A DNA stretch of 64,000 nt from Pseudobdellovibrionaceae bacterium (GTDB taxonomy: Bacteria > Bdellovibrionota > Bdellovibrionia > Bdellovibrionales > Bdellovibrionaceae), in assembly GCA_021731025.1 (NCBI GenBank), contig JAKFYD010000041.1, positions 1 through 64,000 of the forward strand, read 5' to 3'. The position numbers and the translations under genes are program-made. The notes under the pieces were generated by a model, which had not been told where the DNA came from, searched no databases, and was given only the letters and a program-made list of their open reading frames with translations. Positions 1 to 64,000 of the stretch are shown here, in pieces; the first letter of the stretch is position 1, and every line of letters starts with the position of its first letter.

Positions 1-704
1 CGTTTGCCTTCGATTTCGAGTTTGCGAATCAAAAATTTAAGCGACCGAGTTGAGTCAGAAGTATGAACGAAGCGAACTCCAAGCCCGATTTCGCCCTGAC
101 GATGATGATGTATGGCAATTCCTACTGCTGTATAAACAATTCCGTCATCTGTAAAACTGATTTCGATTCTTGAGCCATCAGGCACAGGCTCTTGCATTTG
201 TGCGAACAAACCACTTTCAGACAAATTCAAAACTTTGGACTGGCTTAGTTTTTCATTGAGTTTAATGTGGGCATCATAATCCACATAGTATCTTGGTTTA
301 GTTTCCCACCACCTTAGTCGTGGATCAAAGTACACTTTGCGAACTGCAGGAATAAGGATGTAACCGACCAGACCAATATTGATAATGAATAAAGCAACTA
401 AGGGAATGATCGAGGCCACTTCAGGGCGCGCCCGCCAATTCAAAATACTGTGGGTCAGAATCACTGACATGATTAAAAGGTAAACCCAAAAGCTCCATCG
501 CTTACAGGCATAGATGGTTAAACCTGCAAGCGGAGGCAAAACAAAAAAGAAAATAGAACTCCAAAAATTCTGCGGGCTAAAATGAGCCTTAAAATAAGCT
601 AAATAACTTAGATTTACGTATTGAGCATTAAAGAAGAAGTTCCCGATCGGCGAGATGATGTGGAATAAAGCAATGATAATAATGGGCCAAGGACGGCGTT
701 TCAT
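1..704 (-). CDS. PilZ-domain membrane protein (3' end outside window)
   Basis: The minus-strand reading frame starts at the ATG at 702-704 and runs off the left edge with about 234 codons visible. The first ~125 residues contain four hydrophobic segments, so this part is an integral membrane domain. The C-terminal part reads as a PilZ domain, with the signature N-L-S-E-S-G and a later G-L-G-V-R-F strand typical of the fold. PilZ domains usually bind cyclic di-GMP through an RxxxR plus [D/N]xSxxG pair. Here the second Arg of RxxxR is not evident (the segment is K-P-R-Y-Y-V-D-Y), so ligand binding is uncertain. A membrane-anchored c-di-GMP effector is the most likely role. The gene is separated from the upstream ferredoxin gene by a large palindrome and is probably its own unit. 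Confidence 0.75.
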   Translation of the reverse strand, partial: MKRRPWPIIIIALFHIISPIGNFFFNAQYVNLSYLAYFKAHFSPQNFWSSIFFFVLPPLAGLTIYACKRWSFWVYLLIMSVILTHSILNWRARPEVASIIPLVALFIINIGLVGYILIPAVRKVYFDPRLRWWETKPRYYVDYDAHIKLNEKLSQSKVLNLSESGLFAQMQEPVPDGSRIEISFTDDGIVYTAVGIAIHHHRQGEIGLGVRFVHTSDSTRSLKFLIRKLEIEGK

Positions 705-744
705 CAGTGTTAATACTAAGACGCCCACTCAAAAAATCAACGAA

Positions 745-856
745 GAAAAATTAAGGTCGAGAAAACCTTCGGTCAGTAACGTTTGGCATGATCGTTTGCA
801 ATAAGTCGCAAACGATCATGCCAAGCCGAGCTTGGTTTTCTCGACCTTAATTTTTC
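745..856. repeat. Nested double palindrome, probable terminator
   Basis: Two inverted repeats lie one inside the other. The outer arms (745-767 and 834-856) are 23 nt and perfectly complementary. The inner arms (783-799 and 808-824) are 17 nt and perfectly complementary around an 8-nt loop. The element sits directly after the ferredoxin gene (minus strand ends at 877) and before the PilZ gene. The outer arm ends in an A/T-rich run, so it could stop transcription from either side. The size and the two independent perfect stems exceed an ordinary terminator and resemble a REP/MITE-like element. Confidence 0.75.
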
Positions 857-876
857 TCGGTAGTCGAAATCGATGA

Positions 877-1287
877 TTATTGTTTCTTTGGGTCGTTAGT
901 AGGCTTTTCAGAAAGCAGCATTGTATCCTGGATCGCGTGACTCTCCACCGGCTTGTTCGACTTAAACCCGCGAATCTTTTTGCTGCTATTCTCGGCGCGC
1001 TCAAGTTGTTCTGAAAAATCGACGGTAATGTCTCCGAAGCAGCGCACCTGGCAGCTCAGTCTGCGGCCGTCCAGGAAATAACTGTTGCCGATGAGATTCA
1101 GCTCCGCTTTGTTCGGAGGCATCACATTGTGTTCCCCCTCAACGATGCGAATGCGACATTCCGCGCAGGAAGGCACGCCTTTACAGATGGATTTCACTTC
1201 AATGCGATTGTCATTGCAGTGCTGTAAGAGCGTTTTCTCGGGAGTCACTTCTATTTCAATATTTTGAGGAACAAATTTAACTTTCAT
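877..1287 (-). CDS. 2Fe-2S ferredoxin
   Basis: A 136-residue protein with a plant-type [2Fe-2S] ferredoxin domain in its first ~90 residues. The cluster ligands are visible as Cys35, Cys41, Cys44 (CX5CX2C) and Cys79 in the L-S-C-Q segment. The C-terminal ~45 residues are polar, probably disordered, and not part of the fold. It should act as a cytoplasmic single-electron carrier; its partner cannot be named from the sequence. The gene follows tyrS by 18 nt with an AAAGAG ribosome-binding site, so it is the last gene of the long minus-strand run and is followed by the nested palindrome. The CX5C spacing resembles ferredoxins used in biosynthetic or hydroxylase electron transfer more than Isc-type ferredoxins, but this is not decisive. 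Confidence 0.85.
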   Translation of the reverse strand: MKVKFVPQNIEIEVTPEKTLLQHCNDNRIEVKSICKGVPSCAECRIRIVEGEHNVMPPNKAELNLIGNSYFLDGRRLSCQVRCFGDITVDFSEQLERAENSSKKIRGFKSNKPVESHAIQDTMLLSEKPTNDPKKQ

Positions 1288-1305
1288 TTTCGCTCTCTTT
1301 AAAGC

Positions 1306-2532
1306 TTACGCCTTGACCTTAACTTTGACGAATTTCTTTTTTCCGGCTTTAATTAAGTACTCTTCGCCCGCTTTAAGATCTAATTTCAATTTTGGATCAG
1401 ATAACTTCTGTCCATTCAGCTGCACTCCCCCGCCCTGAATCAATCGCGAGGCTTCTGAATTCGTTTGGGTTAAGCCCAATTGCACCATCAGAGCACAAAA
1501 ACCTTTTTGGTTTTCTGAGGCTAATTCCATTTCGGGAATTTCGTCAGGCAAGCCTTTATCGACAAAGATGCGGTGAAATTCTTCTTCGGCGGCATTGGCC
1601 GCAGATTCAGAATGAAATCGTTTGACCAAAAATTTGGCCAAATTAATTTTAACATCGCGAGGATGTTTTTTCTTCGATTCAACATCGGACCGCAACTGAG
1701 ACAACTCGGCAGGTCTAATATCAGTGAGTAATTCATAGTAGCGATACATCAATGTGTCCGAGACCCTCATTGTTTTTCCAAACATATCTTTGGGACTATC
1801 AACGACGCTGATGTAATTATCTAAGGACTTGGACATTTTATTCACGCCATCTAAGCCTTCTAAAATCGGCATGGTCAAAACCACTTGAGGTTCTTGCTCA
1901 TAGGATTGCTGCAAATCTCGGCCGACCAACAAATTGAACTTTTGATCCGTGCCACCCAGCTCGACATCGGATTTTAAAGCCACAGAATCATAACCTTGAG
2001 TGAGAGGATAAAGCAGCTCATGAACCGAAATCGGAATTCCTGCTTTGTAGCGCTTTGTAAAATCATCGCGCTCAAGAATACGAGCCACTGTGTACTGAGC
2101 CGTCAAACGAATAATGTCGGCGGGTTTCAAAGGATCAATCCATGTCGAGTTGTAAACAATTTCTGTTTTATCAGGATCCAATATTTTAAAAATTTGCTTC
2201 GCGTAAGTCTTGCCATTTTCATTAATTTCTTCGCGACTCAAAATCGGGCGCGTTGAATTTCTTCCTGAAGGATCACCGATCATTGCTGTGAAATCACCAA
2301 TCAAAAACTGGATTTTATGGCCCAGGTCCTGAAACGTTTTCAGCTTATTGATCACCACGGTATGACCCAAATGAATATCAGGACGAGTGGGATCCGCGCC
2401 AAATTTTATTCTTAGCGGCTGATTTTTTTCTTTGGATTTTTTTAATTTCTTAAGCATGTCAGCTGGGCTGATCAGTTCGGCACAGCCGAATTGAATTCGC
2501 TCTAGCTGCTCTTCAGGACTTAAAAAACTCAT
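1306..2532 (-). CDS. tyrS: Tyrosyl-tRNA synthetase
   Basis: TyrS charges tRNA-Tyr with tyrosine in the cytoplasm. The 408-residue length matches the bacterial TyrRS family. The class I signatures are present: H-L-G-H at residues 54-57 after the A-D-P-T-R-P-D loop, and K-M-S-K-S in the middle of the protein. The last ~60 residues form an S4-type RNA-binding domain (S-R-L-I-Q-G-G-G-V core). The family form is the TyrZ-like branch in which H-L-G-H replaces HIGH. The start codon overlaps the stop of rny by 4 nt (ATGA), so the two are translationally coupled. No T-box or other leader element is present because the gene is internal to an operon. Confidence 0.97.
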
Positions 2533-4094
2533 CGAGCCATCTCTACCGAGCGGGTTTCGCGCAAGACTGTGACTTTCACTGGGCCTGTTTGTGGAACCTC
2601 ACGCTCGATCTTACGCGCAATATCTCGCGATAACATGACCGCCAAGTCATCAGTCACTTTTGCTGATTCAACTAAAACGCGAATTTCTTTTCCTGACTGC
2701 ACGGCAAATGTTTTTAAAACTCCATCGAAACTATTTCCAATGGATTCTAAATCTTCAAGTCGATGAATGTAGTTATCCATTTGTGGTCGACGAGCTCCAG
2801 GACGAGAATTCGAAAGCGCATTCGCCGCATGAACAATCCAAGCTAAGATGCTGTGAGGTTTTTCTTCGTCATGATGGGCACGGATCGCGTGACAAACATC
2901 TTCGGATTCACCGTATTTTTTCGCAGCTTCAGCACCGACAGCGGAATGACTTCCTTCCACGGTATGATCGATGGTTTTTCCAATGTCGTGTAGTAAACCT
3001 GCTCGTCGCGCTATTTTAACATTCACTCCCAATTCGGAAGCCATAAGCCCCGCAATGTAAGCGACTTCCAGACTGTGATTTAAAGTGTTCTGAGCATGAG
3101 AGGTTCGGAATTTTAACTGCCCAACCAATTTCACCAATTCAGGATGCATATTGGTGATAGCCAACTCAACAACAACTTTTTCGCCCTCTTCTTTAACAGC
3201 CTTCATCAATTCAGATCTTTGTTTTTCAACAACTTCTTCAATGCGCGCAGGATGCACACGACCATCTTCCATCAACTTGTCGATAGTCCGACGAGCCAGT
3301 TCGCGACGAACGGGATCAAAGCCAGAAATCACCACGGCTTCCGGTGTATCATCCACGATCAAATCCACTCCGCAAAGAGCTTCTAAAGTGCGAATGTTTC
3401 GACCTTCCCGTCCAATGATTTTACCCTTCATTTCATCGTTAGCTAATGCCATTACGCTGACAGTTCGTTCTGAAGTGTAATCGGAGGCTAAACGCGACAT
3501 TGCCGTACTGATCACTTTTTTAGCGCGGCGGTCGGCTTCTTTCTGAGCTTCTTCTTCGATTTGTAAAAGTTTTTTCGAAGATGACAGTTTCACTTCTTCT
3601 TCCAGAGTTTGATAAAGATGTCTGCGCGCTTCTTCCGTCGACATGGAAGAAACTTTTTCCAGCTTATTTTTTAATTCATCGATGGATTCCAAAGACTTTT
3701 TCTCGAGCTCAACAAGGCGATTTTCTGCAATAGTGATTTTTTCTTCACGGTGCTTCAGGGAAAGTAAATACTTTTCATTTTCTTCTTGGCGTTTAACGCC
3801 TTGATCGTCGATTTCTTTCAAGCGTCTCTCGAATTGCGATTCTTTGTTTTTCAGCTGGGATTTTTGTTTGTGAATATCAGCTTCAACATTTTTGCGCGCT
3901 CGGGATTCGAAATCTTTAGCTCGATTTTCTGAATCCTTCTTGAGCTTTGCCGCTTCAGATTTAGCTTTATTAATAATTCTTTCGGATTCTTGACGAGCTG
4001 ACTTCTTACTGGATTCATCTTGTATTTTTTTAACAAAGAAAACCGCAACTCCGCCGACAAGCAAACCCACAATGGATGCGATAAGAATTTCCAT
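2529..4094 (-). CDS. rny: Ribonuclease Y
   Basis: A membrane-anchored endoribonuclease that starts mRNA decay in bacteria lacking or supplementing RNase E. The 521-residue protein shows the family order: one N-terminal transmembrane helix (residues ~3-22), a long Lys/Glu-rich coiled coil (~25-200), a KH RNA-binding domain with the G-K-I-I-G-R-E-G loop near residue 223, and an HD metal-dependent hydrolase domain with His369-Asp370 in L-L-H-D-I-G-K. It lies 4 nt after the cyclo-ligase gene and overlaps tyrS by 4 nt. RNase Y is best known from Firmicutes but is also found in Bdellovibrio-type genomes, so it supports the taxonomic placement. Confidence 0.97.
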
Positions 4095-4098
4095 TGAC

Positions 4099-4665
4099 CT
4101 AACTTCCTTTCACTCGGGACCCGCAGGTCACCGTCTCATTTTCTGTTAAAACATAATCCATTGCTAAGTCGTGATCTTCAGCAATGTCTAATTCATCAAC
4201 CAATTGGACTTGATAACAAACACCGACCCGAGTCCCTGTGCTTTGACTGAGACTGCGATCATAATAACCTTTACCCCGTCCCAAGCGCACGCCCTGACGA
4301 TCAAAAGCTAAACCGGGAATTAGAAAGCCATCCAATTCATCGGCGGATCGAACCTCACCATCGGTGGGTTCAGTAAAACCCAACTCATGGCTTTGCAAAT
4401 TCAGACCATTAGCAAATTCCATCACGTCTCCACGAACGCGGGGAAAGAACCAATCAATGTGCGAGATTTCAGATAAACTTGATAAAATGGGTGGTTCATC
4501 AGCTAAGGGGTAAAAAGCTCCCCAAGATCCTGTGCGGTCCTTAAAAAATCGAGTGAGATTTTGTTGGTATTGGACTGTTTCGGAATTTTTTGGTTGGGGG
4601 GCTTCCTCATGACGAGCAAGCAATAGAGCTTTAAACTTTTGGCGTAATTCAGTTTTAGAAGTCAT
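4099..4665 (-). CDS. 5-formyltetrahydrofolate cyclo-ligase
   Basis: MTHFS/YgfA-type enzyme, 188 residues, which converts 5-formyl-THF to 5,10-methenyl-THF with ATP hydrolysis and so returns a storage or inhibitory folate to the one-carbon pool. The diagnostic ATP/folate-site motif G-R-G-K-G-Y-Y-D-R is present in the C-terminal half, preceded by a conserved P-G-L-A-F-D segment. It lies 88 nt after zapA and 4 nt before rny. In gammaproteobacteria the zapA-ygfA interval holds the 6S RNA gene; here the gap is too short for it. Confidence 0.92.
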   Translation of the reverse strand: MTSKTELRQKFKALLLARHEEAPQPKNSETVQYQQNLTRFFKDRTGSWGAFYPLADEPPILSSLSEISHIDWFFPRVRGDVMEFANGLNLQSHELGFTEPTDGEVRSADELDGFLIPGLAFDRQGVRLGRGKGYYDRSLSQSTGTRVGVCYQVQLVDELDIAEDHDLAMDYVLTENETVTCGSRVKGS

Positions 4666-4753
4666 CGGACTAGACCCAATCTTGAGCCTGCACTAAAAAT
4701 TAAAGAACAAGGCTTCATAAAGCCCAGATTTAATTTTTTAGAAAAGGCCCCTT

Positions 4754-5068
4754 TTACAGTTTTTGGATCTTAGAATTTTCGAGGTCCATGGAAATCTTCA
4801 GAGTTTTTTCTTCAAGTCTTTCAAGTTCTTTGCGAGCTCGTTTTTTTAAAAAGAGAAGTTCTTCGGCTAAATTCATCGCGGTTAAAACAGCTGCATTTTG
4901 AAATGAACCATTTTTAGTGGCGCGCAGGAAATGCTCCATTTTTAAATTAATAAACTCGACAAGCTCTTGAACCGTAAATTCATCATGATTTGTACGAAGT
5001 TTATAAGGGACTCCGGCAATCAGGAATTCAAAAGTGTGTGGTGAGTTTTTTGAGCTTTTTTCAGTCAC
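4754..5068 (-). CDS. zapA: Cell division protein ZapA
   Basis: A 104-residue ZapA-family protein. These proteins bind FtsZ and cross-link its filaments at mid-cell. The N-terminal ~50 residues form the ZapA globular head (a short beta-hairpin followed by V-Q-E-L-V-E-F-I-N), and the rest is a helical coiled-coil stalk with the conserved A-A-V-L-T-A-M-N-L-A-E-E-L segment. Length and layout match the family. It follows a 116-nt gap after a small exported-protein gene, which may hold its own promoter, and precedes the folate cyclo-ligase gene. Placement next to ftsY and smc gives a cell-division and chromosome theme. Confidence 0.88.
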   Translation of the reverse strand: MTEKSSKNSPHTFEFLIAGVPYKLRTNHDEFTVQELVEFINLKMEHFLRATKNGSFQNAAVLTAMNLAEELLFLKKRARKELERLEEKTLKISMDLENSKIQKL

Positions 5069-5184
5069 TTAAAAAGATCTTTCTAGGTTTGTTTTTTTAC
5101 CTTCAGGTTTCCCCTCAAGTCTTTGAAACTCTTGAAAATTCTAAAATCGTTATCAGTTTATCTTAAACATTTGCCGTGGCAAGA

Positions 5185-5775
5185 TTATTTTTTTTGGCAA
5201 AGGCAAATAACTCCCAATTTGTCTTTCAACTCACACTGCAACTTCTTCCCTGACCGCGAATCCTGCAGCTCGAGCCAGATTAGGCCCTTGCGATCATATC
5301 GAGTGAGGTTTTTAAGGCCATTGAGCTTTGTGTCAATTTTCTCTGTAGTCTCTTGGAGAATTTCATTCCTGTACAAATAGCTATTCGCAATTTTTTGAGA
5401 GGCCTGGGTCCGATGGGCTAAAGGAATCTCAACTTCTTCCCCAACATCATTTTTGTCCAAGTTTTCGACTCGAAGAGCCTGTTGTACAATTTTGTCCTTC
5501 GGCGTGCTGGTCAAGGTGATGCGGGTCCGCCCCCCTTTGGGATTTCGAAGGATCCACATTTTGGAAGCTTCCAAAGACTGTAGATTGGGGAAAACCTGAT
5601 CGATCTTTTCCTTTAAAGGAGCCAGCTGCAAATTGTTTTGCAAATCCTTGCTCTCCAAAGCCGAAAAGCATTGGGTGACATTTTCATAGGAAGGAGAAAT
5701 ACGATTTTTATTTTTTAATAATTGAGCATGTGTAAGGCTGACAGAAAACAAAAAGAAGACAAGAGTTCGTCCCAT
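5185..5775 (-). CDS. Exported protein of unknown function
   Basis: A 196-residue protein with an N-terminal signal peptide (hydrophobic core V-F-F-L-F-S-V-S-L, probable cleavage after T-H-A). The mature part is mixed polar/hydrophobic with two C-terminal Cys-containing strands (L-Q-C-E-L and V-I-C-L-C), consistent with a small periplasmic beta-rich domain. I do not recognise a family. It starts 12 nt after the ftsY stop, so it is probably co-transcribed with glyS-ppdK-smc-ftsY. No catalytic motif is visible. Confidence 0.8.
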   Translation of the reverse strand: MGRTLVFFLFSVSLTHAQLLKNKNRISPSYENVTQCFSALESKDLQNNLQLAPLKEKIDQVFPNLQSLEASKMWILRNPKGGRTRITLTSTPKDKIVQQALRVENLDKNDVGEEVEIPLAHRTQASQKIANSYLYRNEILQETTEKIDTKLNGLKNLTRYDRKGLIWLELQDSRSGKKLQCELKDKLGVICLCQKK

Positions 5776-5787
5776 GATCTATTTTAT

Positions 5788-6921
5788 TCATCGAGTGAAT
5801 AAAGAATCAATGAACTCTTGAGAAGAAAAAGGCTTTAAATCGCCAATCTTCTCGCCGATCCCGACCCATTTGATGGGAACCTGAAGTTCTTGGGTCAAAC
5901 CTACCGCGACGCCGCCCTTTGCCGTACCATCCAATTTCGTAAGAACGGCCCCGGATAATCCCAAGGCTTGATGAAATTCTTTGGCTTGAAGCAAAGCATT
6001 TTGTCCCGAGTTTGCATCAAGAACGATCCAAACTTCATGGGGAGCGTCGTCCATAACTTTGGCAACGACTCGTTTTACTTTTTTCAGTTCTTCCATCAGA
6101 TGAGCCTGAGTGTGCAAGCGTCCTGCAGTGTCGATGATCACCAAATCGTGATTTTGAGATTTGGCTCGCGAAACTGCGTCAAAGGCAACAGCACTGGGAT
6201 CCGTCACTCGCGGTGGAGAAAATATTTCCACCTGCGCTCGCTCGGTCCACACCTTCAGTTGAGATTCAGCAGCGGCACGAAAGGTGTCCCCTGCAGCAAC
6301 CAAAACTTTTTTCCCTCTTTGAGCCCAGTAAGCCGAAATTTTTCCAATGGTGGTTGTTTTACCTGCGCCGTTAACTCCAACGACCATAATGACTGTTGGC
6401 CCCGAATTATTCCAACGAATGTCTTTATGTTCTGGAACCGCCGCAAAAATATTGGCAATTTCTTTTTTTAAAGTTTTCTTAATGGTTTCGTAGTTCTTTT
6501 TTTCAGAACCGGAAAGATCTCGCTGCAAGCCTTCCATTAATTTCTGCACTGTGGAAGGACCCAAATCACTGGTGTAAAGAACTTCTTCAATATCTTCCAG
6601 GGCCGGATTTGCTGAAGTGTCTGTGAAAAGTCGTTTCAAACGACCGAAAATATTTTCTTCGGTCTTCGCCAGAGCCGATCGCATCTGCCCGTGCACCAAC
6701 TCTTCTTGCTGTAGTTTCTCGAGACTGATTTCCTGAGTTAAGGAATCATCGACTAAAGCTTCACGTTGGACTTTTGCGGTGTTTTCCGAGAGATCAATTT
6801 CTTCTTCGTCAACCTTGGGCTTATCTTTGCGAAAAGCCTTGAGGATGAAAGGCGTCGCGATGGCCAGCATCAAAACGACACAGAACAAGATCAAAAAAGA
6901 AATGCTCTCGGTTCTATCCAC
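5788..6921 (-). CDS. ftsY: Signal recognition particle receptor FtsY
   Basis: FtsY docks SRP-ribosome complexes at the membrane through GTP-dependent pairing with Ffh. The 377-residue protein has the NG domain in its last ~300 residues: the P-loop G-V-N-G-A-G-K-T near residues 180-187, D-T-A-G-R, and T-K-L-D-G-T-A-K-G-G. Unusually for E. coli-like FtsY, the N-terminus is a transmembrane helix (residues ~8-28) followed by a short acidic linker, so it is tethered directly to the membrane instead of through a long acidic A domain. The gene starts 5 nt after smc. Confidence 0.96.
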   Translation of the reverse strand: MDRTESISFLILFCVVLMLAIATPFILKAFRKDKPKVDEEEIDLSENTAKVQREALVDDSLTQEISLEKLQQEELVHGQMRSALAKTEENIFGRLKRLFTDTSANPALEDIEEVLYTSDLGPSTVQKLMEGLQRDLSGSEKKNYETIKKTLKKEIANIFAAVPEHKDIRWNNSGPTVIMVVGVNGAGKTTTIGKISAYWAQRGKKVLVAAGDTFRAAAESQLKVWTERAQVEIFSPPRVTDPSAVAFDAVSRAKSQNHDLVIIDTAGRLHTQAHLMEELKKVKRVVAKVMDDAPHEVWIVLDANSGQNALLQAKEFHQALGLSGAVLTKLDGTAKGGVAVGLTQELQVPIKWVGIGEKIGDLKPFSSQEFIDSLFTR

Positions 6922-6926
6922 AGATA

Positions 6927-9900
6927 TTAGGCCTTCAAATCTTCTAAACTGACAGAAACCATTGTTGATACTCCACGCTCTTGCATGGTCACACCGTAAA
7001 GTTTTTTAACGACTTCCATCGTGTGTTTATTATGAGTCACGACGATGATTTGCGAACGTTTCGCCATTTCACGAACTAAATCATTGAAACGGTAAACGTT
7101 GGCGTCATCCAATGGCGCATCAACCTCATCCAGCAAGCAGTAAGGTGAAGGCTTGACCAGGAAGATCGAGAAAACCAGCGCGACCGCAGTCAAAGCTTTT
7201 TCTCCCCCTGACATCAAAGTCACATTCTGCATTTTTTTACCTGGAGGCTTAGCGATGATCTCGATGCCCATCTCTTGTTTTTCTGGATCTTCATGCAATT
7301 CCAAACGAGCTTCCCCACCGCCGAAAAGCACGGGGAATACCCGAGTGAATCGCTCGTTCACCAAATCAAAGGTTTCTTTAAAACGCTTCGAACAGATGCG
7401 ATTGATACGATCAATCACTCGTTTCAATTGTTCTTTAGCGTCCGTCAAATCGGTATGCTGTTGATTTAAAAATTCATAGCGCTGAGCAGTCTCTTCGTAC
7501 TCTTCGATCGCGGAAAGATTCACTTCACCGATTTTAGAGATCTTCTCGCGGAAATCTTTCAGTTGCGCTTCCGCTTCATGAATATCACCTTCGCGATTTT
7601 CATATTTCGAAGAAACTTCAGGAAGCAAGAGCATGTATTTCTCGCGCACTTGATCGATCAAGAATTGCTCTTTGAGTTTGGCTTGCTCGAGCTTCAGCTG
7701 AGCTTCATTCATTCGCGTTTGTCTTTCATTGCGCGATTTTTGTGAAGCCTGCACTTGTTCTTCCAAAGAACGCAATTGAGCCGACATGACTTCGTACTCA
7801 TCTTTGCTTCGCGAAACCGAAGCTTTCAAAGCTTCCACTTCGTGGGCCGTTCTTTCGAATTCAATTTTTCTTTCTTCCAGAGCGATTTGACCTTCGGTCA
7901 TTTTCGAACTTGAAGCTTCAGATTCTTCTTGCATGCGGGACAATTGAGCTTCCAGGTCGCCCAAAGATTTATTCACCATCTCGAGCTGTTTCAAAAGACC
8001 TTGGTACTCTTGAGTTTTCGAAGCTGATTGCACTTGCAAATCAGTCACCTCAGCTTGCAAAGAGCCAAAACCTTTTTGCATCTCAGAAAGTTCAGTTTCA
8101 TATTTTTGCACTTCAGCCTGAACTTGAAATTTCTTTTCGCGAGTTTCTTGCAAAGACTGAGTGAGTTCTTCGGAACGATTCTGATGAGTGTCCATTTGCT
8201 CTTGCAAACGCCGCACTTCGCGATCTTGTCGCTCGACAGCTTGCTGAGCATTTTCATATTCGTGCTCGGCACGCTCGAGATCTTTTTTCAACTCACGAAC
8301 TTTAATTTCTTGTTCAGTTTTTCGCTTTTGCGCGCCTTCAAAATCGTTCACAACATTTTCAAGTTGCTCTTCGATTTTCTTCATCGAGGCCTGAGCTAAA
8401 ACCAATTTCCCGGACCACTCATCTTTTTTCTGAGTGAAATCTTTAATCTCACGACGTCGTTTCAAAACACCCGATTCCGCAGATTCACTGGCTCCGCCCG
8501 TAAGCACTCCGTCCGCAGAAAGAGTGTCTCCATCCATAGTCACAAAAGTCCAACCCGGATAGCGAGAGCGCAAACCTAAAGCGGTGCGAATCGAATCAAC
8601 GATGGCCACTCCGTCTAATAAATAACTGACTGTCGATTGATATTTTTCGTGACTGGTTACAACGTCTTTTAAAAGAGCGCGTACCCCATTCTCGCTAGCA
8701 GGTGCTTCAGCCCGAGACATAGCTCCAGACGCATCCTGAGAGATAAAGCTTGAACGTCCCGAACGCCTTTCTTTCAAATAATCAACGGCTTCTAAAGCCT
8801 GGTTTGAATCATTTGATAAAAGCATTTGCAGTCGGTGTCCTAGGGCTGCTTCCATAGCGACTTCATAGTCACTAGGCACTTCCACCACTTCCGAGACTGG
8901 TTGAAAGCTAACACTGACACTGCCGTCGGCAGAAATTTCTTGAGACTTCGCTTTTTGCCAAAGCATGACGTTTTTCACGCCCTCTTCGAAACCTTCAAAA
9001 TTCGAGTGAAGATTTTCTAAACCATACAAGCGCGAAGTGACTTGATTGAGTTCATCTTTAAAAGTGTCAACTTCTTGGCGTTTCGTAGCCAAAGCTTCGG
9101 ACAAAACTTTTTTATTAGCTTCGAAAGATTCCACATCATTGCTGAGATCCAATTGCAACTGACGTTCTTTTTCCAATTCATTAAAAACTTTTTTACGTCG
9201 CCCTTCAAACTCAACACTTTTTTCGCGCATTTCATTCAAAGTGTTTTGTTCATTGTCTTGACGACCTTTTAAATCTTCAATTTGCGAATGCAAAGACTGC
9301 ACACGTGCATCGATGGATGATTCAGTTTGGCCGATAGCGAACAATTCACGACGAGATCGAGTCAGCTCTTCATCCAACTCTTGCATGCGTGTTTGGGCGC
9401 CTTGAAAGCTCTGGCTTTTTTCCGTGTAGCTCGACGTTAAGGATTCAGAAATTTGCTTGAGCTCTTCAGCCTGAGTTTGCAATTCGGCTTGATCCCGTTG
9501 AAGCAAAGACTGTCGTGCTTTTTGTTCCTCTAAGATTGAACCGGTCATCACTTCATTGCGTCGAGCTTGTTCGATTTCGAAACGCAACTCTTGGATTTCC
9601 ATTTCACGCTTTTGCGTGAGCGATTGAGCTTCGTAATATTTTTTTTGATTTTCTTCGACGGCTTTTTCTTTTTCTAAAATCTCTAAGCGCAAGGTTTCCA
9701 TTTGAGCTTGCAGTCCTGACAGACCACTTTCCCCTTCGACCTCTAAACTTTGAGCTTCGTTAAAAATATTTTGGGCTTCGTCCGCTGCCGCTTTAAGATC
9801 GATGAATTGACGACTGGTGAGCCATAAATCCAGATCTTCAATTTGATTTTTAATATTGCGATAGCGTTCCGCGCGTTGAGCTTGTCTTTGCAAAGAATCA

Positions 9901-10514
9901 ATCTGGCGCTTTAACTCACCAATGATATCTTGCAAACGCACCAAGTTTTGCTCGGTGGATTGTAATTTTCTTTGAGATTCTTTTTTACGCGCTTTAAATT
10001 TAGTAATACCCGCAGCTTCTTCAATGAGATGCCGACGGTCTTCTGGTTTGGCGGTGATGATTTTTCCGATCATTCCTTGTTGAATGATCGAGAAACCTTT
10101 GGAGCCCGCACCGGTATCCATGAAAATTTCCTGAACGTCTTTCAGACGAGCCGGTTCTTTATTAACAAAATATTCACCTTCACCACTGCGGTGAAGACGT
10201 CGAGTGACCATGATTTCTGAATGTTTTAAATACTTCGCGGGAAAAGGCCCGCCATCATTTTCGAGAGTTAAGGAAACTTCGCACATTCCCAAAGGAGCGT
10301 AGTTTTCAGCTCCGGCAAAGATCACGTCGGTCATTGTCGATCCACGCAAATCTTTAGCGGACATTTCCCCCATCACCCAAACGAGAGCATCAACGATATT
10401 TGATTTTCCACAACCGTTAGGTCCAACGATGCCGGTAATGCCTGCATCAAAATGAATAACAGTTCTGTCTTTGAACGATTTAAATCCAACGATGTCTAAT
10501 TTTTTGATTCTCAA
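6927..10514 (-). CDS. smc: Chromosome segregation protein SMC
   Basis: Structural maintenance of chromosomes ATPase, 1195 residues from the chosen start. Head motifs are at both ends: Walker A G-P-N-G-C-G-K-S at residues 31-38, and the signature L-M-S-G-G-E-K with Walker B L-L-D-E-V-D-A-P-L-D-D near the C-terminus. Two very long coiled coils flank a hinge around residues 510-680. I chose the TTG at 10512-10514 as start because it gives the standard SMC N-terminus (R-I-K-K-L-D-I-V-G-F-K-S-F), has an AGAAAGG ribosome-binding site 7 nt upstream, and overlaps the ppdK stop in a TTGA arrangement. The frame is open 25 codons further upstream, but that extension lies inside ppdK and resembles nothing in the family. 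No scpA/scpB is adjacent. Confidence 0.97.
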   Translation of the reverse strand: MRIKKLDIVGFKSFKDRTVIHFDAGITGIVGPNGCGKSNIVDALVWVMGEMSAKDLRGSTMTDVIFAGAENYAPLGMCEVSLTLENDGGPFPAKYLKHSEIMVTRRLHRSGEGEYFVNKEPARLKDVQEIFMDTGAGSKGFSIIQQGMIGKIITAKPEDRRHLIEEAAGITKFKARKKESQRKLQSTEQNLVRLQDIIGELKRQIDSLQRQAQRAERYRNIKNQIEDLDLWLTSRQFIDLKAAADEAQNIFNEAQSLEVEGESGLSGLQAQMETLRLEILEKEKAVEENQKKYYEAQSLTQKREMEIQELRFEIEQARRNEVMTGSILEEQKARQSLLQRDQAELQTQAEELKQISESLTSSYTEKSQSFQGAQTRMQELDEELTRSRRELFAIGQTESSIDARVQSLHSQIEDLKGRQDNEQNTLNEMREKSVEFEGRRKKVFNELEKERQLQLDLSNDVESFEANKKVLSEALATKRQEVDTFKDELNQVTSRLYGLENLHSNFEGFEEGVKNVMLWQKAKSQEISADGSVSVSFQPVSEVVEVPSDYEVAMEAALGHRLQMLLSNDSNQALEAVDYLKERRSGRSSFISQDASGAMSRAEAPASENGVRALLKDVVTSHEKYQSTVSYLLDGVAIVDSIRTALGLRSRYPGWTFVTMDGDTLSADGVLTGGASESAESGVLKRRREIKDFTQKKDEWSGKLVLAQASMKKIEEQLENVVNDFEGAQKRKTEQEIKVRELKKDLERAEHEYENAQQAVERQDREVRRLQEQMDTHQNRSEELTQSLQETREKKFQVQAEVQKYETELSEMQKGFGSLQAEVTDLQVQSASKTQEYQGLLKQLEMVNKSLGDLEAQLSRMQEESEASSSKMTEGQIALEERKIEFERTAHEVEALKASVSRSKDEYEVMSAQLRSLEEQVQASQKSRNERQTRMNEAQLKLEQAKLKEQFLIDQVREKYMLLLPEVSSKYENREGDIHEAEAQLKDFREKISKIGEVNLSAIEEYEETAQRYEFLNQQHTDLTDAKEQLKRVIDRINRICSKRFKETFDLVNERFTRVFPVLFGGGEARLELHEDPEKQEMGIEIIAKPPGKKMQNVTLMSGGEKALTAVALVFSIFLVKPSPYCLLDEVDAPLDDANVYRFNDLVREMAKRSQIIVVTHNKHTMEVVKKLYGVTMQERGVSTMVSVSLEDLKA

Positions 10515-13231
10515 TGTTGTACCTTTCTCGCTTGCAAAGCCGCGCGCGCCGCTGCCAGCCGAGCAATAGGAACACGAAATGGTGAACAACTGACATAATC
10601 AAGTCCCACGCTATGGAAAAACTCGATTGAGTCAGGGTCCCCCCCATGCTCACCACACACACCCATTTTCAAATCTGGCTTGGTTCTGCGCCCATAGTCA
10701 ACACCGGTTTTGACAAGATGTCCAACACCGACTTTGTCGATACTAACAAAAGGATCCTTTGGAAAGATTCCGTGAGAGACATAACTTCCTAAAAATCGTC
10801 CCGAATCATCTCGCGAAAGCCCCAATGTGGTCTGCGTCAAATCGTTGGTTCCAAAGCTGAAAAAATCAGCAAATTCTGCGATCGCATCTGCTGTGATACT
10901 GGCGCGAGGAAGTTCGATCATGGTGCCCACTTGATAATCAAATTTTACTTTTTTCTCGGTTTGAACTTTGGAGACTTCTTGGACAACTAATTTTCGAAGG
11001 ATTTCCAATTCCTGTGAAGTCGCAATCAATGGAATCATAATTTCTGGAATTAATTTTTTTCCATCATTCACCATCATTGCTGCTGCCTCGGCGATGGCTC
11101 GAACTTGCATTTGGTAAATTTCAGGATAAGTGATCGCGAGACGACAGCCTCGATGACCCAACATAGGATTGAATTCATGCAAAGCTTTAACTTTATTGCG
11201 AAGCTTATCAACATCCCATGAAATTCTTTTCGCAAGCTCCACCATATCTTTTTCCCCGTGAGGAACAAATTCATGAAGAGGAGGATCCAACAAACGAATC
11301 GTTACCGGGAAACCATCCATGATTTTAAAGAGCTCATAGAAGTCACTTCTTTGCATGGGTAATAATTTCGACAGTGCACGCTCGCGTTCCACTTTGTTAT
11401 CAGCCAAGATCATTTCACGAACAGAATCGATGCGGTCAGCACCAAAAAACATATGCTCGGTTCGGCACAATCCAACGCCTTCAGCCCCAAAGCTTCGCGC
11501 TGTTTGCGCATCTTTCGGAGTATCAGCGTTAGCTCGCACTCCCAGCTTACGAACTTGATCGGCCATTTTCATGATGCGACGGAAATCATCATCCAATTGA
11601 GGTTCGATGGTTTTCACTTCTCCTAAGAAAACTTCTCCGGTGCTTCCATCCAAAGTGATGATATCGCCTTTTTTCAAAACGTAACCTTTAACCTTCATGG
11701 TTTCAGAACGATAATCCACATCGATATCACCGCAACCGGCCACGCAACATTTTCCCATTCCCCGAGCAACAACTGCCGCATGAGAGGTCATTCCCCCGCG
11801 TGTGGTTAAAATTCCTTGGGAGGCCACCATGCCCGCGATATCTTCGGGCGAAGTTTCTACGCGAACTAGAATAACTTTATGGCCTTTTTCTTTCCACTCG
11901 ACAGCTTCTTCACTGCTAAAAACGATTTGCCCCGAGACCCCCCCGGGTGAAGCGGGCAAACCTTTCGTCAGCTGAGTCTTTGCAGATTTAGGATCTAAAG
12001 TGGGATGCAACAATTGATCTAAAGCTTGCGGATCCAAACGCAGCAGACCCTCATCGGTGCTGATCAATTTTTCATCGATCATATCACAGGCAATCTTCAA
12101 GGCCGCCTTAGCAGTGCGTTTGCCATTCCGAGTTTGCAACATCCACAAAGTTCCCCGCTCGATGGTGAACTCGATGTCTTGCATATCGCGGTAGTGTTTT
12201 TCTAATTGTCTATAGATCGTTTCAAGCTCTTGAAAAGCTTTAGGCATCAACTCTTCTAAAGACTTCATGCCCGATTTTTCAGCGCCTTTTTTAGTCAAGG
12301 GCTGAGGCGTGCGAATTCCCGCAACAACATCTTCACCTTGAGCATTCACCAGGTATTCACCGAAAAATAATTTCTCTCCTGTACTGGGGTCGCGAGTGAA
12401 GGCCACACCTGTTGCTGAATCTTCACCCATATTTCCAAAAACCATGGATTGAACGTTGACCGCCGTTCCCCAAGCCGCAGGAATCTGATGAAGTTCCCGA
12501 TAGGTAATTGCTCGCGGAGTATTCCAAGAACGAAACACCGCTGAAACCGCTCCCCAAAGTTGATCCATAGGATCAGCCGGAAAAGTTTGGCCTGTCATTT
12601 GGTGAACGAGATCTTTAAATTTTTTAACAAGGATTTTTAAATCATCGATCGTTAAATCAGTATCTAATTTATATTTTTTTTCTTCTTTTAAATCTTCAAG
12701 CGTCACTTCAAGTAAAGATGAATTCATCCCCATAACTACATCGGAATACATTTGAATAAATCGTCGGTAAGAATCCCAAGCGAAGCGAGGATTATTTGAA
12801 GCTTTAGCAAGTCCTTCAACAGTCTGATCGTTCAATCCCAAATTCAAAATAGTGTCCATCATCCCAGGCATTGAAGCTCTTGCTCCCGAACGAATGCTCA
12901 CCAATAAGGGATTGCTCGCATCACCAAATTTTTTACTGATTTTCTTTTCCACCCTTTGCAGAGCTTCCATCACTTTGGGTTTCACCCATTCTGGAAGTTT
13001 CATCCCACTTTCATTGAAGTGAGTGCAAATCTCTGTGGAGATCGTAAATCCCGGAGGCACCGGCAAACCCAGCGCCGTCATTTCGGCGAGATTAGCGCCC
13101 TTACCGCCCAGAATATTCTTCATTCCCGCATTGCCTTCGGCCTCACCAGCCGCAAAAAAGTAAACAAACTTTTCAGGAACTGCCGCTTTATTCATTCTTG
13201 CCTTGGTTGAAGTGGAAAGATTTTGGTCCAT
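10511..13231 (-). CDS. ppdK: Pyruvate, phosphate dikinase
   Basis: PPDK interconverts pyruvate + ATP + Pi and PEP + AMP + PPi. The 906-residue length is typical. Domains in order are an N-terminal ATP-grasp domain (G-G-K-G-A-N-L-A-E-M near residue 43), the swivelling phosphohistidine domain with G-G-M-T-S-H-A-A-V-V (phospho-acceptor His484), and a C-terminal PEP/pyruvate TIM barrel ending in C-G-E-H-G-G. The ATG at 13231 has a strong GGAGGA site 6 nt upstream. It lies 18 nt behind glyS and its stop overlaps the smc start. The enzyme probably supports gluconeogenic PEP formation or PPi-linked energy metabolism, which would suit an amino-acid consumer (inference). Confidence 0.97.
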   Translation of the reverse strand: MDQNLSTSTKARMNKAAVPEKFVYFFAAGEAEGNAGMKNILGGKGANLAEMTALGLPVPPGFTISTEICTHFNESGMKLPEWVKPKVMEALQRVEKKISKKFGDASNPLLVSIRSGARASMPGMMDTILNLGLNDQTVEGLAKASNNPRFAWDSYRRFIQMYSDVVMGMNSSLLEVTLEDLKEEKKYKLDTDLTIDDLKILVKKFKDLVHQMTGQTFPADPMDQLWGAVSAVFRSWNTPRAITYRELHQIPAAWGTAVNVQSMVFGNMGEDSATGVAFTRDPSTGEKLFFGEYLVNAQGEDVVAGIRTPQPLTKKGAEKSGMKSLEELMPKAFQELETIYRQLEKHYRDMQDIEFTIERGTLWMLQTRNGKRTAKAALKIACDMIDEKLISTDEGLLRLDPQALDQLLHPTLDPKSAKTQLTKGLPASPGGVSGQIVFSSEEAVEWKEKGHKVILVRVETSPEDIAGMVASQGILTTRGGMTSHAAVVARGMGKCCVAGCGDIDVDYRSETMKVKGYVLKKGDIITLDGSTGEVFLGEVKTIEPQLDDDFRRIMKMADQVRKLGVRANADTPKDAQTARSFGAEGVGLCRTEHMFFGADRIDSVREMILADNKVERERALSKLLPMQRSDFYELFKIMDGFPVTIRLLDPPLHEFVPHGEKDMVELAKRISWDVDKLRNKVKALHEFNPMLGHRGCRLAITYPEIYQMQVRAIAEAAAMMVNDGKKLIPEIMIPLIATSQELEILRKLVVQEVSKVQTEKKVKFDYQVGTMIELPRASITADAIAEFADFFSFGTNDLTQTTLGLSRDDSGRFLGSYVSHGIFPKDPFVSIDKVGVGHLVKTGVDYGRRTKPDLKMGVCGEHGGDPDSIEFFHSVGLDYVSCSPFRVPIARLAAARAALQARKVQH

Positions 13232-13249
13232 GAAATCCTCCGGTCATTT

Positions 13250-14587
13250 TTAAAATTTTTTGAGATTTTCCACAATATAGGTATTGAGCTGTGTGCAATC
13301 AATGCGTTCTTGAGACATTCTGTCGCGATGGCGAACCGTCACGGCTTTGTCATTCAGAGTATCGAAATCCACCGTCACACAAAAAGGCGTGCCGATCTCG
13401 TCCTGACGACGATAACGTTTTCCAATCGATGCACTTTCGTCATACATCACATCGAAATCTTCACATAACTCTTCACGAAGTTTCAGTGCCACCGAAGTGA
13501 GTTCTTCTTTTTTCGACAGAGGTAAAATCGCAACTTTGATCGGTGCGATCTGAGGATGCAGCCCCAACACAACTCGAGTGTCTTCGCCCTCATCATTTTT
13601 AGTGACTTCTTCTCGATAAGCATCGCAAAGGAAAGCCAGAAAGAGACGATCACAGCCCACGGCTGTTTCAATGACATATGGAATGAATTTTTCTTTATTC
13701 GCTTCATCAAAGTACTCGAGGGATTTTCCCGAAAATTTGCTGTGTTGGGAAAGATCGAAGTCTCCCCGATTATGGATGCCTTCCAACTCGGAAAATCCCA
13801 TAGGGAATTTGTACTGAACATCAACAGCTGCTTTCGCATAGTGAGCAAGCTCGGTCGGGCCATGCGGATGAAATTGTAAATTTTCTTTTTTGATTCCGTA
13901 CTTCAGGTAGAAATTCCAACGCGTTTCTTTCCACTCTTCGAAAAATTTCGCATCAGTTCCTGGCTTAACGAAATATTGCATTTCCATTTGCTCAAATTCA
14001 CGAGTGCGAAAAATAAAGTTCCCCGGAGTGATTTCATTGCGAAAAGATTTTCCAATTTGTGCGATTCCAAAAGGAACTTTGTAACGAGAACTTTGCTGAC
14101 AGTTTTGGAAATTCACAAAAATTCCCTGCGCTGTTTCGGGCCTTAAATAAACAATGCCCCCGGAATCTTCCACGGGGCCCATATGAGTTTTGAACATCAG
14201 ATTAAATTGCCGAGGCTCTGAAAGATTTTTGGAACCACAGTTGGGGCATTTTTTGTCTTTGAGATAAGATTCAGTATTGTCAGAACGAAAACGAGTTTTG
14301 CAGTCTTTGCAATCCACTAAGGGGTCGGAAAAACCATCAACATGACCCGAAGCTTTCCAAACCGTGGGATGCATTAAAATAGCAGCATCAATTCCCACAA
14401 TATCGGCACGCCTGGTCATCGCGTTCCACCAAGCTCTTTTCACATTGGCCTTCATCAAGGAACCCAGGGGCCCATAATCCCAGCAACTCCCTAAACCGCC
14501 ATAAACTTCACTGCTCTGAAAGACAAATCCACGGCGCTTACTGAGGCTGACAAGTGTTGATAAATCCTGAACTGATTTGGTGACCAT
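13250..14587 (-). CDS. glyS: Glycyl-tRNA synthetase (dimeric, class II)
   Basis: The 445-residue alpha2-type glycyl-tRNA synthetase that charges tRNA-Gly. This is the single-chain type related to archaeal/eukaryotic GlyRS, not the alpha-beta type of E. coli. Features seen are an N-terminal [12 protein letters not shown] motif, a Zn-binding insertion with two C-x-x-C pairs (C-K-D-C and C-P-N-C), class II motif 2 (R-N-E-I-T-P around F-R-N-E), motif 3, and a C-terminal anticodon-binding domain with L-P-L-S-K-K. The start has AGGAG 6 nt upstream. It opens the minus-strand operon glyS-ppdK-smc-ftsY, with about 137 nt of leader between it and the divergent cytochrome gene. Confidence 0.96.
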
Positions 14588-14724
14588 GCTGAGCTCCTGG
14601 AGTGATACAAAAGTCGTAACACCCGCTTTAAATCTCAGTCAAGAAGGGCTTAGACCCAGGGTGCGACGCCCTGTCCTTTAATTCATTTCTTGTCATCAGG
14701 ATGTGAATTCTGAAGAATAAACGC

Positions 14725-15087
14725 ATGCAACTTTACAAATATTTGATGCTCATTCTCTTGCTCTTTTTCTTTCCTCTCGAGCTCAGCCTTAAAACCTCGG
14801 CCTACGCTGAATCTGCACAAAAAATAAAAGTTAAAGAAGAGGAAATTCGTCAGTCGATGATCACCATCTCACGACAGCTCGGCGTCACCTGCACCGAATG
14901 TCACAATATGAAAAAACTCACTGACGATTCAATGAAAAATTTCAAAGTCGCTCGCGAACACATCAAAGTTGTCGAGCTTTTAAAACTCAACGGCATGGAT
15001 GGAAAAAAAGGCCCCGAAGCCAGCTGCTACATGTGCCACCGAGGGCAACTGCAGATTCCTTACAAAGAAAAATCGAATTCACATTAA
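14725..15087 (+). CDS. Small exported diheme cytochrome c
   Basis: A 120-residue protein with an N-terminal signal peptide/anchor (residues ~6-27) and two heme c attachment sites: C56-T-E-C59-H60 and C101-Y-M-C104-H105. The spacing and the short length resemble a half-unit of the photosynthetic reaction-centre cytochrome family (CytoC_RC type), found in many non-photosynthetic bacteria as small periplasmic electron carriers. It should be exported by Sec and matured by the cytochrome c system. The gene stands alone, divergent from glyS, and is followed by a strong palindrome that should end transcription from both sides. The redox partner is unknown. Confidence 0.85.
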   Translation: MQLYKYLMLILLLFFFPLELSLKTSAYAESAQKIKVKEEEIRQSMITISRQLGVTCTECHNMKKLTDDSMKNFKVAREHIKVVELLKLNGMDGKKGPEASCYMCHRGQLQIPYKEKSNSH

Positions 15088-15113
15088 GCTAGCCATGTCG
15101 TGGATTATGTTAG

Positions 15114-15153
15114 CTCACAAACTTTAGGACTTATAGGTACTAAAGTTTGTGAG
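15114..15153. terminator. 40-nt palindrome, copy 1 (bidirectional terminator)
   Basis: Perfect 14-nt arms (15114-15127 and 15140-15153) lie between two convergent genes. The 40-nt unit has the same length, the same ends (CTCACAAA...TTTGTGAG) and the same centre (TATAGGTAC) as the palindrome at 23160-23199, although the inner stem bases differ. It most likely terminates the cytochrome gene and the convergent J-like gene. Confidence 0.75.
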
Positions 15154-15170
15154 AAGTAAAAGTAAAGATC

Positions 15171-15611
15171 TTACTGCTTCCTAAGGATAGCTTCATAAGC
15201 TGTTTGATAAAATTCCAGTTTCCCCGAGTCAGCTTCGCGAATCAGATCCTGATATCTTTGAGTCACCAAATTCAAACTGCAGCCCGCAGGTAAACCCAAA
15301 ACTTCGTAGGCATCCCAATCATGACCGTTGTACATGAATAAGACGTTAAGCATTTTTGCTTTTTGCTCTGGGGCCGAAGGGGGCGCGCTTTTACTGAAGG
15401 GGCCAGAACCATACTTTTCTTTTGCTTGTTTTTTAGGCTCGATCGCCCGCTCCTCTTTCGGAAAAAATTCGCCTTTTTTAAGATCCAAGGAAGAAACCTT
15501 GCTATTTCCTTTGCGAGCTGACAAGAACCACCAAGCGAGAAAAACTGCAGCAATGAGGTTTAAGATAAAAAAAAGTTGGCTATCCATCTGATTTTTATTA
15601 TTTATGCTCAC
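15171..15611 (-). CDS. Membrane-anchored degenerate J-domain protein
   Basis: A 146-residue protein with one N-terminal transmembrane helix (residues ~12-30), a Lys/Pro/Ser-rich linker, and a C-terminal J-like domain (W-D-A-Y-E-V-L-G-L-P-A-G, then helix II, then Y-Q-T-A-Y-E-A-I-L). J-domains activate DnaK through an HPD tripeptide; the equivalent position here reads E-A-D, so normal DnaK stimulation is doubtful. The start is uncertain: the GTG at 15611 overlaps the leader of the divergent Mrp gene, and an ATG 8 codons in (15587) leaves the helix intact. Neither has a clear ribosome-binding site. It could be a scaffold that keeps the J fold for protein binding only. Confidence 0.65.
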   Translation of the reverse strand: MSINNKNQMDSQLFFILNLIAAVFLAWWFLSARKGNSKVSSLDLKKGEFFPKEERAIEPKKQAKEKYGSGPFSKSAPPSAPEQKAKMLNVLFMYNGHDWDAYEVLGLPAGCSLNLVTQRYQDLIREADSGKLEFYQTAYEAILRKQ

Positions 15612-15636
15612 TCAGAAAGAAGCAAGAGGAGAAGCA

Positions 15637-16428
15637 ATGACCGCACCCAATCCCTTTGACCAACAAAAAGCTATTCCTGGAGTTAAACATATCGTTGCCA
15701 TAAGTTCAGGCAAAGGTGGTGTTGGAAAATCGACGGTTGCCGCAAATTTGGCTTTGGCCTTATCAAGAAAACACAAGGTTGGTCTTTTAGATGCCGATAT
15801 TTACGGACCGAGCATTCCTCGAATGATGGGTTGCTTGAATCAAAAACCCGGGATCACACCCGAACAACGACTTCTTCCCGTCGAACGCCATGGAATCAAA
15901 ATTATGAGCTTGGGTTTTCTTGTTGAAGAAGGATCCGCCGTTGTTTGGCGTGGGCCTATGCTTTTTAAAGCTATGGATCAATTTCTTCGCGATGTGAATT
16001 GGGGCGAATTGGATTATCTTCTTGTTGATTTGCCTCCAGGCACTGGCGATGTGCAGTTGTCTTTGGCGCAGAAAGTTCCTGTGGCTGGAGCCGTGGTGGT
16101 CAGCACTCCTCAAAATATTTCATTGATTGATGTTAAGAAAGCTATCGACATGTTTCAACGAGTCAACATTCGCATCTTGGGTCTCGTCGAAAATATGGCT
16201 TATTACATTCATCCAGCCAGCCGCGAAAAGATGCCGCTTTTTCCTAAGGGAGAGCTCCCTCAATATTTAAAAGAGAAAAGCATCTCGAAATTAGGTGAAC
16301 TCCCCTTTCATCCTCAAGTGGGCATGGCCAGCGAGGCAGGCATTCCCCTTGTGCAAAGCCATCCCGATAGCGATGAAGCTCAAGAGTTTATCCGCATTGC
16401 TGATGAACTTGACAAAATCTTGATGTAG
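15637..16428 (+). CDS. Mrp/ApbC-type P-loop ATPase, Fe-S cluster carrier
   Basis: A 263-residue Mrp/NBP35-family protein, thought to carry Fe-S clusters to apoproteins in the cytoplasm. The deviant Walker A G-K-G-G-V-G-K-S is at residues 25-32, followed by D-A-D-I-Y-G-P-S and D-L-P-P-G-T-G-D, the family hallmarks. A C-x-x-C cluster ligand pair is not evident in the C-terminal half, where M-A-Y-Y-I-H appears instead of the usual M-x-x-F-x-C-x-x-C. Cluster binding is therefore questionable and the protein could be a MinD-like relative. The N-terminal DUF59 domain of classical Mrp is absent. I chose the ATG at 15637 because AGAGGAG lies 5 nt upstream; the frame is open 11 codons further. Confidence 0.88.
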   Translation: MTAPNPFDQQKAIPGVKHIVAISSGKGGVGKSTVAANLALALSRKHKVGLLDADIYGPSIPRMMGCLNQKPGITPEQRLLPVERHGIKIMSLGFLVEEGSAVVWRGPMLFKAMDQFLRDVNWGELDYLLVDLPPGTGDVQLSLAQKVPVAGAVVVSTPQNISLIDVKKAIDMFQRVNIRILGLVENMAYYIHPASREKMPLFPKGELPQYLKEKSISKLGELPFHPQVGMASEAGIPLVQSHPDSDEAQEFIRIADELDKILM

Positions 16429-16482
16429 CTGCGCGCGGCAGTCTTCTTGTTTTTTGAATCCGAGCCAAGTAGCCTTAACGGC

Positions 16483-17514
16483 ATGAAATACTTTTTTTTA
16501 TTACTCATTGGATTTTCTGCTTCGGCGAAGTCAGTTACACCCTTAGTGATTGGCCATCGCGGAGCTTGTGGATATAAACCTGAACACACTTTAGCTTCTT
16601 ATCAATTGGCCATCGACATGAGGGCCGACTACATCGAGCCCGACTTGGTGATGACGAAAGATAAAGTTCTTGTGGCTCGTCACGAGAATGAAATTTCGGG
16701 CACCACCGATGCCGCTGAAAAATTCCCAGATCGAAAAGCCACTAAAAAAGTGGATGGGCAAGATATTACCGGATGGTTCGTCGAAGATTTTACTTTGAAA
16801 GAAATAAAAACTTTAAGAGCCAAAGAGCGACTGGATTTTCGCGGTCATGGCGAAGATCTGAAATATGAAATTCCCACCTTTGCGGAAGTCATTGAATTAG
16901 TTAAAAAAGAATCTGCAAAACAAAAACGGAAAATTGGAATTTATCCTGAAGTCAAACATCCCAGCTATTTTAAGTCCATTGGTTTACCTTTGGAAAAAGC
17001 GGTCGTTGATGAATTGAAAAGAAATGGTCTCAATAAAAAAGATTCGCCGGTGATCATTCAGTCTTTTGAGCTGACTTCTTTGAAGGAAATTAAGAAGCTC
17101 AGTCCACTGCCTTTAGTCTTTTTACTGGACGATCCCGGAGTTGTTCCCTATGACCACGTTGTCGCTGGTGACACTCGCACTTACTTGCAGATGCTGACTC
17201 CAACTGAACTTAAAAAAATGAAAGAAGTTCTTTATGGCATTGGACCCCATAAAAATTATTTGATTCCCGTTGATAAGGAAGGGCATTTGCAAAGTCCTAC
17301 TCCTCTATTGAAAATGGCTCATGAAGCTGGTTTAAAAGTTCATGTTTATACTTTCCGCAGCGATAAAGAATTTTTACCGAAAGATTATGAAGGAAATCCA
17401 GAAAAAGAATATCATCGCTTCTTCGAGCTTGGAGTCGATGGAGTTTTCTCGGACTTTCCTGATCACGCCGTCAAAGCTCGCGAAAGTTTTTCTAAAAAAG
17501 GAAATACAAAGTGA
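16483..17514 (+). CDS. glpQ: Glycerophosphodiester phosphodiesterase (exported)
   Basis: A 343-residue GDPD-family enzyme that hydrolyses glycerophosphodiesters (deacylated phospholipids) to glycerol-3-phosphate and an alcohol. A short signal peptide (F-F-L-L-L-I-G-F-S-A-S-A) indicates export. The active-site motif H-R-G-A-C-G-Y-x-P-E-H-T is intact, followed by E-P-D-L-V-M-T-K-D and H-E. Length and layout match periplasmic GlpQ. The ATG at 16483 was preferred over an upstream TTG (16447) because it places the signal sequence at the N-terminus. The stop overlaps the GTG start of the next gene (GTGA), so it is translationally coupled to an ABC importer. Confidence 0.92.
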   Translation: MKYFFLLLIGFSASAKSVTPLVIGHRGACGYKPEHTLASYQLAIDMRADYIEPDLVMTKDKVLVARHENEISGTTDAAEKFPDRKATKKVDGQDITGWFVEDFTLKEIKTLRAKERLDFRGHGEDLKYEIPTFAEVIELVKKESAKQKRKIGIYPEVKHPSYFKSIGLPLEKAVVDELKRNGLNKKDSPVIIQSFELTSLKEIKKLSPLPLVFLLDDPGVVPYDHVVAGDTRTYLQMLTPTELKKMKEVLYGIGPHKNYLIPVDKEGHLQSPTPLLKMAHEAGLKVHVYTFRSDKEFLPKDYEGNPEKEYHRFFELGVDGVFSDFPDHAVKARESFSKKGNTK

Positions 17515-18506
17515 AATTTCGTTTTTTAATTTTATTTTTTATCTCGATCTCTTTTATTTCCTGCACTTCGAAAGACAATGAAAAAACGGTGTGGATCTAC
17601 ACTTCACTTTATAAAGACACCATCAGTGATATTCAGCCTAAACTTGAAAAGGCTTTTCCCGGAGTTAAATTTCAATTCTACCAAGCTGGCTCCGAAGAGG
17701 TCGCCGCTAAAGTTCAAGCCGAATCCATGGCTGGGAAGATTCAGGCTGATCTTTTAATGTCCTCGGATCGATTTTGGTATGAAGATTTAGCCAACAAGGG
17801 AGCTTTGGTTTCTTATCAGCCTGCTCAACATGAAAAGATCGACAAGAATTATAAACATCCCGAAGGATTTTACACCACAGTCAGTTTCCCGATCATGGTG
17901 ATCGCTTACAATTCCGAAGCGGTCAGCGAGGCCGATGCTCCCAAGTCTTTCAAAGATTTATCGGCTGATAGATGGAAAGACAAAATTTCCATGGGAAGCC
18001 CCCTCGCTTCGGGGACGGCTTTCACCACGGTCACTTTTTTAGAAAAAAAATACGGCTGGGATTATTTTAAAAATTTACGAAAAAATAATTTCATTGCTGA
18101 AGGTGGAAACTCGGGAGTTGTTCGCCGCTTGCAAAGTAAAGAACGCCCTGTAGGTGTCGTGCTCTTAGAAAATATTTTGCGCCTCAAAACCACAGATCCA
18201 CGAATCAAATGGCATCTTCCGAGTGATGGCGCCGTCATTCAGTCCAATGTCTTGGCTATCGTTAAAAAAGAAAAAGATCAACAGCTGGAAAAGAAAGTGG
18301 CCGATTGGATGTTTGGTCCCGAGGGCCAACAAGCCATGGCTCGTTCATTCATGTATCCCGCAGTGGAAGGACAGGCCGCCCCTGAAGGAGCTCCCGAGTT
18401 TAAGAGCATTGCCAAATCAGCGCCCTCATGGAATCGCGAATTTATTGCTGAAACTTTGAAGTCCAGGGAAAAAATTAAGGATCAGTTTTCTAAGATTGCT
18501 TTTTAA
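17511..18506 (+). CDS. ABC transporter substrate-binding lipoprotein (FbpA/AfuA type)
   Basis: A 331-residue extracytoplasmic solute-binding protein of the Fe3+/phosphonate/sugar-phosphate-binding class. The lipobox S-F-I-S-C puts the lipidated Cys at residue 18. The two-lobed domain follows: V-W-I-Y-T-S-L-Y start, S-S-D-R-F-W, F-P-I-M-V-I-A-Y-N hinge strand, and a conserved G-S-P-L-A-S-G-T-A. It starts with a GTG overlapping the glpQ stop and overlaps the permease gene by 1 nt. Members of this class bind ferric ion, 2-aminoethylphosphonate, thiamine or hexose phosphates. Coupling to a phosphodiesterase favours an organophosphate ligand (inference). Confidence 0.88.
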   Translation: MKFRFLILFFISISFISCTSKDNEKTVWIYTSLYKDTISDIQPKLEKAFPGVKFQFYQAGSEEVAAKVQAESMAGKIQADLLMSSDRFWYEDLANKGALVSYQPAQHEKIDKNYKHPEGFYTTVSFPIMVIAYNSEAVSEADAPKSFKDLSADRWKDKISMGSPLASGTAFTTVTFLEKKYGWDYFKNLRKNNFIAEGGNSGVVRRLQSKERPVGVVLLENILRLKTTDPRIKWHLPSDGAVIQSNVLAIVKKEKDQQLEKKVADWMFGPEGQQAMARSFMYPAVEGQAAPEGAPEFKSIAKSAPSWNREFIAETLKSREKIKDQFSKIAF

Positions 18507-20131
18507 TGAAAAAATTTTTGTACTTTTTTTGTCTCTTTATTATTTTCCTTTTTTTCATTGCCCCACAATTGCGCCTTTTTATTCTGCCAAAGCTTGAAGA
18601 CTTTTCCTTGCTGTTTGAAAATGAAAACACACTGAAGGCTTTGCAAAATACAGTTTTGGTTTCACTGGCTGTGGGCGTGTCATGTTTAGTTCTTGGAGTT
18701 CCTTTAGCCTGGCTGCTGACCCGAACGGACCTTCCTTTTCAACGCGGCCTTCGCTCTTGGTTTTGTCTTCCCTACGCTATTCCTCCTTTTGTTGGAGCCA
18801 TTGGCTGGATCATCTTAGCTAATCCCACCAGTGGAATTTTGAATCAGTGGTTTGGATTAAAACTGAATATCTATTCTTTTTGGGGTTTGGTCTGGGTCGA
18901 AACCAGCTTCTTGTTTACTTTTGTTTTGTTGTCGGCGCTGACCGTCCTTGATAAAATGGATTCCTCCTTAGAGGAAGCCGCCCGCCTTTGCGGAGCCAAC
19001 CGCTTCACTGTTTTTCGTGATGTTACTTTACCCATGCTGAAACCCGCACTGCTGAATGGCTTTATTCTTTCTTTCTTAGCGACGGCCTCCAGCTTCGGCG
19101 TTCCCGCGATGATCGGTGGACCAGCGCGGATCTATATGCTGACGACGCAGATCTATTCACTTCAGCGAACGGGAACAACCAACGCTGTGCAAATGGCCAT
19201 CGCGATTTCCGCTCTTCTTGGCTTGAGCACTTTGGTTTTATTGTACTCTTCACAGTATTTTTTAGGGCGATCAAAAAATTACACCGTCGCCGGAAAAACG
19301 CCTCGTCCTTCACTGTGGACTTTAAAAAAATACAAGATGCCGTTATTGAGTTTTCTTTGTGCACTTTTATTTTTAATCTTTATTTTACCTTTGCTGGGCT
19401 TATTGCTTTCAGCTTTAAGCCCGATTCAGGGCTCATGGAATTTTTCTCAGTTAAGTTTCAGCAATTTTCATCGCGTGCTCTTTCAAACCGAAGAAACCGG
19501 TCGCGCTTTAAGACAATCTTTGCAGTTGGCCTTCAGCGCTTCCCTTTTCTGCATGGTATTTTCTTTTCTGTTTAATTATTTTTTTCATCGCACAAAATAT
19601 TTTGGCCGCAACATGTCCCAACTCGCTTTAGGTTTACCATTTTCAACTCCAGGAACAGTTTTGGCCTTTGCCCTGATTATTTCTTTCAGTCAGGGAATTT
19701 TTGGCTTTGGTCCTTCACTCTACAACACCCTCACCTTAATTTTTATCGCCTACGTAATTAAGTATTGTAGCTTAAGTTCAAAAGTGATCGGCGATGCTTA
19801 CCAGCAGATCCATCCTTCCCTAGAAGAAGCCGCGCTGATTTCGGGCGCACGCTGGATTACCGTAATGAGAACTATTTATTGGCCTTTATTAAAATCAGCG
19901 CTGATGGCTTCGGCATTTCTAGTTTTTATGCCGACCCTCAGCGAACTCACAATGACAATTTTATTAACGGGTCCCGGTTTAGAAACCATCGGCACTTTGA
20001 TTTTTCAATTGCAAGAGTACGCTGACGTCGGTGGCGGCGGAGCCGCCGTGCTTTCATGTTTAGTTGTTCTGTTTGTTCTTGTGCTGAACTTCACATTGAA
20101 AACCTTATCGAAAGGTCGGTACGGATTATGA
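18506..20131 (+). CDS. ABC transporter permease, fused double domain (FbpB type)
   Basis: A 541-residue inner-membrane permease made of two binding-protein-dependent permease domains in one chain, with about twelve hydrophobic segments. Each half carries an EAA loop that docks on the ATPase: E-E-A-A-R-L-C-G-A near residue 156 and E-E-A-A-L-I-S-G-A near residue 440. This fused layout is characteristic of the FbpB/AfuB/ThiP group. It overlaps the binding-protein gene by one base and the ATPase gene by four (ATGA), so the complex is made in a fixed ratio. Transport is inward, with the substrate set by the binding protein. Confidence 0.93.
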   Translation: MKKFLYFFCLFIIFLFFIAPQLRLFILPKLEDFSLLFENENTLKALQNTVLVSLAVGVSCLVLGVPLAWLLTRTDLPFQRGLRSWFCLPYAIPPFVGAIGWIILANPTSGILNQWFGLKLNIYSFWGLVWVETSFLFTFVLLSALTVLDKMDSSLEEAARLCGANRFTVFRDVTLPMLKPALLNGFILSFLATASSFGVPAMIGGPARIYMLTTQIYSLQRTGTTNAVQMAIAISALLGLSTLVLLYSSQYFLGRSKNYTVAGKTPRPSLWTLKKYKMPLLSFLCALLFLIFILPLLGLLLSALSPIQGSWNFSQLSFSNFHRVLFQTEETGRALRQSLQLAFSASLFCMVFSFLFNYFFHRTKYFGRNMSQLALGLPFSTPGTVLAFALIISFSQGIFGFGPSLYNTLTLIFIAYVIKYCSLSSKVIGDAYQQIHPSLEEAALISGARWITVMRTIYWPLLKSALMASAFLVFMPTLSELTMTILLTGPGLETIGTLIFQLQEYADVGGGGAAVLSCLVVLFVLVLNFTLKTLSKGRYGL

Positions 20132-20865
20132 GTCAGGTCACCTTTGAAAATGTTGGAAAAGAATATGTATCGGGAACGTGGGCTGTGCGGGATTTTAATC
20201 TTCGCATTGGTGATGGTGAATTCGTGAGTTTCTTAGGGCCATCGGGCTGTGGAAAGACCACCACTCTGCGCATGATTGCTGGTCTCGAGGAAAACACTCA
20301 CGGGCAGATTCGCTTCGACCAGGATATTGTTTCCGATCCTCAAGGACGCAAATTTATCGCGCCCGAAAAAAGAAATGTCGGTATGGTTTTCCAATCCTAC
20401 GCGGTATGGCCCCACATGAATGTTTTTGACAACGTCGCTTACCCTTTGCGATTGAAAAAGATTTCACGTGAAAAGATGCGAGCTGATGTCGCCGAGATTT
20501 TAAAAATCGTCGAGCTTTCAGGTTACGAAGATCGCCGTCCCGATCAACTTTCGGGAGGACAACAACAGCGAGTGGCCTTGGCCCGCGGTCTAGTGATGAG
20601 GCCGCGAATTTTATTGCTCGATGAGCCTTTGTCGAATTTAGATTCAAAACTGCGCGAAAAAATGCGTCGGGACATTCGCGAAATTCAGCAAAAATTTAAA
20701 CTAACTATGGTTTACGTGACCCATGATCAGAAAGAAGCTTTTCAGATGAGTGATAAGATCGTGATTATGAATGGTGGGAAGATCGTCCAAGTTGGATCGC
20801 CCGCGGAAATTCGCGGGCAGCCTGTGGATGATTTTGTGAAAGAATTTATTTCTGAGTCGAACTGA
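20128..20865 (+). CDS. ABC transporter ATP-binding protein (FbpC type)
   Basis: A 245-residue ATPase from the ATG at 20128, chosen because it overlaps the permease stop (ATGA) and begins with a typical N-terminus; the frame is open 24 codons upstream. Motifs are Walker A G-P-S-G-C-G-K-T (residues 37-44), Q-loop F-Q-S-Y-A-V-W-P-H, signature L-S-G-G-Q-Q-Q-R, Walker B L-L-L-D-E-P, and H-loop T-H-D. FbpC/PotA-type ATPases are usually ~350 residues with a C-terminal regulatory TOBE domain. This one stops right after the nucleotide-binding domain, so regulatory control through that domain is absent. Last intact gene of the glpQ-ABC operon. Confidence 0.93.
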   Translation: MSQVTFENVGKEYVSGTWAVRDFNLRIGDGEFVSFLGPSGCGKTTTLRMIAGLEENTHGQIRFDQDIVSDPQGRKFIAPEKRNVGMVFQSYAVWPHMNVFDNVAYPLRLKKISREKMRADVAEILKIVELSGYEDRRPDQLSGGQQQRVALARGLVMRPRILLLDEPLSNLDSKLREKMRRDIREIQQKFKLTMVYVTHDQKEAFQMSDKIVIMNGGKIVQVGSPAEIRGQPVDDFVKEFISESN

Positions 20866-20890
20866 GTGAACGTAGTACTTTCGCATTCAA

Positions 20891-21427
20891 TTGGAAGCCT
20901 ACTCCAGAGAAAAATCCAGAAAGCTTATTTTCTATAATACCATAGGCAGTGCCTTGATCCAACATTATTTTCCCGACAAAGATGAGCTCTTCTTAATTGT
21001 CGTCAAATTTATCCGAGGGCAATTTCAGCAACTCGCAGTTGATGCCATGATGAAAGAAAAAAACCCCATAGCGATTATGGAAGCTTACGTGCGGTCGACT
21101 TTCACTTGGTTGAAGGATTATAACAAGCACGCGCGGGTTTGGACTTTCTTCTTATACACTTGTGCTATCGATGAAACTTATCGAAAAATGCATTTGCAGC
21201 TCACAGAAATGGGGCAGGCACGAATCGCCGAAATTTTGCAAGCAGGGATAGATGCAAACGTCTTTAAAACAAGCATTGCTACCCCACTCTTAGCGAAACA
21301 CATTCAGAAAATTATTACGGGCGGGCTCTTTGAAGTCGCCACCGAATCCGGCCTAAGTTCAATCGGCAAAGTCGAAAATGAAACTTGGGATCTCTGTCGA
21401 TCTTTACTCGTTGAACCGGCCGGTTAA
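20891..21427 (+). pseudogene. TetR-family regulator remnant with damaged DNA-binding domain
   Basis: The frame encodes ~178 residues whose C-terminal ~150 look like a TetR ligand-binding domain. The end of a TetR helix-turn-helix is recognisable (I-Q-H-Y-F-P-D-K-D-E-L-F, the usual Y-H-Y-F-x-x-K-x-x-L). In front of it only S-R-E-K-S-R-K-L-I-F remains, so roughly 20 residues covering helices 2 and 3 are missing. The only starts are a TTG with no ribosome-binding site and codons beyond a stop at 20873-20875. It lies 25 nt behind the ABC ATPase gene. I read it as a regulator of the glpQ-ABC operon that lost its DNA-binding half by internal deletion. A functional shortened protein cannot be excluded. 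Confidence 0.65.
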
Positions 21428-21446
21428 TTCAGTGTCATCCTACTAA

Positions 21447-21821
21447 CTAATTAGAAAATCGGCATTCACCTGGATTAAAGAAAAAATGGGCGACTCCGCT
21501 TCCTGGCATATTGTAGGGATCAGCGATTTGAACTTTAAGTTTCATCCCGCCATTTTCAGAATACAAGTAAACCGTGCCTGCGAAATCGCGAAAAAGGAAA
21601 CTAGATTTATCCCATCTTACTGTACCGAAATTGCTTTCACGGATTTGCAATCTTTGAGCAGCGATAAAGGCGCGAAGCTGTTGATTCATCTCGTAGTGAG
21701 CCCCGTTGATTGTGTTCGTAATGGACATTTTTGCGCCAGTAACAGGATTCGAACAATCAATTCTTGCTGCCAAACTGCTAGAGCAAATGAGAGTAAACAA
21801 AGTAACAATGATAGTTTTCAC
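21447..21821 (-). CDS. Small exported protein of unknown function
   Basis: A 124-residue protein starting at a GTG with an AGGAGG site 4 nt upstream. This start places a clean signal peptide (I-I-V-T-L-F-T-L-I-C-S-S-S-L-A-A) at the N-terminus; the longer open frame lacks both features. The mature part contains two Cys residues (I-D-C-S-N-P near its start and G-E-C-R-F at its end), likely a disulfide closing a small beta-sheet domain. No family was recognised. It is convergent with the TetR-like remnant. Confidence 0.75.
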   Translation of the reverse strand: MKTIIVTLFTLICSSSLAARIDCSNPVTGAKMSITNTINGAHYEMNQQLRAFIAAQRLQIRESNFGTVRWDKSSFLFRDFAGTVYLYSENGGMKLKVQIADPYNMPGSGVAHFFFNPGECRFSN

Positions 21822-21922
21822 AAAACCTCCTGAGGTAGAGACCTTATACCTTTGATCCTCGAATATTACCATACGCGCAGTAAATTTTTCAGATCTGTAC
21901 TCGAAGTAGACAATGTTTCCCT

Positions 21923-22407
21923 TTACATCACGTTCCCGCCAAACATTTGCTTAATCTCTTGAAGACTTTCAAATTCAGCCAACCCAATCGTTAATCTTTC
22001 TTTCCAAAAAATTTTGAAAATATCCTATTCAACAAACTATGGAGGACCGCTACGAGCTGATTTGCGAATTGATCAATGCTTGGGATAGAGTCTTCTTTGT
22101 ATCGATTTTGGAGCAAACCATCAGGATTTATAATATCGGAGTTTTGGACTGACTCTAGAAAAGTAGGTCCTGCATTTTGTCTCAGTTTCGTAAGGATTTT
22201 TGTGAAATTAAGATCAGGAAATTGCGTCTTTAAGTTGGCTTCGACTTCGAAGTAAAAACTCATATTTCTTGAAATAGATTCAACAACAACATCCGGGAGA
22301 AAAGCTTAAACTTCGGCACATAAAGGGGCGATTCCGTAGCTTTCTTCTGCAAACAAAAGAAAATTTAAGCAGAGAATTGATAAACAAAAAAACCTTTGCA
22401 TTGTCAT
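21923..22407 (-). pseudogene. Decayed exported protein gene (one nonsense codon, one frameshift)
   Basis: Joining three pieces gives one coherent protein. Piece 1 begins at the ATG at 22407 (or 22401) with a signal peptide (F-F-C-L-S-I-L-C-L-N-F-L-L-F-A) and ends at an in-frame TAA at 22306-22308. Piece 2 continues in the same frame from there and holds a 90-residue stretch starting at 22263. Piece 3 follows a one-base shift in the A6 run at 22006-22011 and adds ~30 coding-like residues (G-L-A-E-F-E-S-L-Q-E-I-K-Q-M-F-G-G) to a stop at 21923. It starts 5 nt behind the PLA2-like gene, so the two were an operon. The function is unknown. Two independent lesions argue for a real pseudogene, though each could also be a sequencing error. 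Confidence 0.6.
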
Positions 22408-22412
22408 ATATT

Positions 22413-22985
22413 CTAATCCAAATCGTCAATTTCCCAGAACAGGCGTTTGATTCTCTCTGCCAACTCAAGCTTTTCTTCTTTGGTCAGTGCAGGAAATCCA
22501 ATTTTCGCGCGACGAGCTTCCACGGCCGGAAAGACAGTGTGAAGATTGGCGCGAATGGATTCTTTTTGCCAAGTGTTCAATGGAATGTGAGTTCCCAAAA
22601 CAAAGGGCCAGCCGTAACCCCAACGGTACTCGCTAGGAATAAGCTGATTGGTATTTAGGGGTATAGCTAAGCGAGGTCCACTGTAAACAAGCGCTCCCAA
22701 AATTGGATTGGTTTTTCTCGAGACGCAGGAATAAAGTTCGGCGTCTGCTTTATTCAAAGCTCTCATTCCACCGACACCAGACCAATAAGCCACGTCATGA
22801 ATTTCACAGCAGATCAACCAAGGTGCGTGTTTTTTATTTCCATCTGAAAACCGACTACAACCATCAGTCGTGAAGGAATTAATTTCATTGGTGATCGGTT
22901 GCAGAACAACTTCTTTATCGTACTCTTTGGTCGCCCAAGCTTGAGCTGCACATAAGACCAATAACAGATTAAGCACGCACTTCAT
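22413..22985 (-). CDS. Exported phospholipase A2-like protein
   Basis: A 190-residue protein with a signal peptide (V-L-N-L-L-L-V-L-C-A-A-Q-A-W-A). The mature part shows a PLA2-type core: T-D-G-C (residues 40-43), then C-C-E-I-H-D-V-A-Y-W (C59, C60, H63, D64, Y67), then A-D-A-E-L-Y-S-C (C87). In secreted PLA2 enzymes the His-Asp pair is catalytic, the paired cysteines form disulfides, and a Gly-rich loop upstream binds calcium. The H-D-x-x-Y motif is intact, while the calcium loop is not obvious. Export plus this motif suggests a periplasmic or secreted lipid-hydrolysing protein. Assignment rests on the motif alone. Confidence 0.7.
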   Translation of the reverse strand: MKCVLNLLLVLCAAQAWATKEYDKEVVLQPITNEINSFTTDGCSRFSDGNKKHAPWLICCEIHDVAYWSGVGGMRALNKADAELYSCVSRKTNPILGALVYSGPRLAIPLNTNQLIPSEYRWGYGWPFVLGTHIPLNTWQKESIRANLHTVFPAVEARRAKIGFPALTKEEKLELAERIKRLFWEIDDLD

Positions 22986-23158
22986 AAAAGCTCCTCTTTG
23001 AGTTCAGAGGAAGCTTCAAAAGAAGGACCTACGCCAGTGCGCTTATTTTTCTATTCAGCAATTACAACTGTTTAAATATTTATCATGAGCTTATTTATGT
23101 CAGTTTACTTAACTGATGTCGTCGCATCACCGCCCCTACCATTATCTACTCTTTTCTT

Positions 23159-23200
23159 ACTCACAAAGATTGGTACCTATAGGTACCAATCTTTGTGAGT
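23159..23200. repeat. 40-nt palindrome, copy 2 (perfect stem)
   Basis: A perfect inverted repeat with 19-nt arms around a TATA loop. It shares its ends (CTCACAAA/TTTGTGAG), length and centre (TATAGGTAC) with the palindrome at 15114-15153, but the middle of the stem differs on both arms in a compensating way. It lies in an intergenic stretch about 175 nt from the PLA2-like gene start and about 155 nt upstream of the riboswitch promoter, not directly behind any gene. That suggests a dispersed element more than a dedicated terminator. Confidence 0.8.
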
Positions 23201-23352
23201 GAATAAAATGAATCTCCATAGGTGATTTTTAGTTCACTGCCACGGTGGCAGTAAACTTTCCTTTTTCGTCCAACTTGTTAACGTAATTTCGGGTGAGACG
23301 TCTCAGAATGATCCAACATATTGAATTCATTTGAGATTTTAGCATGACAAAC

Positions 23353-23381
23353 TTGAAAACACCCGTCACCCCGGTTATTCT
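23353..23381 (+). promoter_or_regulatory. Promoter of the c-di-GMP riboswitch RNA
   Basis: A -35 box TTGAAA (23353-23358) and a -10 box TATTCT (23376-23381) are separated by exactly 17 nt. This predicts a transcript start near 23388, about 45 nt upstream of the aptamer P1 stem. The match to the primary sigma-factor consensus is good and the position fits the structure downstream. Confidence 0.6.
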
Positions 23382-23387
23382 AGTATT

Positions 23388-23642
23388 AACAAAACCAAGG
23401 AGGTTCGTAGCGTAACTCAAAAGGTTTATCCTTCTTTGTCTCAAGGCTAACTTCGCGAAAGCGGAGGGCGCAAAACTAAAGGGACTTCGTTCGCAAGGAC
23501 ATGTCAGCCAGTTGCCAAAGGTGAGTCACCTGCGGAAGCAGAGCTATGGGAAGGAATAAAACTATTTTTTCATACATACTAGGTTTCATTCCCCTTAGCC
23601 TGTCAGGATTCAGGAAGATTAAGAACTGACAGGCTTCTTTAT
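23388..23642 (+). ncRNA. GEMM-I c-di-GMP riboswitch RNA, apparently stand-alone (merRNA-like)
   Basis: The aptamer spans about 23434-23520. Recognisable GEMM-I parts in order are a P1 strand CTTTG (23434-23438), AAGGCTAA, a 6-bp hairpin capped by a GAAA tetraloop (CTTCGC-GAAA-GCGGAG, 23451-23466), the conserved GGCGCAAAACT followed by GGGACT, then GTCAGCCAGTTGCC, and the closing CAAAG (23516-23520). AACT pairs with AGTT where the consensus has AGCC:GGTT, so pairing is kept by covariation. The residue aligned with G20 of the V. cholerae Vc2 aptamer, which contacts the ligand, appears to be G, as expected for c-di-GMP over cGAMP binding. A strong terminator follows at 23597-23635. No open frame lies inside the transcript, so it is either a free-standing RNA or a terminator switch for the gene at 23775. 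Confidence 0.85.
23597..23642 (+). terminator. Intrinsic terminator of the riboswitch RNA
   Basis: Perfect 10-bp stem AGCCTGTCAG (23597-23606) with CTGACAGGCT (23626-23635), a 19-nt loop, then TCTTTATTTTT. A textbook Rho-independent terminator, and the only strong stop before the gene at 23775. Confidence 0.88.
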
Positions 23643-23774
23643 TTTTGGGCCCTCGAAAAATAGCGTTAATTGTCCCTCGTCAATTTCATTTACAATTCAA
23701 ATTTATCTATTAGTCCCGTTGGAAAATATATATTACATAGACTGAAATAAATCGGACTCACTAAGGTGCGAACC

Positions 23775-24186
23775 ATGGCAAGGGCTCTGTTACTGCTTTT
23801 CAGTATTTTAATTTTTTGGGGAAGTAGTAACTGCCTAGCTGCCGAAAACTGCGAAGGTGTTTTTAAAAATTCAAGCTACATCAAACAAGTTATTTCGACC
23901 AAAGGTGCACGCCTTTTCATCAAAGAAAGTGAAAAAGCTACCGTCGAAAAAAAATGGTTAGGGCTTGTTCGTCGTCTCCCCCAAGAAGAACTATCCAAAT
24001 CTTGGAAAATATCAAAGTATTTGAGGTACATCATTAAATCCCTTCCCCTAAAGTTGTTTAGATTTAAGGACTGTTATTGGAGTCAGTAAATTCAAAAAGA
24101 AAAATGGGATTTACGAGAACGCGGTTTTGGGAATTGAAGACATTCGCATGGAAATACTCGAAGAGATTTACGCCAAGCTCATATGA
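23775..24186 (+). pseudogene. Exported protein of unknown function, probably frameshifted
   Basis: From the ATG at 23775 (AAGG 8 nt upstream) the frame gives a signal peptide (A-L-L-L-L-F-S-I-L-I-F-W-G) and ~100 residues, stopping at 24087-24089. The frame shifted by one base then continues as coding-like sequence (N-G-I-Y-E-N-A-V-L-G-I-E-D-I-R-M-E-I-L) to a stop at 24184-24186. The shift must lie near the A-rich stretch at 24085-24105. Without it the protein would be ~135 residues. No family was recognised. It follows the riboswitch terminator by ~135 nt and could be its regulated gene. Alternatively the short 104-residue form is the real product. Confidence 0.5.
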
Positions 24187-24205
24187 CCGATAACAAAGCT
24201 CCAGC

Positions 24206-25909
24206 TTACTTCTGGGCAACTGCACTAGGGATCATCAAACGATGACCAATTAAAACTTTCGAAGGATTTTTGATTTTGTTCTTAGATTTTAAATCACTAA
24301 AATCGACATTGTACTTTTCAGCGATATAATGCAAATTCTCGCCACGTTTAACAACATGGTAACGGGATTTTGCGTTGCTGCGATGACCAGAATCGTAATT
24401 CTTATTTATTTTTAAATCATCTGTGGTTCGATCTTGAACTAATTCTGGCAGCTTAATTTTAATTCCTACTTTTAATGAGCGACCACGGCGAATGTTATTT
24501 ATCTTTTTCAATTGCTTTACGCTGGTGTTATAGCGTTGCGCGATTGAAAAAAGAGAATCACCCGATTGAACGATGTAGTACTTTGAAACTCCACCTTCAT
24601 CTTTAACTTCTTTCATTTCGGCGGTCTCTTTGACTTCTTTTGTGTCTTTAATATCTTTTTTCGCAGAGATTTCTTCTCGACTTACGGAAGCAATACGATG
24701 TCGGTTTTTATTGCGATCAGGACGTTCCTTCAAAGGAGTGCGATCGGGAACCATCAAGCGCATACCAATGCGAAGTTTTTTTCCTTTCGACAAATCATTC
24801 AAGTCCCGCAGATAAGCCACGGTTGTGCGGTACTTTCGCGCCACCAAATAAAGATTGTCACCGCGACGGATTTTGTAGGTTTGAGTTTCACCAGCGTCAG
24901 CAACGTACTCGACTGTTTGCACGGCGCTTTCTGCGGCTGCTTGCAAACTGATTTCTTTCATCCCCACAGGAATGCGAAGATCTAAGATTGATCCGTCTTT
25001 AACTGGGGCCACTTCCCCTTTGTATTTGGGATTCAAGGCTTTAAAATCTTCGTAGTTGTAATTCATTTTATCAGCCATCACGCGAAGATTGATTGGGCTC
25101 TTCACACTGATGCTATCAAACTCGATGGCTGGTAAATAATCTAAATCTGCGAAGCCATACTTTTCAGGGCTTTGCGCGATCAATTTAGCAGCGATGAATT
25201 TAGGAACGTAGTTGATTGTTTCTCGAGGCAAGCGACGTTTTTTAGCGAGCTCCCAAAAATCTCTGGTGTAGTTTTTCATCACTTCTTTTTTCACGCGGTT
25301 CTCACCGACGTTGTAAGAAGCCATCGCCAAATACCATGAACCGAAAACACTGTAGAGACCTTTAAAATATTCTGCTGCAGCTTGAGTCGCCAAAACAGGA
25401 TCGCGTCGTTCATCGACAAACTTATTAATTTCTAAACCGTAGCGTTTTCCTGTTCCACGAATAAACTGCCAGTAACCCACCGCTGAGGCGTGACTCGTTG
25501 CACGCGCTGTAAAACCTGATTCGATAAGTGCGATGTAAAAAAGATCTTCAGGAAGTCCGTTGTCACGCAAAACTTTTTTCATCAATTTTTCATAACGCGT
25601 AGAGCGAGAAAGATAACGCTCCATATGATTACGGCCTCTCCCCTGAAAATAATTGATCCATTTTTCAACTAAGGGATTCACTTCCGTAGGAATAGAATTA
25701 AATTCTTCGGCCTGAACCTTTGGTCCTTCGGGTTCATCCAAATGAAATTTTGGAAGATCCTTCGGGCGTTCCTCTGCAGGAACGTTATCAGTTTCATTGG
25801 TCACCGTCGTCGTCGACGTTGGCGAAGCGGAATTGGTCGTAGGGCGATTAAAATGCGCACAGCCAAAGCTAGCCATGGCAAATCCTGCCAACACAAGTCG
25901 AAGAGTCAT
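24206..25909 (-). CDS. MltD-like lytic transglycosylase lipoprotein with LysM repeats
   Basis: A 567-residue lipoprotein (lipobox S-F-G-C, Cys17) with a central SLT lytic-transglycosylase domain: catalytic Glu in A-L-I-E-S-G-F near residue 135, A-V-G-Y-W-Q-F, and M-A-S-Y-N-V-G-E-N. Three LysM peptidoglycan-binding domains follow, near residues 345-390, 440-485 and 517-562, separated by Lys/Glu-rich linkers. It cleaves glycan strands to 1,6-anhydromuropeptides from the periplasmic face of a membrane. Length and order fit the MltD family, with one extra LysM compared with E. coli. It is followed on the same strand by an Slt70-like gene upstream (25969-28095), making a pair of wall-cutting enzymes. 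Confidence 0.93.
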   Translation of the reverse strand: MTLRLVLAGFAMASFGCAHFNRPTTNSASPTSTTTVTNETDNVPAEERPKDLPKFHLDEPEGPKVQAEEFNSIPTEVNPLVEKWINYFQGRGRNHMERYLSRSTRYEKLMKKVLRDNGLPEDLFYIALIESGFTARATSHASAVGYWQFIRGTGKRYGLEINKFVDERRDPVLATQAAAEYFKGLYSVFGSWYLAMASYNVGENRVKKEVMKNYTRDFWELAKKRRLPRETINYVPKFIAAKLIAQSPEKYGFADLDYLPAIEFDSISVKSPINLRVMADKMNYNYEDFKALNPKYKGEVAPVKDGSILDLRIPVGMKEISLQAAAESAVQTVEYVADAGETQTYKIRRGDNLYLVARKYRTTVAYLRDLNDLSKGKKLRIGMRLMVPDRTPLKERPDRNKNRHRIASVSREEISAKKDIKDTKEVKETAEMKEVKDEGGVSKYYIVQSGDSLFSIAQRYNTSVKQLKKINNIRRGRSLKVGIKIKLPELVQDRTTDDLKINKNYDSGHRSNAKSRYHVVKRGENLHYIAEKYNVDFSDLKSKNKIKNPSKVLIGHRLMIPSAVAQK

Positions 25910-25968
25910 TGAACCTCCGGGTCAGTATTCAGGTTATAGAAGGTCGGTCGACTTTTCAATACTAAGGA

Positions 25969-28095
25969 TCACTGAACGATGGATTTTTTCTCTTTTAACT
26001 CGGACCAAAATCCCGGTTTTATCTCGAAAAGTGAATTATCGAGGTACTGGTACAAAATGATATTGCGCAGAATCGCTTTCACGTAAAAACTCGTCTCACT
26101 CCAAGGCAATTCATCAATCCATATCTCGTCTTTGGTCTCTGTGGATAAAGTGGTCATCAAATTTTCTGTGTCTTTGCGTCCTCTCAACCACGTCTTTAGT
26201 CGGGAAGGCCCCGCATTGTACGCGGCCAAAGCCAATGGGACATGGCCTTTGAACTCTTCAAGAAGAGTATTTAAATAAAAAGTTCCCATCGGAATATTTA
26301 TTTCTGGGCGATAAAGATCATCAGGAATTGTGACTTTCAAACTCATACGTCTTGCGACATCACTGGCTGTGGGCGGAATGATTTGCATCAAACCTAAAGC
26401 ATTCGCACTGGAAATAGCTTTTAATCCGAATGCGCTTTCTTGCCGTATCAGAGATTGAATCACATAAGGATGCAAACTGTATTTTTTAGTTTCAGTTTGA
26501 ACCATATCCATATAAGTCAGAGGAAAAGATCGTTTTAAAAAAGACCAATCTTTGAATTGAGGATCTTGATCCATCGCCTGATTGATCAATCGAATGGCCT
26601 GAGGATATTGATGACGACTCAATAAAAAATTCGCCCAAACAATTTGGATCTCAGCTTTTTGTGGCGCAGGTAAAGCTGTTAGCTCAGATTGCGCTTCTAA
26701 AAGCCAACCTGATTTTGTCAGCAGCTTGATTCGATTCCAAATTTCGACCTGATCTCCAAAAAGCTCGATTTTAACCTGGGGCAATTCTTTAATCTCGCCA
26801 CCTTCAGACAGAGGCAACTTCAATTCTGCTTTTAGTTTTAAGGTGTAATAAGAAAATGGAAACTGATCAATCAGCTGACGCTTTTCTTCGACAGCATTAG
26901 GACTTTTTAAGGCTTCAAGACACCGCACCAACCAGTAACGTGAATTCAATTCGTACTTGTCACGATTCAAAGATAAAACAGACTCGAAATTATTTTTTGC
27001 TAAATCGTAATTTGCAAGACGGTAGTGCAACAGACCCAAACGAAAAAAAGATTCGGCGGCTTCATCCGTCCCCGAGTACTGCTGAGTGACTGTCAGAAAA
27101 TATTTCTTCGCTTCATCATACTGACCTAAAAACATATGGCTGCGAGCAAGTACATAGTAAGAATTTAAAGCCGCGGAACCCTTTAAATTTTGAAGCGCTG
27201 CTTCTGCAAATCTAATAGCTTCAGGATAGTAAGCTCGTCGATGCGCCCATGCGGCCCAGTCAGCCAATTTGTCAGGGTCGGCTTCTAAGAGAGACTTAAC
27301 AACTTTCTCTCGATCAGGTTTATCGCGTTCAAAGAATTCAGCGCTGGTGTCTAGAATCTTATCTCTTATTTTCTTGTGATCTGTTGAGCCCGGATATTTT
27401 TTTAAAAACCCTACCATCAAAGAAATGGACAATTGCGCGTGTTTTTGTTCGAGTGCGCTTTCGATCTTCGTCTGCATTTCTTTTTCTTCTTTCAAAGAAT
27501 CTGCGGACCAAGTTCGCTTTTCTTTTGGCGTTTCCGAAGAAGCTGTCCACCCGGCAAAATGAAATCTTTGATCTTGAGAAAGTAATTCCGAACGAAGAAA
27601 TAAATTTTCACGAACACTCGCTTGGGACTTGGATCTTTTCTTTTCATTTTTTTCCGCGAGAGATTGGTCCCACATGATTTGATTAGCACGAAGCCATTGA
27701 CTGATTAAAGAGGACTTCCATGGCCCGCGATCTAAAAAATGAATGTTCTTCCGAAGAACGATGATTGGGTTTTGCAGGATATTCGATTGTTTTTGAGCTT
27801 CATATTTTTTCAAAGCACAATTCATCCACACCTGCATCACCCAGGGTTGAATCGATTTTTGATTTGCAAAAACTTCAGGAGATTTTCTTAAACATTCGTC
27901 CCATTGTTTACGAATCTCGGTGTATTTCAATTTCGAAAGAGGTGAAAGTTTTTTGATTTCAGATTCTTTCATGTTTTCAAATAAATTGATTTCCGCCGTC
28001 GAAGATATTTCCTTATTAAGATCAACGACCAAAGATTTCGCCGAAATCAGTTCGCAGAAAATAAGAATATAAAAAATCAGAGATTTTCGTCCCAC
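25969..28095 (-). CDS. slt: Slt70-like soluble lytic murein transglycosylase
   Basis: A 708-residue periplasmic protein with a signal peptide (F-Y-I-L-I-F-C-E-L-I-S-A). Most of its length is helical with TPR-like units around residues 280-400 (the ring-shaped superhelix of Slt70). The C-terminal ~150 residues are the catalytic SLT domain: R-Q-E-S-A-F-G with the catalytic Glu, A-L-G-L-M-Q-I-I-P-P-T-A, and A-A-Y-N-A-G-P-S-R. It should digest peptidoglycan processively from chain ends. The start is 28 nt behind the batD stop, so it may be co-transcribed with the bat operon. Confidence 0.92.
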   Translation of the reverse strand: MGRKSLIFYILIFCELISAKSLVVDLNKEISSTAEINLFENMKESEIKKLSPLSKLKYTEIRKQWDECLRKSPEVFANQKSIQPWVMQVWMNCALKKYEAQKQSNILQNPIIVLRKNIHFLDRGPWKSSLISQWLRANQIMWDQSLAEKNEKKRSKSQASVRENLFLRSELLSQDQRFHFAGWTASSETPKEKRTWSADSLKEEKEMQTKIESALEQKHAQLSISLMVGFLKKYPGSTDHKKIRDKILDTSAEFFERDKPDREKVVKSLLEADPDKLADWAAWAHRRAYYPEAIRFAEAALQNLKGSAALNSYYVLARSHMFLGQYDEAKKYFLTVTQQYSGTDEAAESFFRLGLLHYRLANYDLAKNNFESVLSLNRDKYELNSRYWLVRCLEALKSPNAVEEKRQLIDQFPFSYYTLKLKAELKLPLSEGGEIKELPQVKIELFGDQVEIWNRIKLLTKSGWLLEAQSELTALPAPQKAEIQIVWANFLLSRHQYPQAIRLINQAMDQDPQFKDWSFLKRSFPLTYMDMVQTETKKYSLHPYVIQSLIRQESAFGLKAISSANALGLMQIIPPTASDVARRMSLKVTIPDDLYRPEINIPMGTFYLNTLLEEFKGHVPLALAAYNAGPSRLKTWLRGRKDTENLMTTLSTETKDEIWIDELPWSETSFYVKAILRNIILYQYLDNSLFEIKPGFWSELKEKKSIVQ

Positions 28096-28122
28096 TTTAA
28101 CCTACCTGTCCTTTATCAAAAC

Positions 28123-30057
28123 CTATTTTTTATTTTGGTTCAAATAAGTATCGACTAAATTTGTCAAAAGCTTCTGAGAAGCCGTGAACTCTTGATGCAG
28201 CCGCTGCGGATTCATAAAAGCTTTTAAAGACTCTTCAGGAGCAAATCCTAAAGTTTGAAAAATTTCAAATTTGGTCAAAATCGTTGAGCCGTACTCGTTT
28301 CTTAGACTGGGAGGAGCTTTCTCTAAAAGCTTTTCGATCTCTTGGCTTCCCCCGCCCTGCTCGGAGATTTCTCCTAAAACCAGGTAAAATAAATTGGTCA
28401 TTCCAATACCAACTTTTCGATACTCATTATTTTTTTGCGCCACTTCAACGGCTTTTAGTTTTTTCTTTAATAGATCATTGAGATTTCTTTTTCTTAAACC
28501 CCAACCAAATTCGTTGCGCGCTTTGAATAGTAAAACAAGGAGGTAGACAAAATACATGGCAAAACCCAACTCGGGTCGTTTTAAGAAATTCGCTCGCGAA
28601 GACAAATCCGAAGTGGTGAGCACATTTGGTAAACGCGCTTTGGCCTTTTCAACTTTTTTCGTCGTTCCCGAAAATCGTTCAGAGCTGCCTTGCACCCCAT
28701 TGGGATTCGCAACGACCTTCAGTGAAATGGCCTGGGTCTTTTGCGTCAGATATTTTCGCTGAGCGGGATCGAACATGCTGAACTCAATCGCGGGAATTGT
28801 TAAATCTCCCTCTTGCCGAGGAATGACTAAAACTTCGAATTCTTTAAAGCTCAAACCATTTTTGAAAAATTTCGATTCGCTTTTTGTGTCGTAAATTTCT
28901 AAACCTTCGGGCCAAGAAATTCCAGGAAGCTCGATACCCTTTGCATTCCCTGACCCTTCGAAACGAATGCGGAAGGAAAAGGGCTGATTCACTGGCACCT
29001 GAGTTTTTTCAATCTTTGCGGTGACCTGAAACTGACCGACGGCTCCGGAAAAACTAGCAGGTCGTCCTTCTGCTGGTAAAGGGTTCACTTTAATTTTGAC
29101 GGGCTTTGAGGACTTTGTGAATTCATAGGCGGGTCCTAAACCAAAAATGCTCCCGGGTTTTGCTAAACGCACTTTGGATTTAATTTTAAATTCATCGATC
29201 AATAAATTCCCAGCCTTGATGGGAAAAAGAGCGTGGGAAGCCAGTAAAGCTTTCCGATAAGGCACTCCATTGACAATTTCTTCGTAAAATTGAATGGACG
29301 GGACTTCCTCGATGATTTCTTTCCAAAAGCCGCGCAGATCAGGAAATTTGGCCCGATCTAAAGATTCAAGTTGTCCCCGAGTATAAATATACCAGTTTGC
29401 AGTGATCTGCTCTCCTTCAAAAACTTCGGTCTTATCAACTTCCACTTGCACGAAAAAAGCTTCGTTCGGATTTGTCGGCAAAGTTTTATATTGAGGTTCT
29501 TGTTGCTGTCCGCGAAAAAGATTTTGTCGCCGTTGAAGAAGCTGGTTGAAAATTTCTTCTTCCTGCCGATCAAGGGCTTCGAAGGGATCTTCAAAACCTG
29601 GGGGCAAACCGGTTCCTCCACCCTGAGGTCGTTGGGGATGATGTCTTTGTCGATTACTCTCTTTAACAACTTTGACCAAGATCGGCTGAGTGGTCTGCGG
29701 TTTTCCATCAACGACCACTTCAAAAGCGCCAATGCTCAGTTGCCCAATTCGCAGGGGAACCAAAATGTATTTATAATCATGTTGAATTTGTGTTTGCCAA
29801 TCCATGCCTGAAGGCGTTTGAACCATATTGTAAGAACTTTTACTGGATGTGCTTTGACCTTTTAATTCAAATCCATCCAAATCAGGAACTCGTGGTTCGC
29901 TAATGTCTGCGGATTTTTTCAGAATAACACTGACGACGACTTCAAAAGGTTCGCCTACACCGATCTCTTCCCGATCAATTGTAGCCCGAACTACAACCTG
30001 GGCTTTAGCTATTGATGCAAACATAAAGAATAAAAGAATTAAAAAGCGAAAATTCAT
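28123..30057 (-). CDS. batD: BatD, aerotolerance-operon membrane protein
   Basis: A 644-residue protein from the ATG at 30057. That start gives a signal peptide (F-L-I-L-L-F-F-M-F-A-S-I-A-K-A) and lies 7 nt after the batC stop; the 39 codons upstream are open but would overlap batC. The large exported part contains repeated beta-sandwich (BatD/oxygen-tolerance) domains with V-G-E-P-F-x-V and V-N-Q-P-F-S-F motifs. One transmembrane segment near residue 520 is followed by a cytoplasmic helical tail. BatD works with the VWA proteins BatA/BatB at the membrane. The pathway's exact role (oxidative or envelope stress) is not settled. Confidence 0.9.
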   Translation of the reverse strand: MNFRFLILLFFMFASIAKAQVVVRATIDREEIGVGEPFEVVVSVILKKSADISEPRVPDLDGFELKGQSTSSKSSYNMVQTPSGMDWQTQIQHDYKYILVPLRIGQLSIGAFEVVVDGKPQTTQPILVKVVKESNRQRHHPQRPQGGGTGLPPGFEDPFEALDRQEEEIFNQLLQRRQNLFRGQQQEPQYKTLPTNPNEAFFVQVEVDKTEVFEGEQITANWYIYTRGQLESLDRAKFPDLRGFWKEIIEEVPSIQFYEEIVNGVPYRKALLASHALFPIKAGNLLIDEFKIKSKVRLAKPGSIFGLGPAYEFTKSSKPVKIKVNPLPAEGRPASFSGAVGQFQVTAKIEKTQVPVNQPFSFRIRFEGSGNAKGIELPGISWPEGLEIYDTKSESKFFKNGLSFKEFEVLVIPRQEGDLTIPAIEFSMFDPAQRKYLTQKTQAISLKVVANPNGVQGSSERFSGTTKKVEKAKARLPNVLTTSDLSSRANFLKRPELGFAMYFVYLLVLLFKARNEFGWGLRKRNLNDLLKKKLKAVEVAQKNNEYRKVGIGMTNLFYLVLGEISEQGGGSQEIEKLLEKAPPSLRNEYGSTILTKFEIFQTLGFAPEESLKAFMNPQRLHQEFTASQKLLTNLVDTYLNQNKK

Positions 30058-30064
30058 TGCTGCT

Positions 30065-30817
30065 TTACCAATCTTTATCACGAGGCCGCTCCTTATAATC
30101 ATTCTTTTTATTGTATTCCGCGCGGATTTTTTGCTCTTGCTGTTTAATTTCATCGAGAATTTTTTTAACATCACTGGGACTTAACTCGCCCTTGAACTCT
30201 CGGGGCTGATACTTTGGATTCGGTTTATATTCCTTTTTCTGATCCTCTTTATTTTTTTGGTCGTCCTTTTGATCCTTCTGGTCTTTCTCGTCCTTCTGGT
30301 CTTTTTGATCTTTTTGGTCCTTCTGCTGATCCTGCGGATTTTGATTTCCATCTTTTTGCTGCTGATCATTTTTTTGTTGGTCATCTTGCGATTTTTGATT
30401 TTGCATCAACAGCTCGATGTTGGTTTTCACTTCCTTTGAACTTGGAACAATCTCTAAAGCGCGTTGATATTCGCTTAAGGCTTCGGCAATCTTTTTATCC
30501 CTTCCCAGAAGTTGAGCCCGATTAAATCGACTGACAAATTTTTGAAAAGCATTAAGGGCGTATTTTTCCGAAGCCGCGTATTGCTGCAAAGCTTTTTCAT
30601 GCTCTTTTCGCAATTCTAAATTTAAACCCAAATTCAAATGCAATTCCGGTTGGAAAGGATCGTATTGAAAGGCTTCTAATAATTCGTGTTGAGAAGCCTC
30701 CCAATTCTTTGCGTTTTGCAACTTTACCGCCTGATGATTGTGCCACAAAGTGCGGACATCCGGCGTCTTTGCACAAGAAATCAAAAAAGGAAGTAGCAGC
30801 AAAAGAAAATTTCTCAT
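30065..30817 (-). CDS. batC: BatC-like TPR lipoprotein
   Basis: A 250-residue lipoprotein (lipobox L-I-S-C, Cys15) with three TPR units in residues ~25-145. A striking low-complexity stretch follows (residues ~145-200), built from D-Q-K / K-D-Q repeats that are strongly hydrophilic and likely disordered. The C-terminal ~50 residues are basic and contain S-P-S-D-V-K-K-I-L-D. TPR modules in BatC/BatE proteins probably hold the Bat complex together. The start overlaps the batB stop by 4 nt. The repetitive codons make the tract prone to length change. Confidence 0.85.
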   Translation of the reverse strand: MRNFLLLLLPFLISCAKTPDVRTLWHNHQAVKLQNAKNWEASQHELLEAFQYDPFQPELHLNLGLNLELRKEHEKALQQYAASEKYALNAFQKFVSRFNRAQLLGRDKKIAEALSEYQRALEIVPSSKEVKTNIELLMQNQKSQDDQQKNDQQQKDGNQNPQDQQKDQKDQKDQKDEKDQKDQKDDQKNKEDQKKEYKPNPKYQPREFKGELSPSDVKKILDEIKQQEQKIRAEYNKKNDYKERPRDKDW

Positions 30818-31878
30818 GGTTTAGAAACCTCGAAGCGCCCTGTCCACAGGCGAAATTTGGTGTGCCTATCCCCCAACAAAAGTTCGAAAATTCCCACCAA
30901 AAAAGCCAATAACAAAAACACCTGAAATTTTTCTTCGTACTGAGTCGCTATTTGCGAATCGAAAAGAGTTTTATCCAATTTATCAAAATCTTCATTAAGC
31001 TGACTGACATGATTTCCCCCAAAGACTGCGAAGTAAAATGAACCTTGTCCCGCTTGGGCGAGCTTCTGTAAAAAATCACCCCGCACCGTCGACAGGACGG
31101 TCTGACCTTGATGATCCTTTTTATAACCCCTGAGGTACCCCATACCATCACGCACCGGAATAGCCCCGCCCTTTTCTGTCCCGTAAGCCACGGTAGAAAT
31201 TTTTATTCCCGCTTTTGCAATTTTATCAGCTATAGCCAAAGCCCCTTCTTCATGATCTTCACCGTCAGAGGCGACTAAAATAACTCGTGTGGCTTTTGAT
31301 GTTTCATCGGTGCTGACTCCTCCACGCTCAAACCCTTCTTGGGCAACACGAAGGGCTTCTTCGAAATTTGTTCCTTGAGCGCTGACGCTGCTGGGGCTTA
31401 AAGATTCAATGTACATTTTAATTGCGCCGGGGTCATTCGTCAGTGGACACAACAAAGCGGATGAACCAGCAAATGCCACTATTCCCACTTTATTTCCGGG
31501 AGACAAATCAATCAACCTCGCTAATTCAATCTTTGCTTGAGCTAAACGATTGGGTTTTACGTCTTCTGCCATCATGCTTTCCGAGACATCCACTAGAAGC
31601 ATGATCTCGATTCCTTCAGATTTAATTTTTTGTTGGCTTTTCCCTGATTGGGGACGAGCCCAAGCTAAAATCATCATCAACACGCAGAGTCCCTGCAGAA
31701 ATTGTTTCCATCGACGTTTTTTAATGGAAACACTTTTCGTCAAATAGGGAGTTAAGCGAGCTCCTAAATTTCGAGCTATCTTTTTTTCTTTCATCTTAGA
31801 GTAAACCCAACTGATGATCCATAATAGCGGGATCACGATGAGCCAACGAAGCTCCTGAATATTTTCAAAACGAAACAT
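30814..31878 (-). CDS. batB: BatB, von Willebrand factor A membrane protein
   Basis: A 354-residue protein from the ATG at 31878, supported by GAGGAG 6 nt upstream and a 1-nt overlap with the batA stop (TAATG). Two N-terminal membrane helices precede a VWA domain with the MIDAS motif D-V-S-E-S-M and later T-N-F and S-D-G-E-D segments. One more helix lies near the C-terminus (V-F-L-L-L-A-F-L-V-G). The MIDAS site binds Mg2+ and mediates protein contacts. Paired with BatA it should form a membrane VWA complex served by the MoxR ATPase. Confidence 0.92.
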   Translation of the reverse strand: MFRFENIQELRWLIVIPLLWIISWVYSKMKEKKIARNLGARLTPYLTKSVSIKKRRWKQFLQGLCVLMMILAWARPQSGKSQQKIKSEGIEIMLLVDVSESMMAEDVKPNRLAQAKIELARLIDLSPGNKVGIVAFAGSSALLCPLTNDPGAIKMYIESLSPSSVSAQGTNFEEALRVAQEGFERGGVSTDETSKATRVILVASDGEDHEEGALAIADKIAKAGIKISTVAYGTEKGGAIPVRDGMGYLRGYKKDHQGQTVLSTVRGDFLQKLAQAGQGSFYFAVFGGNHVSQLNEDFDKLDKTLFDSQIATQYEEKFQVFLLLAFLVGIFELLLGDRHTKFRLWTGRFEVSKP

Positions 31879-32888
31879 TAAGGACTCCTCTTTAACCAAG
31901 TGCTTCCGAGCAACCATCCGATAAGATAACAAATCAAGGCTGCTAAAAGATACTTTTGGAAAATTTCAGTGTAACGAACGTAGCGATTCACATCGACTTT
32001 GGTTTTTTCTAAAGAATCAATTTCACGAAAGACGCCATTCAAAGAATCTTCCCTGGAGGCGCGAAAAAATTTTCCGCCGGTTTCTTTAGCCATTTTCGAC
32101 AATAAAGACTCATTCACGCTGCTTTCGAAGGGCACATAGTTTTTAACTCGATCACCTAAAAAATTTCTTTGGTAAATGGGTAAGCGGGTTGGGCCATCCT
32201 TACCAATCCCAATGGAATAAATTTTTAAACCATAGCCCTTAGCCATTTCTAAAGCCGTTTCGGGATCGATGGTCCCGCTGTTGTTTTCCCCGTCTGTTAA
32301 GAATATAAGGATGCGACTTTTCGCAGTGGAATCTTTCAAGCGTCCAACGGCATTGGCCAAACCAACACCGATAGCCGTGCCGTCTTTAATCCTGGCATTC
32401 TGAGCGGTATCAATCTCTTGAATACGACTGAGCAACAATTGATAATCTAAAGTCGGTGGCACTAAGGTAAAAGCTTCTCCGGCAAAAACAACAACCCCAA
32501 TGCGATCGGAACTTCGTCTTTCCACAAATTTGCGAATGGTGTCTTTGGCTGACTCGAGTCGGTTCAAGGGTTTCATATCTTCGATCAACATGCTGTCAGA
32601 AACGTCTAAACAAATAACAATATCGATGCCTTCAATATTTTTACGAACTTTCGTATTAGGAATTTGGGGGCGAGCCAAAGCAAGAATGACAAAGCTTAAG
32701 GCTAATACCTTCAAAAGCAAAGGAACAAAAAGAATGTACGTCCTAAACCCCGGCGAAAGAGAGCGAATCATTTCTAAGGAACTGTATTGCAAGCTCGCTG
32801 TTTTATAGCGACGTTTATAAAAATACCAAGCCAATGAAAGAATCAACGGCAAGAAAAGAAGAAAAGCTTGGGGGTTCTTCCACTCCAT
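31878..32888 (-). CDS. batA: BatA, von Willebrand factor A membrane protein
   Basis: A 336-residue protein with an N-terminal helix (A-F-L-L-F-L-P-L-I-L-S-L-A-W), a second helix around residues 55-72, a VWA domain with a complete MIDAS (D-V-S-D-S-M, D-G-T-A-I-G, L-T-D-G-E-N-N), and a C-terminal helix. Layout and length match BatA. It shares one base with the stop of the upstream gene and one with batB. BatA and BatB are paralogues of each other. Confidence 0.92.
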   Translation of the reverse strand: MEWKNPQAFLLFLPLILSLAWYFYKRRYKTASLQYSSLEMIRSLSPGFRTYILFVPLLLKVLALSFVILALARPQIPNTKVRKNIEGIDIVICLDVSDSMLIEDMKPLNRLESAKDTIRKFVERRSSDRIGVVVFAGEAFTLVPPTLDYQLLLSRIQEIDTAQNARIKDGTAIGVGLANAVGRLKDSTAKSRILIFLTDGENNSGTIDPETALEMAKGYGLKIYSIGIGKDGPTRLPIYQRNFLGDRVKNYVPFESSVNESLLSKMAKETGGKFFRASREDSLNGVFREIDSLEKTKVDVNRYVRYTEIFQKYLLAALICYLIGWLLGSTWLKRSP

Positions 32889-33763
32889 CAGCGCTTCCCT
32901 TCAATGGGTGAATCTAATTTTTCCAGAAGCTTTCGGGCCTCGTCACGAAATTGAACAACGTCTTGCGCTTTCAATTGAAACTGGGGTGACAAAGCCTTAC
33001 CAATTTCGGTAAACCATTTTTTAATGATGTCTCGATGTTCATCATAAATTCGTCGATGATATTTTTTAAGATCAGCTAAAATAAGTTTTTGACTCCACTC
33101 GAGAGCCGGAATTTGAAAACGGCGAATAAAATAAACCCGAATGTGATGATCAATTTCTTTCAGGACTTTTAATAAAGATTCATCATTGATTTTAGGATCA
33201 TGAAAAAAGGAATTCTCTCGCTGCCAACGGCGAGATTCCGCGTGAAACTGCTGCAAAGGCGAAAGCGAAGTTTCATATTCTCGCAATCTTTTCAGCAATG
33301 AATTTCGTTGCCATCGTCGACGCCACTGAAGCCCAAGGGTTCCCACTAAAAATAAAATGGCCGATGAAATGATAAAAATGTAAATCCAGGGCAAAGGAAT
33401 AATCAAGGGCCCAATGGGGCCATAGCCCTCCGCTTGAACTCCTTCGGGAATAACACTTTGCACTTGGGTTTCGAATTTCCCCAAAGAAATTTTATGTTTC
33501 CCATCGTCTAACACCAGGTCTTCGGCTTTCCATTCACCAGCTCGGTAAAGAGTCGCCTCAAAGAGCAATGTGTTTTTATCCTGGGCTACAGTTTTGAAAA
33601 TTTTAAAGGCCAACTTATCTGATTCTGGTAAAACAAGATGAGCCGCTTCGAAATTAAAATCTTCGGGAATTGGGGCCGCACATTTCAATTGAAAGATTCG
33701 TCCCACCGTTAAGATGTTATCTTCAAGACCTTTCACTGTAGGTATGTTCAGCTCACACGACAT
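32888..33763 (-). CDS. Bat-operon membrane protein of unknown function
   Basis: A 291-residue protein between DUF58 and batA, the position of the DUF4381-like or BatE-linked gene in other bat operons. The first ~125 residues are beta-rich with no signal peptide, followed by one strong transmembrane segment (W-I-Y-I-F-I-I-S-S-A-I-L-F-L-V-G). The last ~140 residues are helical and basic, with R-V-Y-F-I-R-R-F. The topology suggests an N-outside domain and a cytoplasmic helical tail, as in DUF4381. The start lies 2 nt behind the DUF58 stop. Family membership is inferred from position and topology only. Confidence 0.75.
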   Translation of the reverse strand: MSCELNIPTVKGLEDNILTVGRIFQLKCAAPIPEDFNFEAAHLVLPESDKLAFKIFKTVAQDKNTLLFEATLYRAGEWKAEDLVLDDGKHKISLGKFETQVQSVIPEGVQAEGYGPIGPLIIPLPWIYIFIISSAILFLVGTLGLQWRRRWQRNSLLKRLREYETSLSPLQQFHAESRRWQRENSFFHDPKINDESLLKVLKEIDHHIRVYFIRRFQIPALEWSQKLILADLKKYHRRIYDEHRDIIKKWFTEIGKALSPQFQLKAQDVVQFRDEARKLLEKLDSPIEGKR

Positions 33764-33765
33764 CT

Positions 33766-34638
33766 TTAACCCTTACGTTTCCGAAAATAAGCAATCAAGG
33801 GATCCACATAATTAGCGCTCGAGTTCACATCAATTCGACCCACTTGAGAAAGCCGCAACAAACGGTCCCGCTGCTCTTTTTTCTTTTTCGCTGCTAAAGC
33901 ATAGCTTTGACGAAAAGCCGAAGAGCTGGTGTCCACGGTCAAAATTTCGCCGCTTTCAGGATCTTGCAGTTCCACCAATCCAATGTCAGGAATTTGCAAT
34001 TCCGCTTGATCTTGCACCACACAAGCGACGACATCATGTTTACGACCCAGAAGCCTTAGTGATTGATCGAAACCCTGATCAAAAAAATCGCTAAACACAA
34101 AAACGCTGGCCCGCTTTTTCAAAACACCTTGCAAGTAATTTAGACCTAAACTGATTTTTGTTTTCTGACTGCGCGGCTGATAATAAAAAAGATCCCGCAA
34201 AATGCGATGCACATGGCCCCGCCCTTTCTTCGGCGGCACAAAGTGTTCGACCTGATCCGAAAAAAGCAAGAGTCCGACTTGATCATTATTTTTAACGGCA
34301 CTGAAAGCCAATAAAGCCGCAAGATGAGTGATCACTTCGCCTTTAAAGTAAGGCCCAGTTCCAAAAATAGTTGAACCACTGACATCCACCGCAAGGATCA
34401 TCGTGAGCTCTCGCTCTTCTTCGAAAGTTTTTATATAAGGTTTTCCGGCCTTCGCAGTCAGCGACCAGGATATTGTTCTGACATCATCTCCGGGAACATA
34501 TTCACGAAAATCTGAAAAGGTCATACCTTGGCCCTTGAACAAGGTGTGATACTCGCCCGAAAAAATATTATTGACCAACTTTCTGGTGCTGATCTCGAGG
34601 AGCTTAACTTTTTTTAAAACCTCTTTGGGAAGAGTCAT
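33766..34638 (-). CDS. DUF58 protein of the MoxR/Bat system
   Basis: A 290-residue DUF58 protein, a cytoplasmic VWA-like partner of MoxR ATPases. Family marks are visible: G-E-Y-H-T-L-F-K-G-Q-G-M-x-F, R-E-Y-V-P-G-D-D-V-R-x-I-S-W, a degenerate MIDAS D-V-S-G-S-T, and V-F-S-D-F-F-D. The gene follows moxR by 22 nt and precedes the DUF4381-like gene by 2 nt. It is likely an adaptor between the ATPase and the membrane VWA proteins. Confidence 0.92.
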   Translation of the reverse strand: MTLPKEVLKKVKLLEISTRKLVNNIFSGEYHTLFKGQGMTFSDFREYVPGDDVRTISWSLTAKAGKPYIKTFEEERELTMILAVDVSGSTIFGTGPYFKGEVITHLAALLAFSAVKNNDQVGLLLFSDQVEHFVPPKKGRGHVHRILRDLFYYQPRSQKTKISLGLNYLQGVLKKRASVFVFSDFFDQGFDQSLRLLGRKHDVVACVVQDQAELQIPDIGLVELQDPESGEILTVDTSSSAFRQSYALAAKKKKEQRDRLLRLSQVGRIDVNSSANYVDPLIAYFRKRKG

Positions 34639-34660
34639 GCTTTGTCCTTAAGCTAACGGG

Positions 34661-35653
34661 TTAAGGAACTTCAACCTGAGTCAGTATGTCTTTGATGATG
34701 TCATCGGATTTAATATTTTCGGCCTCGGCTTCGTAAGTGAGAATCAGTCGATGTCGTAAAACATTGTAAGCGATGGCTTTAATGTCTTCGTCCGTGACAT
34801 AGCCCCGACCACGCAAGAAAGCATGAGCCTTGGACGCTCGATATAAAGAGATTGTCGCTCGTGGTGAACCGCCCACCTGAATCAAATTAGCGATACGGCT
34901 TAAGCCATATTCACTGGGTTTACGTGAAGCCATCACAATTTCGACAATGTAATTTTTAATTTTATTATCCACGTAAATTTGATCGGCACGTTGGGAAGCT
35001 CGCAACAAATCTTCCTGCGAGATCACAGGATTAATTTGCGGCTTTTCATTTTGCCCCATGCGATTCAAAATTTCCAATTCGTCACCCTTCCCTGGATAAC
35101 CAACATTAATTTTGAACATAAAGCGATCCATTTGCGCCTCGGGCAAGGGATAAGTTCCTTCTTGCTCCAGAGGATTTTGTGTCGCGAGCACCAAGAATGG
35201 TGTTTCTAATTTGTAAGATTGGTCACCGATAGTGACTTGTTTTTCGGCCATGGCTTCAAGCAAAGCACTCTGCACTTTGGCAGGAGCTCGGTTGATTTCA
35301 TCGGCTAAAACAATATTTGTAAAAATGGGACCCTTACGCGCATGAAAATCACCCGATTTAGGATTGAAAATCATTGTCCCTATCAAATCCGTCGGCAAAA
35401 GATCAGGAGTGAATTGCACTCGTTGAAAATTTAAAGAAATTGATTGTGAAACACTGGAGATCGTCAATGTCTTCGCCAAGCCAGGAACACCTTCCAGCAG
35501 AATATGCCCGCCCGTGAGTAAGCCCATCAAAATTCCATCAACCATGTGAGTTTGACCAACAACAACTTTGGTCACTTCCTGACGCATTTTTTCGATGAAT
35601 TGACTCTCTTGTTTAACGGCCGCATTCAACGCCAGAACATCCATTTCCGCCAC
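34661..35653 (-). CDS. MoxR-family AAA+ ATPase
   Basis: A 330-residue AAA+ ATPase acting as a chaperone for the VWA/Bat proteins. Walker A G-V-P-G-L-A-K-T, Walker B (V-L-A-D-E-I-N-R-A-P), sensor A-T-Q-N-P-L-E-Q-E-G-T-Y-P-L-P-E-A-Q, and the C-terminal lid with G-G-S-P-R-A are all present. The start is a GTG with AGGAGG 5 nt upstream. It is the first gene of the minus-strand bat operon, divergent from the M48-like gene across 178 nt that must contain both promoters. Confidence 0.95.
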   Translation of the reverse strand: MAEMDVLALNAAVKQESQFIEKMRQEVTKVVVGQTHMVDGILMGLLTGGHILLEGVPGLAKTLTISSVSQSISLNFQRVQFTPDLLPTDLIGTMIFNPKSGDFHARKGPIFTNIVLADEINRAPAKVQSALLEAMAEKQVTIGDQSYKLETPFLVLATQNPLEQEGTYPLPEAQMDRFMFKINVGYPGKGDELEILNRMGQNEKPQINPVISQEDLLRASQRADQIYVDNKIKNYIVEIVMASRKPSEYGLSRIANLIQVGGSPRATISLYRASKAHAFLRGRGYVTDEDIKAIAYNVLRHRLILTYEAEAENIKSDDIIKDILTQVEVP

Positions 35654-35831
35654 TTCATCCTCCTTGGGAAATTTCGCTTACATTTTAAAAATTTGACTCT
35701 TTATTTTCGCAAGGTGAAGGTGTCGGCGGCAAGCTCGGTTCACGATGCACAGTTTCATTTAGGTCGACTTCTTGGAAACTAAAACCGATGATTTCTTTAC
35801 ACCGAGATACTTCGCGTGAGAAAAAGGAAGA

Positions 35832-36662
35832 ATGAAATCAAACTCAACTAAAGTCTGGCTTTTTATTCTTATAACGAGCATTGCCCTTCTGGTGCTTGGC
35901 CATCAGTTTGCCGGAAGGTTTGGGCTGTTCGTTGGTTTGATCCTCGCTTTGTCGATGAATTTTTTCCTTTTCTTTTATGGAGAGAATCGTCTGCTCGAAA
36001 AATTAGGGGCGCAAAGATGGAAGGGTCAAGATCCTTGGGGGCTGAATCCTTTATTGGTTAAGACCTGCAATAATTTGATGATCAAACAACCCATGCTGTG
36101 TGTTTTTGAACACCCATCAGCTGCGGCCTTCAGTATCGGCTTACCTTGGGGAAGATCTTCCGTGGCATTTTCCACAGGATTACTTAAGAAATTAACTCCC
36201 CCCGAAGTTGAAGCTATCCTTGTCCACCAAGTTTGTCATATTCAGCGTCTGGATTCATTTTTGTTCGGCATCAGCAGCTTGTTAGCGAATTCGATTGTGG
36301 GTTTTGGTGATTTCTTGGATCAATTTTGGATTCCGAATTTTTTCTTTCAGAAAAAACAAAAAATCTTTCGCACTTTGCTTTCCCCCTTTGGTTGGCTCAT
36401 CATCAAATCCGTTGTTAGAAATCGAGTTTATTTTGAAAATGACCTTTTAGCTGCCGAAATCATTCAGGATCGACGACGCTTGGCTGAAGTCCTTTGGCGA
36501 CTGGATGCCCTTTCGGAAAATAATCCACGCACCGTGCCGGCCTGCACCAGCCATTTATTTATTATCAATCCTGAGGGGCTTTTACAGAAAAACTTATTCT
36601 TAAAATCACATCCCCCAACGTCAGAGAGAATCAAAAGATTGATCGGTTACTACCCTATCTGA
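35832..36662 (+). CDS. M48/HtpX-like membrane protein lacking the catalytic Glu
   Basis: A 276-residue protein with two N-terminal membrane helices (residues ~8-48) and an M48 peptidase-like domain. The zinc-site motif normally reads HExxH; here it is H132-Q133-V-C-H136, so the catalytic Glu is replaced by Gln. A downstream E-N-D-L-L-A-A-E resembles the third-ligand region of HtpX, so metal binding may remain. Length matches HtpX, and the F-S-T-G-L-L-K-K-L-T-P-P-E-V-E-A context before the motif is family-typical. I infer a pseudoprotease that may bind substrates or inhibit an active relative. AAGGAAG lies just upstream of the ATG. Confidence 0.8.
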   Translation: MKSNSTKVWLFILITSIALLVLGHQFAGRFGLFVGLILALSMNFFLFFYGENRLLEKLGAQRWKGQDPWGLNPLLVKTCNNLMIKQPMLCVFEHPSAAAFSIGLPWGRSSVAFSTGLLKKLTPPEVEAILVHQVCHIQRLDSFLFGISSLLANSIVGFGDFLDQFWIPNFFFQKKQKIFRTLLSPFGWLIIKSVVRNRVYFENDLLAAEIIQDRRRLAEVLWRLDALSENNPRTVPACTSHLFIINPEGLLQKNLFLKSHPPTSERIKRLIGYYPI

Positions 36663-36689
36663 TATGAATCCCCATCGGGGGAACACTCT

Positions 36690-36941
36690 ATGAATGAAAA
36701 CATGCAAGCTAGTTTTTCAATTCTCGTTATGTCCATTGCGTCCAGTGCCGCTATGTCTTTAGGGCTAGCACCAAATCCGCAGACGAACAAAGTTGAAAAA
36801 GATCGCGATATGGCAAAATTTAATATTGATTTACTTTTAATACTTCAGGAAAAAACTATGAAGAATCTGACGGACGATGAATCGAAGTTTTTAGATTCCG
36901 TGGTTGCGGATCTTCAATCTAAATTTTTGGAATTAAAATAA
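36690..36941 (+). CDS. DUF1844 small protein
   Basis: An 83-residue protein matching the DUF1844 pattern: F-S-x-L-V-M-S-I-A-S-S-A, L-G-L-A-P-N-P, D-L-L-L-I-L-Q-E-K-T, N-L-T-D-D-E. Members are small cytoplasmic helical proteins common in deltaproteobacteria-like genomes; their function is unknown. It lies 27 nt behind the M48-like gene and 17 nt before htrA, so the three probably form an operon. Confidence 0.85.
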   Translation: MNENMQASFSILVMSIASSAAMSLGLAPNPQTNKVEKDRDMAKFNIDLLLILQEKTMKNLTDDESKFLDSVVADLQSKFLELK

Positions 36942-36958
36942 TTGAATGGGGAGACTTT

Positions 36959-38407
36959 ATGAGAAAATGGTTTGTTACTGGCTTAGTTGCCCTGAGCGCC
37001 TCGGTGGTTATCACTTCAATTCGACTGACTGCTCAACCTCCACCTGCTTTTGCTAAAAATCCACCCGCTATGAAATTGAGTGATCCCTTACCTGGGAATT
37101 TATTTGTTGAGCTCGCTAAAATTATTAATCCCACCGTTGTAAATATTTCGACCAGCGCCAAAGCTCGAGGCAATCGCATGCATCGTGATCCTATGATGGA
37201 ACTCTTCGAGCAATTTTACGGCATGCAGTTGCAACGTCCTGAAATGCAGCGACCTCAGCAAATGTCCTTAGGAACAGGCTTTATCATCCGCGAAGATGGT
37301 TTGATCGTAACCAACAATCACGTGGTTCAAGGTGCTGATATCATTAATGTGCAATTGTCTGAAAAAGCCGAAAAAATGTACACCGCAAAATTAGTGGGAA
37401 GCGATCGCCGCACTGACATTGCGCTGATTAAAATCACCACCAACGAAAAATTAAGTGTTGCTGCTCTTGGAAATAGCAAAGATTTGCAAGTCGGCGAATG
37501 GGTCGCCGCTTTTGGAAATCCCTTTGGCCATGGACACTCAATGACCAAAGGAGTGATCTCTTCGAAGGGTCGCGAAATTGGTGAAATCAACAAAGTTCCC
37601 CTATTGCAAACAGACGCCAGCATTAATCCTGGAAATTCAGGAGGCCCTTTAGTTGATACCCGCGGTTATGTGATCGGGGTTAATTCAGCGATCGATGCTC
37701 GCGCTCAAGGAATTGGCTTTGCAATTCCCATTGACGAAGTGAAACGCATTATTCCTGATTTAGAAACTCGTGGAAGTATTCGCCAAGGTTACATCGGGAT
37801 TCAGATGGGTGACATTGATCCCGAAGCCGCAGCCTATTTAGGATTGAAAGATGGACTTGGTGTTGTCGTTGTTGCCGTAGAAAAAGGAAGTCCAGCAGCG
37901 ATTGCAGGTGTTCGCCCCTATGACGTGATCACTGAATTCAATGGCAAAAAAATAAAAAGTATCGTGGATATGGGCGACATCGTCGCTGACGCAGATATTG
38001 GGAAAAAAGTAGCGATGAAAGTGATCCGCGAACGCAAGCCTCTTAACTTGAATGTCACAGTGATCGAAAGACCAGCGAATCCTCAAGCCCGAAAAATGAT
38101 TGAAATGCCAGCGATTGAAGGCAAAAAAGCGCCGAATGATTTGGGTTTTTCTGTTGCCGATTTGGATGACAATTTAAGAGGGAACTTTGGTTACTCTCCC
38201 GATGTCAAACGACCCATCATTATCAAAGTGCAACCTGGCAGCATGGCTGCACTGGCAGGATTAATGGTGGGAGATCTTATTTTGGATGTTAATAAAGTTG
38301 AAGTCACCACCACAAAGGATGTCATGAGCAAGCTTAAAAAAGGAACTAACACTTTGCGATTAGCTCGTGGTGCCCGAGTCATCGTCGTCACTATGTCGGG
38401 CTCTTAA
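36959..38407 (+). CDS. degP: HtrA/DegP-type periplasmic serine protease
   Basis: A 482-residue protein with an N-terminal signal sequence/anchor. The trypsin-like domain has the full triad His121 (N-N-H-V-V), Asp153 (R-T-D-I-A-L) and Ser227 (G-N-S-G-G-P), followed by two PDZ domains (from about residue 275 and residue 390). DegP-type enzymes degrade or refold damaged envelope proteins. A GGGGAG ribosome site lies 5 nt before the ATG. Its operon context with an inactive M48 homologue suggests envelope quality control. Confidence 0.95.
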   Translation: MRKWFVTGLVALSASVVITSIRLTAQPPPAFAKNPPAMKLSDPLPGNLFVELAKIINPTVVNISTSAKARGNRMHRDPMMELFEQFYGMQLQRPEMQRPQQMSLGTGFIIREDGLIVTNNHVVQGADIINVQLSEKAEKMYTAKLVGSDRRTDIALIKITTNEKLSVAALGNSKDLQVGEWVAAFGNPFGHGHSMTKGVISSKGREIGEINKVPLLQTDASINPGNSGGPLVDTRGYVIGVNSAIDARAQGIGFAIPIDEVKRIIPDLETRGSIRQGYIGIQMGDIDPEAAAYLGLKDGLGVVVVAVEKGSPAAIAGVRPYDVITEFNGKKIKSIVDMGDIVADADIGKKVAMKVIRERKPLNLNVTVIERPANPQARKMIEMPAIEGKKAPNDLGFSVADLDDNLRGNFGYSPDVKRPIIIKVQPGSMAALAGLMVGDLILDVNKVEVTTTKDVMSKLKKGTNTLRLARGARVIVVTMSGS

Positions 38408-38548
38408 GAATCTCTGTTTAGGAATGAAACATTAAGCGTCCCATTTTGAGTGTAAAATAAAAGTCACAAGCCTTTGTAATAAAGCTCATATACCATTGTA
38501 CCAACAGCATTGATTACTTCAGAGATGCGCACAATGAGAAGGTGAGCA

Positions 38549-38872
38549 ATGAAAATCACAGAAGTTAAAGTCTTCCCCGTCAACGAGGATCGGCTCAAGG
38601 CCTATGCCTCTATCACCATAGATGATTGTTTCGTTGTTCGCGATCTCAAAGTGATCCAAGGCCCCAATGGATTATTTGTCGCCATGCCCAGCAAGAAACG
38701 TAAAGATGGTCAGTTCCGTGATATCGCTCACCCGCTGAACAAAGATACTCGAAATGAAATTGAAGATCTGGTTTTTGAAGCCTACACGAAAGAACTTCAG
38801 TCCATGGGCGAAACTTTAGTGAATCTCAAACGACAAAAATCCCCTGCCGATGAAAACTATGGCGACGAGTAA
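38549..38872 (+). CDS. spoVG: SpoVG-family RNA/DNA-binding regulator
   Basis: A 107-residue SpoVG homologue. The N-terminal ~85 residues give the conserved fold: M-K-I-T-E-V-K-V-F-P, A-Y-A-S-I-T-I-D-D-C-F-V-V-R-D, P-S-K-K-R-K-D-G and I-A-H-P-L-N. SpoVG proteins bind nucleic acids and modulate gene expression in Firmicutes and spirochaetes, and homologues occur in Bdellovibrio-like genomes. It follows htrA by 141 nt and has AAGGTGAG upstream, so it likely has its own promoter. Confidence 0.95.
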   Translation: MKITEVKVFPVNEDRLKAYASITIDDCFVVRDLKVIQGPNGLFVAMPSKKRKDGQFRDIAHPLNKDTRNEIEDLVFEAYTKELQSMGETLVNLKRQKSPADENYGDE

Positions 38873-38918
38873 ACGACTTCGATCGACTTTCCCCTTCACC
38901 TCTGTCATTCTGTAAAAT

Positions 38919-41651
38919 ATGGGATTCAGAAATTTTCTATGGAGTCTCTTTATTATTATGGCCTTTGTCCTGCTAGGTGCCTGGTACTGGTGGGAAGTCC
39001 ACGGCGTCGTTAAATTTAAAACAAAAGTTGAGCAGGCCCTCAGTGAAAATCTTCAAGGAACGGCCAAAATTAAATTATTAACGGCTCCCTTAGGTTGGCC
39101 GTTCAAGATCCAAGTCTTCGGCCTTAAGCTCGATTCAAAAAAATATTCTCTGCAGGCCAGCGTAGATCAGATCGCACTGACGGTAAGTATAAAGTCAATT
39201 TTGTTTAAAGAGAAAAAAGTTTTTCCCAACATCGATGTGCAGATTAAAAAAGCCTTGGTAAAGATTTATCCAACAACTTCGGCATCAGCTCCCTCCCAAA
39301 ATACAGCTTCTGGTCCATCCGCATTGCCACAAAATTTAACTGACCTTAAAATTCGTATTCCGCAGTTGCAGAACTTGGCTTTTCATTTAAACCTGAGTGA
39401 TAGCCAAATTGAATTCATAAAAGGTCCCGACGATTCTTTTTTAATTCACGGATGGAATGCAAAGATAGATCTGGACAGTTTATCTCAGCCATTAAAGATT
39501 TCCCAAAATCTCAATGCCCTTATTAAGTTTGGCCAGATGAGTTTTTCCCTGCCAATAACTATCGATGGACAGACTGAATTGAAAAATGGTCGCCTGGATC
39601 TTTTAGGCTTTCGAACTAAGGTCATTAATATTGAATCCCTTATTTCAGGCTACGTGAGCCCAAGTCAGGGAAGCTTTTTAATCCAAGCAAAAACGTCTGC
39701 ACCTGATCTTTCCAAAATCCCCCTCAATCTTCCCGAGTTTCCTTTGAGTGCATGGAAAGGCTCATTGAGCTTCGATATCAAAGCGGCGCAGGCTCCTGCA
39801 AATCCGCTGAATGTCAGTGGCTCTTTCCTTCTCAAAGATTTCCAAAGCCAGCTGCGTTACTTCGAAAATAAAGAGGGTATCGAGCTGGAAGGGCCCCTTA
39901 AGGCTTCGGCTCAGGGGCAATTTCAATTTGTTAATCGCACTCCCAGTTTGCTTTATCTGCCAAACTTGCAATGGGCTTTGGATTTAACCGCTGCAAAAAT
40001 CAAATACAAAGATTTGTTTTATAAACATGAAAATGTTGAGTTGCTTACTGAAGGGGAGCTCGGACTGAATCAGTACACTCAAATTAAAAAGGCTCAGCTT
40101 AAATTTTATGGATTGACGGCCAATGCCAGTGGCAGCATGGACACCCAGAAAAATGCCAACATTTCTTTCGAAGCTAAAGTGCCTTCCCTGCGCGGCTTTG
40201 AATCTTTCTTTCCTTTTCTTTCTTCAACGCCTTTAGCAGGATCTTTGCAAACACAAATGCAACTGTTAGGACCACTGACTGATTTTAAAAATTTGAAAGT
40301 GGATTTGAAAAAATTCTCACTGAGCCAAGGCCAAGGTAAAATTTCATTTAAAAATGAAACTCTAAATGTCGAAGGGCCCTTTAAAGTCGATGTCTCACTG
40401 TCGGGAGTGCTCAATAAAACGCAGGTGGAGCAAGTACAACTTTCAATTCAATCGCGTTTAGAAGGTGTTTCAGTTCAATCAAAAAAGTTTTTCCAAGATC
40501 TGAAATTAGGAAATTATCAAGCACTTCTGAGAATCAAAGGACAACTTAATCCCAAAGACTTTATGCAAAGTCCGCTCATTATTACAGGCACTCAAGAAAT
40601 CAAACTTCCTCTTTTAGCCTTAGCTTCATCGCCCACTGCTGAAAGCGCTTCTCCGGCGGCTCCGCCAGTAGCACAAGCACCTGAAGCCTTTATGAAGGAT
40701 GAAGCTTTGCTTCGTGGCGTGGACTTAAATACCAAGGTTCAAATTCAAGAATTTCGATTCAATGATTTGAAAGCCTCGGGAATAAATGTTCAAGCCCGTG
40801 TGAAAAATAAAATGCTTTCGGTGGTTGGCGAGCTGCAATCCTTGTTTGAAGGAAAGTTGAAAATCAATTCTTCTTTTATTCCACTGACTGTTCCCGATCC
40901 CTCGATTGCTTACAATATCAGTTTACAAAACATCCAAGCCGAACCTGCACTGCTTTGGCTTTCACCGAAAACAAAAGATCTGATGAAAGGCAAAGTCAGC
41001 TTAGATGTTCAAGGCCGCAGCTTTCTGCCTGCGTCCCCACGATTTTTAACTGGCTTATCGGCCCTGGGAAAATTGCAAATGAAAGATGGGTTCTTGAATT
41101 CTCTTCCTTTTGAAAAAATGGCCAAAGAGGCTCTGGCAAAAATTCCCGGCATTGGACAAATTAAAAATTCACCGGGACCTTTGCGCACCGATTTGATGAT
41201 GCCTTTTTCTTTCGCTCAATCAATTTTAAGCATTGCAGACTTTGTCGCTGTCACACCGAGAAAAGAAGAAATGCGTTTGAACGGAAAAATCAGCTTGGAT
41301 TTAAATGCCGATCTTGTGGGACAAGTGGCCTTGGTGGATGCACCAGTCTCTGGATCTTTTTTCGAGGCCAACAGCGATGCGATGAAACGTTTAGTGGTTC
41401 CCATCAAGATCACGGGAAATTTAATGAAACCCCAGCTCTCCTTCGCCGAAGAAACCATTAAGACCATGCTGCAAAAAACTTTGGACTACGAAAAAGGAAA
41501 ATTGCGCAAAACCGTCGACGCGGAAATCGGTAAAGCCAAGAAACAAGCCGAAGATCAGTTGAAAAAAGAGGCAACCAAGAAAGTCGACGAGATTAAAGAG
41601 AAAGTGAATCAAGGCCTACAAAAAGGCATTCAGGATCTGCTAGGACGCTAA
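38919..41651 (+). CDS. AsmA-like envelope protein
   Basis: A 910-residue protein with one N-terminal membrane helix (L-F-I-I-M-A-F-V-L-L-G-A-W) and a long beta-rich periplasmic body typical of AsmA/TamB-like bridges. It ends in an AsmA C-terminal region (G-K-I-S-L-D-L-N-A-D) and a Lys/Glu-rich coiled-coil tail (residues ~855-905). AsmA-like proteins are thought to carry phospholipids between the membranes. Two Ala/Ser/Pro linkers near residues 127-140 and 570-590 separate sub-domains. No good ribosome-binding site is seen before the ATG, which lies 46 nt behind spoVG. Confidence 0.82.
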   Translation: MGFRNFLWSLFIIMAFVLLGAWYWWEVHGVVKFKTKVEQALSENLQGTAKIKLLTAPLGWPFKIQVFGLKLDSKKYSLQASVDQIALTVSIKSILFKEKKVFPNIDVQIKKALVKIYPTTSASAPSQNTASGPSALPQNLTDLKIRIPQLQNLAFHLNLSDSQIEFIKGPDDSFLIHGWNAKIDLDSLSQPLKISQNLNALIKFGQMSFSLPITIDGQTELKNGRLDLLGFRTKVINIESLISGYVSPSQGSFLIQAKTSAPDLSKIPLNLPEFPLSAWKGSLSFDIKAAQAPANPLNVSGSFLLKDFQSQLRYFENKEGIELEGPLKASAQGQFQFVNRTPSLLYLPNLQWALDLTAAKIKYKDLFYKHENVELLTEGELGLNQYTQIKKAQLKFYGLTANASGSMDTQKNANISFEAKVPSLRGFESFFPFLSSTPLAGSLQTQMQLLGPLTDFKNLKVDLKKFSLSQGQGKISFKNETLNVEGPFKVDVSLSGVLNKTQVEQVQLSIQSRLEGVSVQSKKFFQDLKLGNYQALLRIKGQLNPKDFMQSPLIITGTQEIKLPLLALASSPTAESASPAAPPVAQAPEAFMKDEALLRGVDLNTKVQIQEFRFNDLKASGINVQARVKNKMLSVVGELQSLFEGKLKINSSFIPLTVPDPSIAYNISLQNIQAEPALLWLSPKTKDLMKGKVSLDVQGRSFLPASPRFLTGLSALGKLQMKDGFLNSLPFEKMAKEALAKIPGIGQIKNSPGPLRTDLMMPFSFAQSILSIADFVAVTPRKEEMRLNGKISLDLNADLVGQVALVDAPVSGSFFEANSDAMKRLVVPIKITGNLMKPQLSFAEETIKTMLQKTLDYEKGKLRKTVDAEIGKAKKQAEDQLKKEATKKVDEIKEKVNQGLQKGIQDLLGR

Positions 41652-41744
41652 CCTACTGATTTCTTTGAACTTATGCTTTGTCTTCGGTTTCAAGCGGGGG
41701 TATCGGTCACCAACGCGAAAAAGTCAGCTATTCAAAAAAAATTC

Positions 41745-41773
41745 TTGTCAGTTTCGTGCAAAAACAATAGGTT
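41745..41773 (+). promoter_or_regulatory. Promoter of tRNA-Gln
   Basis: TTGTCA (41745-41750), a 17-nt spacer and TAGGTT (41768-41773) are followed ~25 nt later by the mature 5' end of the tRNA. The position and spacing fit a primary-sigma promoter for a single tRNA gene. Confidence 0.5.
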
Positions 41774-41797
41774 GGATGACGTTTTCAAAAATGCCGT

Positions 41798-41873
41798 TGG
41801 GGTGTCGACAAGTTGGTAAGTCAACAGATTTTGATTCTGTCATTCGGAGGTTCGAGTCCTCCCACCCCATCCA
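41798..41873 (+). tRNA. tRNA-Gln (anticodon TTG)
   Basis: The cloverleaf folds completely. The acceptor is TGGGGTG/CACCCCA and the D arm is GAC...GTC. The anticodon stem ACAGA/TCTGT has loop TTTTGAT, giving anticodon TTG at 41831-41833, and the T arm is GGAGG-TTCGAGT-CCTCC. CCA is encoded at 41871-41873. The discriminator base is T (41870), whereas E. coli tRNA-Gln has G. It is the only tRNA seen in the window and stands alone after the asmA-like gene. Confidence 0.97.
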
Positions 41874-41994
41874 ATTTTCCTCCTCGGAAATTTGGAAAAT
41901 AAAAAACGCGAAACAATCCCAGATCTTAATACATAAACAATGAACCGGAATAATCGAACCGACATTTCAAGAAATGTCTGGAAATTTCAGTCGA

Positions 41995-42024
41995 TGGTAA
42001 CAATTTGGTAACACGCTGGTAACA
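41995..42024. repeat. Three TGGTAACA repeats with 11-bp period
   Basis: TGGTAACA occurs at 41995, 42006 and 42017, exactly 11 bp apart, so all three face the same side of the helix. They lie 122 nt downstream of the tRNA-Gln 3' end, next to a small inverted repeat (GACATTTC-AA-GAAATGTC, 41961-41978). The 41,874-42,081 interval holds no gene. Phased repeats beside a tRNA suggest binding sites for a recombinase or a regulator, but no integrase gene is in the window. Confidence 0.6.
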
Positions 42025-42081
42025 CAATCAGCCTTCCAAAATTCGTAGATACGTAATCAGGAAAATCTTGGCCCTAGGAGA

Positions 42082-42525
42082 TTATACGTATGCAATGAGT
42101 GGGGTAATTTCAAAACTGGAATCCATGGCAATATAAATCTTGGCGTTTCGATCGTTTTTGCTTTCGAGAGCTCCTGAATCGAATACGGGTAAATTCGAGC
42201 GTTTAATAACTAGGTCAATCCCTTTAGGAATCAGTCGTGAATAAGTGATACCGAAAAATTGCGCGGCTTTCATGTTAAGCGCGCCAAATTTTTTAAGTGC
42301 GATAGCAACTACTGGTCTCATTTGTATCGATGGCTGCAAACAAAAATCCTGAGCGGAATCGAATTCTGAAAATCCTGAAAATTTTACTGATGCGAATCCC
42401 AGTGATCGGCAAAATAACCCTTTTGCACGCTCGTCTTGGTTATGGCCGGAGCCATGGGTCGCAGAATGTAAACCACATGTCAAAAGAAAAGACATCAGAC
42501 CCAAAGCAAGAATACTTCTCCGCAT
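42082..42525 (-). CDS. Exported protein of unknown function
   Basis: A 147-residue protein with a signal peptide (I-L-A-L-G-L-M-S-F-L-L-T-C-G-L), possibly lipidated at the Cys in L-L-T-C. A GGGAG ribosome-binding site lies 6 nt before the ATG, which makes this a real gene. The mature part has no motif I recognise; two Cys residues (L-F-C-R and D-F-C-L) may form a disulfide. It is read toward the tRNA-Gln region and is not in an operon. Confidence 0.65.
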   Translation of the reverse strand: MRRSILALGLMSFLLTCGLHSATHGSGHNQDERAKGLFCRSLGFASVKFSGFSEFDSAQDFCLQPSIQMRPVVAIALKKFGALNMKAAQFFGITYSRLIPKGIDLVIKRSNLPVFDSGALESKNDRNAKIYIAMDSSFEITPLIAYV

Positions 42526-42731
42526 GTTAGCTCCCTCTTATATGCATGAGTGCAATACAGAGTCCGCACCTTAACATTTCGTCTAACTCTGATGAACAAA
42601 AGGGAATCCTTTTGGATTCAGTATAAAACTGTTTTAAGAGCTTTCTGATCTGTTTAAATTCATTGACCACAAATCCTGAGATTTTCAAACCTCTTTACCT
42701 CCTGGTCTTTCATTTGCATTTTCCATTGTCT

Positions 42732-45023
42732 ATGTTTTCTCCTCTGTTGAACTCTACTACCAGTTCTATGGCTGTCGATAATTTTGACAGTCGTCAGTCT
42801 TTAGGGGCATCAAGACTGCGCTCTGTGCTGGCGGTCGTTTTGTGTCTTTTTTTGACGGTATCAACTTCGATCTCTTTTGCATCCCCGGCCTGCTCTTCCG
42901 TATTCAGCATTTCCACAGCGCAAAGACTTTCTCCACTTCGTCAGGCTTTAAGTTCAAATTTTTCGAATTTTCCTGCGAAAAGCGTCTGGCTTTCCTACCC
43001 TCTTCAAGAGTCCATCACGCAAAAATTGGTTAATTCACTTTTGCAATTGAATGCAGCTGAAAGAGCTCAAGCCTTGAAAGAACTTCAGCAAGCTCCACCA
43101 AAAGATAAAACATTAAATACGACTCTTTTGCTAGCTCTGTACGATCACCCAACCTGGGAAAGGTTTTTTAATCGATTCACCCGAGGGCCTTTAGCGGACG
43201 ACAGTTTAGTGAATTCTTTAGTTCCTGTTCTTCGTCGTATGCCGAACGATTTGCGTGATTATTTTTATGAAAAAATTCGTCTTATTTATCCAAACTTGAG
43301 TAAAAGAAATTTTACTTTAATACCTTTTCGCACGGAACTTCGACTGGCTCCAAAAAGAGCCGTGGATGCTTTCATTCAGCACACGATGCACGCTGATGAA
43401 ATGATTTTGCAAGAGTTCCAGATTTCGCGTGACCCATTAAAAGCTTACCAAAGTTATTTTGATTTTTTAAAAGCAAAATTTTTTTCTGAATCGGTCAAAG
43501 GGGATTATCGCACTGAAGATGTTCTCACGGTGGGCCGATCAATTCAGGCTGTTCTTCGATCGAAGGCTTCCCAATTTAAAGATCCTTACGTTATCGTGAC
43601 CGGGAGCCTTCCCAATGGTCGCGCGGATTTAAGATCAGCTGATTTAGATTCACAGCTTTCAAGTCGTGATCTTATGAATCTTTTTCCCGAAATGGACGAA
43701 AGAATTAATAGGGATTTATCTGTCAAGTACCCCCACGCCCGTCTTCACCTCGAGGCCATGCGTGAATTAACTACTCCTCATTTTACGGCTCAAATTAATC
43801 CGGTGCTTTTAAAAATCAGCTTAACTAAAATCGAATTACAAATTTACCCGGCTTTTTCTCCACTGAGCCGCGACAAAACTCTTATGCCTTTTAATTATGA
43901 AAGTCCGCGCACACTTCTTCTCGAAGAGAGCCGAAGTCCCGTGACACCTTTATCTTCAGCGCAAAATTTTAAAAACGAAAAGCCTGAATTGCGTGCTTGG
44001 GTTGACAATGGTTATCTGGGCATCCCGGCTCCTAGCCGCTGGCTTGAAAATCCCTATCGCGAGCCCCAAACCCAAGCTCTTGTCGACCAAATTCTTCAAC
44101 TGAATCTCAAAGATCGTCTCGAGATTTTACAAAAAATTCAGAATAATCCCCCTCGTGACAAAGCCCTCGAAAAAATTCTTCGCCTAAGTCTTTTCGATGA
44201 ATTGACTTGGCTTGAATACTTTGAAGAATTTTCGCAGAAGCCACAGGATAACGATGCTCTATTTAACGCTTTGGTCCCCGTCTTTTCAAAAATGCCACAA
44301 AGTTTGCGATCAATACTTCTTCAAAAGGCTCACGAAGTTTATCCAACAGCTTCACGAGTTAAGTCTGTGCGCGAATTCCCCTTCTATAAAAAAAATTATC
44401 TTCGATTGGCGCCTAAACGCGCGCTTGACGTGTTAATTTCAAATCTACTTCCCCCTCGAAAAGAAATTCGCCAAAAAATAGAGCGGGGACAAAGTGTGCT
44501 TCAAGCTTACCAAGAGGTCTTGCAGTATCAAAAGAAGAGTGTCTTTGCCGGTTACTCGCAAGGGTCCTACAGTGCTTCTGATGTGCTCATCGCAGCGCGA
44601 GCTATCCAATCTGTCATGCATCAACGAGAAACCACTGACCCTACGTGGACCGTGACCATGGGCGGAAGCTTCCCGAGTGGTCGAGCCAAATTAGAAACCT
44701 CAGACATCGACGTCATGCTTTCAGATTCAAGATACAATCAGCATCTCGAGGAAATGACGTCCCAAGTGAATGAGGCTTTAAAAGCCACACATCCTGAAAG
44801 CGCCTTAGAAGTGCATTCGTTTTTTGAAACAACAACCGAAGTTAACGCCGCCATTGTTAGTCCAATGTTCATTCGCATCAGCAAAGATCGCATTGAGTTA
44901 CTGGTCTACCCACCAATTCGATCCTTGGAAAGAGATGAACATCAACTTCCACAAAACTATGAAGCTCCGGATGTTTATCTGCTCGAGGAACTCGAAGTGA
45001 ATGCGCTTCATCGCGCAGGATAA
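42732..45023 (+). CDS. Exported protein with two tandem nucleotidyltransferase-like units
   Basis: The protein has ~763 residues and contains a signal peptide (V-L-A-V-V-L-C-L-F-L-T-V-S-T-S-I-S-F-A-S-P) after a 30-35-residue polar extension. The body is an internal duplication: unit 1 is encoded at about 43020-43900 and unit 2 at about 44080-44970, with shared segments such as L-Q-L-N, P-P-[KR]-D-K, N-[SA]-L-V-P-V and L-R-L-A-P-K-R-A. Each unit ends in a nucleotidyltransferase-like motif: G-S-L-P-N-G-R-A-D-L-R-S-A-D-L-D in unit 1 and G-S-F-P-S-G-R-A-K-L-E-T-S-D-I-D in unit 2, matching GS...G...[ST]DxD. Substrate and role are unknown. Start choice is uncertain (TTG 42663, ATG 42732 or ATG 42768); none has a clear ribosome-binding site. 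Confidence 0.75.
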   Translation: MFSPLLNSTTSSMAVDNFDSRQSLGASRLRSVLAVVLCLFLTVSTSISFASPACSSVFSISTAQRLSPLRQALSSNFSNFPAKSVWLSYPLQESITQKLVNSLLQLNAAERAQALKELQQAPPKDKTLNTTLLLALYDHPTWERFFNRFTRGPLADDSLVNSLVPVLRRMPNDLRDYFYEKIRLIYPNLSKRNFTLIPFRTELRLAPKRAVDAFIQHTMHADEMILQEFQISRDPLKAYQSYFDFLKAKFFSESVKGDYRTEDVLTVGRSIQAVLRSKASQFKDPYVIVTGSLPNGRADLRSADLDSQLSSRDLMNLFPEMDERINRDLSVKYPHARLHLEAMRELTTPHFTAQINPVLLKISLTKIELQIYPAFSPLSRDKTLMPFNYESPRTLLLEESRSPVTPLSSAQNFKNEKPELRAWVDNGYLGIPAPSRWLENPYREPQTQALVDQILQLNLKDRLEILQKIQNNPPRDKALEKILRLSLFDELTWLEYFEEFSQKPQDNDALFNALVPVFSKMPQSLRSILLQKAHEVYPTASRVKSVREFPFYKKNYLRLAPKRALDVLISNLLPPRKEIRQKIERGQSVLQAYQEVLQYQKKSVFAGYSQGSYSASDVLIAARAIQSVMHQRETTDPTWTVTMGGSFPSGRAKLETSDIDVMLSDSRYNQHLEEMTSQVNEALKATHPESALEVHSFFETTTEVNAAIVSPMFIRISKDRIELLVYPPIRSLERDEHQLPQNYEAPDVYLLEELEVNALHRAG

Positions 45024-45032
45024 TACAGATCC

Positions 45033-45308
45033 CTACTGATCCCTCAAAATTTTCTTCAATTCCTGTTTATCTTCATCCGATAGAATCAGCCACTCTGGCG
45101 GCAAGTCTTTGACGACCGCTTCCCAGGCGGCTTTGACCATTTTGTGCGCTAAGGGTTTCGCATGTAAATCCTTAAGCAACTGCAAGTTTCGCAACAGCAC
45201 GGTTCGTGTGGGTTTATAAAAACCATTTTCATCTTTGCCCGAATTCGTGATCTCTTCCGAGGCTTCGACCCTGTCAATCAAATTTGAAAAATAATGGCTT
45301 AAACTCAT
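45033..45308 (-). CDS. Small helical protein of unknown function
   Basis: A 91-residue protein from the ATG at 45308, which has AGGGA upstream; the frame extends 22 codons further without a better site. It is helical and charged, with a conserved-looking L-L-R-N-L-Q-L-L-K-D-L-H segment and W-L-I-L-S-D-E-D-K-Q-E-L-K-K near the C-terminus. No signal peptide or motif is visible, so it is probably cytoplasmic. It is convergent with the nucleotidyltransferase-like gene and divergent from the SWIM gene. Confidence 0.6.
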   Translation of the reverse strand: MSLSHYFSNLIDRVEASEEITNSGKDENGFYKPTRTVLLRNLQLLKDLHAKPLAHKMVKAAWEAVVKDLPPEWLILSDEDKQELKKILRDQ

Positions 45309-45434
45309 AATTTTATTCCCTGAACTGTTGATTCTTTGAAATAGCCGACCCGCATATTTTGCTGTGCCCTGCAATCCGCTGGAGAGTGATTGTTCCAGGA
45401 TTCATTTGTGCTATCTTAAAAAAAAGGAGGTCCC

Positions 45435-46199
45435 TTGTCAGTTCAAAAATTAGAAATGTGGGAGCACTTTTTTAAACCCGAAGTTCGCAGTGCCGGCCGT
45501 CGTTATTTTAACGAAGGTAAAGTTTCATCGAGCCAGCCCTCTGACACAGAGATCCTATCCTACATTAAGGCATCAACGTCTTTTAAAGTTTCCCTGAAGT
45601 CCCCTTCCGTTGAAAGCGAAATTATCAATGTTGATTGCACCTGCCCCGCTTCGCGCAAAGGACAATTTTGTAAACACATTTGGGCGGCCTTCATGAAAGT
45701 GGAGCAAGATCATCCAGATTTTTTGGAATCCAAATCTGAAATTCAGAAGCACACCCAAGACAGCGAAAGCGCAAATTCGTCTTTCCAAAAGAAACGCGCA
45801 GAGAATACTTATCGCCCTCAGCCTCGTCCCTTATCTCAAGCACAAATTGATTCTCAAGCCGCTTACAAAGTGAAACAAGCAGCCTACCGCAAAGAACAGT
45901 ATCAAAGAAAAAAAGAATTTTTAAAAAGTAAAAAGCAAGCCAATAAAAAATCTACAAAGACCGAAAAGCCCGAGCTTCCCTCTGCAGTTACAAACGCATT
46001 GAATTTTTTCTCGGAGAATGGCTTTCCTATGGAAACACCTTTTACTGTCGAGGATATCCGGTTAGCTAAGAAAAAGTTGTCCCAGGTTTTCCATCCCGAC
46101 ATTGGCGGAAGCCATCATGAAATTTTAGAGTTAAATAAAAACTTCGAAGTTCTTATTCGTTTTGTGCAGTCTGAAAATGGTTCGATGGCTCATAGCTGA
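45435..46199 (+). CDS. SWIM zinc-finger / J-domain fusion protein
   Basis: A 254-residue protein starting at a TTG placed 4 nt behind a near-perfect AAAGGAGGT site. The N-terminal half carries a SWIM zinc finger, C68-T-C70 ... C79-K-H81 (CxCxnCxH), a motif used for DNA or protein binding. A long basic linker rich in Lys/Gln follows (residues ~115-180). The C-terminus is a compact J-domain with an intact H220-P-D222 tripeptide (V-F-H-P-D-I-G-G), so it should be able to stimulate DnaK. The fusion could direct the Hsp70 machine to a nucleic-acid complex (inference). Confidence 0.85.
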   Translation: MSVQKLEMWEHFFKPEVRSAGRRYFNEGKVSSSQPSDTEILSYIKASTSFKVSLKSPSVESEIINVDCTCPASRKGQFCKHIWAAFMKVEQDHPDFLESKSEIQKHTQDSESANSSFQKKRAENTYRPQPRPLSQAQIDSQAAYKVKQAAYRKEQYQRKKEFLKSKKQANKKSTKTEKPELPSAVTNALNFFSENGFPMETPFTVEDIRLAKKKLSQVFHPDIGGSHHEILELNKNFEVLIRFVQSENGSMAHS

Positions 46200-46325
46200 A
46201 GTTGGATCCTCTAAAAAATTTCATAAATTCGATTAAAGCGGACTTAGCCCTTTTCTAAGAGATAATTCCCCTTTTCACTGCCACTAAAATGCTATAAGTA
46301 GATCTCTACAAAAAAGGATTTAGAA

Positions 46326-46940
46326 ATGAAACTGTTTATCTTACTGACTGCTTTTATCTCGAACTTTGCCCACTCGAGCGACCTTAAACTCAGTTCGACC
46401 ATTTTTCTTGGGCAGTCTGTTCCCTTCTTAAAATTCGAGGGACCCGGTCCATTCGATAACTATTTGGCTATGAATCTCCCCTTCAATCCTGTTGCAAACG
46501 TATTTCAGCAGCTTCAATCACAAATCCAAAGACCTTTGATCAATCGAGGTGAAGCTCATATAACTGTGATTACACCCGTTGAATATTGGAATGTTTTACG
46601 CCCTCGTGGTATCTCAATTAAAGAAATAAATCAGATTGCAGACAAATTTAATATTCAGCGTTCGCGCTTTAATATTATTTGTTTAGGACAAGGAAAAGCT
46701 GTTCTCAATAATAAGACTGAGAATACTTTTTATATTGTTGTGAACTCAGAAGATTTACTTAATCTGCGCAAGTCTATTCAAGCTCTATTTGTCCGCAGAG
46801 GTGGCTCTGTAGACCAGTTTAATCCTGGCAAGTATTTTCCGCATATCACTGTGGGATTCACTAAAGTTGATCTTCACGAAATCAATGGAGTCATCAAAGA
46901 CGTCAGATCTTGTGTAAGTAAAATCAGCTTAATGAGATAA
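46326..46940 (+). CDS. Exported 2H phosphoesterase-like protein
   Basis: A 204-residue protein with a signal peptide (F-I-L-L-T-A-F-I-S-N-F-A-H-S). It carries the two H-x-[ST] motifs of the 2H phosphoesterase / LigT superfamily: H78-I-T80 (E-A-H-I-T-V-I) and H173-I-T175 (F-P-H-I-T-V-G-F), ~95 residues apart as expected. Family members cleave or ligate 2',5' or 2',3'-cyclic phosphodiesters in RNA or nucleotides and are usually cytoplasmic; export is unusual. It may process nucleotides or RNA fragments in the periplasm or in prey (inference). The gene is monocistronic. Confidence 0.8.
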   Translation: MKLFILLTAFISNFAHSSDLKLSSTIFLGQSVPFLKFEGPGPFDNYLAMNLPFNPVANVFQQLQSQIQRPLINRGEAHITVITPVEYWNVLRPRGISIKEINQIADKFNIQRSRFNIICLGQGKAVLNNKTENTFYIVVNSEDLLNLRKSIQALFVRRGGSVDQFNPGKYFPHITVGFTKVDLHEINGVIKDVRSCVSKISLMR

Positions 46941-46973
46941 TTTCTAATTTCATATTCTTGATACAATAAATAT

Positions 46974-47573
46974 CTAATATTTAGAAAAAATATTTATTCC
47001 AACCGCTGTGTAAGAATGAATATTTTGAGCCAATTCCCCAGAAGAATTATTTGATGTCGACTCATAAAACACGGACACTCCCATAGCGTCGACCAAAACG
47101 AAATCAATACCTACAGAAACTGGAAGAATTACATTTTTCGTGCTCTTCAGATCACAGTCAACATTTGGGCTATTAGTTTTACATTTTGAACTGACGTTAA
47201 AGCCCGCGATAGGCCCACCCCAGATTAGAATATTCTGATTGAATGAATACTCCAGCTGAAGCGGGATATCCAAATAACTAAAATCGAAAGATCCTGAACT
47301 AATATAAAATAGAGGCGCAAAAAGGGAAGAATCGATGACTTTATAATCGAGGTTCCGCTGAGTGTATTTCAGGCCGGTGCTGATACTAAAGCGATTAGCT
47401 GTATGGAGCGGAACCAAAAACCCTATTTGAAATGATTCTTTTTGAACCCTGTCAGTTCCTGGGCCTACGTTCGCAGATTGGCTCCTGATTCCGGCAATAA
47501 ACTTAAATTCGAGAGCGTGGGCACTATTTTCGAACAGCAATAATAATAAAATAATAATTTTTTTCAAGCACAC
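46974..47573 (-). CDS. Outer-membrane beta-barrel protein
   Basis: A 199-residue protein with a signal peptide (I-I-I-L-L-L-L-L-F-E-N-S-A-H-A). The mature part alternates polar and aromatic/hydrophobic residues in 8-10 predicted strands and ends in an aromatic residue (F-S-K-Y), as outer-membrane barrels do. Two Cys (C-K-T-N-S-P-N-V-D-C) probably bridge an extracellular loop. It resembles the small OmpW/OMP_b-brl type, with no more specific match. The start could be the GTG at 47573 or a TTG two codons later. It is convergent with the 2H phosphoesterase gene. Confidence 0.75.
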   Translation of the reverse strand: MCLKKIIILLLLLFENSAHALEFKFIAGIRSQSANVGPGTDRVQKESFQIGFLVPLHTANRFSISTGLKYTQRNLDYKVIDSSLFAPLFYISSGSFDFSYLDIPLQLEYSFNQNILIWGGPIAGFNVSSKCKTNSPNVDCDLKSTKNVILPVSVGIDFVLVDAMGVSVFYESTSNNSSGELAQNIHSYTAVGINIFSKY

Positions 47574-47606
47574 CCCATCTCTTATTTAAGTTCCTATTTT
47601 GCACAA

Positions 47607-47957
47607 TCAACTCTCAGTGAAGCCGGGTCTACAGATACTGTTCAATAAAGTCCCCCCAGTTATTCCAGAGAATTCTGCCTCGCAGGTTTCTCTGTTCACT
47701 TTTACTGTATTAAATTGTCCAAAATCTTTACACTTCAAGATAACCTCGGAATAGATTTTTTCATAAAAGTCACCTGCACGATGAGATAGGGAACTGTTTA
47801 ACTTTTTTCCAAGCCAGAATGACGCTACCATCTTCATCAAATCGAATAATTTTAAACGCGACAAGCACATCATAAATTTCAAAATTTATTGATCTAACAA
47901 CATAAGTATTTCCTCTTTTAAGATCTCTCACACGCTCAGAATAAATTACACCCTTAC
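47607..47957 (-). pseudogene. Truncated and frameshifted gene fragment
   Basis: Two overlapping minus-strand frames join into one sequence. The first reads from about 47957 (V-I-Y-S-E-R-V-R-D-L-K-R-G-N) to A-W-K-K; the second continues as L-N-S-S-L-S-H-R-A-G-D-F-Y-E-K to a stop at 47607. The join needs removal of one base in the A6/T6 run at 47803-47808. No N-terminus exists: at 47957 the sequence changes into a rhomboid gene fragment on the other strand. No family was recognised. It is a remnant of a gene whose 5' part was lost at the junction. Confidence 0.6.
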
Positions 47958-48365
47958 AGTGGCGTTGTGATGGCCTTATTCGCTTACTATGGATTGCAAT
48001 TTCCCAAAGCAAAAATGATTTGGCTCTTACCTAACTTTCACTTCACTCAACAAGGTACGTTCCATACGGGCCTACTCGGCTGGAGTTGGTTTCAGTTTCG
48101 CACTTTATGGGTAGCTTTGTTTTACCTTGCAGGCGACATTGCTTATTATTTTATTGAAGAAATGAATGGCAGTAGTTCTGTTTCATTCTCTGGGCACATT
48201 GCAGGTTTTGCCGCTGGAGCTTTATTCTGGTATTTAACTGCGCCGAAGAATTTCGCGAAAGAACCACGAGATTTTTTAGAGGAGAAGCTAGATACTCTTT
48301 TGCCTCTGCAGTCGGCGACCCAAGTCGAACAAAATACCAAACCTGTTCCTAAACAACTCAAATAA
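47958..48365 (+). pseudogene. Rhomboid protease C-terminal fragment
   Basis: About 135 residues, beginning within the catalytic Ser motif (S-G-V-V-M-A-L-F-A-Y-Y-G) and continuing through the last membrane helices to the catalytic His (S-G-H-I-A-G-F-A-A-G). Rhomboids are intramembrane serine proteases using Ser in GxSG and this His. All helices before the Ser, including its G-A lead-in, are absent, and the sequence just upstream belongs to an unrelated minus-strand fragment. There is no ribosome-binding site; the first in-frame start is a GTG at 47967. It is almost certainly non-functional as a protease. Confidence 0.72.
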
Positions 48366-48445
48366 CAAATCTGTTACCGCCAACTAAATTAACTAGTCAA
48401 AATTATTAGTCCTGTGTTAGGTCTAGGCCCTCAAAGGAGATCTTT

Positions 48446-49159
48446 ATGTTTAAACACCTGGTGTTCATTTCCATTTTAATATTTGCAAAACTATCGGGTG
48501 CGGCCGGCATTAAGCCCGATCCAATACTTAACCAGGTTATCTTAGAAAATAATATTCCTGGAATACGACAATCCATATATCTGAAACACGATTTTAATCG
48601 AAAGGATGCCCAAGGTTTCTATCCACTGCATGTCGCTATGAATCCCAAAGTTAAAGAAGCAACTTTGAGTTTTGTCTTAGCAGCAGGCGCTCATCCCGAT
48701 GTGAAGAACAATCTTGGCCAAACTCCGCTGCATGTGGCTGTTGCAAAAGGCTTTGTTAAAAAAGTAAAAATCTTACTCGACGCCGGTGCCGACGCTAATA
48801 TTCAAAATTCATCGGGAGATTCGGCTTTGCATTTAGCAGTTAATGGACGTGGCGCCAGTATTAATCCAAAGACAGCTTTGGAAATGACAAATTTAATTTT
48901 GCAAACAAAAAGACCAGACATAAACTTAAGAGGGCATACTGCTCTTACCCCTTTAATATCGGCAACGACGCGAATTAATCCTTCTGCTGAAGTCGTTCAC
49001 GCACTTCTTCAGGCCGGAGCTGATAGCTCTCTGATTTCCCTTCGTTATACAGCGTTAGAATTCGCAGAAGCTATGCTCAGGTACTTCAAAAAAATTAACG
49101 ATGAAGAAAAAACCAACGAAACAGAGAAAATAGTTTCTCTGCTAAAATCAAATTCTTAA
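48446..49159 (+). CDS. Exported ankyrin-repeat protein (paralogue of 61823-62551)
   Basis: A 237-residue protein with a signal peptide (V-F-I-S-I-L-I-F-A-K-L-S-G-A-A). Four to five ankyrin repeats follow, with clear units G-F-Y-P-L-H-V-A, G-Q-T-P-L-H-V-A-V, D-S-A-L-H-L-A-V and a final Y-T-A-L-E-F-A-E. Ankyrin repeats are protein-binding scaffolds. The repeat order, the spacing and the tail (A-L-E-F-A-E-A-M-L-R-Y-F-K-K) match the exported ankyrin protein near the right end of the window, so the two are paralogues. Candidate role: binding partner in the periplasm or in a host/prey cell. Confidence 0.88.
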   Translation: MFKHLVFISILIFAKLSGAAGIKPDPILNQVILENNIPGIRQSIYLKHDFNRKDAQGFYPLHVAMNPKVKEATLSFVLAAGAHPDVKNNLGQTPLHVAVAKGFVKKVKILLDAGADANIQNSSGDSALHLAVNGRGASINPKTALEMTNLILQTKRPDINLRGHTALTPLISATTRINPSAEVVHALLQAGADSSLISLRYTALEFAEAMLRYFKKINDEEKTNETEKIVSLLKSNS

Positions 49160-49196
49160 TAAGATTTATCCCCTACTTCGACCGCAGAAGTCGCAC

Positions 49197-50264
49197 TTAT
49201 TGCAAAGTATAAGTGTAAACTCTTCGGTTCTTCCGTGGATCTGAATTATCACTCGATGAAAAGCGAATGGACTCAATGGTTCCATCGGGCAATGACCAGT
49301 GACTGAATCGGCCACGTCCCATCGTACGGATATTCTCGTGCAAGGAATGCGAAGGACCGATTTCTACACCGTTTTCGAAAAGTTTTAAAGTGGAGTTCGT
49401 CATTGAGGTCGAGTTGTCTGGTTTAATACCTGTCGTTACAAAAATCGACCAAGCAAATCCTGTATCTGTAGCTATAGTGCTGCTATCGAGGGGAATTCCG
49501 AAATAATATTTCTTAATTGTTGGCAGTACCGCAGTTGTTCTAGCTACTCGACAAACGAGATTCACATCGTAAGCCGTACCATCGATTGTTGCTATTAAAC
49601 GTCCCACCGAAGTTAATTGCGCCGCTGTTGGCGGCTGTAGGGACAATGAAAAGGCTTCAGCTGTGTAACTGACGATTTCACTTGAATCTCGCTTAACTTC
49701 AAAAGGAAGAACCTTTTTTGAATTCCAAGCAGCTGCGACGTTATCGCGACTTCCTAAATACATTTTGGCTTTATTGATAGTGAAACTGTCGTTCGATTTA
49801 ATGACCACATCAATTCCACCCAAATCAGCTTCAGATCGGCACCATACATCAGCGACAGGCAAATCATCGTTCGCTCTCGCACTCACCTTCTCGTAAATTG
49901 CATCCAACAAGCCAAAGTAGTCCGGGTTATAAGAAGCAAAATCCAAAATGGGAGTATTTACAGGAATCTGGTGATTAACTGTTGCACAATTGTCTTTAGC
50001 TAAATTTAAAAACTTAGCATCAACGGTAATTGCGCCAACGACATAAACTGGCGAGGCCGAACAACTAGGTTTACCAATGGCCCGAACGTAATCTCCCGTT
50101 GCAGGCTTTGCAGGGAGCATGCCTCCTATAAACTCCGAAAGCAGAGTGCTTTCCCCAGTTTCATCGCTAAAGCGAACACCTGATCCAGGCGAACAATTTT
50201 GGAAGATAGTCATGATTAAAATAGCTACTGATAAAAATGATAGATATTGTAATACTTTTTTCAT
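49197..50264 (-). CDS. Lipoprotein of unknown function (F-Q-N-C lipobox)
   Basis: A 355-residue lipoprotein from the ATG at 50264, which places the signal sequence (Y-L-S-F-L-S-V-A-I-L-I-M-T-I-F-Q-N-C) at the N-terminus; 11 further codons upstream are open. The lipidated Cys is in F-Q-N-C-S. The mature protein is long, beta-rich and Ser/Thr-rich with several Cys, typical of a surface or periplasmic lipoprotein. No family was recognised. The same unusual lipobox occurs in the lipoprotein at 61203-61655. Confidence 0.75.
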   Translation of the reverse strand: MKKVLQYLSFLSVAILIMTIFQNCSPGSGVRFSDETGESTLLSEFIGGMLPAKPATGDYVRAIGKPSCSASPVYVVGAITVDAKFLNLAKDNCATVNHQIPVNTPILDFASYNPDYFGLLDAIYEKVSARANDDLPVADVWCRSEADLGGIDVVIKSNDSFTINKAKMYLGSRDNVAAAWNSKKVLPFEVKRDSSEIVSYTAEAFSLSLQPPTAAQLTSVGRLIATIDGTAYDVNLVCRVARTTAVLPTIKKYYFGIPLDSSTIATDTGFAWSIFVTTGIKPDNSTSMTNSTLKLFENGVEIGPSHSLHENIRTMGRGRFSHWSLPDGTIESIRFSSSDNSDPRKNRRVYTYTLQ

Positions 50265-50381
50265 TCTTTCATTATCACTCACAATTTTCAGAGGCAAAAG
50301 TCGAGAGTTGTTGAGCGATATGAAAACGCGGTGCTCGTTTTAAAAAAATAAAATTTTCAAAACTAAAGTCTGAGATGAATT

Positions 50382-50420
50382 AAAAAAAACGGATCCCGCT
50401 CGAAAGCGAGATCCGTTTTT
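50382..50420. terminator. Bidirectional intrinsic terminator
   Basis: A 10-bp stem (50390-50399 with 50406-50415, one C-A mismatch) has a TCGAAA loop, with an A-run on the left and a T-run on the right. Read on the minus strand it ends the YflT-like gene (stop at 50449) with a following U-tract. It also works on the plus strand. Confidence 0.82.
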
Positions 50421-50448
50421 GATTGAGCAAAGGAACAGAACTTAAAAA

Positions 50449-51039
50449 TTACGGACGGAAATCTGGGCGATGAGTTTTATCGCTTGGTTTTTGAGAACCA
50501 ACAGAAGCTTCACCTGTAGAAGCGATATCTTCAGCTCCAGCTTCTTCAAGAATATCTTTAGCTCTTTTTACCAGTTCACGGCTAGCGCAATGAACAGAAA
50601 GCAGAGTTCCGCCATCTTTCACGGCACCTTCGTAACGTTTTGCTTCATACTCAGGGATTCCGAAACCAATGATAGCTCCACTTAGTCCACCAAAAGCTCC
50701 GCCGACTCCAGCTCCTGTCAATGCAGCCATGATTGGTCCAGCTGCTACCAAGGGACCAACACCTGGAATTGCAAGTGCGCCAATACCAACGGCCCAACCT
50801 AAAGCTCCACCGACAACAGCGCCAGTGCCTGCACCAGTTGCTGCACCTTCAGGGGCCTTTGTGTTTTTCTCGTGAGCAAACTCACGAGTGCTTGTGGTAT
50901 CAGACATCAATACCGAAATATCTGAAGTGTTAAAGCCACCAAGTTTTAACATGTCGACAGCTCGGTCAACACTTGAACGTGTGTGGAAAATTCCGAATGT
51001 AGCAATTTTTGCATCTTTTGAATCATTTGATTCGAACAT
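50449..51039 (-). CDS. YflT-like general stress protein with glycine zipper
   Basis: A 196-residue protein. The first ~60 residues match the general-stress 17M/YflT-like domain (A-T-F-G-I-F-H-T-R-S-S-V-D-R-A-V and G-F-N-T-S-D-I-S-V-L-M). The middle (~65-135) is a Gly/Ala-rich membrane-interacting zipper, followed by a small soluble C-terminal domain (T-L-L-S-V-H-C). Related proteins are induced by salt, cold or general stress. AAGGAG lies 6 nt before the ATG. A BON-domain gene lies 54 nt upstream on the same strand, and a strong terminator follows. Confidence 0.78.
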   Translation of the reverse strand: MFESNDSKDAKIATFGIFHTRSSVDRAVDMLKLGGFNTSDISVLMSDTTSTREFAHEKNTKAPEGAATGAGTGAVVGGALGWAVGIGALAIPGVGPLVAAGPIMAALTGAGVGGAFGGLSGAIIGFGIPEYEAKRYEGAVKDGGTLLSVHCASRELVKRAKDILEEAGAEDIASTGEASVGSQKPSDKTHRPDFRP

Positions 51040-51093
51040 TTGATACTCCTTCTCTAATTGTTTAGGACTTTAAAACTTTAAATTTAATTTTTA

Positions 51094-51441
51094 TTAACGA
51101 GTCTCAACTTCAAGCTCGTTAACGACTTTCATGCCTTTTGGCGCTGCTGTTTTTGCTTTAGACACAATAACGTCAGCTTCCTGAGCGGTCTTAACTGGCC
51201 CTCTCAATGTCACAGCGTTGTTTGCGACAATGATTTTTACATTATGAGCTGCAGTCGAAAGATCTTTTTCTTTCACGATGGATTGACGGATCGTACGTGT
51301 AAGTTCGACATCGCCTTTTTCATTGCTTTGATCTTCAGCAGTCAACTTATTATTCGCACGAGGTGTATCTGCTGCCATTGTTTGGCTCAAAGGCAATACC
51401 GCCGCGAATGAAATTAATACGAAAAAATTGGTGGGTTTCAT
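51094..51441 (-). CDS. Periplasmic BON-domain protein
   Basis: A 115-residue protein with a signal peptide (F-F-V-L-I-S-F-A-A-V-L-P-L-S-Q-T-M-A-A). The mature part is one BON domain: L-T-R-T-I-R-Q-S-I-V, then V-K-I-I-V-A-N-N-A-V-T-L-R-G-P-V and the closing V-V-N-E-L-E-V. BON domains (as in OsmY) bind phospholipid or membranes and stabilise the envelope under osmotic stress. GAGGAG lies 7 nt upstream of the ATG. It is likely co-transcribed with the YflT-like gene. Confidence 0.88.
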   Translation of the reverse strand: MKPTNFFVLISFAAVLPLSQTMAADTPRANNKLTAEDQSNEKGDVELTRTIRQSIVKEKDLSTAAHNVKIIVANNAVTLRGPVKTAQEADVIVSKAKTAAPKGMKVVNELEVETR

Positions 51442-51473
51442 TTATCTCTCCTCTTGTTTAGAATTTTCAACTT

Positions 51474-51812
51474 TTAAAAATCAAGTCGAACATTCTGAAC
51501 TCGAGTATGCATTGTGCATGCCACTGAAAAAAATAAATCGAAATAAAGTGATGTTTTCCTTCTGAGATAAAGTGCCAACAAGTTTTTAACTCGCTGGCTT
51601 CGAAAAGGAAAGCGTAGAAAATTTCCCCAAAAAGTAACGCCGTTCTTTGTCTTTGGGGAAAATTTCTCTAGCGGGTGCAATGAAGAGCAAGCGAGGACTC
51701 GATCGCCTGAGCGTTTGTCCTCGATTTGAATTCTCGCGACCTCTTGATCTACATAAACGTCCACTCGGAACGTAGCTGTCGAAGAAGAACCTTGCAAAGT
51801 TGTTGTACCCAA
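51474..51812 (-). CDS. Hypothetical protein
   Basis: A 112-residue frame starting at a TTG with GGAGG 4 nt upstream. The first ~60 residues look like a beta-rich domain (A-T-F-R-V-D-V-Y-V-D-Q-E-V-A-R-I-Q-I); the rest is basic and less protein-like. It lies 32 nt upstream of the BON gene on the same strand. No family was recognised. The good ribosome-binding site is the main support. Confidence 0.45.
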   Translation of the reverse strand: MGTTTLQGSSSTATFRVDVYVDQEVARIQIEDKRSGDRVLACSSLHPLEKFSPKTKNGVTFWGNFLRFPFRSQRVKNLLALYLRRKTSLYFDLFFSVACTMHTRVQNVRLDF

Positions 51813-52246
51813 GTTTCCTCCGTTAAAACTTTTACATTAAACAGAACATCCATTTAATTGGTGGAATCTACCTTTGAAGAATTATCAAAACAAGAATGCC
51901 TCCCTCGGCGGAGAACCTTTTCCAATTGAATGGTTTTCTTAACAAAATTAATCTCAACGAAATTTGTTTAGTTCCACACGACAGGATCAGGGATTTACCT
52001 CGAAAATAAAATTTTTTAAAAAAACGTCGTGAATTCACCATTGATAAATGTGGAACCCGCTGGAAGTATCGTTTTGAGCGAGAAAAATTCACTTTACACA
52101 AATCCACCCTTCGTGAATGAAACAGGCGATTTTCATATCCAAGCCGCAAAGATGACGCCCCCTTGCTTTTGACAAGCTTAGCAGCCACAGCTTTTTGACA
52201 TTCAGATTTAATGATGATGAACTATTTAGGTAGGAAATCTTAAAAA
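51813..52246. other. Intergenic region with no confident gene
   Basis: 434 nt between a minus-strand hypothetical gene and the hybrid kinase. A 106-codon minus-strand frame exists (51868-52188), but it is Arg/Ser/Phe-rich, begins at a GTG without a ribosome-binding site and resembles no family. The promoters of both flanking genes must be here. No RNA fold stood out. Confidence 0.5.
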
Positions 52247-55093
52247 ATGATGACCGTCAGAACCAACATTCTTTCGTTTCTATTGACCTTGACGGGCGCC
52301 TGGCTGGCCTATTTTCCGACTCATCCCAAAGAGCAAACTTATTTCGGCTTATTCATTTTTACTTTGGGAGGAATACTCCTCATTAACAATCGCTTTAAGC
52401 GAAAAATATATCCGCTCACTTCCACCCCGAATGGATTCGTTTCAGGCAATGAATTTGATCAACTTTTTGACGAGTCCATGTCGACTCTGTCCATTCTGCT
52501 CGGGCCGGATCATATTTACACGAAGGCGAACAAAAAATTTTTCGAGTTTTCAGGTTTTCCCCGAAGTATTCTTGGAAAACCCCTCCGCGAAGTTTACAAG
52601 GGCGCAAGCCATAAAAAGATTTTAGAAGAGCTTGATCGCGTTTATAAAAACGGCGAAAAGATTGATGCCCGAGAAACTTTAGTTACATTGAGTAATCCTG
52701 ATGGCACCCTACGCAGCCGTTACCTCGATTTTAATTATCAACCCTTGCGAAATCCTCAAGGGGAAATTTACGGAATCGTTAGCCAAACTTTTGACGTCAC
52801 CGAGCGTGTTCTTGCCCGAAAAATTATTGAAAATGAAAGAAACAATCTCATCAATCTGTTTCAACAAACTCCCGAGATGGTGTGCTACCTGAAAGGGCCC
52901 GAACATCTTTTTGAATTCGTTAACGAAGCCCACATTAAGACCTTGGGATTTGATGCCACCGGGAAAACAGTTCGTGAAGCCCAACCCGAATCGGTCGAAG
53001 TTCACGGAATTTTGGATGAAGTTTATCGCACGGGCAAAACAGCGGAACTTAAAGAAATTCCAGTTACAGTCACAGGTCAATTGCGCTATTTCAATTTAAC
53101 CTATGCGGCCCATACCGATGAAGAAGGTCAAATTAATGGGGTGATGATCCTTGGGACCGAAGTGACGGACAGTATTAAACAAAGAAGATCCCTCGAGCGT
53201 GAAGCTCGCTTGATAGACTCTATACCCTCACCTTTCTTTGCGATGGATTCAAATTGGAAAGTTGTTTATTGGAACCCGGCCGCCGAAGAAGCGATTGGCA
53301 GAAAAAAAACCGAAGTTGTCGGAAAAAAGTTATGGGATGTTTTTCCTGACACTGAAGACAGCGAATTTGGCCGCACCTACAGGCAAGCGCGCGAAGAACG
53401 CAAAATACTGTCTTTCGAAGCTCACTATCCCCGTCATAACAGATGGTACCGAGTTTGGTGTTTTCCCTTCGAGGATGGTATTGCTGTCAGCTTCCTTGAT
53501 GTCACCGATCGAAAAGTGATCCAGGAAGAATTGGAAAGATCCAAGGAGAGATACCAGTTTTTATTTGACTACAGTCCCTTGCCAAAAATTATTTTTGACA
53601 TTGAAACTTTGAAAATTATCGATGTGAATAAAACGGCATTAAAGCACTACGGTTATTCGCGGGAAGAATTCCTGACTCGCACAAAAGCTGATTTGCGCCC
53701 TCCTGAAGATGTGGCCTTGTTGAAGCAATCCTTAATTCACAAACACACTCACACGGAAGTCGAAGTTCACACGGGCTTAAGACATGTAAAAAAAGATGGG
53801 ACGATTATTAACGTTGAAATCAGTGCTTTGGACATTAATTTGAATGGGCGACCTGCCCGTCTGTGCGCTATCGTCGACGTTACAGAAAAAGTAAAAGTTG
53901 AGAACGAACTTCAACATCTTGTGATGAATCTTAGGGAAGCTAAAGCGGAGGCGGAAAAAGCCAACACTTTAAAGTCAGCCTTCTTAGCTAATATGTCTCA
54001 CGAAATTCGCACGCCTTTAGGAGCAATGATTGGCTTTGCCGATCTTCTTCGAGATCCCGGCTTATCGCGAGAAGAACATGCAAGTTACATTAATATCGTC
54101 ACCCGCAATGGGGAACAGCTGGCCGCCATCATCAATGACATTCTCGATTTATCTAAAGTTGAAGCTGGACATTTGACTTTGGAATATGCCGAAACTCCGC
54201 CAGACCATGTTGCGGCCGATGTTGTTTCTCTTTTACGGGTTAAAGCTAATGAAAAAAATATTGTGCTCGAGTATCATAGCGAGCCCTCAAGTCCAGAATC
54301 CATCGTCACTGATTCCTTGCGATTACGACAAATCCTAATGAACATTGTTGGCAACGCTATTAAGTTTACTCATGCGGGATCAGTTAAAGTGAAAAGTTAC
54401 GGTCAAACCGGCACCGATGGAAAAATGTATTTGTACTTTGAAGTGACAGACACAGGGATTGGAATTCCTGAAAGTCAGAAAGAAAAAGTTTTTGATGCCT
54501 TTGTTCAAGCCGATGGAGCTTTAAGTCGTAAATACGGAGGCACAGGATTAGGTTTAGCTTTATCCCGACAATTAGCCCGAGAATTGGGTGGAGATTTAAT
54601 TTTAGCAAAATCCATCGAGGGCAAGGGAACAAGCTTTTTGATTTGCGTTGCTGACCGACCTGAGCTCAATAAAACAGTTGAATCTTCGCGGTCCCGTGAA
54701 GAAATCAAATATGAAGTCCCCGAAAACGCCTTGGATGGAATTCGCGTTCTGATCGTTGACGATTCTCCGGATAACCGACAACTGCTTTGGCATTTTCTAA
54801 ATAAATACGGAGCCACTATCGATTTCGCTGAAAATGGTTTACTGGGCTATCGCAAAGCTTTAAGTGGCAACTTCAATGTTGTCCTGATGGATATCCAAAT
54901 GCCAGAAATGGATGGCTACACAGCAACCCAAAAGTTACGAGAGTCCGGCTATACAAAACCAATTATTGCTCTCACGGCTCACGCCATGGATGAAGTTAGA
55001 AAAAAATGTTTAAACGTCGGTTGCACAGATCATCTGACAAAACCGATTCGTCCCAAAGAATTAATTAATGCGGTAGTGAAATACTCTCGCTGA
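52247..55093 (+). CDS. Hybrid sensor histidine kinase with four PAS domains
   Basis: A 948-residue protein. Two short membrane helices occur in the first ~45 residues, then four PAS domains (about 65-180, 195-315, 320-430, 430-560), a HisKA dimerisation domain with phospho-acceptor His585 (S-H-E-I-R-T-P-L), an HATPase domain with N, G1 and G2 boxes (D-T-G-I-G-I-P and G-G-T-G-L-G-L-A), and a C-terminal receiver domain with phospho-acceptor Asp882 (L-M-D-I-Q-M-P-E-M-D-G). It senses a signal through the PAS array and passes phosphate internally to its receiver; an Hpt protein or second regulator must exist elsewhere. No output gene is adjacent. Confidence 0.94.
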   Translation: MMTVRTNILSFLLTLTGAWLAYFPTHPKEQTYFGLFIFTLGGILLINNRFKRKIYPLTSTPNGFVSGNEFDQLFDESMSTLSILLGPDHIYTKANKKFFEFSGFPRSILGKPLREVYKGASHKKILEELDRVYKNGEKIDARETLVTLSNPDGTLRSRYLDFNYQPLRNPQGEIYGIVSQTFDVTERVLARKIIENERNNLINLFQQTPEMVCYLKGPEHLFEFVNEAHIKTLGFDATGKTVREAQPESVEVHGILDEVYRTGKTAELKEIPVTVTGQLRYFNLTYAAHTDEEGQINGVMILGTEVTDSIKQRRSLEREARLIDSIPSPFFAMDSNWKVVYWNPAAEEAIGRKKTEVVGKKLWDVFPDTEDSEFGRTYRQAREERKILSFEAHYPRHNRWYRVWCFPFEDGIAVSFLDVTDRKVIQEELERSKERYQFLFDYSPLPKIIFDIETLKIIDVNKTALKHYGYSREEFLTRTKADLRPPEDVALLKQSLIHKHTHTEVEVHTGLRHVKKDGTIINVEISALDINLNGRPARLCAIVDVTEKVKVENELQHLVMNLREAKAEAEKANTLKSAFLANMSHEIRTPLGAMIGFADLLRDPGLSREEHASYINIVTRNGEQLAAIINDILDLSKVEAGHLTLEYAETPPDHVAADVVSLLRVKANEKNIVLEYHSEPSSPESIVTDSLRLRQILMNIVGNAIKFTHAGSVKVKSYGQTGTDGKMYLYFEVTDTGIGIPESQKEKVFDAFVQADGALSRKYGGTGLGLALSRQLARELGGDLILAKSIEGKGTSFLICVADRPELNKTVESSRSREEIKYEVPENALDGIRVLIVDDSPDNRQLLWHFLNKYGATIDFAENGLLGYRKALSGNFNVVLMDIQMPEMDGYTATQKLRESGYTKPIIALTAHAMDEVRKKCLNVGCTDHLTKPIRPKELINAVVKYSR

Positions 55094-55102
55094 GGAATTA
55101 AG

Positions 55103-55192
55103 ATGACGCTAAAACCTACTGAAAGATTTAGCAATCGAGTTGAAAACTACGTCAAACATCGCCCCACTTATCCTAGTCAGAATCGAGTATGA
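55103..55192 (+). pseudogene. Stub of a class I SAM-dependent methyltransferase
   Basis: A 29-codon frame behind a GAGG site begins T-L-K-P-T-E-R-F-S-N-R-V-E-N-Y-V-K-H-R-P-T-Y-P, the N-terminus shared by a common group of SAM methyltransferases, and then stops after P-S-Q-N-R-V. The SAM-binding core is missing. The stub ends 27 nt before the dnaE2 stop on the other strand, so a deletion or insertion here removed the rest of the gene. Confidence 0.6.
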
Positions 55193-55219
55193 AACCAAAG
55201 TTTACTATTCCAGAGAGTT

Positions 55220-58200
55220 TTAACCCCAGTCCAATCTATCCAACATCCTTGGAGTTGGCTGATGACTGCGAACTCGATTTACAGAAGCAAAAGATTCAAC
55301 TCGATCCACCGAAATCGTGACATGATTATCCAGACGTTGAATGCGACCATAAATGATTAAAAATCGCGATGACCTAAAGATCAGTTTGTACTTATCATAA
55401 ATATCAGGACGCAAGACCAGATCCATTGTTCCGAATTCATCTTCCAAAGTAATAAAACCAAATCCTTTAGCTGGCGGAGGTCTCTGGTCCACAAGCAAAA
55501 TGCCTGCACAGCAAACTAAGGCTTTTCCCTTGAGCTCACGTACTAAACTGGAATTAGTTGATGGCAAATGAGGGTATTCGTAGCGCAATTGTTTCATCAG
55601 ACTTCCTTTGAGACTATAGCCGACCGTGCGATAATCAACGACGGCTTCTTCCAGATCCCCCATAGAAGTGAATAATTCGGAATCATTTTCGATTTTGGTA
55701 TTTTCGTCGAAGAGGGAAAGCTGTGCCGAATTGACAAAGGCTCCGGGACGAGAGCCCAATAAATTTTTAAAAGCCAAGGATTTCCAAAAAGAATGTCGGC
55801 GATCAATACCAAATCTGGCAAATGCGCCGATGATGGCCAAATGATGCAAAACTGTTTTATCAAGGTGAGCTCTCGCAATAAAATCTTCGATGCCATCAAA
55901 AGATTTCCGCGCACGCTCTTGAACCAAATTATCAACTTCTTCTTGACGTATTCTTCGCACATCACGAAATCCCATTCGTACCCGTCGCTCACCTTCCATC
56001 TTCGCATCCCAATCTGAAATTAAAACATCCACAGGCAAAATCTTAACTCCACTGTAGCGAACGGCCTCGTTGATTAAAAAATCAATGCGGTAAAATCCCA
56101 TGGGCTGAGAATTAATTAATGCGCAAAGAAATTCAGCGGGATGATGAGCTTTGAGATAGGCTGACTTATAAGCCAAAGAACCATAGGAAGCCGCATGGGC
56201 TTCGGGAAAACCGTAACTGACAAACCCTTGAGTGCGCTTTAAAATATCCGTGGCTAACTGTTGTGAAATTCCCTGCTGGAGCAAATCCTGAAAAAGTTTT
56301 TCTCCTTGGCTCTCGACACTGGCAGCACTTCTTTCTCGCGCCAGAGAGCGGCGCAACTGATCGGCTTCGACCGAGGAAAACCCACAGACATCCATCGCAA
56401 TTTGCATGATCTGATCAGGGAACATAGCAACCCCATGAGTGCGCCCCAAGATACGATCCATGGCTGCGTGGCCACTGCGAAAAGGACGCCCCTGCCGAGC
56501 CAACCAACGATTCTGCAGGTAAGGCCGGCTCATCCCCCCCTTGCTCATACTGGGTCGAATCAGCGCCACCTGAATCGTCATCTCGTAAGGAGTACTGGGC
56601 CGAGTGTGTGGCAAAGAATTCATTTGCGCCCGCGATTCAATTTGAAAACATCCTGCTGTTTCTGCTCTTTGAATAAGCTGATATGTTTTTTCATCATCAA
56701 TAGGAATTTTTTTCCAATCAAGACCAATCAGATCCGTTGTCTTACGAATTGCCGTTAAGAAACCAATGGATAAAATATCAATCTTCATCATTCCTAGTGT
56801 TTCAAGATCATGTTTATCCCATTGAACGATCGTCCTTCCATCCATAGCGGCGGGTTCAATAGGAACCGTTTCCACCAAAGGGTCGTGAGTGATCACAAAT
56901 CCTCCCGAGTGGGTGCCAATATGGCGAGGAAAATTGGCGATTTTCTTCATTAAGGGTTCAATGAAGACTCCTCGCGCCGCATATTCTCGAGCGAGTTCGG
57001 TGAATTGAGCACGCACCACATCGGCTTTGAGTGAACCAACTTCAACACCAATGACTTTACAAATTTCACGAAAAGAACCTTTATCCTTGTAGGTGTGGAC
57101 CGCCGCAACCATGCCTGCGCGATCACGGCCATAACGCTGATAGATTCCCTGAATCACTTCTTCTCTTCGTTCGTGTTCAAAATCCACATCAATGTCAGGG
57201 GGATCTTTACGAGCGTCATTGGCGAAGCGATCAAATAAAAGCTGCGAAGCTATCGGATCGATCGCGGTAATTCCTAAAGCGTAGCAAACAATGGAACTAG
57301 CTGCAGATCCACGCCCTTGGAAAACAATTTTTTTTTCACGGGCGTCTTTCAGAATATCATACATGGTCAGAAAATAATCTTCTTCTCCCCGTCGAGCAAA
57401 AAAATCCAGTTCACGCTGGATCTGCTTACGAACATCTTCCCGAAGTGGCAATCCGTATCTTTCCTGTGCTCCGAGGTTTACAAGTTGAGTTAAGTAACTA
57501 ACTGCAGTTTCACCGGTAGGCACGGCCTCTTTCGGGTAAGAGTATTTGAGATCTGCTAAAGAGAACTGACAAGACTCTGCAATCTTCACTGTATTTTCTA
57601 ACGCCTCAGGAAGATCAGAAAATAGCTTCTGCATCTGTAAAGAAGATTTTAAATATCTTTCTTCGTTGCCAAAAAGTTTAAATCCCGCTTGGTCTAAGGT
57701 CACGCCCTCACGAATGCAAGTTAAACAATCTTGCAAAGGACGGCGACTGACATCGTGGTAGTGAACATCATTCGTCGCCACCAGTGGCAAATGAAATTTT
57801 TCAATCACCTCCAAAGCTTTCCGAGTGCGCTCACGATCGAAGCCATCCAAGTAGCGACACAATGTTAAATAAGTGCGCTCTTTAAAAAGCTCTCTTAAAA
57901 AATAAAAATTATTTTTATCATCATTTTTTACGAGACATATCAATTCGTTTTGACCAATATGATTTCGAATAATTTTTTCTAACTCTTCACAAGTTATAAA
58001 ACCTTGTCCTTTTCTTTTCCCTGCATGAACTTGAGTGATGATACGACATAAAAGCCCCCAGGCCCTGCGGGTTTGCACAAGCAAGGTGATCGAGGGATGA
58101 TCCTTAACCGTGATTTCCGCTCCACAAATAAGTTTAAATTCGGGAAAGTGATCGCGAATTTCTTCGTAGACTCGCGGCAAAGCATAGACACCATTTATAT

Positions 58201-58315
58201 CAGTGATCCCCAAAGCCGACATCCCAAGCTGATGAGCCTGACGAATGTACTCTCGAGAATCCGAGGCTCCGCGCAGAAAAGAAAAAGAAGATCGGCAGTT
58301 CAGCTCAACATACAT
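55220..58315 (-). CDS. dnaE2: Error-prone DNA polymerase DnaE2
   Basis: A 1031-residue C-family polymerase that performs damage-induced mutagenic synthesis with ImuA/ImuB. Features are an N-terminal PHP domain (F-S-F-L-R-G-A-S), the polymerase active site with P-D-I-D-V-D-F in the palm, a fingers domain, and a C-terminal OB fold (V-C-C-A-G-I-L-L-V-D-Q-R-P-P-P-A-K-G). The segment Q-L-S-L-F at residues 865-869 resembles a sliding-clamp binding motif. Length and domain order fit DnaE2, shorter than replicative DnaE. The start lies 2 nt behind imuB, so the three genes form one operon. Confidence 0.95.
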   Translation of the reverse strand: MYVELNCRSSFSFLRGASDSREYIRQAHQLGMSALGITDINGVYALPRVYEEIRDHFPEFKLICGAEITVKDHPSITLLVQTRRAWGLLCRIITQVHAGKRKGQGFITCEELEKIIRNHIGQNELICLVKNDDKNNFYFLRELFKERTYLTLCRYLDGFDRERTRKALEVIEKFHLPLVATNDVHYHDVSRRPLQDCLTCIREGVTLDQAGFKLFGNEERYLKSSLQMQKLFSDLPEALENTVKIAESCQFSLADLKYSYPKEAVPTGETAVSYLTQLVNLGAQERYGLPLREDVRKQIQRELDFFARRGEEDYFLTMYDILKDAREKKIVFQGRGSAASSIVCYALGITAIDPIASQLLFDRFANDARKDPPDIDVDFEHERREEVIQGIYQRYGRDRAGMVAAVHTYKDKGSFREICKVIGVEVGSLKADVVRAQFTELAREYAARGVFIEPLMKKIANFPRHIGTHSGGFVITHDPLVETVPIEPAAMDGRTIVQWDKHDLETLGMMKIDILSIGFLTAIRKTTDLIGLDWKKIPIDDEKTYQLIQRAETAGCFQIESRAQMNSLPHTRPSTPYEMTIQVALIRPSMSKGGMSRPYLQNRWLARQGRPFRSGHAAMDRILGRTHGVAMFPDQIMQIAMDVCGFSSVEADQLRRSLARERSAASVESQGEKLFQDLLQQGISQQLATDILKRTQGFVSYGFPEAHAASYGSLAYKSAYLKAHHPAEFLCALINSQPMGFYRIDFLINEAVRYSGVKILPVDVLISDWDAKMEGERRVRMGFRDVRRIRQEEVDNLVQERARKSFDGIEDFIARAHLDKTVLHHLAIIGAFARFGIDRRHSFWKSLAFKNLLGSRPGAFVNSAQLSLFDENTKIENDSELFTSMGDLEEAVVDYRTVGYSLKGSLMKQLRYEYPHLPSTNSSLVRELKGKALVCCAGILLVDQRPPPAKGFGFITLEDEFGTMDLVLRPDIYDKYKLIFRSSRFLIIYGRIQRLDNHVTISVDRVESFASVNRVRSHQPTPRMLDRLDWG

Positions 58316-58317
58316 AT

Positions 58318-59640
58318 TTAGCCATAGTAGCCGTGCAAATAGAATTGCCGCTGGGGAGTTTCAAAAATAGAAATTCTTTGATGACCTTCAATTTCCACCT
58401 CGGTGTAAGTGCGATTATAGACATCAGCAATTTCGTTTGATGGGTTTTCATACCAGGCTCCACTTATTTTTTCGATCTGATTATCCCAGTGTAAAATTTT
58501 ATAAAGTCGATCCTGAATTTGAATAAAGCCCGCTTTCACTTGAATACGAATGGGAATACGGCATAAATAAGTTGGACGCCGAGGGATAAGAAATCTTAAG
58601 TCGATATTTTTCTCTGATTTTTGGTGTGGTGAGGTGAATTTTTTAATCCAAGATTTTTCAGGTCGTCGGTCCTCGATCAATTCCGCTTGGAAAACATTTT
58701 CTTCGCCAAGAATTTCGATCAGTTGATCATGAATAGAACAAAGTTGTTCAAATTTTTCTTCTTCATCATTAAAAATATTTTTTTGACCGCCTTCAAACGG
58801 AACCATCTTTAACACTTTCGTTTGAATTTCTTCAATAGGAGATAGAACAGGAGTTTTTGAAAATTCCCGCATCAACCTTTCCTTCAGTATACGCAAGGTT
58901 CCCCGCGTAGATCCTTGGGGCGCAAAAAAATCAAAGGCCAGTGTTCTTAAATAAAAAGGATTCGTTGATATTTTTTCACAACGGATTTGCACTTCCAGCT
59001 TAAGCAATCGCTGACGTCGAGCAAACAACCGCAAAAAGATTTTATCCAATTGGCTTTTGAGTTCGAAAAGAATGGGTTCTAATTCTCCATAAAATTCAAA
59101 GTAAGGAAATTCCTTTCTCTCAAAAACAATTTCCTGTGGTTTCCACAAGGGCCAATCAATAAAATCTTGCAGCTGCGTTCGCTGATGAATAAAGCGCCCT
59201 AAAATTCCAAAGCGAGAAACTAATTCCGCCACTGGCAAAGTCTTAAATTGCTTCAGCGTTCTGATTCCCAAATCTTGAAAAGAATGGATCATTTGGTGAA
59301 TACTTTTTCTTAAGACCTGATCTCTGCAAAAAGGATCAGCAAACTCGAGGAGAGCTTCTAGCGGAAGTTCATCGATTGATGACTTCTGATAAAGAGCTAA
59401 AGCCAAAGAGTCCGTGATCTCTTTTCCAAAAGAAATTCGTCCTGCAGCTTGATGGCGTTGCAAAAGGCTTAAAACGCGCTGTCGAAAACTTTCTAGGGAA
59501 TAAAGCTGACGACATCGCCCAATTTCAATAAAGATAGCTTGGTCTTTGCGAAGACAAATTTGAGGACTGAAGCGCAGAAATAATTCAGCCAAGGGTGAAG
59601 TTGCACAAGGTTTATCAAACCAAATACAGGCGACTCTCAT
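58318..59640 (-). CDS. imuB: ImuB, catalytically inactive Y-family polymerase homologue
   Basis: A 440-residue Y-family-like protein. The palm start is recognisable (C-I-W-F-D), but the catalytic S-x-D-E motif is replaced by F-I-E-I-G-R-C, so two-metal catalysis should be lost, as in other ImuB proteins. ImuB bridges ImuA, DnaE2 and the sliding clamp during translesion synthesis. It overlaps the imuA stop by 4 nt (ATGA). The fingers and little-finger regions are present at normal length and the C-terminal tail is short. Confidence 0.9.
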   Translation of the reverse strand: MRVACIWFDKPCATSPLAELFLRFSPQICLRKDQAIFIEIGRCRQLYSLESFRQRVLSLLQRHQAAGRISFGKEITDSLALALYQKSSIDELPLEALLEFADPFCRDQVLRKSIHQMIHSFQDLGIRTLKQFKTLPVAELVSRFGILGRFIHQRTQLQDFIDWPLWKPQEIVFERKEFPYFEFYGELEPILFELKSQLDKIFLRLFARRQRLLKLEVQIRCEKISTNPFYLRTLAFDFFAPQGSTRGTLRILKERLMREFSKTPVLSPIEEIQTKVLKMVPFEGGQKNIFNDEEEKFEQLCSIHDQLIEILGEENVFQAELIEDRRPEKSWIKKFTSPHQKSEKNIDLRFLIPRRPTYLCRIPIRIQVKAGFIQIQDRLYKILHWDNQIEKISGAWYENPSNEIADVYNRTYTEVEIEGHQRISIFETPQRQFYLHGYYG

Positions 59641-60173
59641 ACTTCTCTTCCGTACTTTTGCCTATGGATAGCTATATGATAAGTTTCATCAGAAAAATTG
59701 ATGTCCAGTTGAAGTGAGATGGGCCACGCCGAAGTGAATTTTTTTTCAGCCAATAAGAATAAAGTGCTTTTTGTTTTTTCTGCTAAAAGATGAAGACGCT
59801 GAAAAATTTTAGTGTCGGAAAACTTATTAGGAGCCACAACAAAAGGATAAAATTGGCTTTCTAAAGCAAGACGTAAAGGTTGCTGAAAATTCTTCGTCAA
59901 GTTTATAAATTTGATTCGCGATAATTCGAGGCCTCGTTGGTGCAGAGCCGTAGGATTGATACGTGGATTTTCTTCGCACCAAAATATGTAAGCTTCAGGA
60001 TGAAGTTTAAAAAGTTCAATGAGCCATTCCGTCCGTGCGTTCCCTAATAATTCAACGATCACTCCCTTGGGCACACCGCAGGGAAGATGCGGAGACTGCC
60101 AAAACTCCTTAGAAGACTGAGAAATAGCCTGTGTTCGTTCCCGTAATTCACGTAAAAGCTTTGATTGACCCAT
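59637..60173 (-). CDS. imuA: ImuA-like protein of the mutasome operon
   Basis: A 178-residue RecA/SulA-like protein. The early segment C-G-V-P-K-G-V-I-V-E-L-L-G matches the RecA-like core start of ImuA, but the Walker A is degenerate (L-G-N-A-R-T-E-W where G-x-x-x-x-G-K-T is expected), so ATP binding is doubtful. ImuA interacts with RecA and ImuB. The start has CTCC/GGAG complementarity just upstream. First gene of the operon, behind the promoter at 60207-60235. Confidence 0.8.
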   Translation of the reverse strand: MGQSKLLRELRERTQAISQSSKEFWQSPHLPCGVPKGVIVELLGNARTEWLIELFKLHPEAYIFWCEENPRINPTALHQRGLELSRIKFINLTKNFQQPLRLALESQFYPFVVAPNKFSDTKIFQRLHLLAEKTKSTLFLLAEKKFTSAWPISLQLDINFSDETYHIAIHRQKYGREV

Positions 60174-60206
60174 ACTCCTCCTTTCAAAATTGCTTTGCCC
60201 TTTTTA

Positions 60207-60235
60207 GGATTATGTGTAAGTTTTGTGTAAGTCAA
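60207..60235 (-). promoter_or_regulatory. Promoter of imuA-imuB-dnaE2 with a TTAC-N7-TTAC direct repeat
   Basis: On the minus strand, TTGACT (60230-60235) and TAATCC (60207-60212) are 17 nt apart. The spacer contains the direct repeat CTTACACA-AAA-CTTACACA, i.e. TTAC-N7-TTAC (60216-60219 and 60227-60230 on the plus strand read GTAA). A regulator bound there would block RNA polymerase. The form resembles the alphaproteobacterial LexA box GTTC-N7-GTTC but with different half-sites. Confidence 0.55.
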
Positions 60236-60331
60236 CTGAGTCCCCAAAGGATTTTTTGTTGCTGGGCTTCTAGCTAGGCTTGAAAAAACAAGGTAGCTTT
60301 AAAAGCCTGTAGAATGAATAAAGGAACTGCC

Positions 60332-61081
60332 ATGTGTTCAGAGTATCAACTCCATACTAGCCCCGAAGAAGTCGCTGAAGAACTTGATCAGCCTGTTATT
60401 AATAAAGCGAAAAATTTCAATTGGGATAGTCGAATTGGTTTTTTCAGAGAAGCCCCCGTCGTTCAAAAAAATAAAGATGGCGAATTGGAATTTGCGCTTA
60501 AAATTTTTCCCACCAAGCCTATGCCGAACTCACGTCTATCAGGGCTTGAAGGACAAACTGAAGATTCTGTGAATGAAGTTGATCATCGACAAATCAAACG
60601 CATTTACGAAATGAAATTATGGAAAGATGGTTTTGCAAAGCACCCTCTTTTAATTCCTATGACTGAGTTCACCGAATTCGCCTATTGGGGGAAAAAAATC
60701 GGCAGCGCCTTAAGTTTTACGATTCCCAAAAACAAAGTTATGTTTGCTGCTGGCCTTGCCATAAAACCTTTCACTCCAGAAGGCCCTCCTCACTCTGGAT
60801 TTTCGATCATCACTCATACTGCTACAGAACAGATGTTTGATTACCATCATCGGCTCATTGTTCTCCTTGAAAGCCATTTAGCCTTAGGTTATCTCGAAGA
60901 AATGACACCACAAGATCGATTTAATTATATTATCGAAAACCGTTACCTCGGCGACTTTGATGTGCACAAAATCAGAAATATGGCTAAGGGTTGGGAAAAG
61001 AAAGTCGACCGACAACAGCACAAACTCAATCAGGAATTAAAATACCGCGAAGTTCTTAAACAAAATAATGTTCCAGGATAA
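60332..61081 (+). CDS. SRAP-family abasic-site processing protein (YedK/HMCES)
   Basis: A 249-residue SRAP protein that forms a stable thiazolidine cross-link to abasic sites in single-stranded DNA. I chose the ATG at 60332 over one 6 codons upstream because SRAP needs Cys at position 2: M-C-S-E-Y. It also has AAAGGA upstream. The other active-site parts are present: P-M-T-E-F-T-E-F with the catalytic Glu, and Y-H-H-R-L-I-V in place of the usual H-R-M-P. It lies divergent from the imu operon across 158 nt, as expected for a shared damage response. Confidence 0.9.
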   Translation: MCSEYQLHTSPEEVAEELDQPVINKAKNFNWDSRIGFFREAPVVQKNKDGELEFALKIFPTKPMPNSRLSGLEGQTEDSVNEVDHRQIKRIYEMKLWKDGFAKHPLLIPMTEFTEFAYWGKKIGSALSFTIPKNKVMFAAGLAIKPFTPEGPPHSGFSIITHTATEQMFDYHHRLIVLLESHLALGYLEEMTPQDRFNYIIENRYLGDFDVHKIRNMAKGWEKKVDRQQHKLNQELKYREVLKQNNVPG

Positions 61082-61202
61082 TTCTATTCAGCGATTTAAT
61101 CGATTATGAACATGAGTGGCGGCAATAGCAGCAAATCATCGCCTTTAAACAAAAAGCAGTTGGGATTGATTTACTGAAAGCTGTGAGGATTTTAACCTCA
61201 AA

Positions 61203-61655
61203 TTAAGGAGTTTTATCAGAAATGTCTGAACGTTCACTCTCTTGGCCAGATTGACTAACAGCAGTCACTGCAAAGTAGTATTTAGTCCCGCGGGTTAGAC
61301 CATTCAAGGTCACTTCTGGGGTATTGGGGGTCGCCGTTAAGCCGATTTTGCTAACAACTTGATTCAGATTCGAAGCGTTAGTTCCATAATAAATTCGATA
61401 CTCTTTAAGATCAATTTCTGAATTTGCATCCCAGGTCAGAGTTGCAAATCCCGATTTATCTTCCTGAGGATCGCCATCATTCGTTGGATCCACATCCACG
61501 GATGAAGCGGCCTGGGTGCTGGATAGGCCATCAAACTGTTGGACAGCAAAGCCACTGCGACTGCAGTTTTGAAAGGCAAGAGACATCACTGCCAGATAAA
61601 GGCTCATGCCCAGAACCAGGACTATTTTACGAAATTTAATTTGATATATTTTCAT
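61203..61655 (-). CDS. Lipoprotein with one fibronectin type III domain
   Basis: A 150-residue lipoprotein with the lipobox F-Q-N-C-S and a short Ser/Asp-rich linker. One FN3 domain follows (T-L-T-W-D-A-N-S-E-I-D-L-K-E-Y-R-I-Y and T-K-Y-Y-F-A-V-T-A-V), filling residues ~65-150. FN3 domains mediate adhesion or spacing on surfaces. AAAGAGG lies just before the ATG. It is convergent with the SRAP gene. Confidence 0.85.
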   Translation of the reverse strand: MKIYQIKFRKIVLVLGMSLYLAVMSLAFQNCSRSGFAVQQFDGLSSTQAASSVDVDPTNDGDPQEDKSGFATLTWDANSEIDLKEYRIYYGTNASNLNQVVSKIGLTATPNTPEVTLNGLTRGTKYYFAVTAVSQSGQESERSDISDKTP

Positions 61656-61822
61656 ACCTCTTTAGGGTAACAAAGGCCCAAAACTTTTTCTACAGCTGAA
61701 TAATTCTTTCTCAAAGTGAGATCAAGGCTCCATTAATTCTTTCTGGGACTGGAGCTTCGAATCAAGGTGGTCTTAGAGACGAATCCATGCTACCGGGAAG
61801 CCAGCCACTTTAAGGAGTTCTT

Positions 61823-62551
61823 ATGTTCAAGATTTTTATATTCGCTTTAGGATTGGTCCTTCCTTTACAAGGTTTTACAGCAAGTTTAGAAGGACAGCGA
61901 ATTCTTATACAAGCCATTATAGCTAACGATGTCTCTACAGTAAAACAAACACTGCATCACCGCTTTGATATTAATGAAAAGAGCGGGCAAGGCCATTACG
62001 TCATTCATATGGCCACTCGCAAAGAAGTGAAAGACGAGATTTTGGAACTTATCTTAAAAGCTGGTGCTCGACCCGACGTCAAAAACCGAGAAGGCCAAAC
62101 CCCTTTGCACCTAGCCGTTCTTGGCGATTCTCCGAAGAAAGTCCTGCTGCTCTTAAAAGCCAATGCAGATCCTTCCATTGGGGATAGCTTAGGAAATACT
62201 CCACTGCATTTAAATGCTGACGGCAAAGGTTCTCCTTCCCTTACACCCCTACTTCTTCAATCAAAAAAAATGAATGTAAATTTAAAAAATGGTCGAGGCT
62301 ATACCGCTTTGATGTTGGCTTCGTTAAGATTTTCACCGGTGTTCTCGGTGGTCGAATCCCTTTTAAAATCCGGCGCTGATCCTTCAATCATCAACTTAGG
62401 AAGATTTACGGCTTTGGATTTCGCACAGGGAATGTTGGATTATTTTAAAAAGCATTCTGAAAAATATTCTGGTGCCATTGCTGAACAAGAAAAAATCCTT
62501 GCTACAATTTCGCGCTGGTCTGATTCATCACATTCTGAAAAGGCAAACTGA
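61823..62551 (+). CDS. Exported ankyrin-repeat protein (paralogue of 48446-49159)
   Basis: A 242-residue protein with a signal peptide (I-F-I-F-A-L-G-L-V-L-P-L-Q-G-F-T-A) and ankyrin repeats (H-Y-V-I-H-M-A-T, G-Q-T-P-L-H-L-A-V, N-T-P-L-H-L, Y-T-A-L-M-L-A, F-T-A-L-D-F-A). AAGGAG lies 7 nt upstream of the ATG. It aligns with the ankyrin protein 13 kb upstream over its whole length, including the tail (D-F-A-Q-G-M-L-D-Y-F-K-K). Its 3' end overlaps the convergent kinase gene by 50 nt, so antisense interference is possible. Confidence 0.88.
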   Translation: MFKIFIFALGLVLPLQGFTASLEGQRILIQAIIANDVSTVKQTLHHRFDINEKSGQGHYVIHMATRKEVKDEILELILKAGARPDVKNREGQTPLHLAVLGDSPKKVLLLLKANADPSIGDSLGNTPLHLNADGKGSPSLTPLLLQSKKMNVNLKNGRGYTALMLASLRFSPVFSVVESLLKSGADPSIINLGRFTALDFAQGMLDYFKKHSEKYSGAIAEQEKILATISRWSDSSHSEKAN

Positions 62552-63752
62552 AATAAAAGGTCGCCCCTTCATTTTGCTTTGAATCCACTCGAATTGAACC
62601 GGCGTGAGCTTCGATAATTTTTGCGACGGACACTAAGCCCACCCCATGACCGGGATAAGCGCTCTCTTTGTGAATGCGTACAAAATTATGAAATAGTTTA
62701 GGCACGGCCTCGGGATCAAAACCAATCCCATTATCTCGTAAATACAAAGTTACGAATTTCTGATCCTGAGAAACCTTTCCAAATTTTATTTCACGCACCG
62801 AACGCTGTCGTGTGAACTTCAATGCATTTGAAAATAAATTATCAAGAACGACGCCAATTAAAAATGGATCAGCATAAACAAAGAGATTGGGCTCGATTTG
62901 CACATCAAGAGTGCCTTCTTCAGCATTAATTTTTTTATTCCTCATCAGATCTTCAGCCATTTCCGACAAATTCAAACGCTCAGCCATTAAGCTTCGGGTA
63001 TTAATGCGATGAAGAGCCAACATCTGATCAATTTGTTTAGCCGCTTGATTGCAAGTTTTCAGTATGGAATCGACATACTTCGTTGAACGTTCATTCAACT
63101 GAGGACCACCATGAAGTTGCAAGAGCTGTGCGAAACCTTTTATAAAAGCTAAGGGGTTTCGTAGATCATGAACCATCGAATGGATGGCCATTTCTAATTC
63201 TTTCTCTCGAGACAAGTGAGCTGTCGATTTATCATTAAGCACTTTTTTAAGTTGTAAATTCTCGACCGCTACGGCGGCGGTGTTTGCTAAAATTTGTAAT
63301 AGTTTAACTTCTTCTTTGGTTGGGGTATGTGAATCCGCCCAGTAATTTCCAATAGCTCCTAAAGGATTTTCGCTACGAATAGGAACCATACACAAACTTT
63401 TTACAAAAGTGGGCCGATAAGCATCCCAAGGAATTCGTGAATCAACATAAATATCGGGAATCAAAACGGTCTCGCTCCGAGTGATACACCACCCACTGAT
63501 ACAGGCTTCTAAGGGAAATTTACTTCCTTTCCACAAGGGAGAAATGGCATTTTCATCAACATAATAACATTGGCTTCCTTCTCGCAGAACAAAGGTAGAG
63601 CCATCGGAACTGCAAAGCTTTCGCGCAGCTTCTGCAACAATTTCTGTAATATTCTGCAGATTATTAGCAACAGACAATCGGTCGATGACTTCGGTTAAAA
63701 TACGGCCAGGCTCTTCTTCAGTGATTTTCTGGAAAGAACTTCTATTCTTCAT
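62502..63752 (-). CDS. GAF-domain sensor histidine kinase
   Basis: A 416-residue soluble kinase: a GAF domain (residues ~25-165, with G-S-T-F-V-L-R-E and C-I-S-G-W-C-I), a HisKA with phospho-acceptor His195 (M-V-H-D-L-R-N-P-L), and an HATPase domain with D-N-G-I-G-F-D and P-G-H-G-V-G-L-V. No membrane helix is seen, so it senses a cytoplasmic ligand or a partner. It begins 36 nt behind the response regulator gene, which is its likely partner. Its 3' end overlaps the ankyrin gene in the opposite direction. Confidence 0.93.
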   Translation of the reverse strand: MKNRSSFQKITEEEPGRILTEVIDRLSVANNLQNITEIVAEAARKLCSSDGSTFVLREGSQCYYVDENAISPLWKGSKFPLEACISGWCITRSETVLIPDIYVDSRIPWDAYRPTFVKSLCMVPIRSENPLGAIGNYWADSHTPTKEEVKLLQILANTAAVAVENLQLKKVLNDKSTAHLSREKELEMAIHSMVHDLRNPLAFIKGFAQLLQLHGGPQLNERSTKYVDSILKTCNQAAKQIDQMLALHRINTRSLMAERLNLSEMAEDLMRNKKINAEEGTLDVQIEPNLFVYADPFLIGVVLDNLFSNALKFTRQRSVREIKFGKVSQDQKFVTLYLRDNGIGFDPEAVPKLFHNFVRIHKESAYPGHGVGLVSVAKIIEAHAGSIRVDSKQNEGATFYFSLPFQNVMNQTSAKL

Positions 63753-63788
63753 TGGACTTCCATTAAGGTTTTTTTGTTTCCACTCAAC

Positions 63789-64000
63789 TCAACTTGAAAA
63801 ACAGTATCCCTGCTTCACTACCGTGCGAATGTTTCGGCCCAAGTTTCCCATTTTTTTTCGTAAAGAATAAATATGCGTATCCAAGGTGTTGTGGGAAACG
63901 TGAACCTCTTCTCCCCAAATAAAACGGATCAAATTTTCACGCAGCAAAACGATATTTTCATTTTGTAAAAAAATCACAAGCAATTTGAATTCAATTGGCG
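63789..64000 (-). CDS. OmpR-type response regulator, C-terminal part (5' end outside window)
   Basis: The frame runs from the right edge to a stop at 63789 (~70 codons). It encodes an OmpR/PhoB winged-helix DNA-binding domain: P-I-E-F-K-L-L, an R-E-N-L-I-R-F-I-W-G segment, and the recognition helix T-L-D-T-H-I-Y-S-L-R-K-K followed by I-R-T-V-V-K-Q-G-Y. The receiver domain is beyond the window. It is the cognate regulator candidate for the GAF kinase immediately downstream. Confidence 0.9.
   Translation of the reverse strand, partial: PIEFKLLVIFLQNENIVLLRENLIRFIWGEEVHVSHNTLDTHIYSLRKKMGNLGRNIRTVVKQGYCFSS

Follow-up and report, generated by a model that had tools for sequence, protein, structure and literature searches.

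The window, that is, the whole stretch of 64,000 nt that was analysed, contains an intergenic, single-copy and terminator-ended RNA locus whose promoter was assigned by comparison. Its features, together with the shared neighbouring gene, are the following.

23353-23381, forward strand: candidate promoter TTGAAA-N17-TATTCT, proposed from its pattern and its likeness to HD100
23388-23646, forward strand: predicted merRNA-like transcript of about 255 nt; the start is inferred and the end is that of the U-tract
23397-23403, forward strand: AAGGAGG, a Shine-Dalgarno-like element not followed by a start codon, conserved throughout the family and widely in the order
23425-23434, forward strand: 5' strand of helix PB, UUUAUCCUUC (permutation test, p=0.0006)
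23435-23519, forward strand: c-di-GMP-I (GEMM-I) aptamer RF01051, 62.7 bits, sole copy in the genome
23520-23606, forward strand: 3' domain homologous to the 3' flank of merRNA in relatives (nhmmer, E=1.2e-10)
23546-23629, forward strand: frame at the position of the micro-ORF sORF2, MGRNKTIFSYILGFIPLSLSGFRKIKN, a 27-aa ATG frame over the 3' half
23550-23560, forward strand: 3' strand of helix PB (GAAGGA, a bulged A, UAAA), at the site of the sORF2 ribosome site or start codon of relatives
23582-23598, forward strand: 3' motif GGTTTCATTCCCCTTAG, highly conserved in the family, where relatives read (R/W)-F-H-S-P-stop
23597-23646, forward strand: intrinsic terminator with a 10-bp stem, a 19-nt loop and a U-rich tail
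24206-25909, reverse strand: mltD-like lytic transglycosylase (SLT and LysM; Pfam, ORF cluster C0), convergent and shared with relatives

On the upstream side, a 190-aa ORF on the reverse strand (22413-22985) has a CCEIHD motif recalling phospholipase A2 active sites and no Pfam match. Between this ORF and the RNA sits an inverted repeat (23152-23207) of 28+28 nt without spacer, 89% complementary, with the core CTCACAAAGATTGGTACCTA/TAGGTACCAATCTTTGTGAG and no T-run behind it.

The aptamer

The initial annotation had recognised a GEMM-I aptamer from its parts, and the GAAA-capped hairpin, GGCGCAAAACT and CAGCCAGTTGCC were all found by direct reading. The Rfam covariance model that it proposed as a check matches the window over its full length (cmscan, model positions 1-87, E=7e-10), at a score well over the RF01051 gathering score of 35 bits and also above that of the HD100 aptamer (60.8 bits). 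The compensatory pairing AACT:AGTT is real as well: relatives with AAAACU mostly carry AGUUGCC (8 loci), and those with AAAGCU usually pair it with AGCUGCC or AGCUACC (48 loci). A genome-wide scan returned no second RF01051 match in the window genome. On the other hand, the fold of 23388-23645 is only mildly stable (z=-1.74), and the case for this RNA is made by the covariance model and by comparison rather than by folding energy.

The ligand-contact residues G20, A47 and C92 (Vc2 numbering) are all present in the window aptamer, as read by eye from the cmscan alignment. A G20A change leads to cGAMP binding (PMC6274999), and cGAMP is also made by B. bacteriovorus (PMC9140294). Since the window keeps a G at position 20, c-di-GMP is the expected ligand, which the window RNA probably binds.

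Orthology with merRNA

The merRNA of HD100 has been mapped to positions 1,073,741-1,074,185 of the minus strand, with an expression that roughly matches the sum of all protein-coding reads and is biased 5000-fold towards the attack phase (PMC3627812). The sole RF01051 match in G003, the genome inferred to be HD100, spans 1,073,868-1,073,951 of the minus strand and falls within this published interval. Moreover, a profile of the 3' flanks of 58 relatives, with both the aptamer and the window excluded, recovered window 23520-23606 in an nhmmer search, and the corresponding search with the 5' flank gave a weak match (E=0.017). Taken together, the 3'-flank homology and the HD100 overlap indicate that the window holds a merRNA orthologue, which is more than a bare aptamer. 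The earlier suggestion that this is the same kind of RNA as merRNA is thus borne out by the HD100 overlap, by the agreeing flanks and by a mltD neighbourhood that is common among relatives.

The same annotation had described a promoter with 17-nt spacing and a perfect 10-bp terminator. Both promoter boxes exist (TTGAAA at 23353-23358 and TATTCT at 23376-23381, 17 nt apart), but the pattern alone is no commoner than chance, with 2 sites vs 3.0 expected. Its support is a near-identical counterpart in HD100, TTGAAA-N18-TATCCT, whose end is about 16 nt short of the published RNA start. From the candidate promoter of the window to the aptamer there are 82 nt, compared with about 280 nt in HD100, so that the leader would be short. 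As for the terminator, its arms (23597-23606 and 23626-23635) are indeed 100% complementary over 10 bp, but the loop is 19 nt long and the U-tract UCUUUAUUUUU is imperfect.

According to a 2013 study, merRNA occurs only within the Bdellovibrio lineage and has no conserved ORF downstream (PMC3627812). In our scans, RF01051 matched 59 of 66 genomes of the family, 89 of 141 of the order and 137 of 369 of the phylum, the last two being counts under strict filters that may miss weak matches, and every positive genome had exactly one match. A comparison of roughly 90 related genomes shows that the RNA is old and that at no point was it bound to a single gene. For the family genomes with no match, DNA and 3'-motif searches gave nothing convincing; G056 has one motif with a single mismatch. 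The GGDEF content was considered as a cause of aptamer presence or absence and rejected, as nearly all genomes have GGDEF, the window genome having six.

Outside the order, there are stand-alone aptamers with a different 3' domain, often followed on the same strand by a frame that looks queE-like by eye. Single-copy GEMM-I aptamers of families f22 and f26 (L115-L130 and others) are flanked by GAAGAGG...CCUCUUC and ACCCC...GGGGGGU, and aptamers of this type may be cis-regulatory.

Gene neighbourhood

Clustering of the neighbouring ORFs revealed a recurrent order, in which an mrp/NUBPL-type ATPase gene (PF10609) lies upstream of the RNA and convergent LysM/SLT lytic transglycosylase genes lie downstream. 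The window keeps the downstream side, with the mltD-like gene followed by genes for an SLT-TPR protein, a BatD protein and a TPR protein, so the comparison of synteny with the merRNA locus, which had been suggested as a check, agrees on the mltD side. Of 84 loci, 58 have their nearest downstream ORF on the strand opposite to the RNA, a count from a mechanical ORF caller (at least 70 aa) that includes some spurious ORFs. In these 84 loci, no co-directional downstream gene family recurs across the order.

In the window itself, a co-directional ORF (23775-24089, forward strand) lies 130 nt downstream of the RNA and seems to be the truncated remnant of a protein of about 390 aa. The initial annotation had offered a switch for this ORF as an alternative, and an ordinary cis riboswitch acting through terminator control would need just such a co-directional ORF. 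We regard this possibility as very improbable. The ORF is confined to the window genome, its one weak partial match among 65 relatives being to part of a protein of about 390 aa in G040 (L155), and most relatives have a convergent gene next. By this comparison, ORF 23775 is a lineage-specific fragment and not a riboswitch target. Control of a downstream co-transcribed gene, as in the cis-regulatory type of riboswitch, does not apply to a locus with no conserved downstream protein gene. Given that no co-directional family recurs and that 23775 is a fragment, the RNA appears to be a stand-alone unit rather than the leader of a conserved gene. Altogether, sequence comparison shows the window RNA to be a single-copy merRNA orthologue, independent of any protein gene beside it.

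A helix closing the aptamer

The aptamer is closed by a helix absent from the Rfam model, CCUUC:GAAGG, for which we found covariation throughout the order. This helix, termed PB, typically reads CCUUCC:GGAAGG. The strand 5' of the aptamer was compared with the region 3' of it, and partners were swapped between genera: over 36 genera of the order, native pairs had a mean of -9.29 kcal/mol vs -8.20 kcal/mol for swapped ones (p=0.0006). Compensatory pairs include UACUUCC:GGAAGUA (G044) and UUACCUCC:GGGGGUA (G140). An outer helix predicted by the MFE fold of the window, AAGGAGG:CCCCUU, was rejected, covariation support being absent (p=0.37-0.40). The near-invariant AAGGAGG could serve as a ribosome standby site or as a competitor for the PB strand.

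Micro-ORFs on both sides of the aptamer in relatives

The 3' strand of PB coincides, for most of the listed genera, with the Shine-Dalgarno or start region of a micro-ORF, sORF2. In the family, the motif GGTTTCATTCCCCTTAG reads ...FHSP-stop in frame with an ATG, the length of sORF2 ranging from 7 to 24 aa; in HD100 it is MEGTNTYKDWFHSP (1,073,788-1,073,832, minus strand, converted coordinates). When the family is divided into 21 genus-length classes, the distance from the ATG to CATTCC is divisible by three in 18 of them (P=1.1e-6 if the classes are independent), and the control spacing from the aptamer to the ATG has no three-base periodicity. The middle of sORF2 is variable across relatives, and FHSP is kept at synonymous sites too, which implies that a constraint at the RNA level also acts there. 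A frame with an AGGAGG site behind PB occurs in three of five loci of family f5; outside this family and that of the window, most loci lack an AUG behind the PB strand. In the window, the distance from the ATG to CATTCC is 41 nt, where 42 would be needed to stay in frame, and a T6 run lies at 23565-23570. This frameshift may be either real or a homopolymer or assembly artefact. The earlier statement that there is no open frame inside the RNA is therefore correct as regards known proteins, but the 27-aa ATG frame at 23546-23629 occupies the position of the conserved micro-ORF of relatives.

The same 3' motif could be read otherwise, as the means by which a trans-acting sRNA pairs with mRNAs, either through it or through AAGGAGG. 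The transcript is stand-alone, and the complement of the 17-nt motif resembles a ribosome site plus start codon. Nevertheless, in 10 genomes this complement was found at 0-1 mismatch only at merRNA, matches with two mismatches were few and isolated, and frame-keeping sORF2 codons already explain the motif, all of which makes the sRNA reading quite unlikely. Trans action, which the initial annotation had proposed as one option beside a ligand sink, loses ground with respect to long pairing, and short seeds are unaffected by this result.

A second type of micro-ORF, sORF1, lies upstream of the aptamer in 51 of the 88 loci whose upstream sequence was long enough; it is a short frame with a Shine-Dalgarno site and ends in P[KEQR]-stop or DPx(x)-stop. 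The same end-motif was met in 0.2% of shuffled leaders and on none of the 88 antisense strands, although it was picked after viewing the data and the absolute figures therefore flatter the result. Often sORF1 ends in DPPP[K/E]-stop, with a Bdellovibrio form like MKNRIHDHHDEPPK and forms like MxxxPKDWRLDPPPK in other families. DPPP is a known ribosome-stalling motif. The HD100 copy, MRTHEHHDDELK, lies at 1,074,083-1,074,121 of the minus strand (converted coordinates), within the mapped RNA. Moreover, a proline ahead of the stop codon can stall termination, according to works cited in PMC7246954. The leader of one locus (L079, G140) has three tandem sORF1-like frames ending in PPPE, PPPE and PPPI. 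In the window, the frames at the sORF1 position lack a Shine-Dalgarno site or a proper start, and one of them ends in NDPTY-stop.

A search of 141 genomes for L-D-P-P-P-[KE]-stop returned 17 sites, compared with 3 for a reversed-pattern control. Twelve of these sites belong to RF01051 loci. The remaining five come from genomes in which RF01051 had no match; four of these five are downstream of mrp, three of them also adjoining mltD. The aptamer-less units at L167, L168, L169 and L170 (G097, G115, G127 and G136) comprise sORF1 with its Shine-Dalgarno site and a terminator. By their layout, the four mrp-linked loci are the merRNA locus minus its sensor.

Since conserved micro-ORFs flank the sensor in relatives, the label "non-coding" is probably doubtful for merRNA. 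Our literature search found no published ribosome profile or small-protein study for Bdellovibrio.

Discussion

The explanation that we favour, at a probability of roughly 0.55, is that the window RNA is a stand-alone merRNA orthologue that would bind c-di-GMP and that, in the family, would gate sORF2 through PB, with storage of the ligand being possible too. In the family, PB closes the aptamer and would at the same time cover the ribosome site of sORF2, the frame that reads ...FHSP-stop and ends at the terminator. Because PB overlies this site, ligand binding most likely changes sORF2 translation; as PB is directly joined to the aptamer stem, the simpler guess is that it closes when the ligand binds. 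If the RNA is very abundant, as may be the case, it could also hold c-di-GMP. The window copy has an intact aptamer, PB, 3' motif and terminator, but no sORF1, and its sORF2 is off by one base. Having degraded micro-ORFs, the window RNA would act solely as a c-di-GMP binder, unless the frameshift is a homopolymer artefact.

A more elaborate version, which we put forward tentatively, is that merRNA, rather than a non-coding sponge, would be a riboswitch-run micro-operon comprising a conserved leader micro-ORF, the aptamer and, in this family, a PB-sequestered sORF2 with a stop codon overlapping the terminator. Here, the level of translation, and perhaps the stalling of ribosomes, would depend on c-di-GMP, on an extremely abundant transcript of attack-phase cells that do not grow. 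A parallel is offered by proline-terminated arrest leader peptides such as TnaC, the resemblance being a short ORF, in merRNA of the DPPP[K/E]-stop or SP-stop kind, near a regulatory RNA structure. Unlike the TnaC type, the micro-ORFs described here have no downstream operon. A comparable relationship holds with cis-acting GEMM-I riboswitches, which have the same aptamer and whose ribosome-site-sequestering translational platform PB resembles; the difference is that merRNA has no ordinary-size gene downstream, the sole candidate target being a micro-ORF of 7-24 aa that ends at the terminator.

The published proposal is that merRNA is a c-di-GMP reservoir (PMC3627812). In its pure form, merRNA would store c-di-GMP in the attack phase and free it on entering the growth phase, the micro-ORFs being incidental. 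The expression level and attack-phase bias reported for HD100 speak for this proposal, and so does the window, where the aptamer is intact while both micro-ORFs are degenerate. Yet a reservoir needs neither a frame-keeping micro-ORF nor a ribosome-site helix, both of which relatives conserve, and four syntenic aptamer-less loci retain sORF1 and the terminator. We therefore hold the pure reservoir to be rather doubtful, although a reservoir role and micro-ORF gating may hold together.

The window RNA resembles HD100 merRNA in its single c-di-GMP-I aptamer, AAGGAGG, closing helix, GGTTTCATTCCCCTTAG and terminator, and in having no conserved protein gene downstream. It differs in its predicted length of about 255 nt, in lacking sORF1 and in its out-of-frame sORF2, whereas the HD100 RNA has 445 nt and a long 5' leader (234 nt) with sORF1; that length characterises the HD100 RNA and need not be a requirement for merRNA. 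The missing sORF1, the off-frame sORF2 and the lack of an aptamer match in G065, the only other genome of the window's genus, mean that the window copy could be decaying, the lineage having shed the leader (about 47 nt as predicted, from about 234 nt in HD100) and the micro-ORFs from a locus on its way out. ORF 23775, next to the RNA, is likewise only a fragment. However, G065 is merely 81% complete, the window aptamer outscores that of HD100, and PB, the 3' motif and the terminator are intact, so that we consider decay unlikely.

Although merRNA reads equal those of all protein-coding genes in attack-phase Bdellovibrio, its role has so far been a matter of speculation. Our analysis extends its range beyond the 2013 account, to a single-copy RNA across most of the order; elsewhere in the phylum, aptamers of this class also occur on their own. 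It also brings in two kinds of conserved micro-ORF beside the aptamer and the closing helix PB, none of which was in the initial annotation; control of the micro-ORFs in cis by the aptamer is possible. In addition, nature has separated the parts, as there are sORF1 loci without the aptamer and, in the window, an aptamer without sORF1. The kind of RNA is already known, and riboswitch-gated translation of micro-ORFs would represent a testable alternative to the reservoir idea. Through sORF1, sORF2 and PB, the question of whether merRNA is a c-di-GMP store or something else becomes directly testable.
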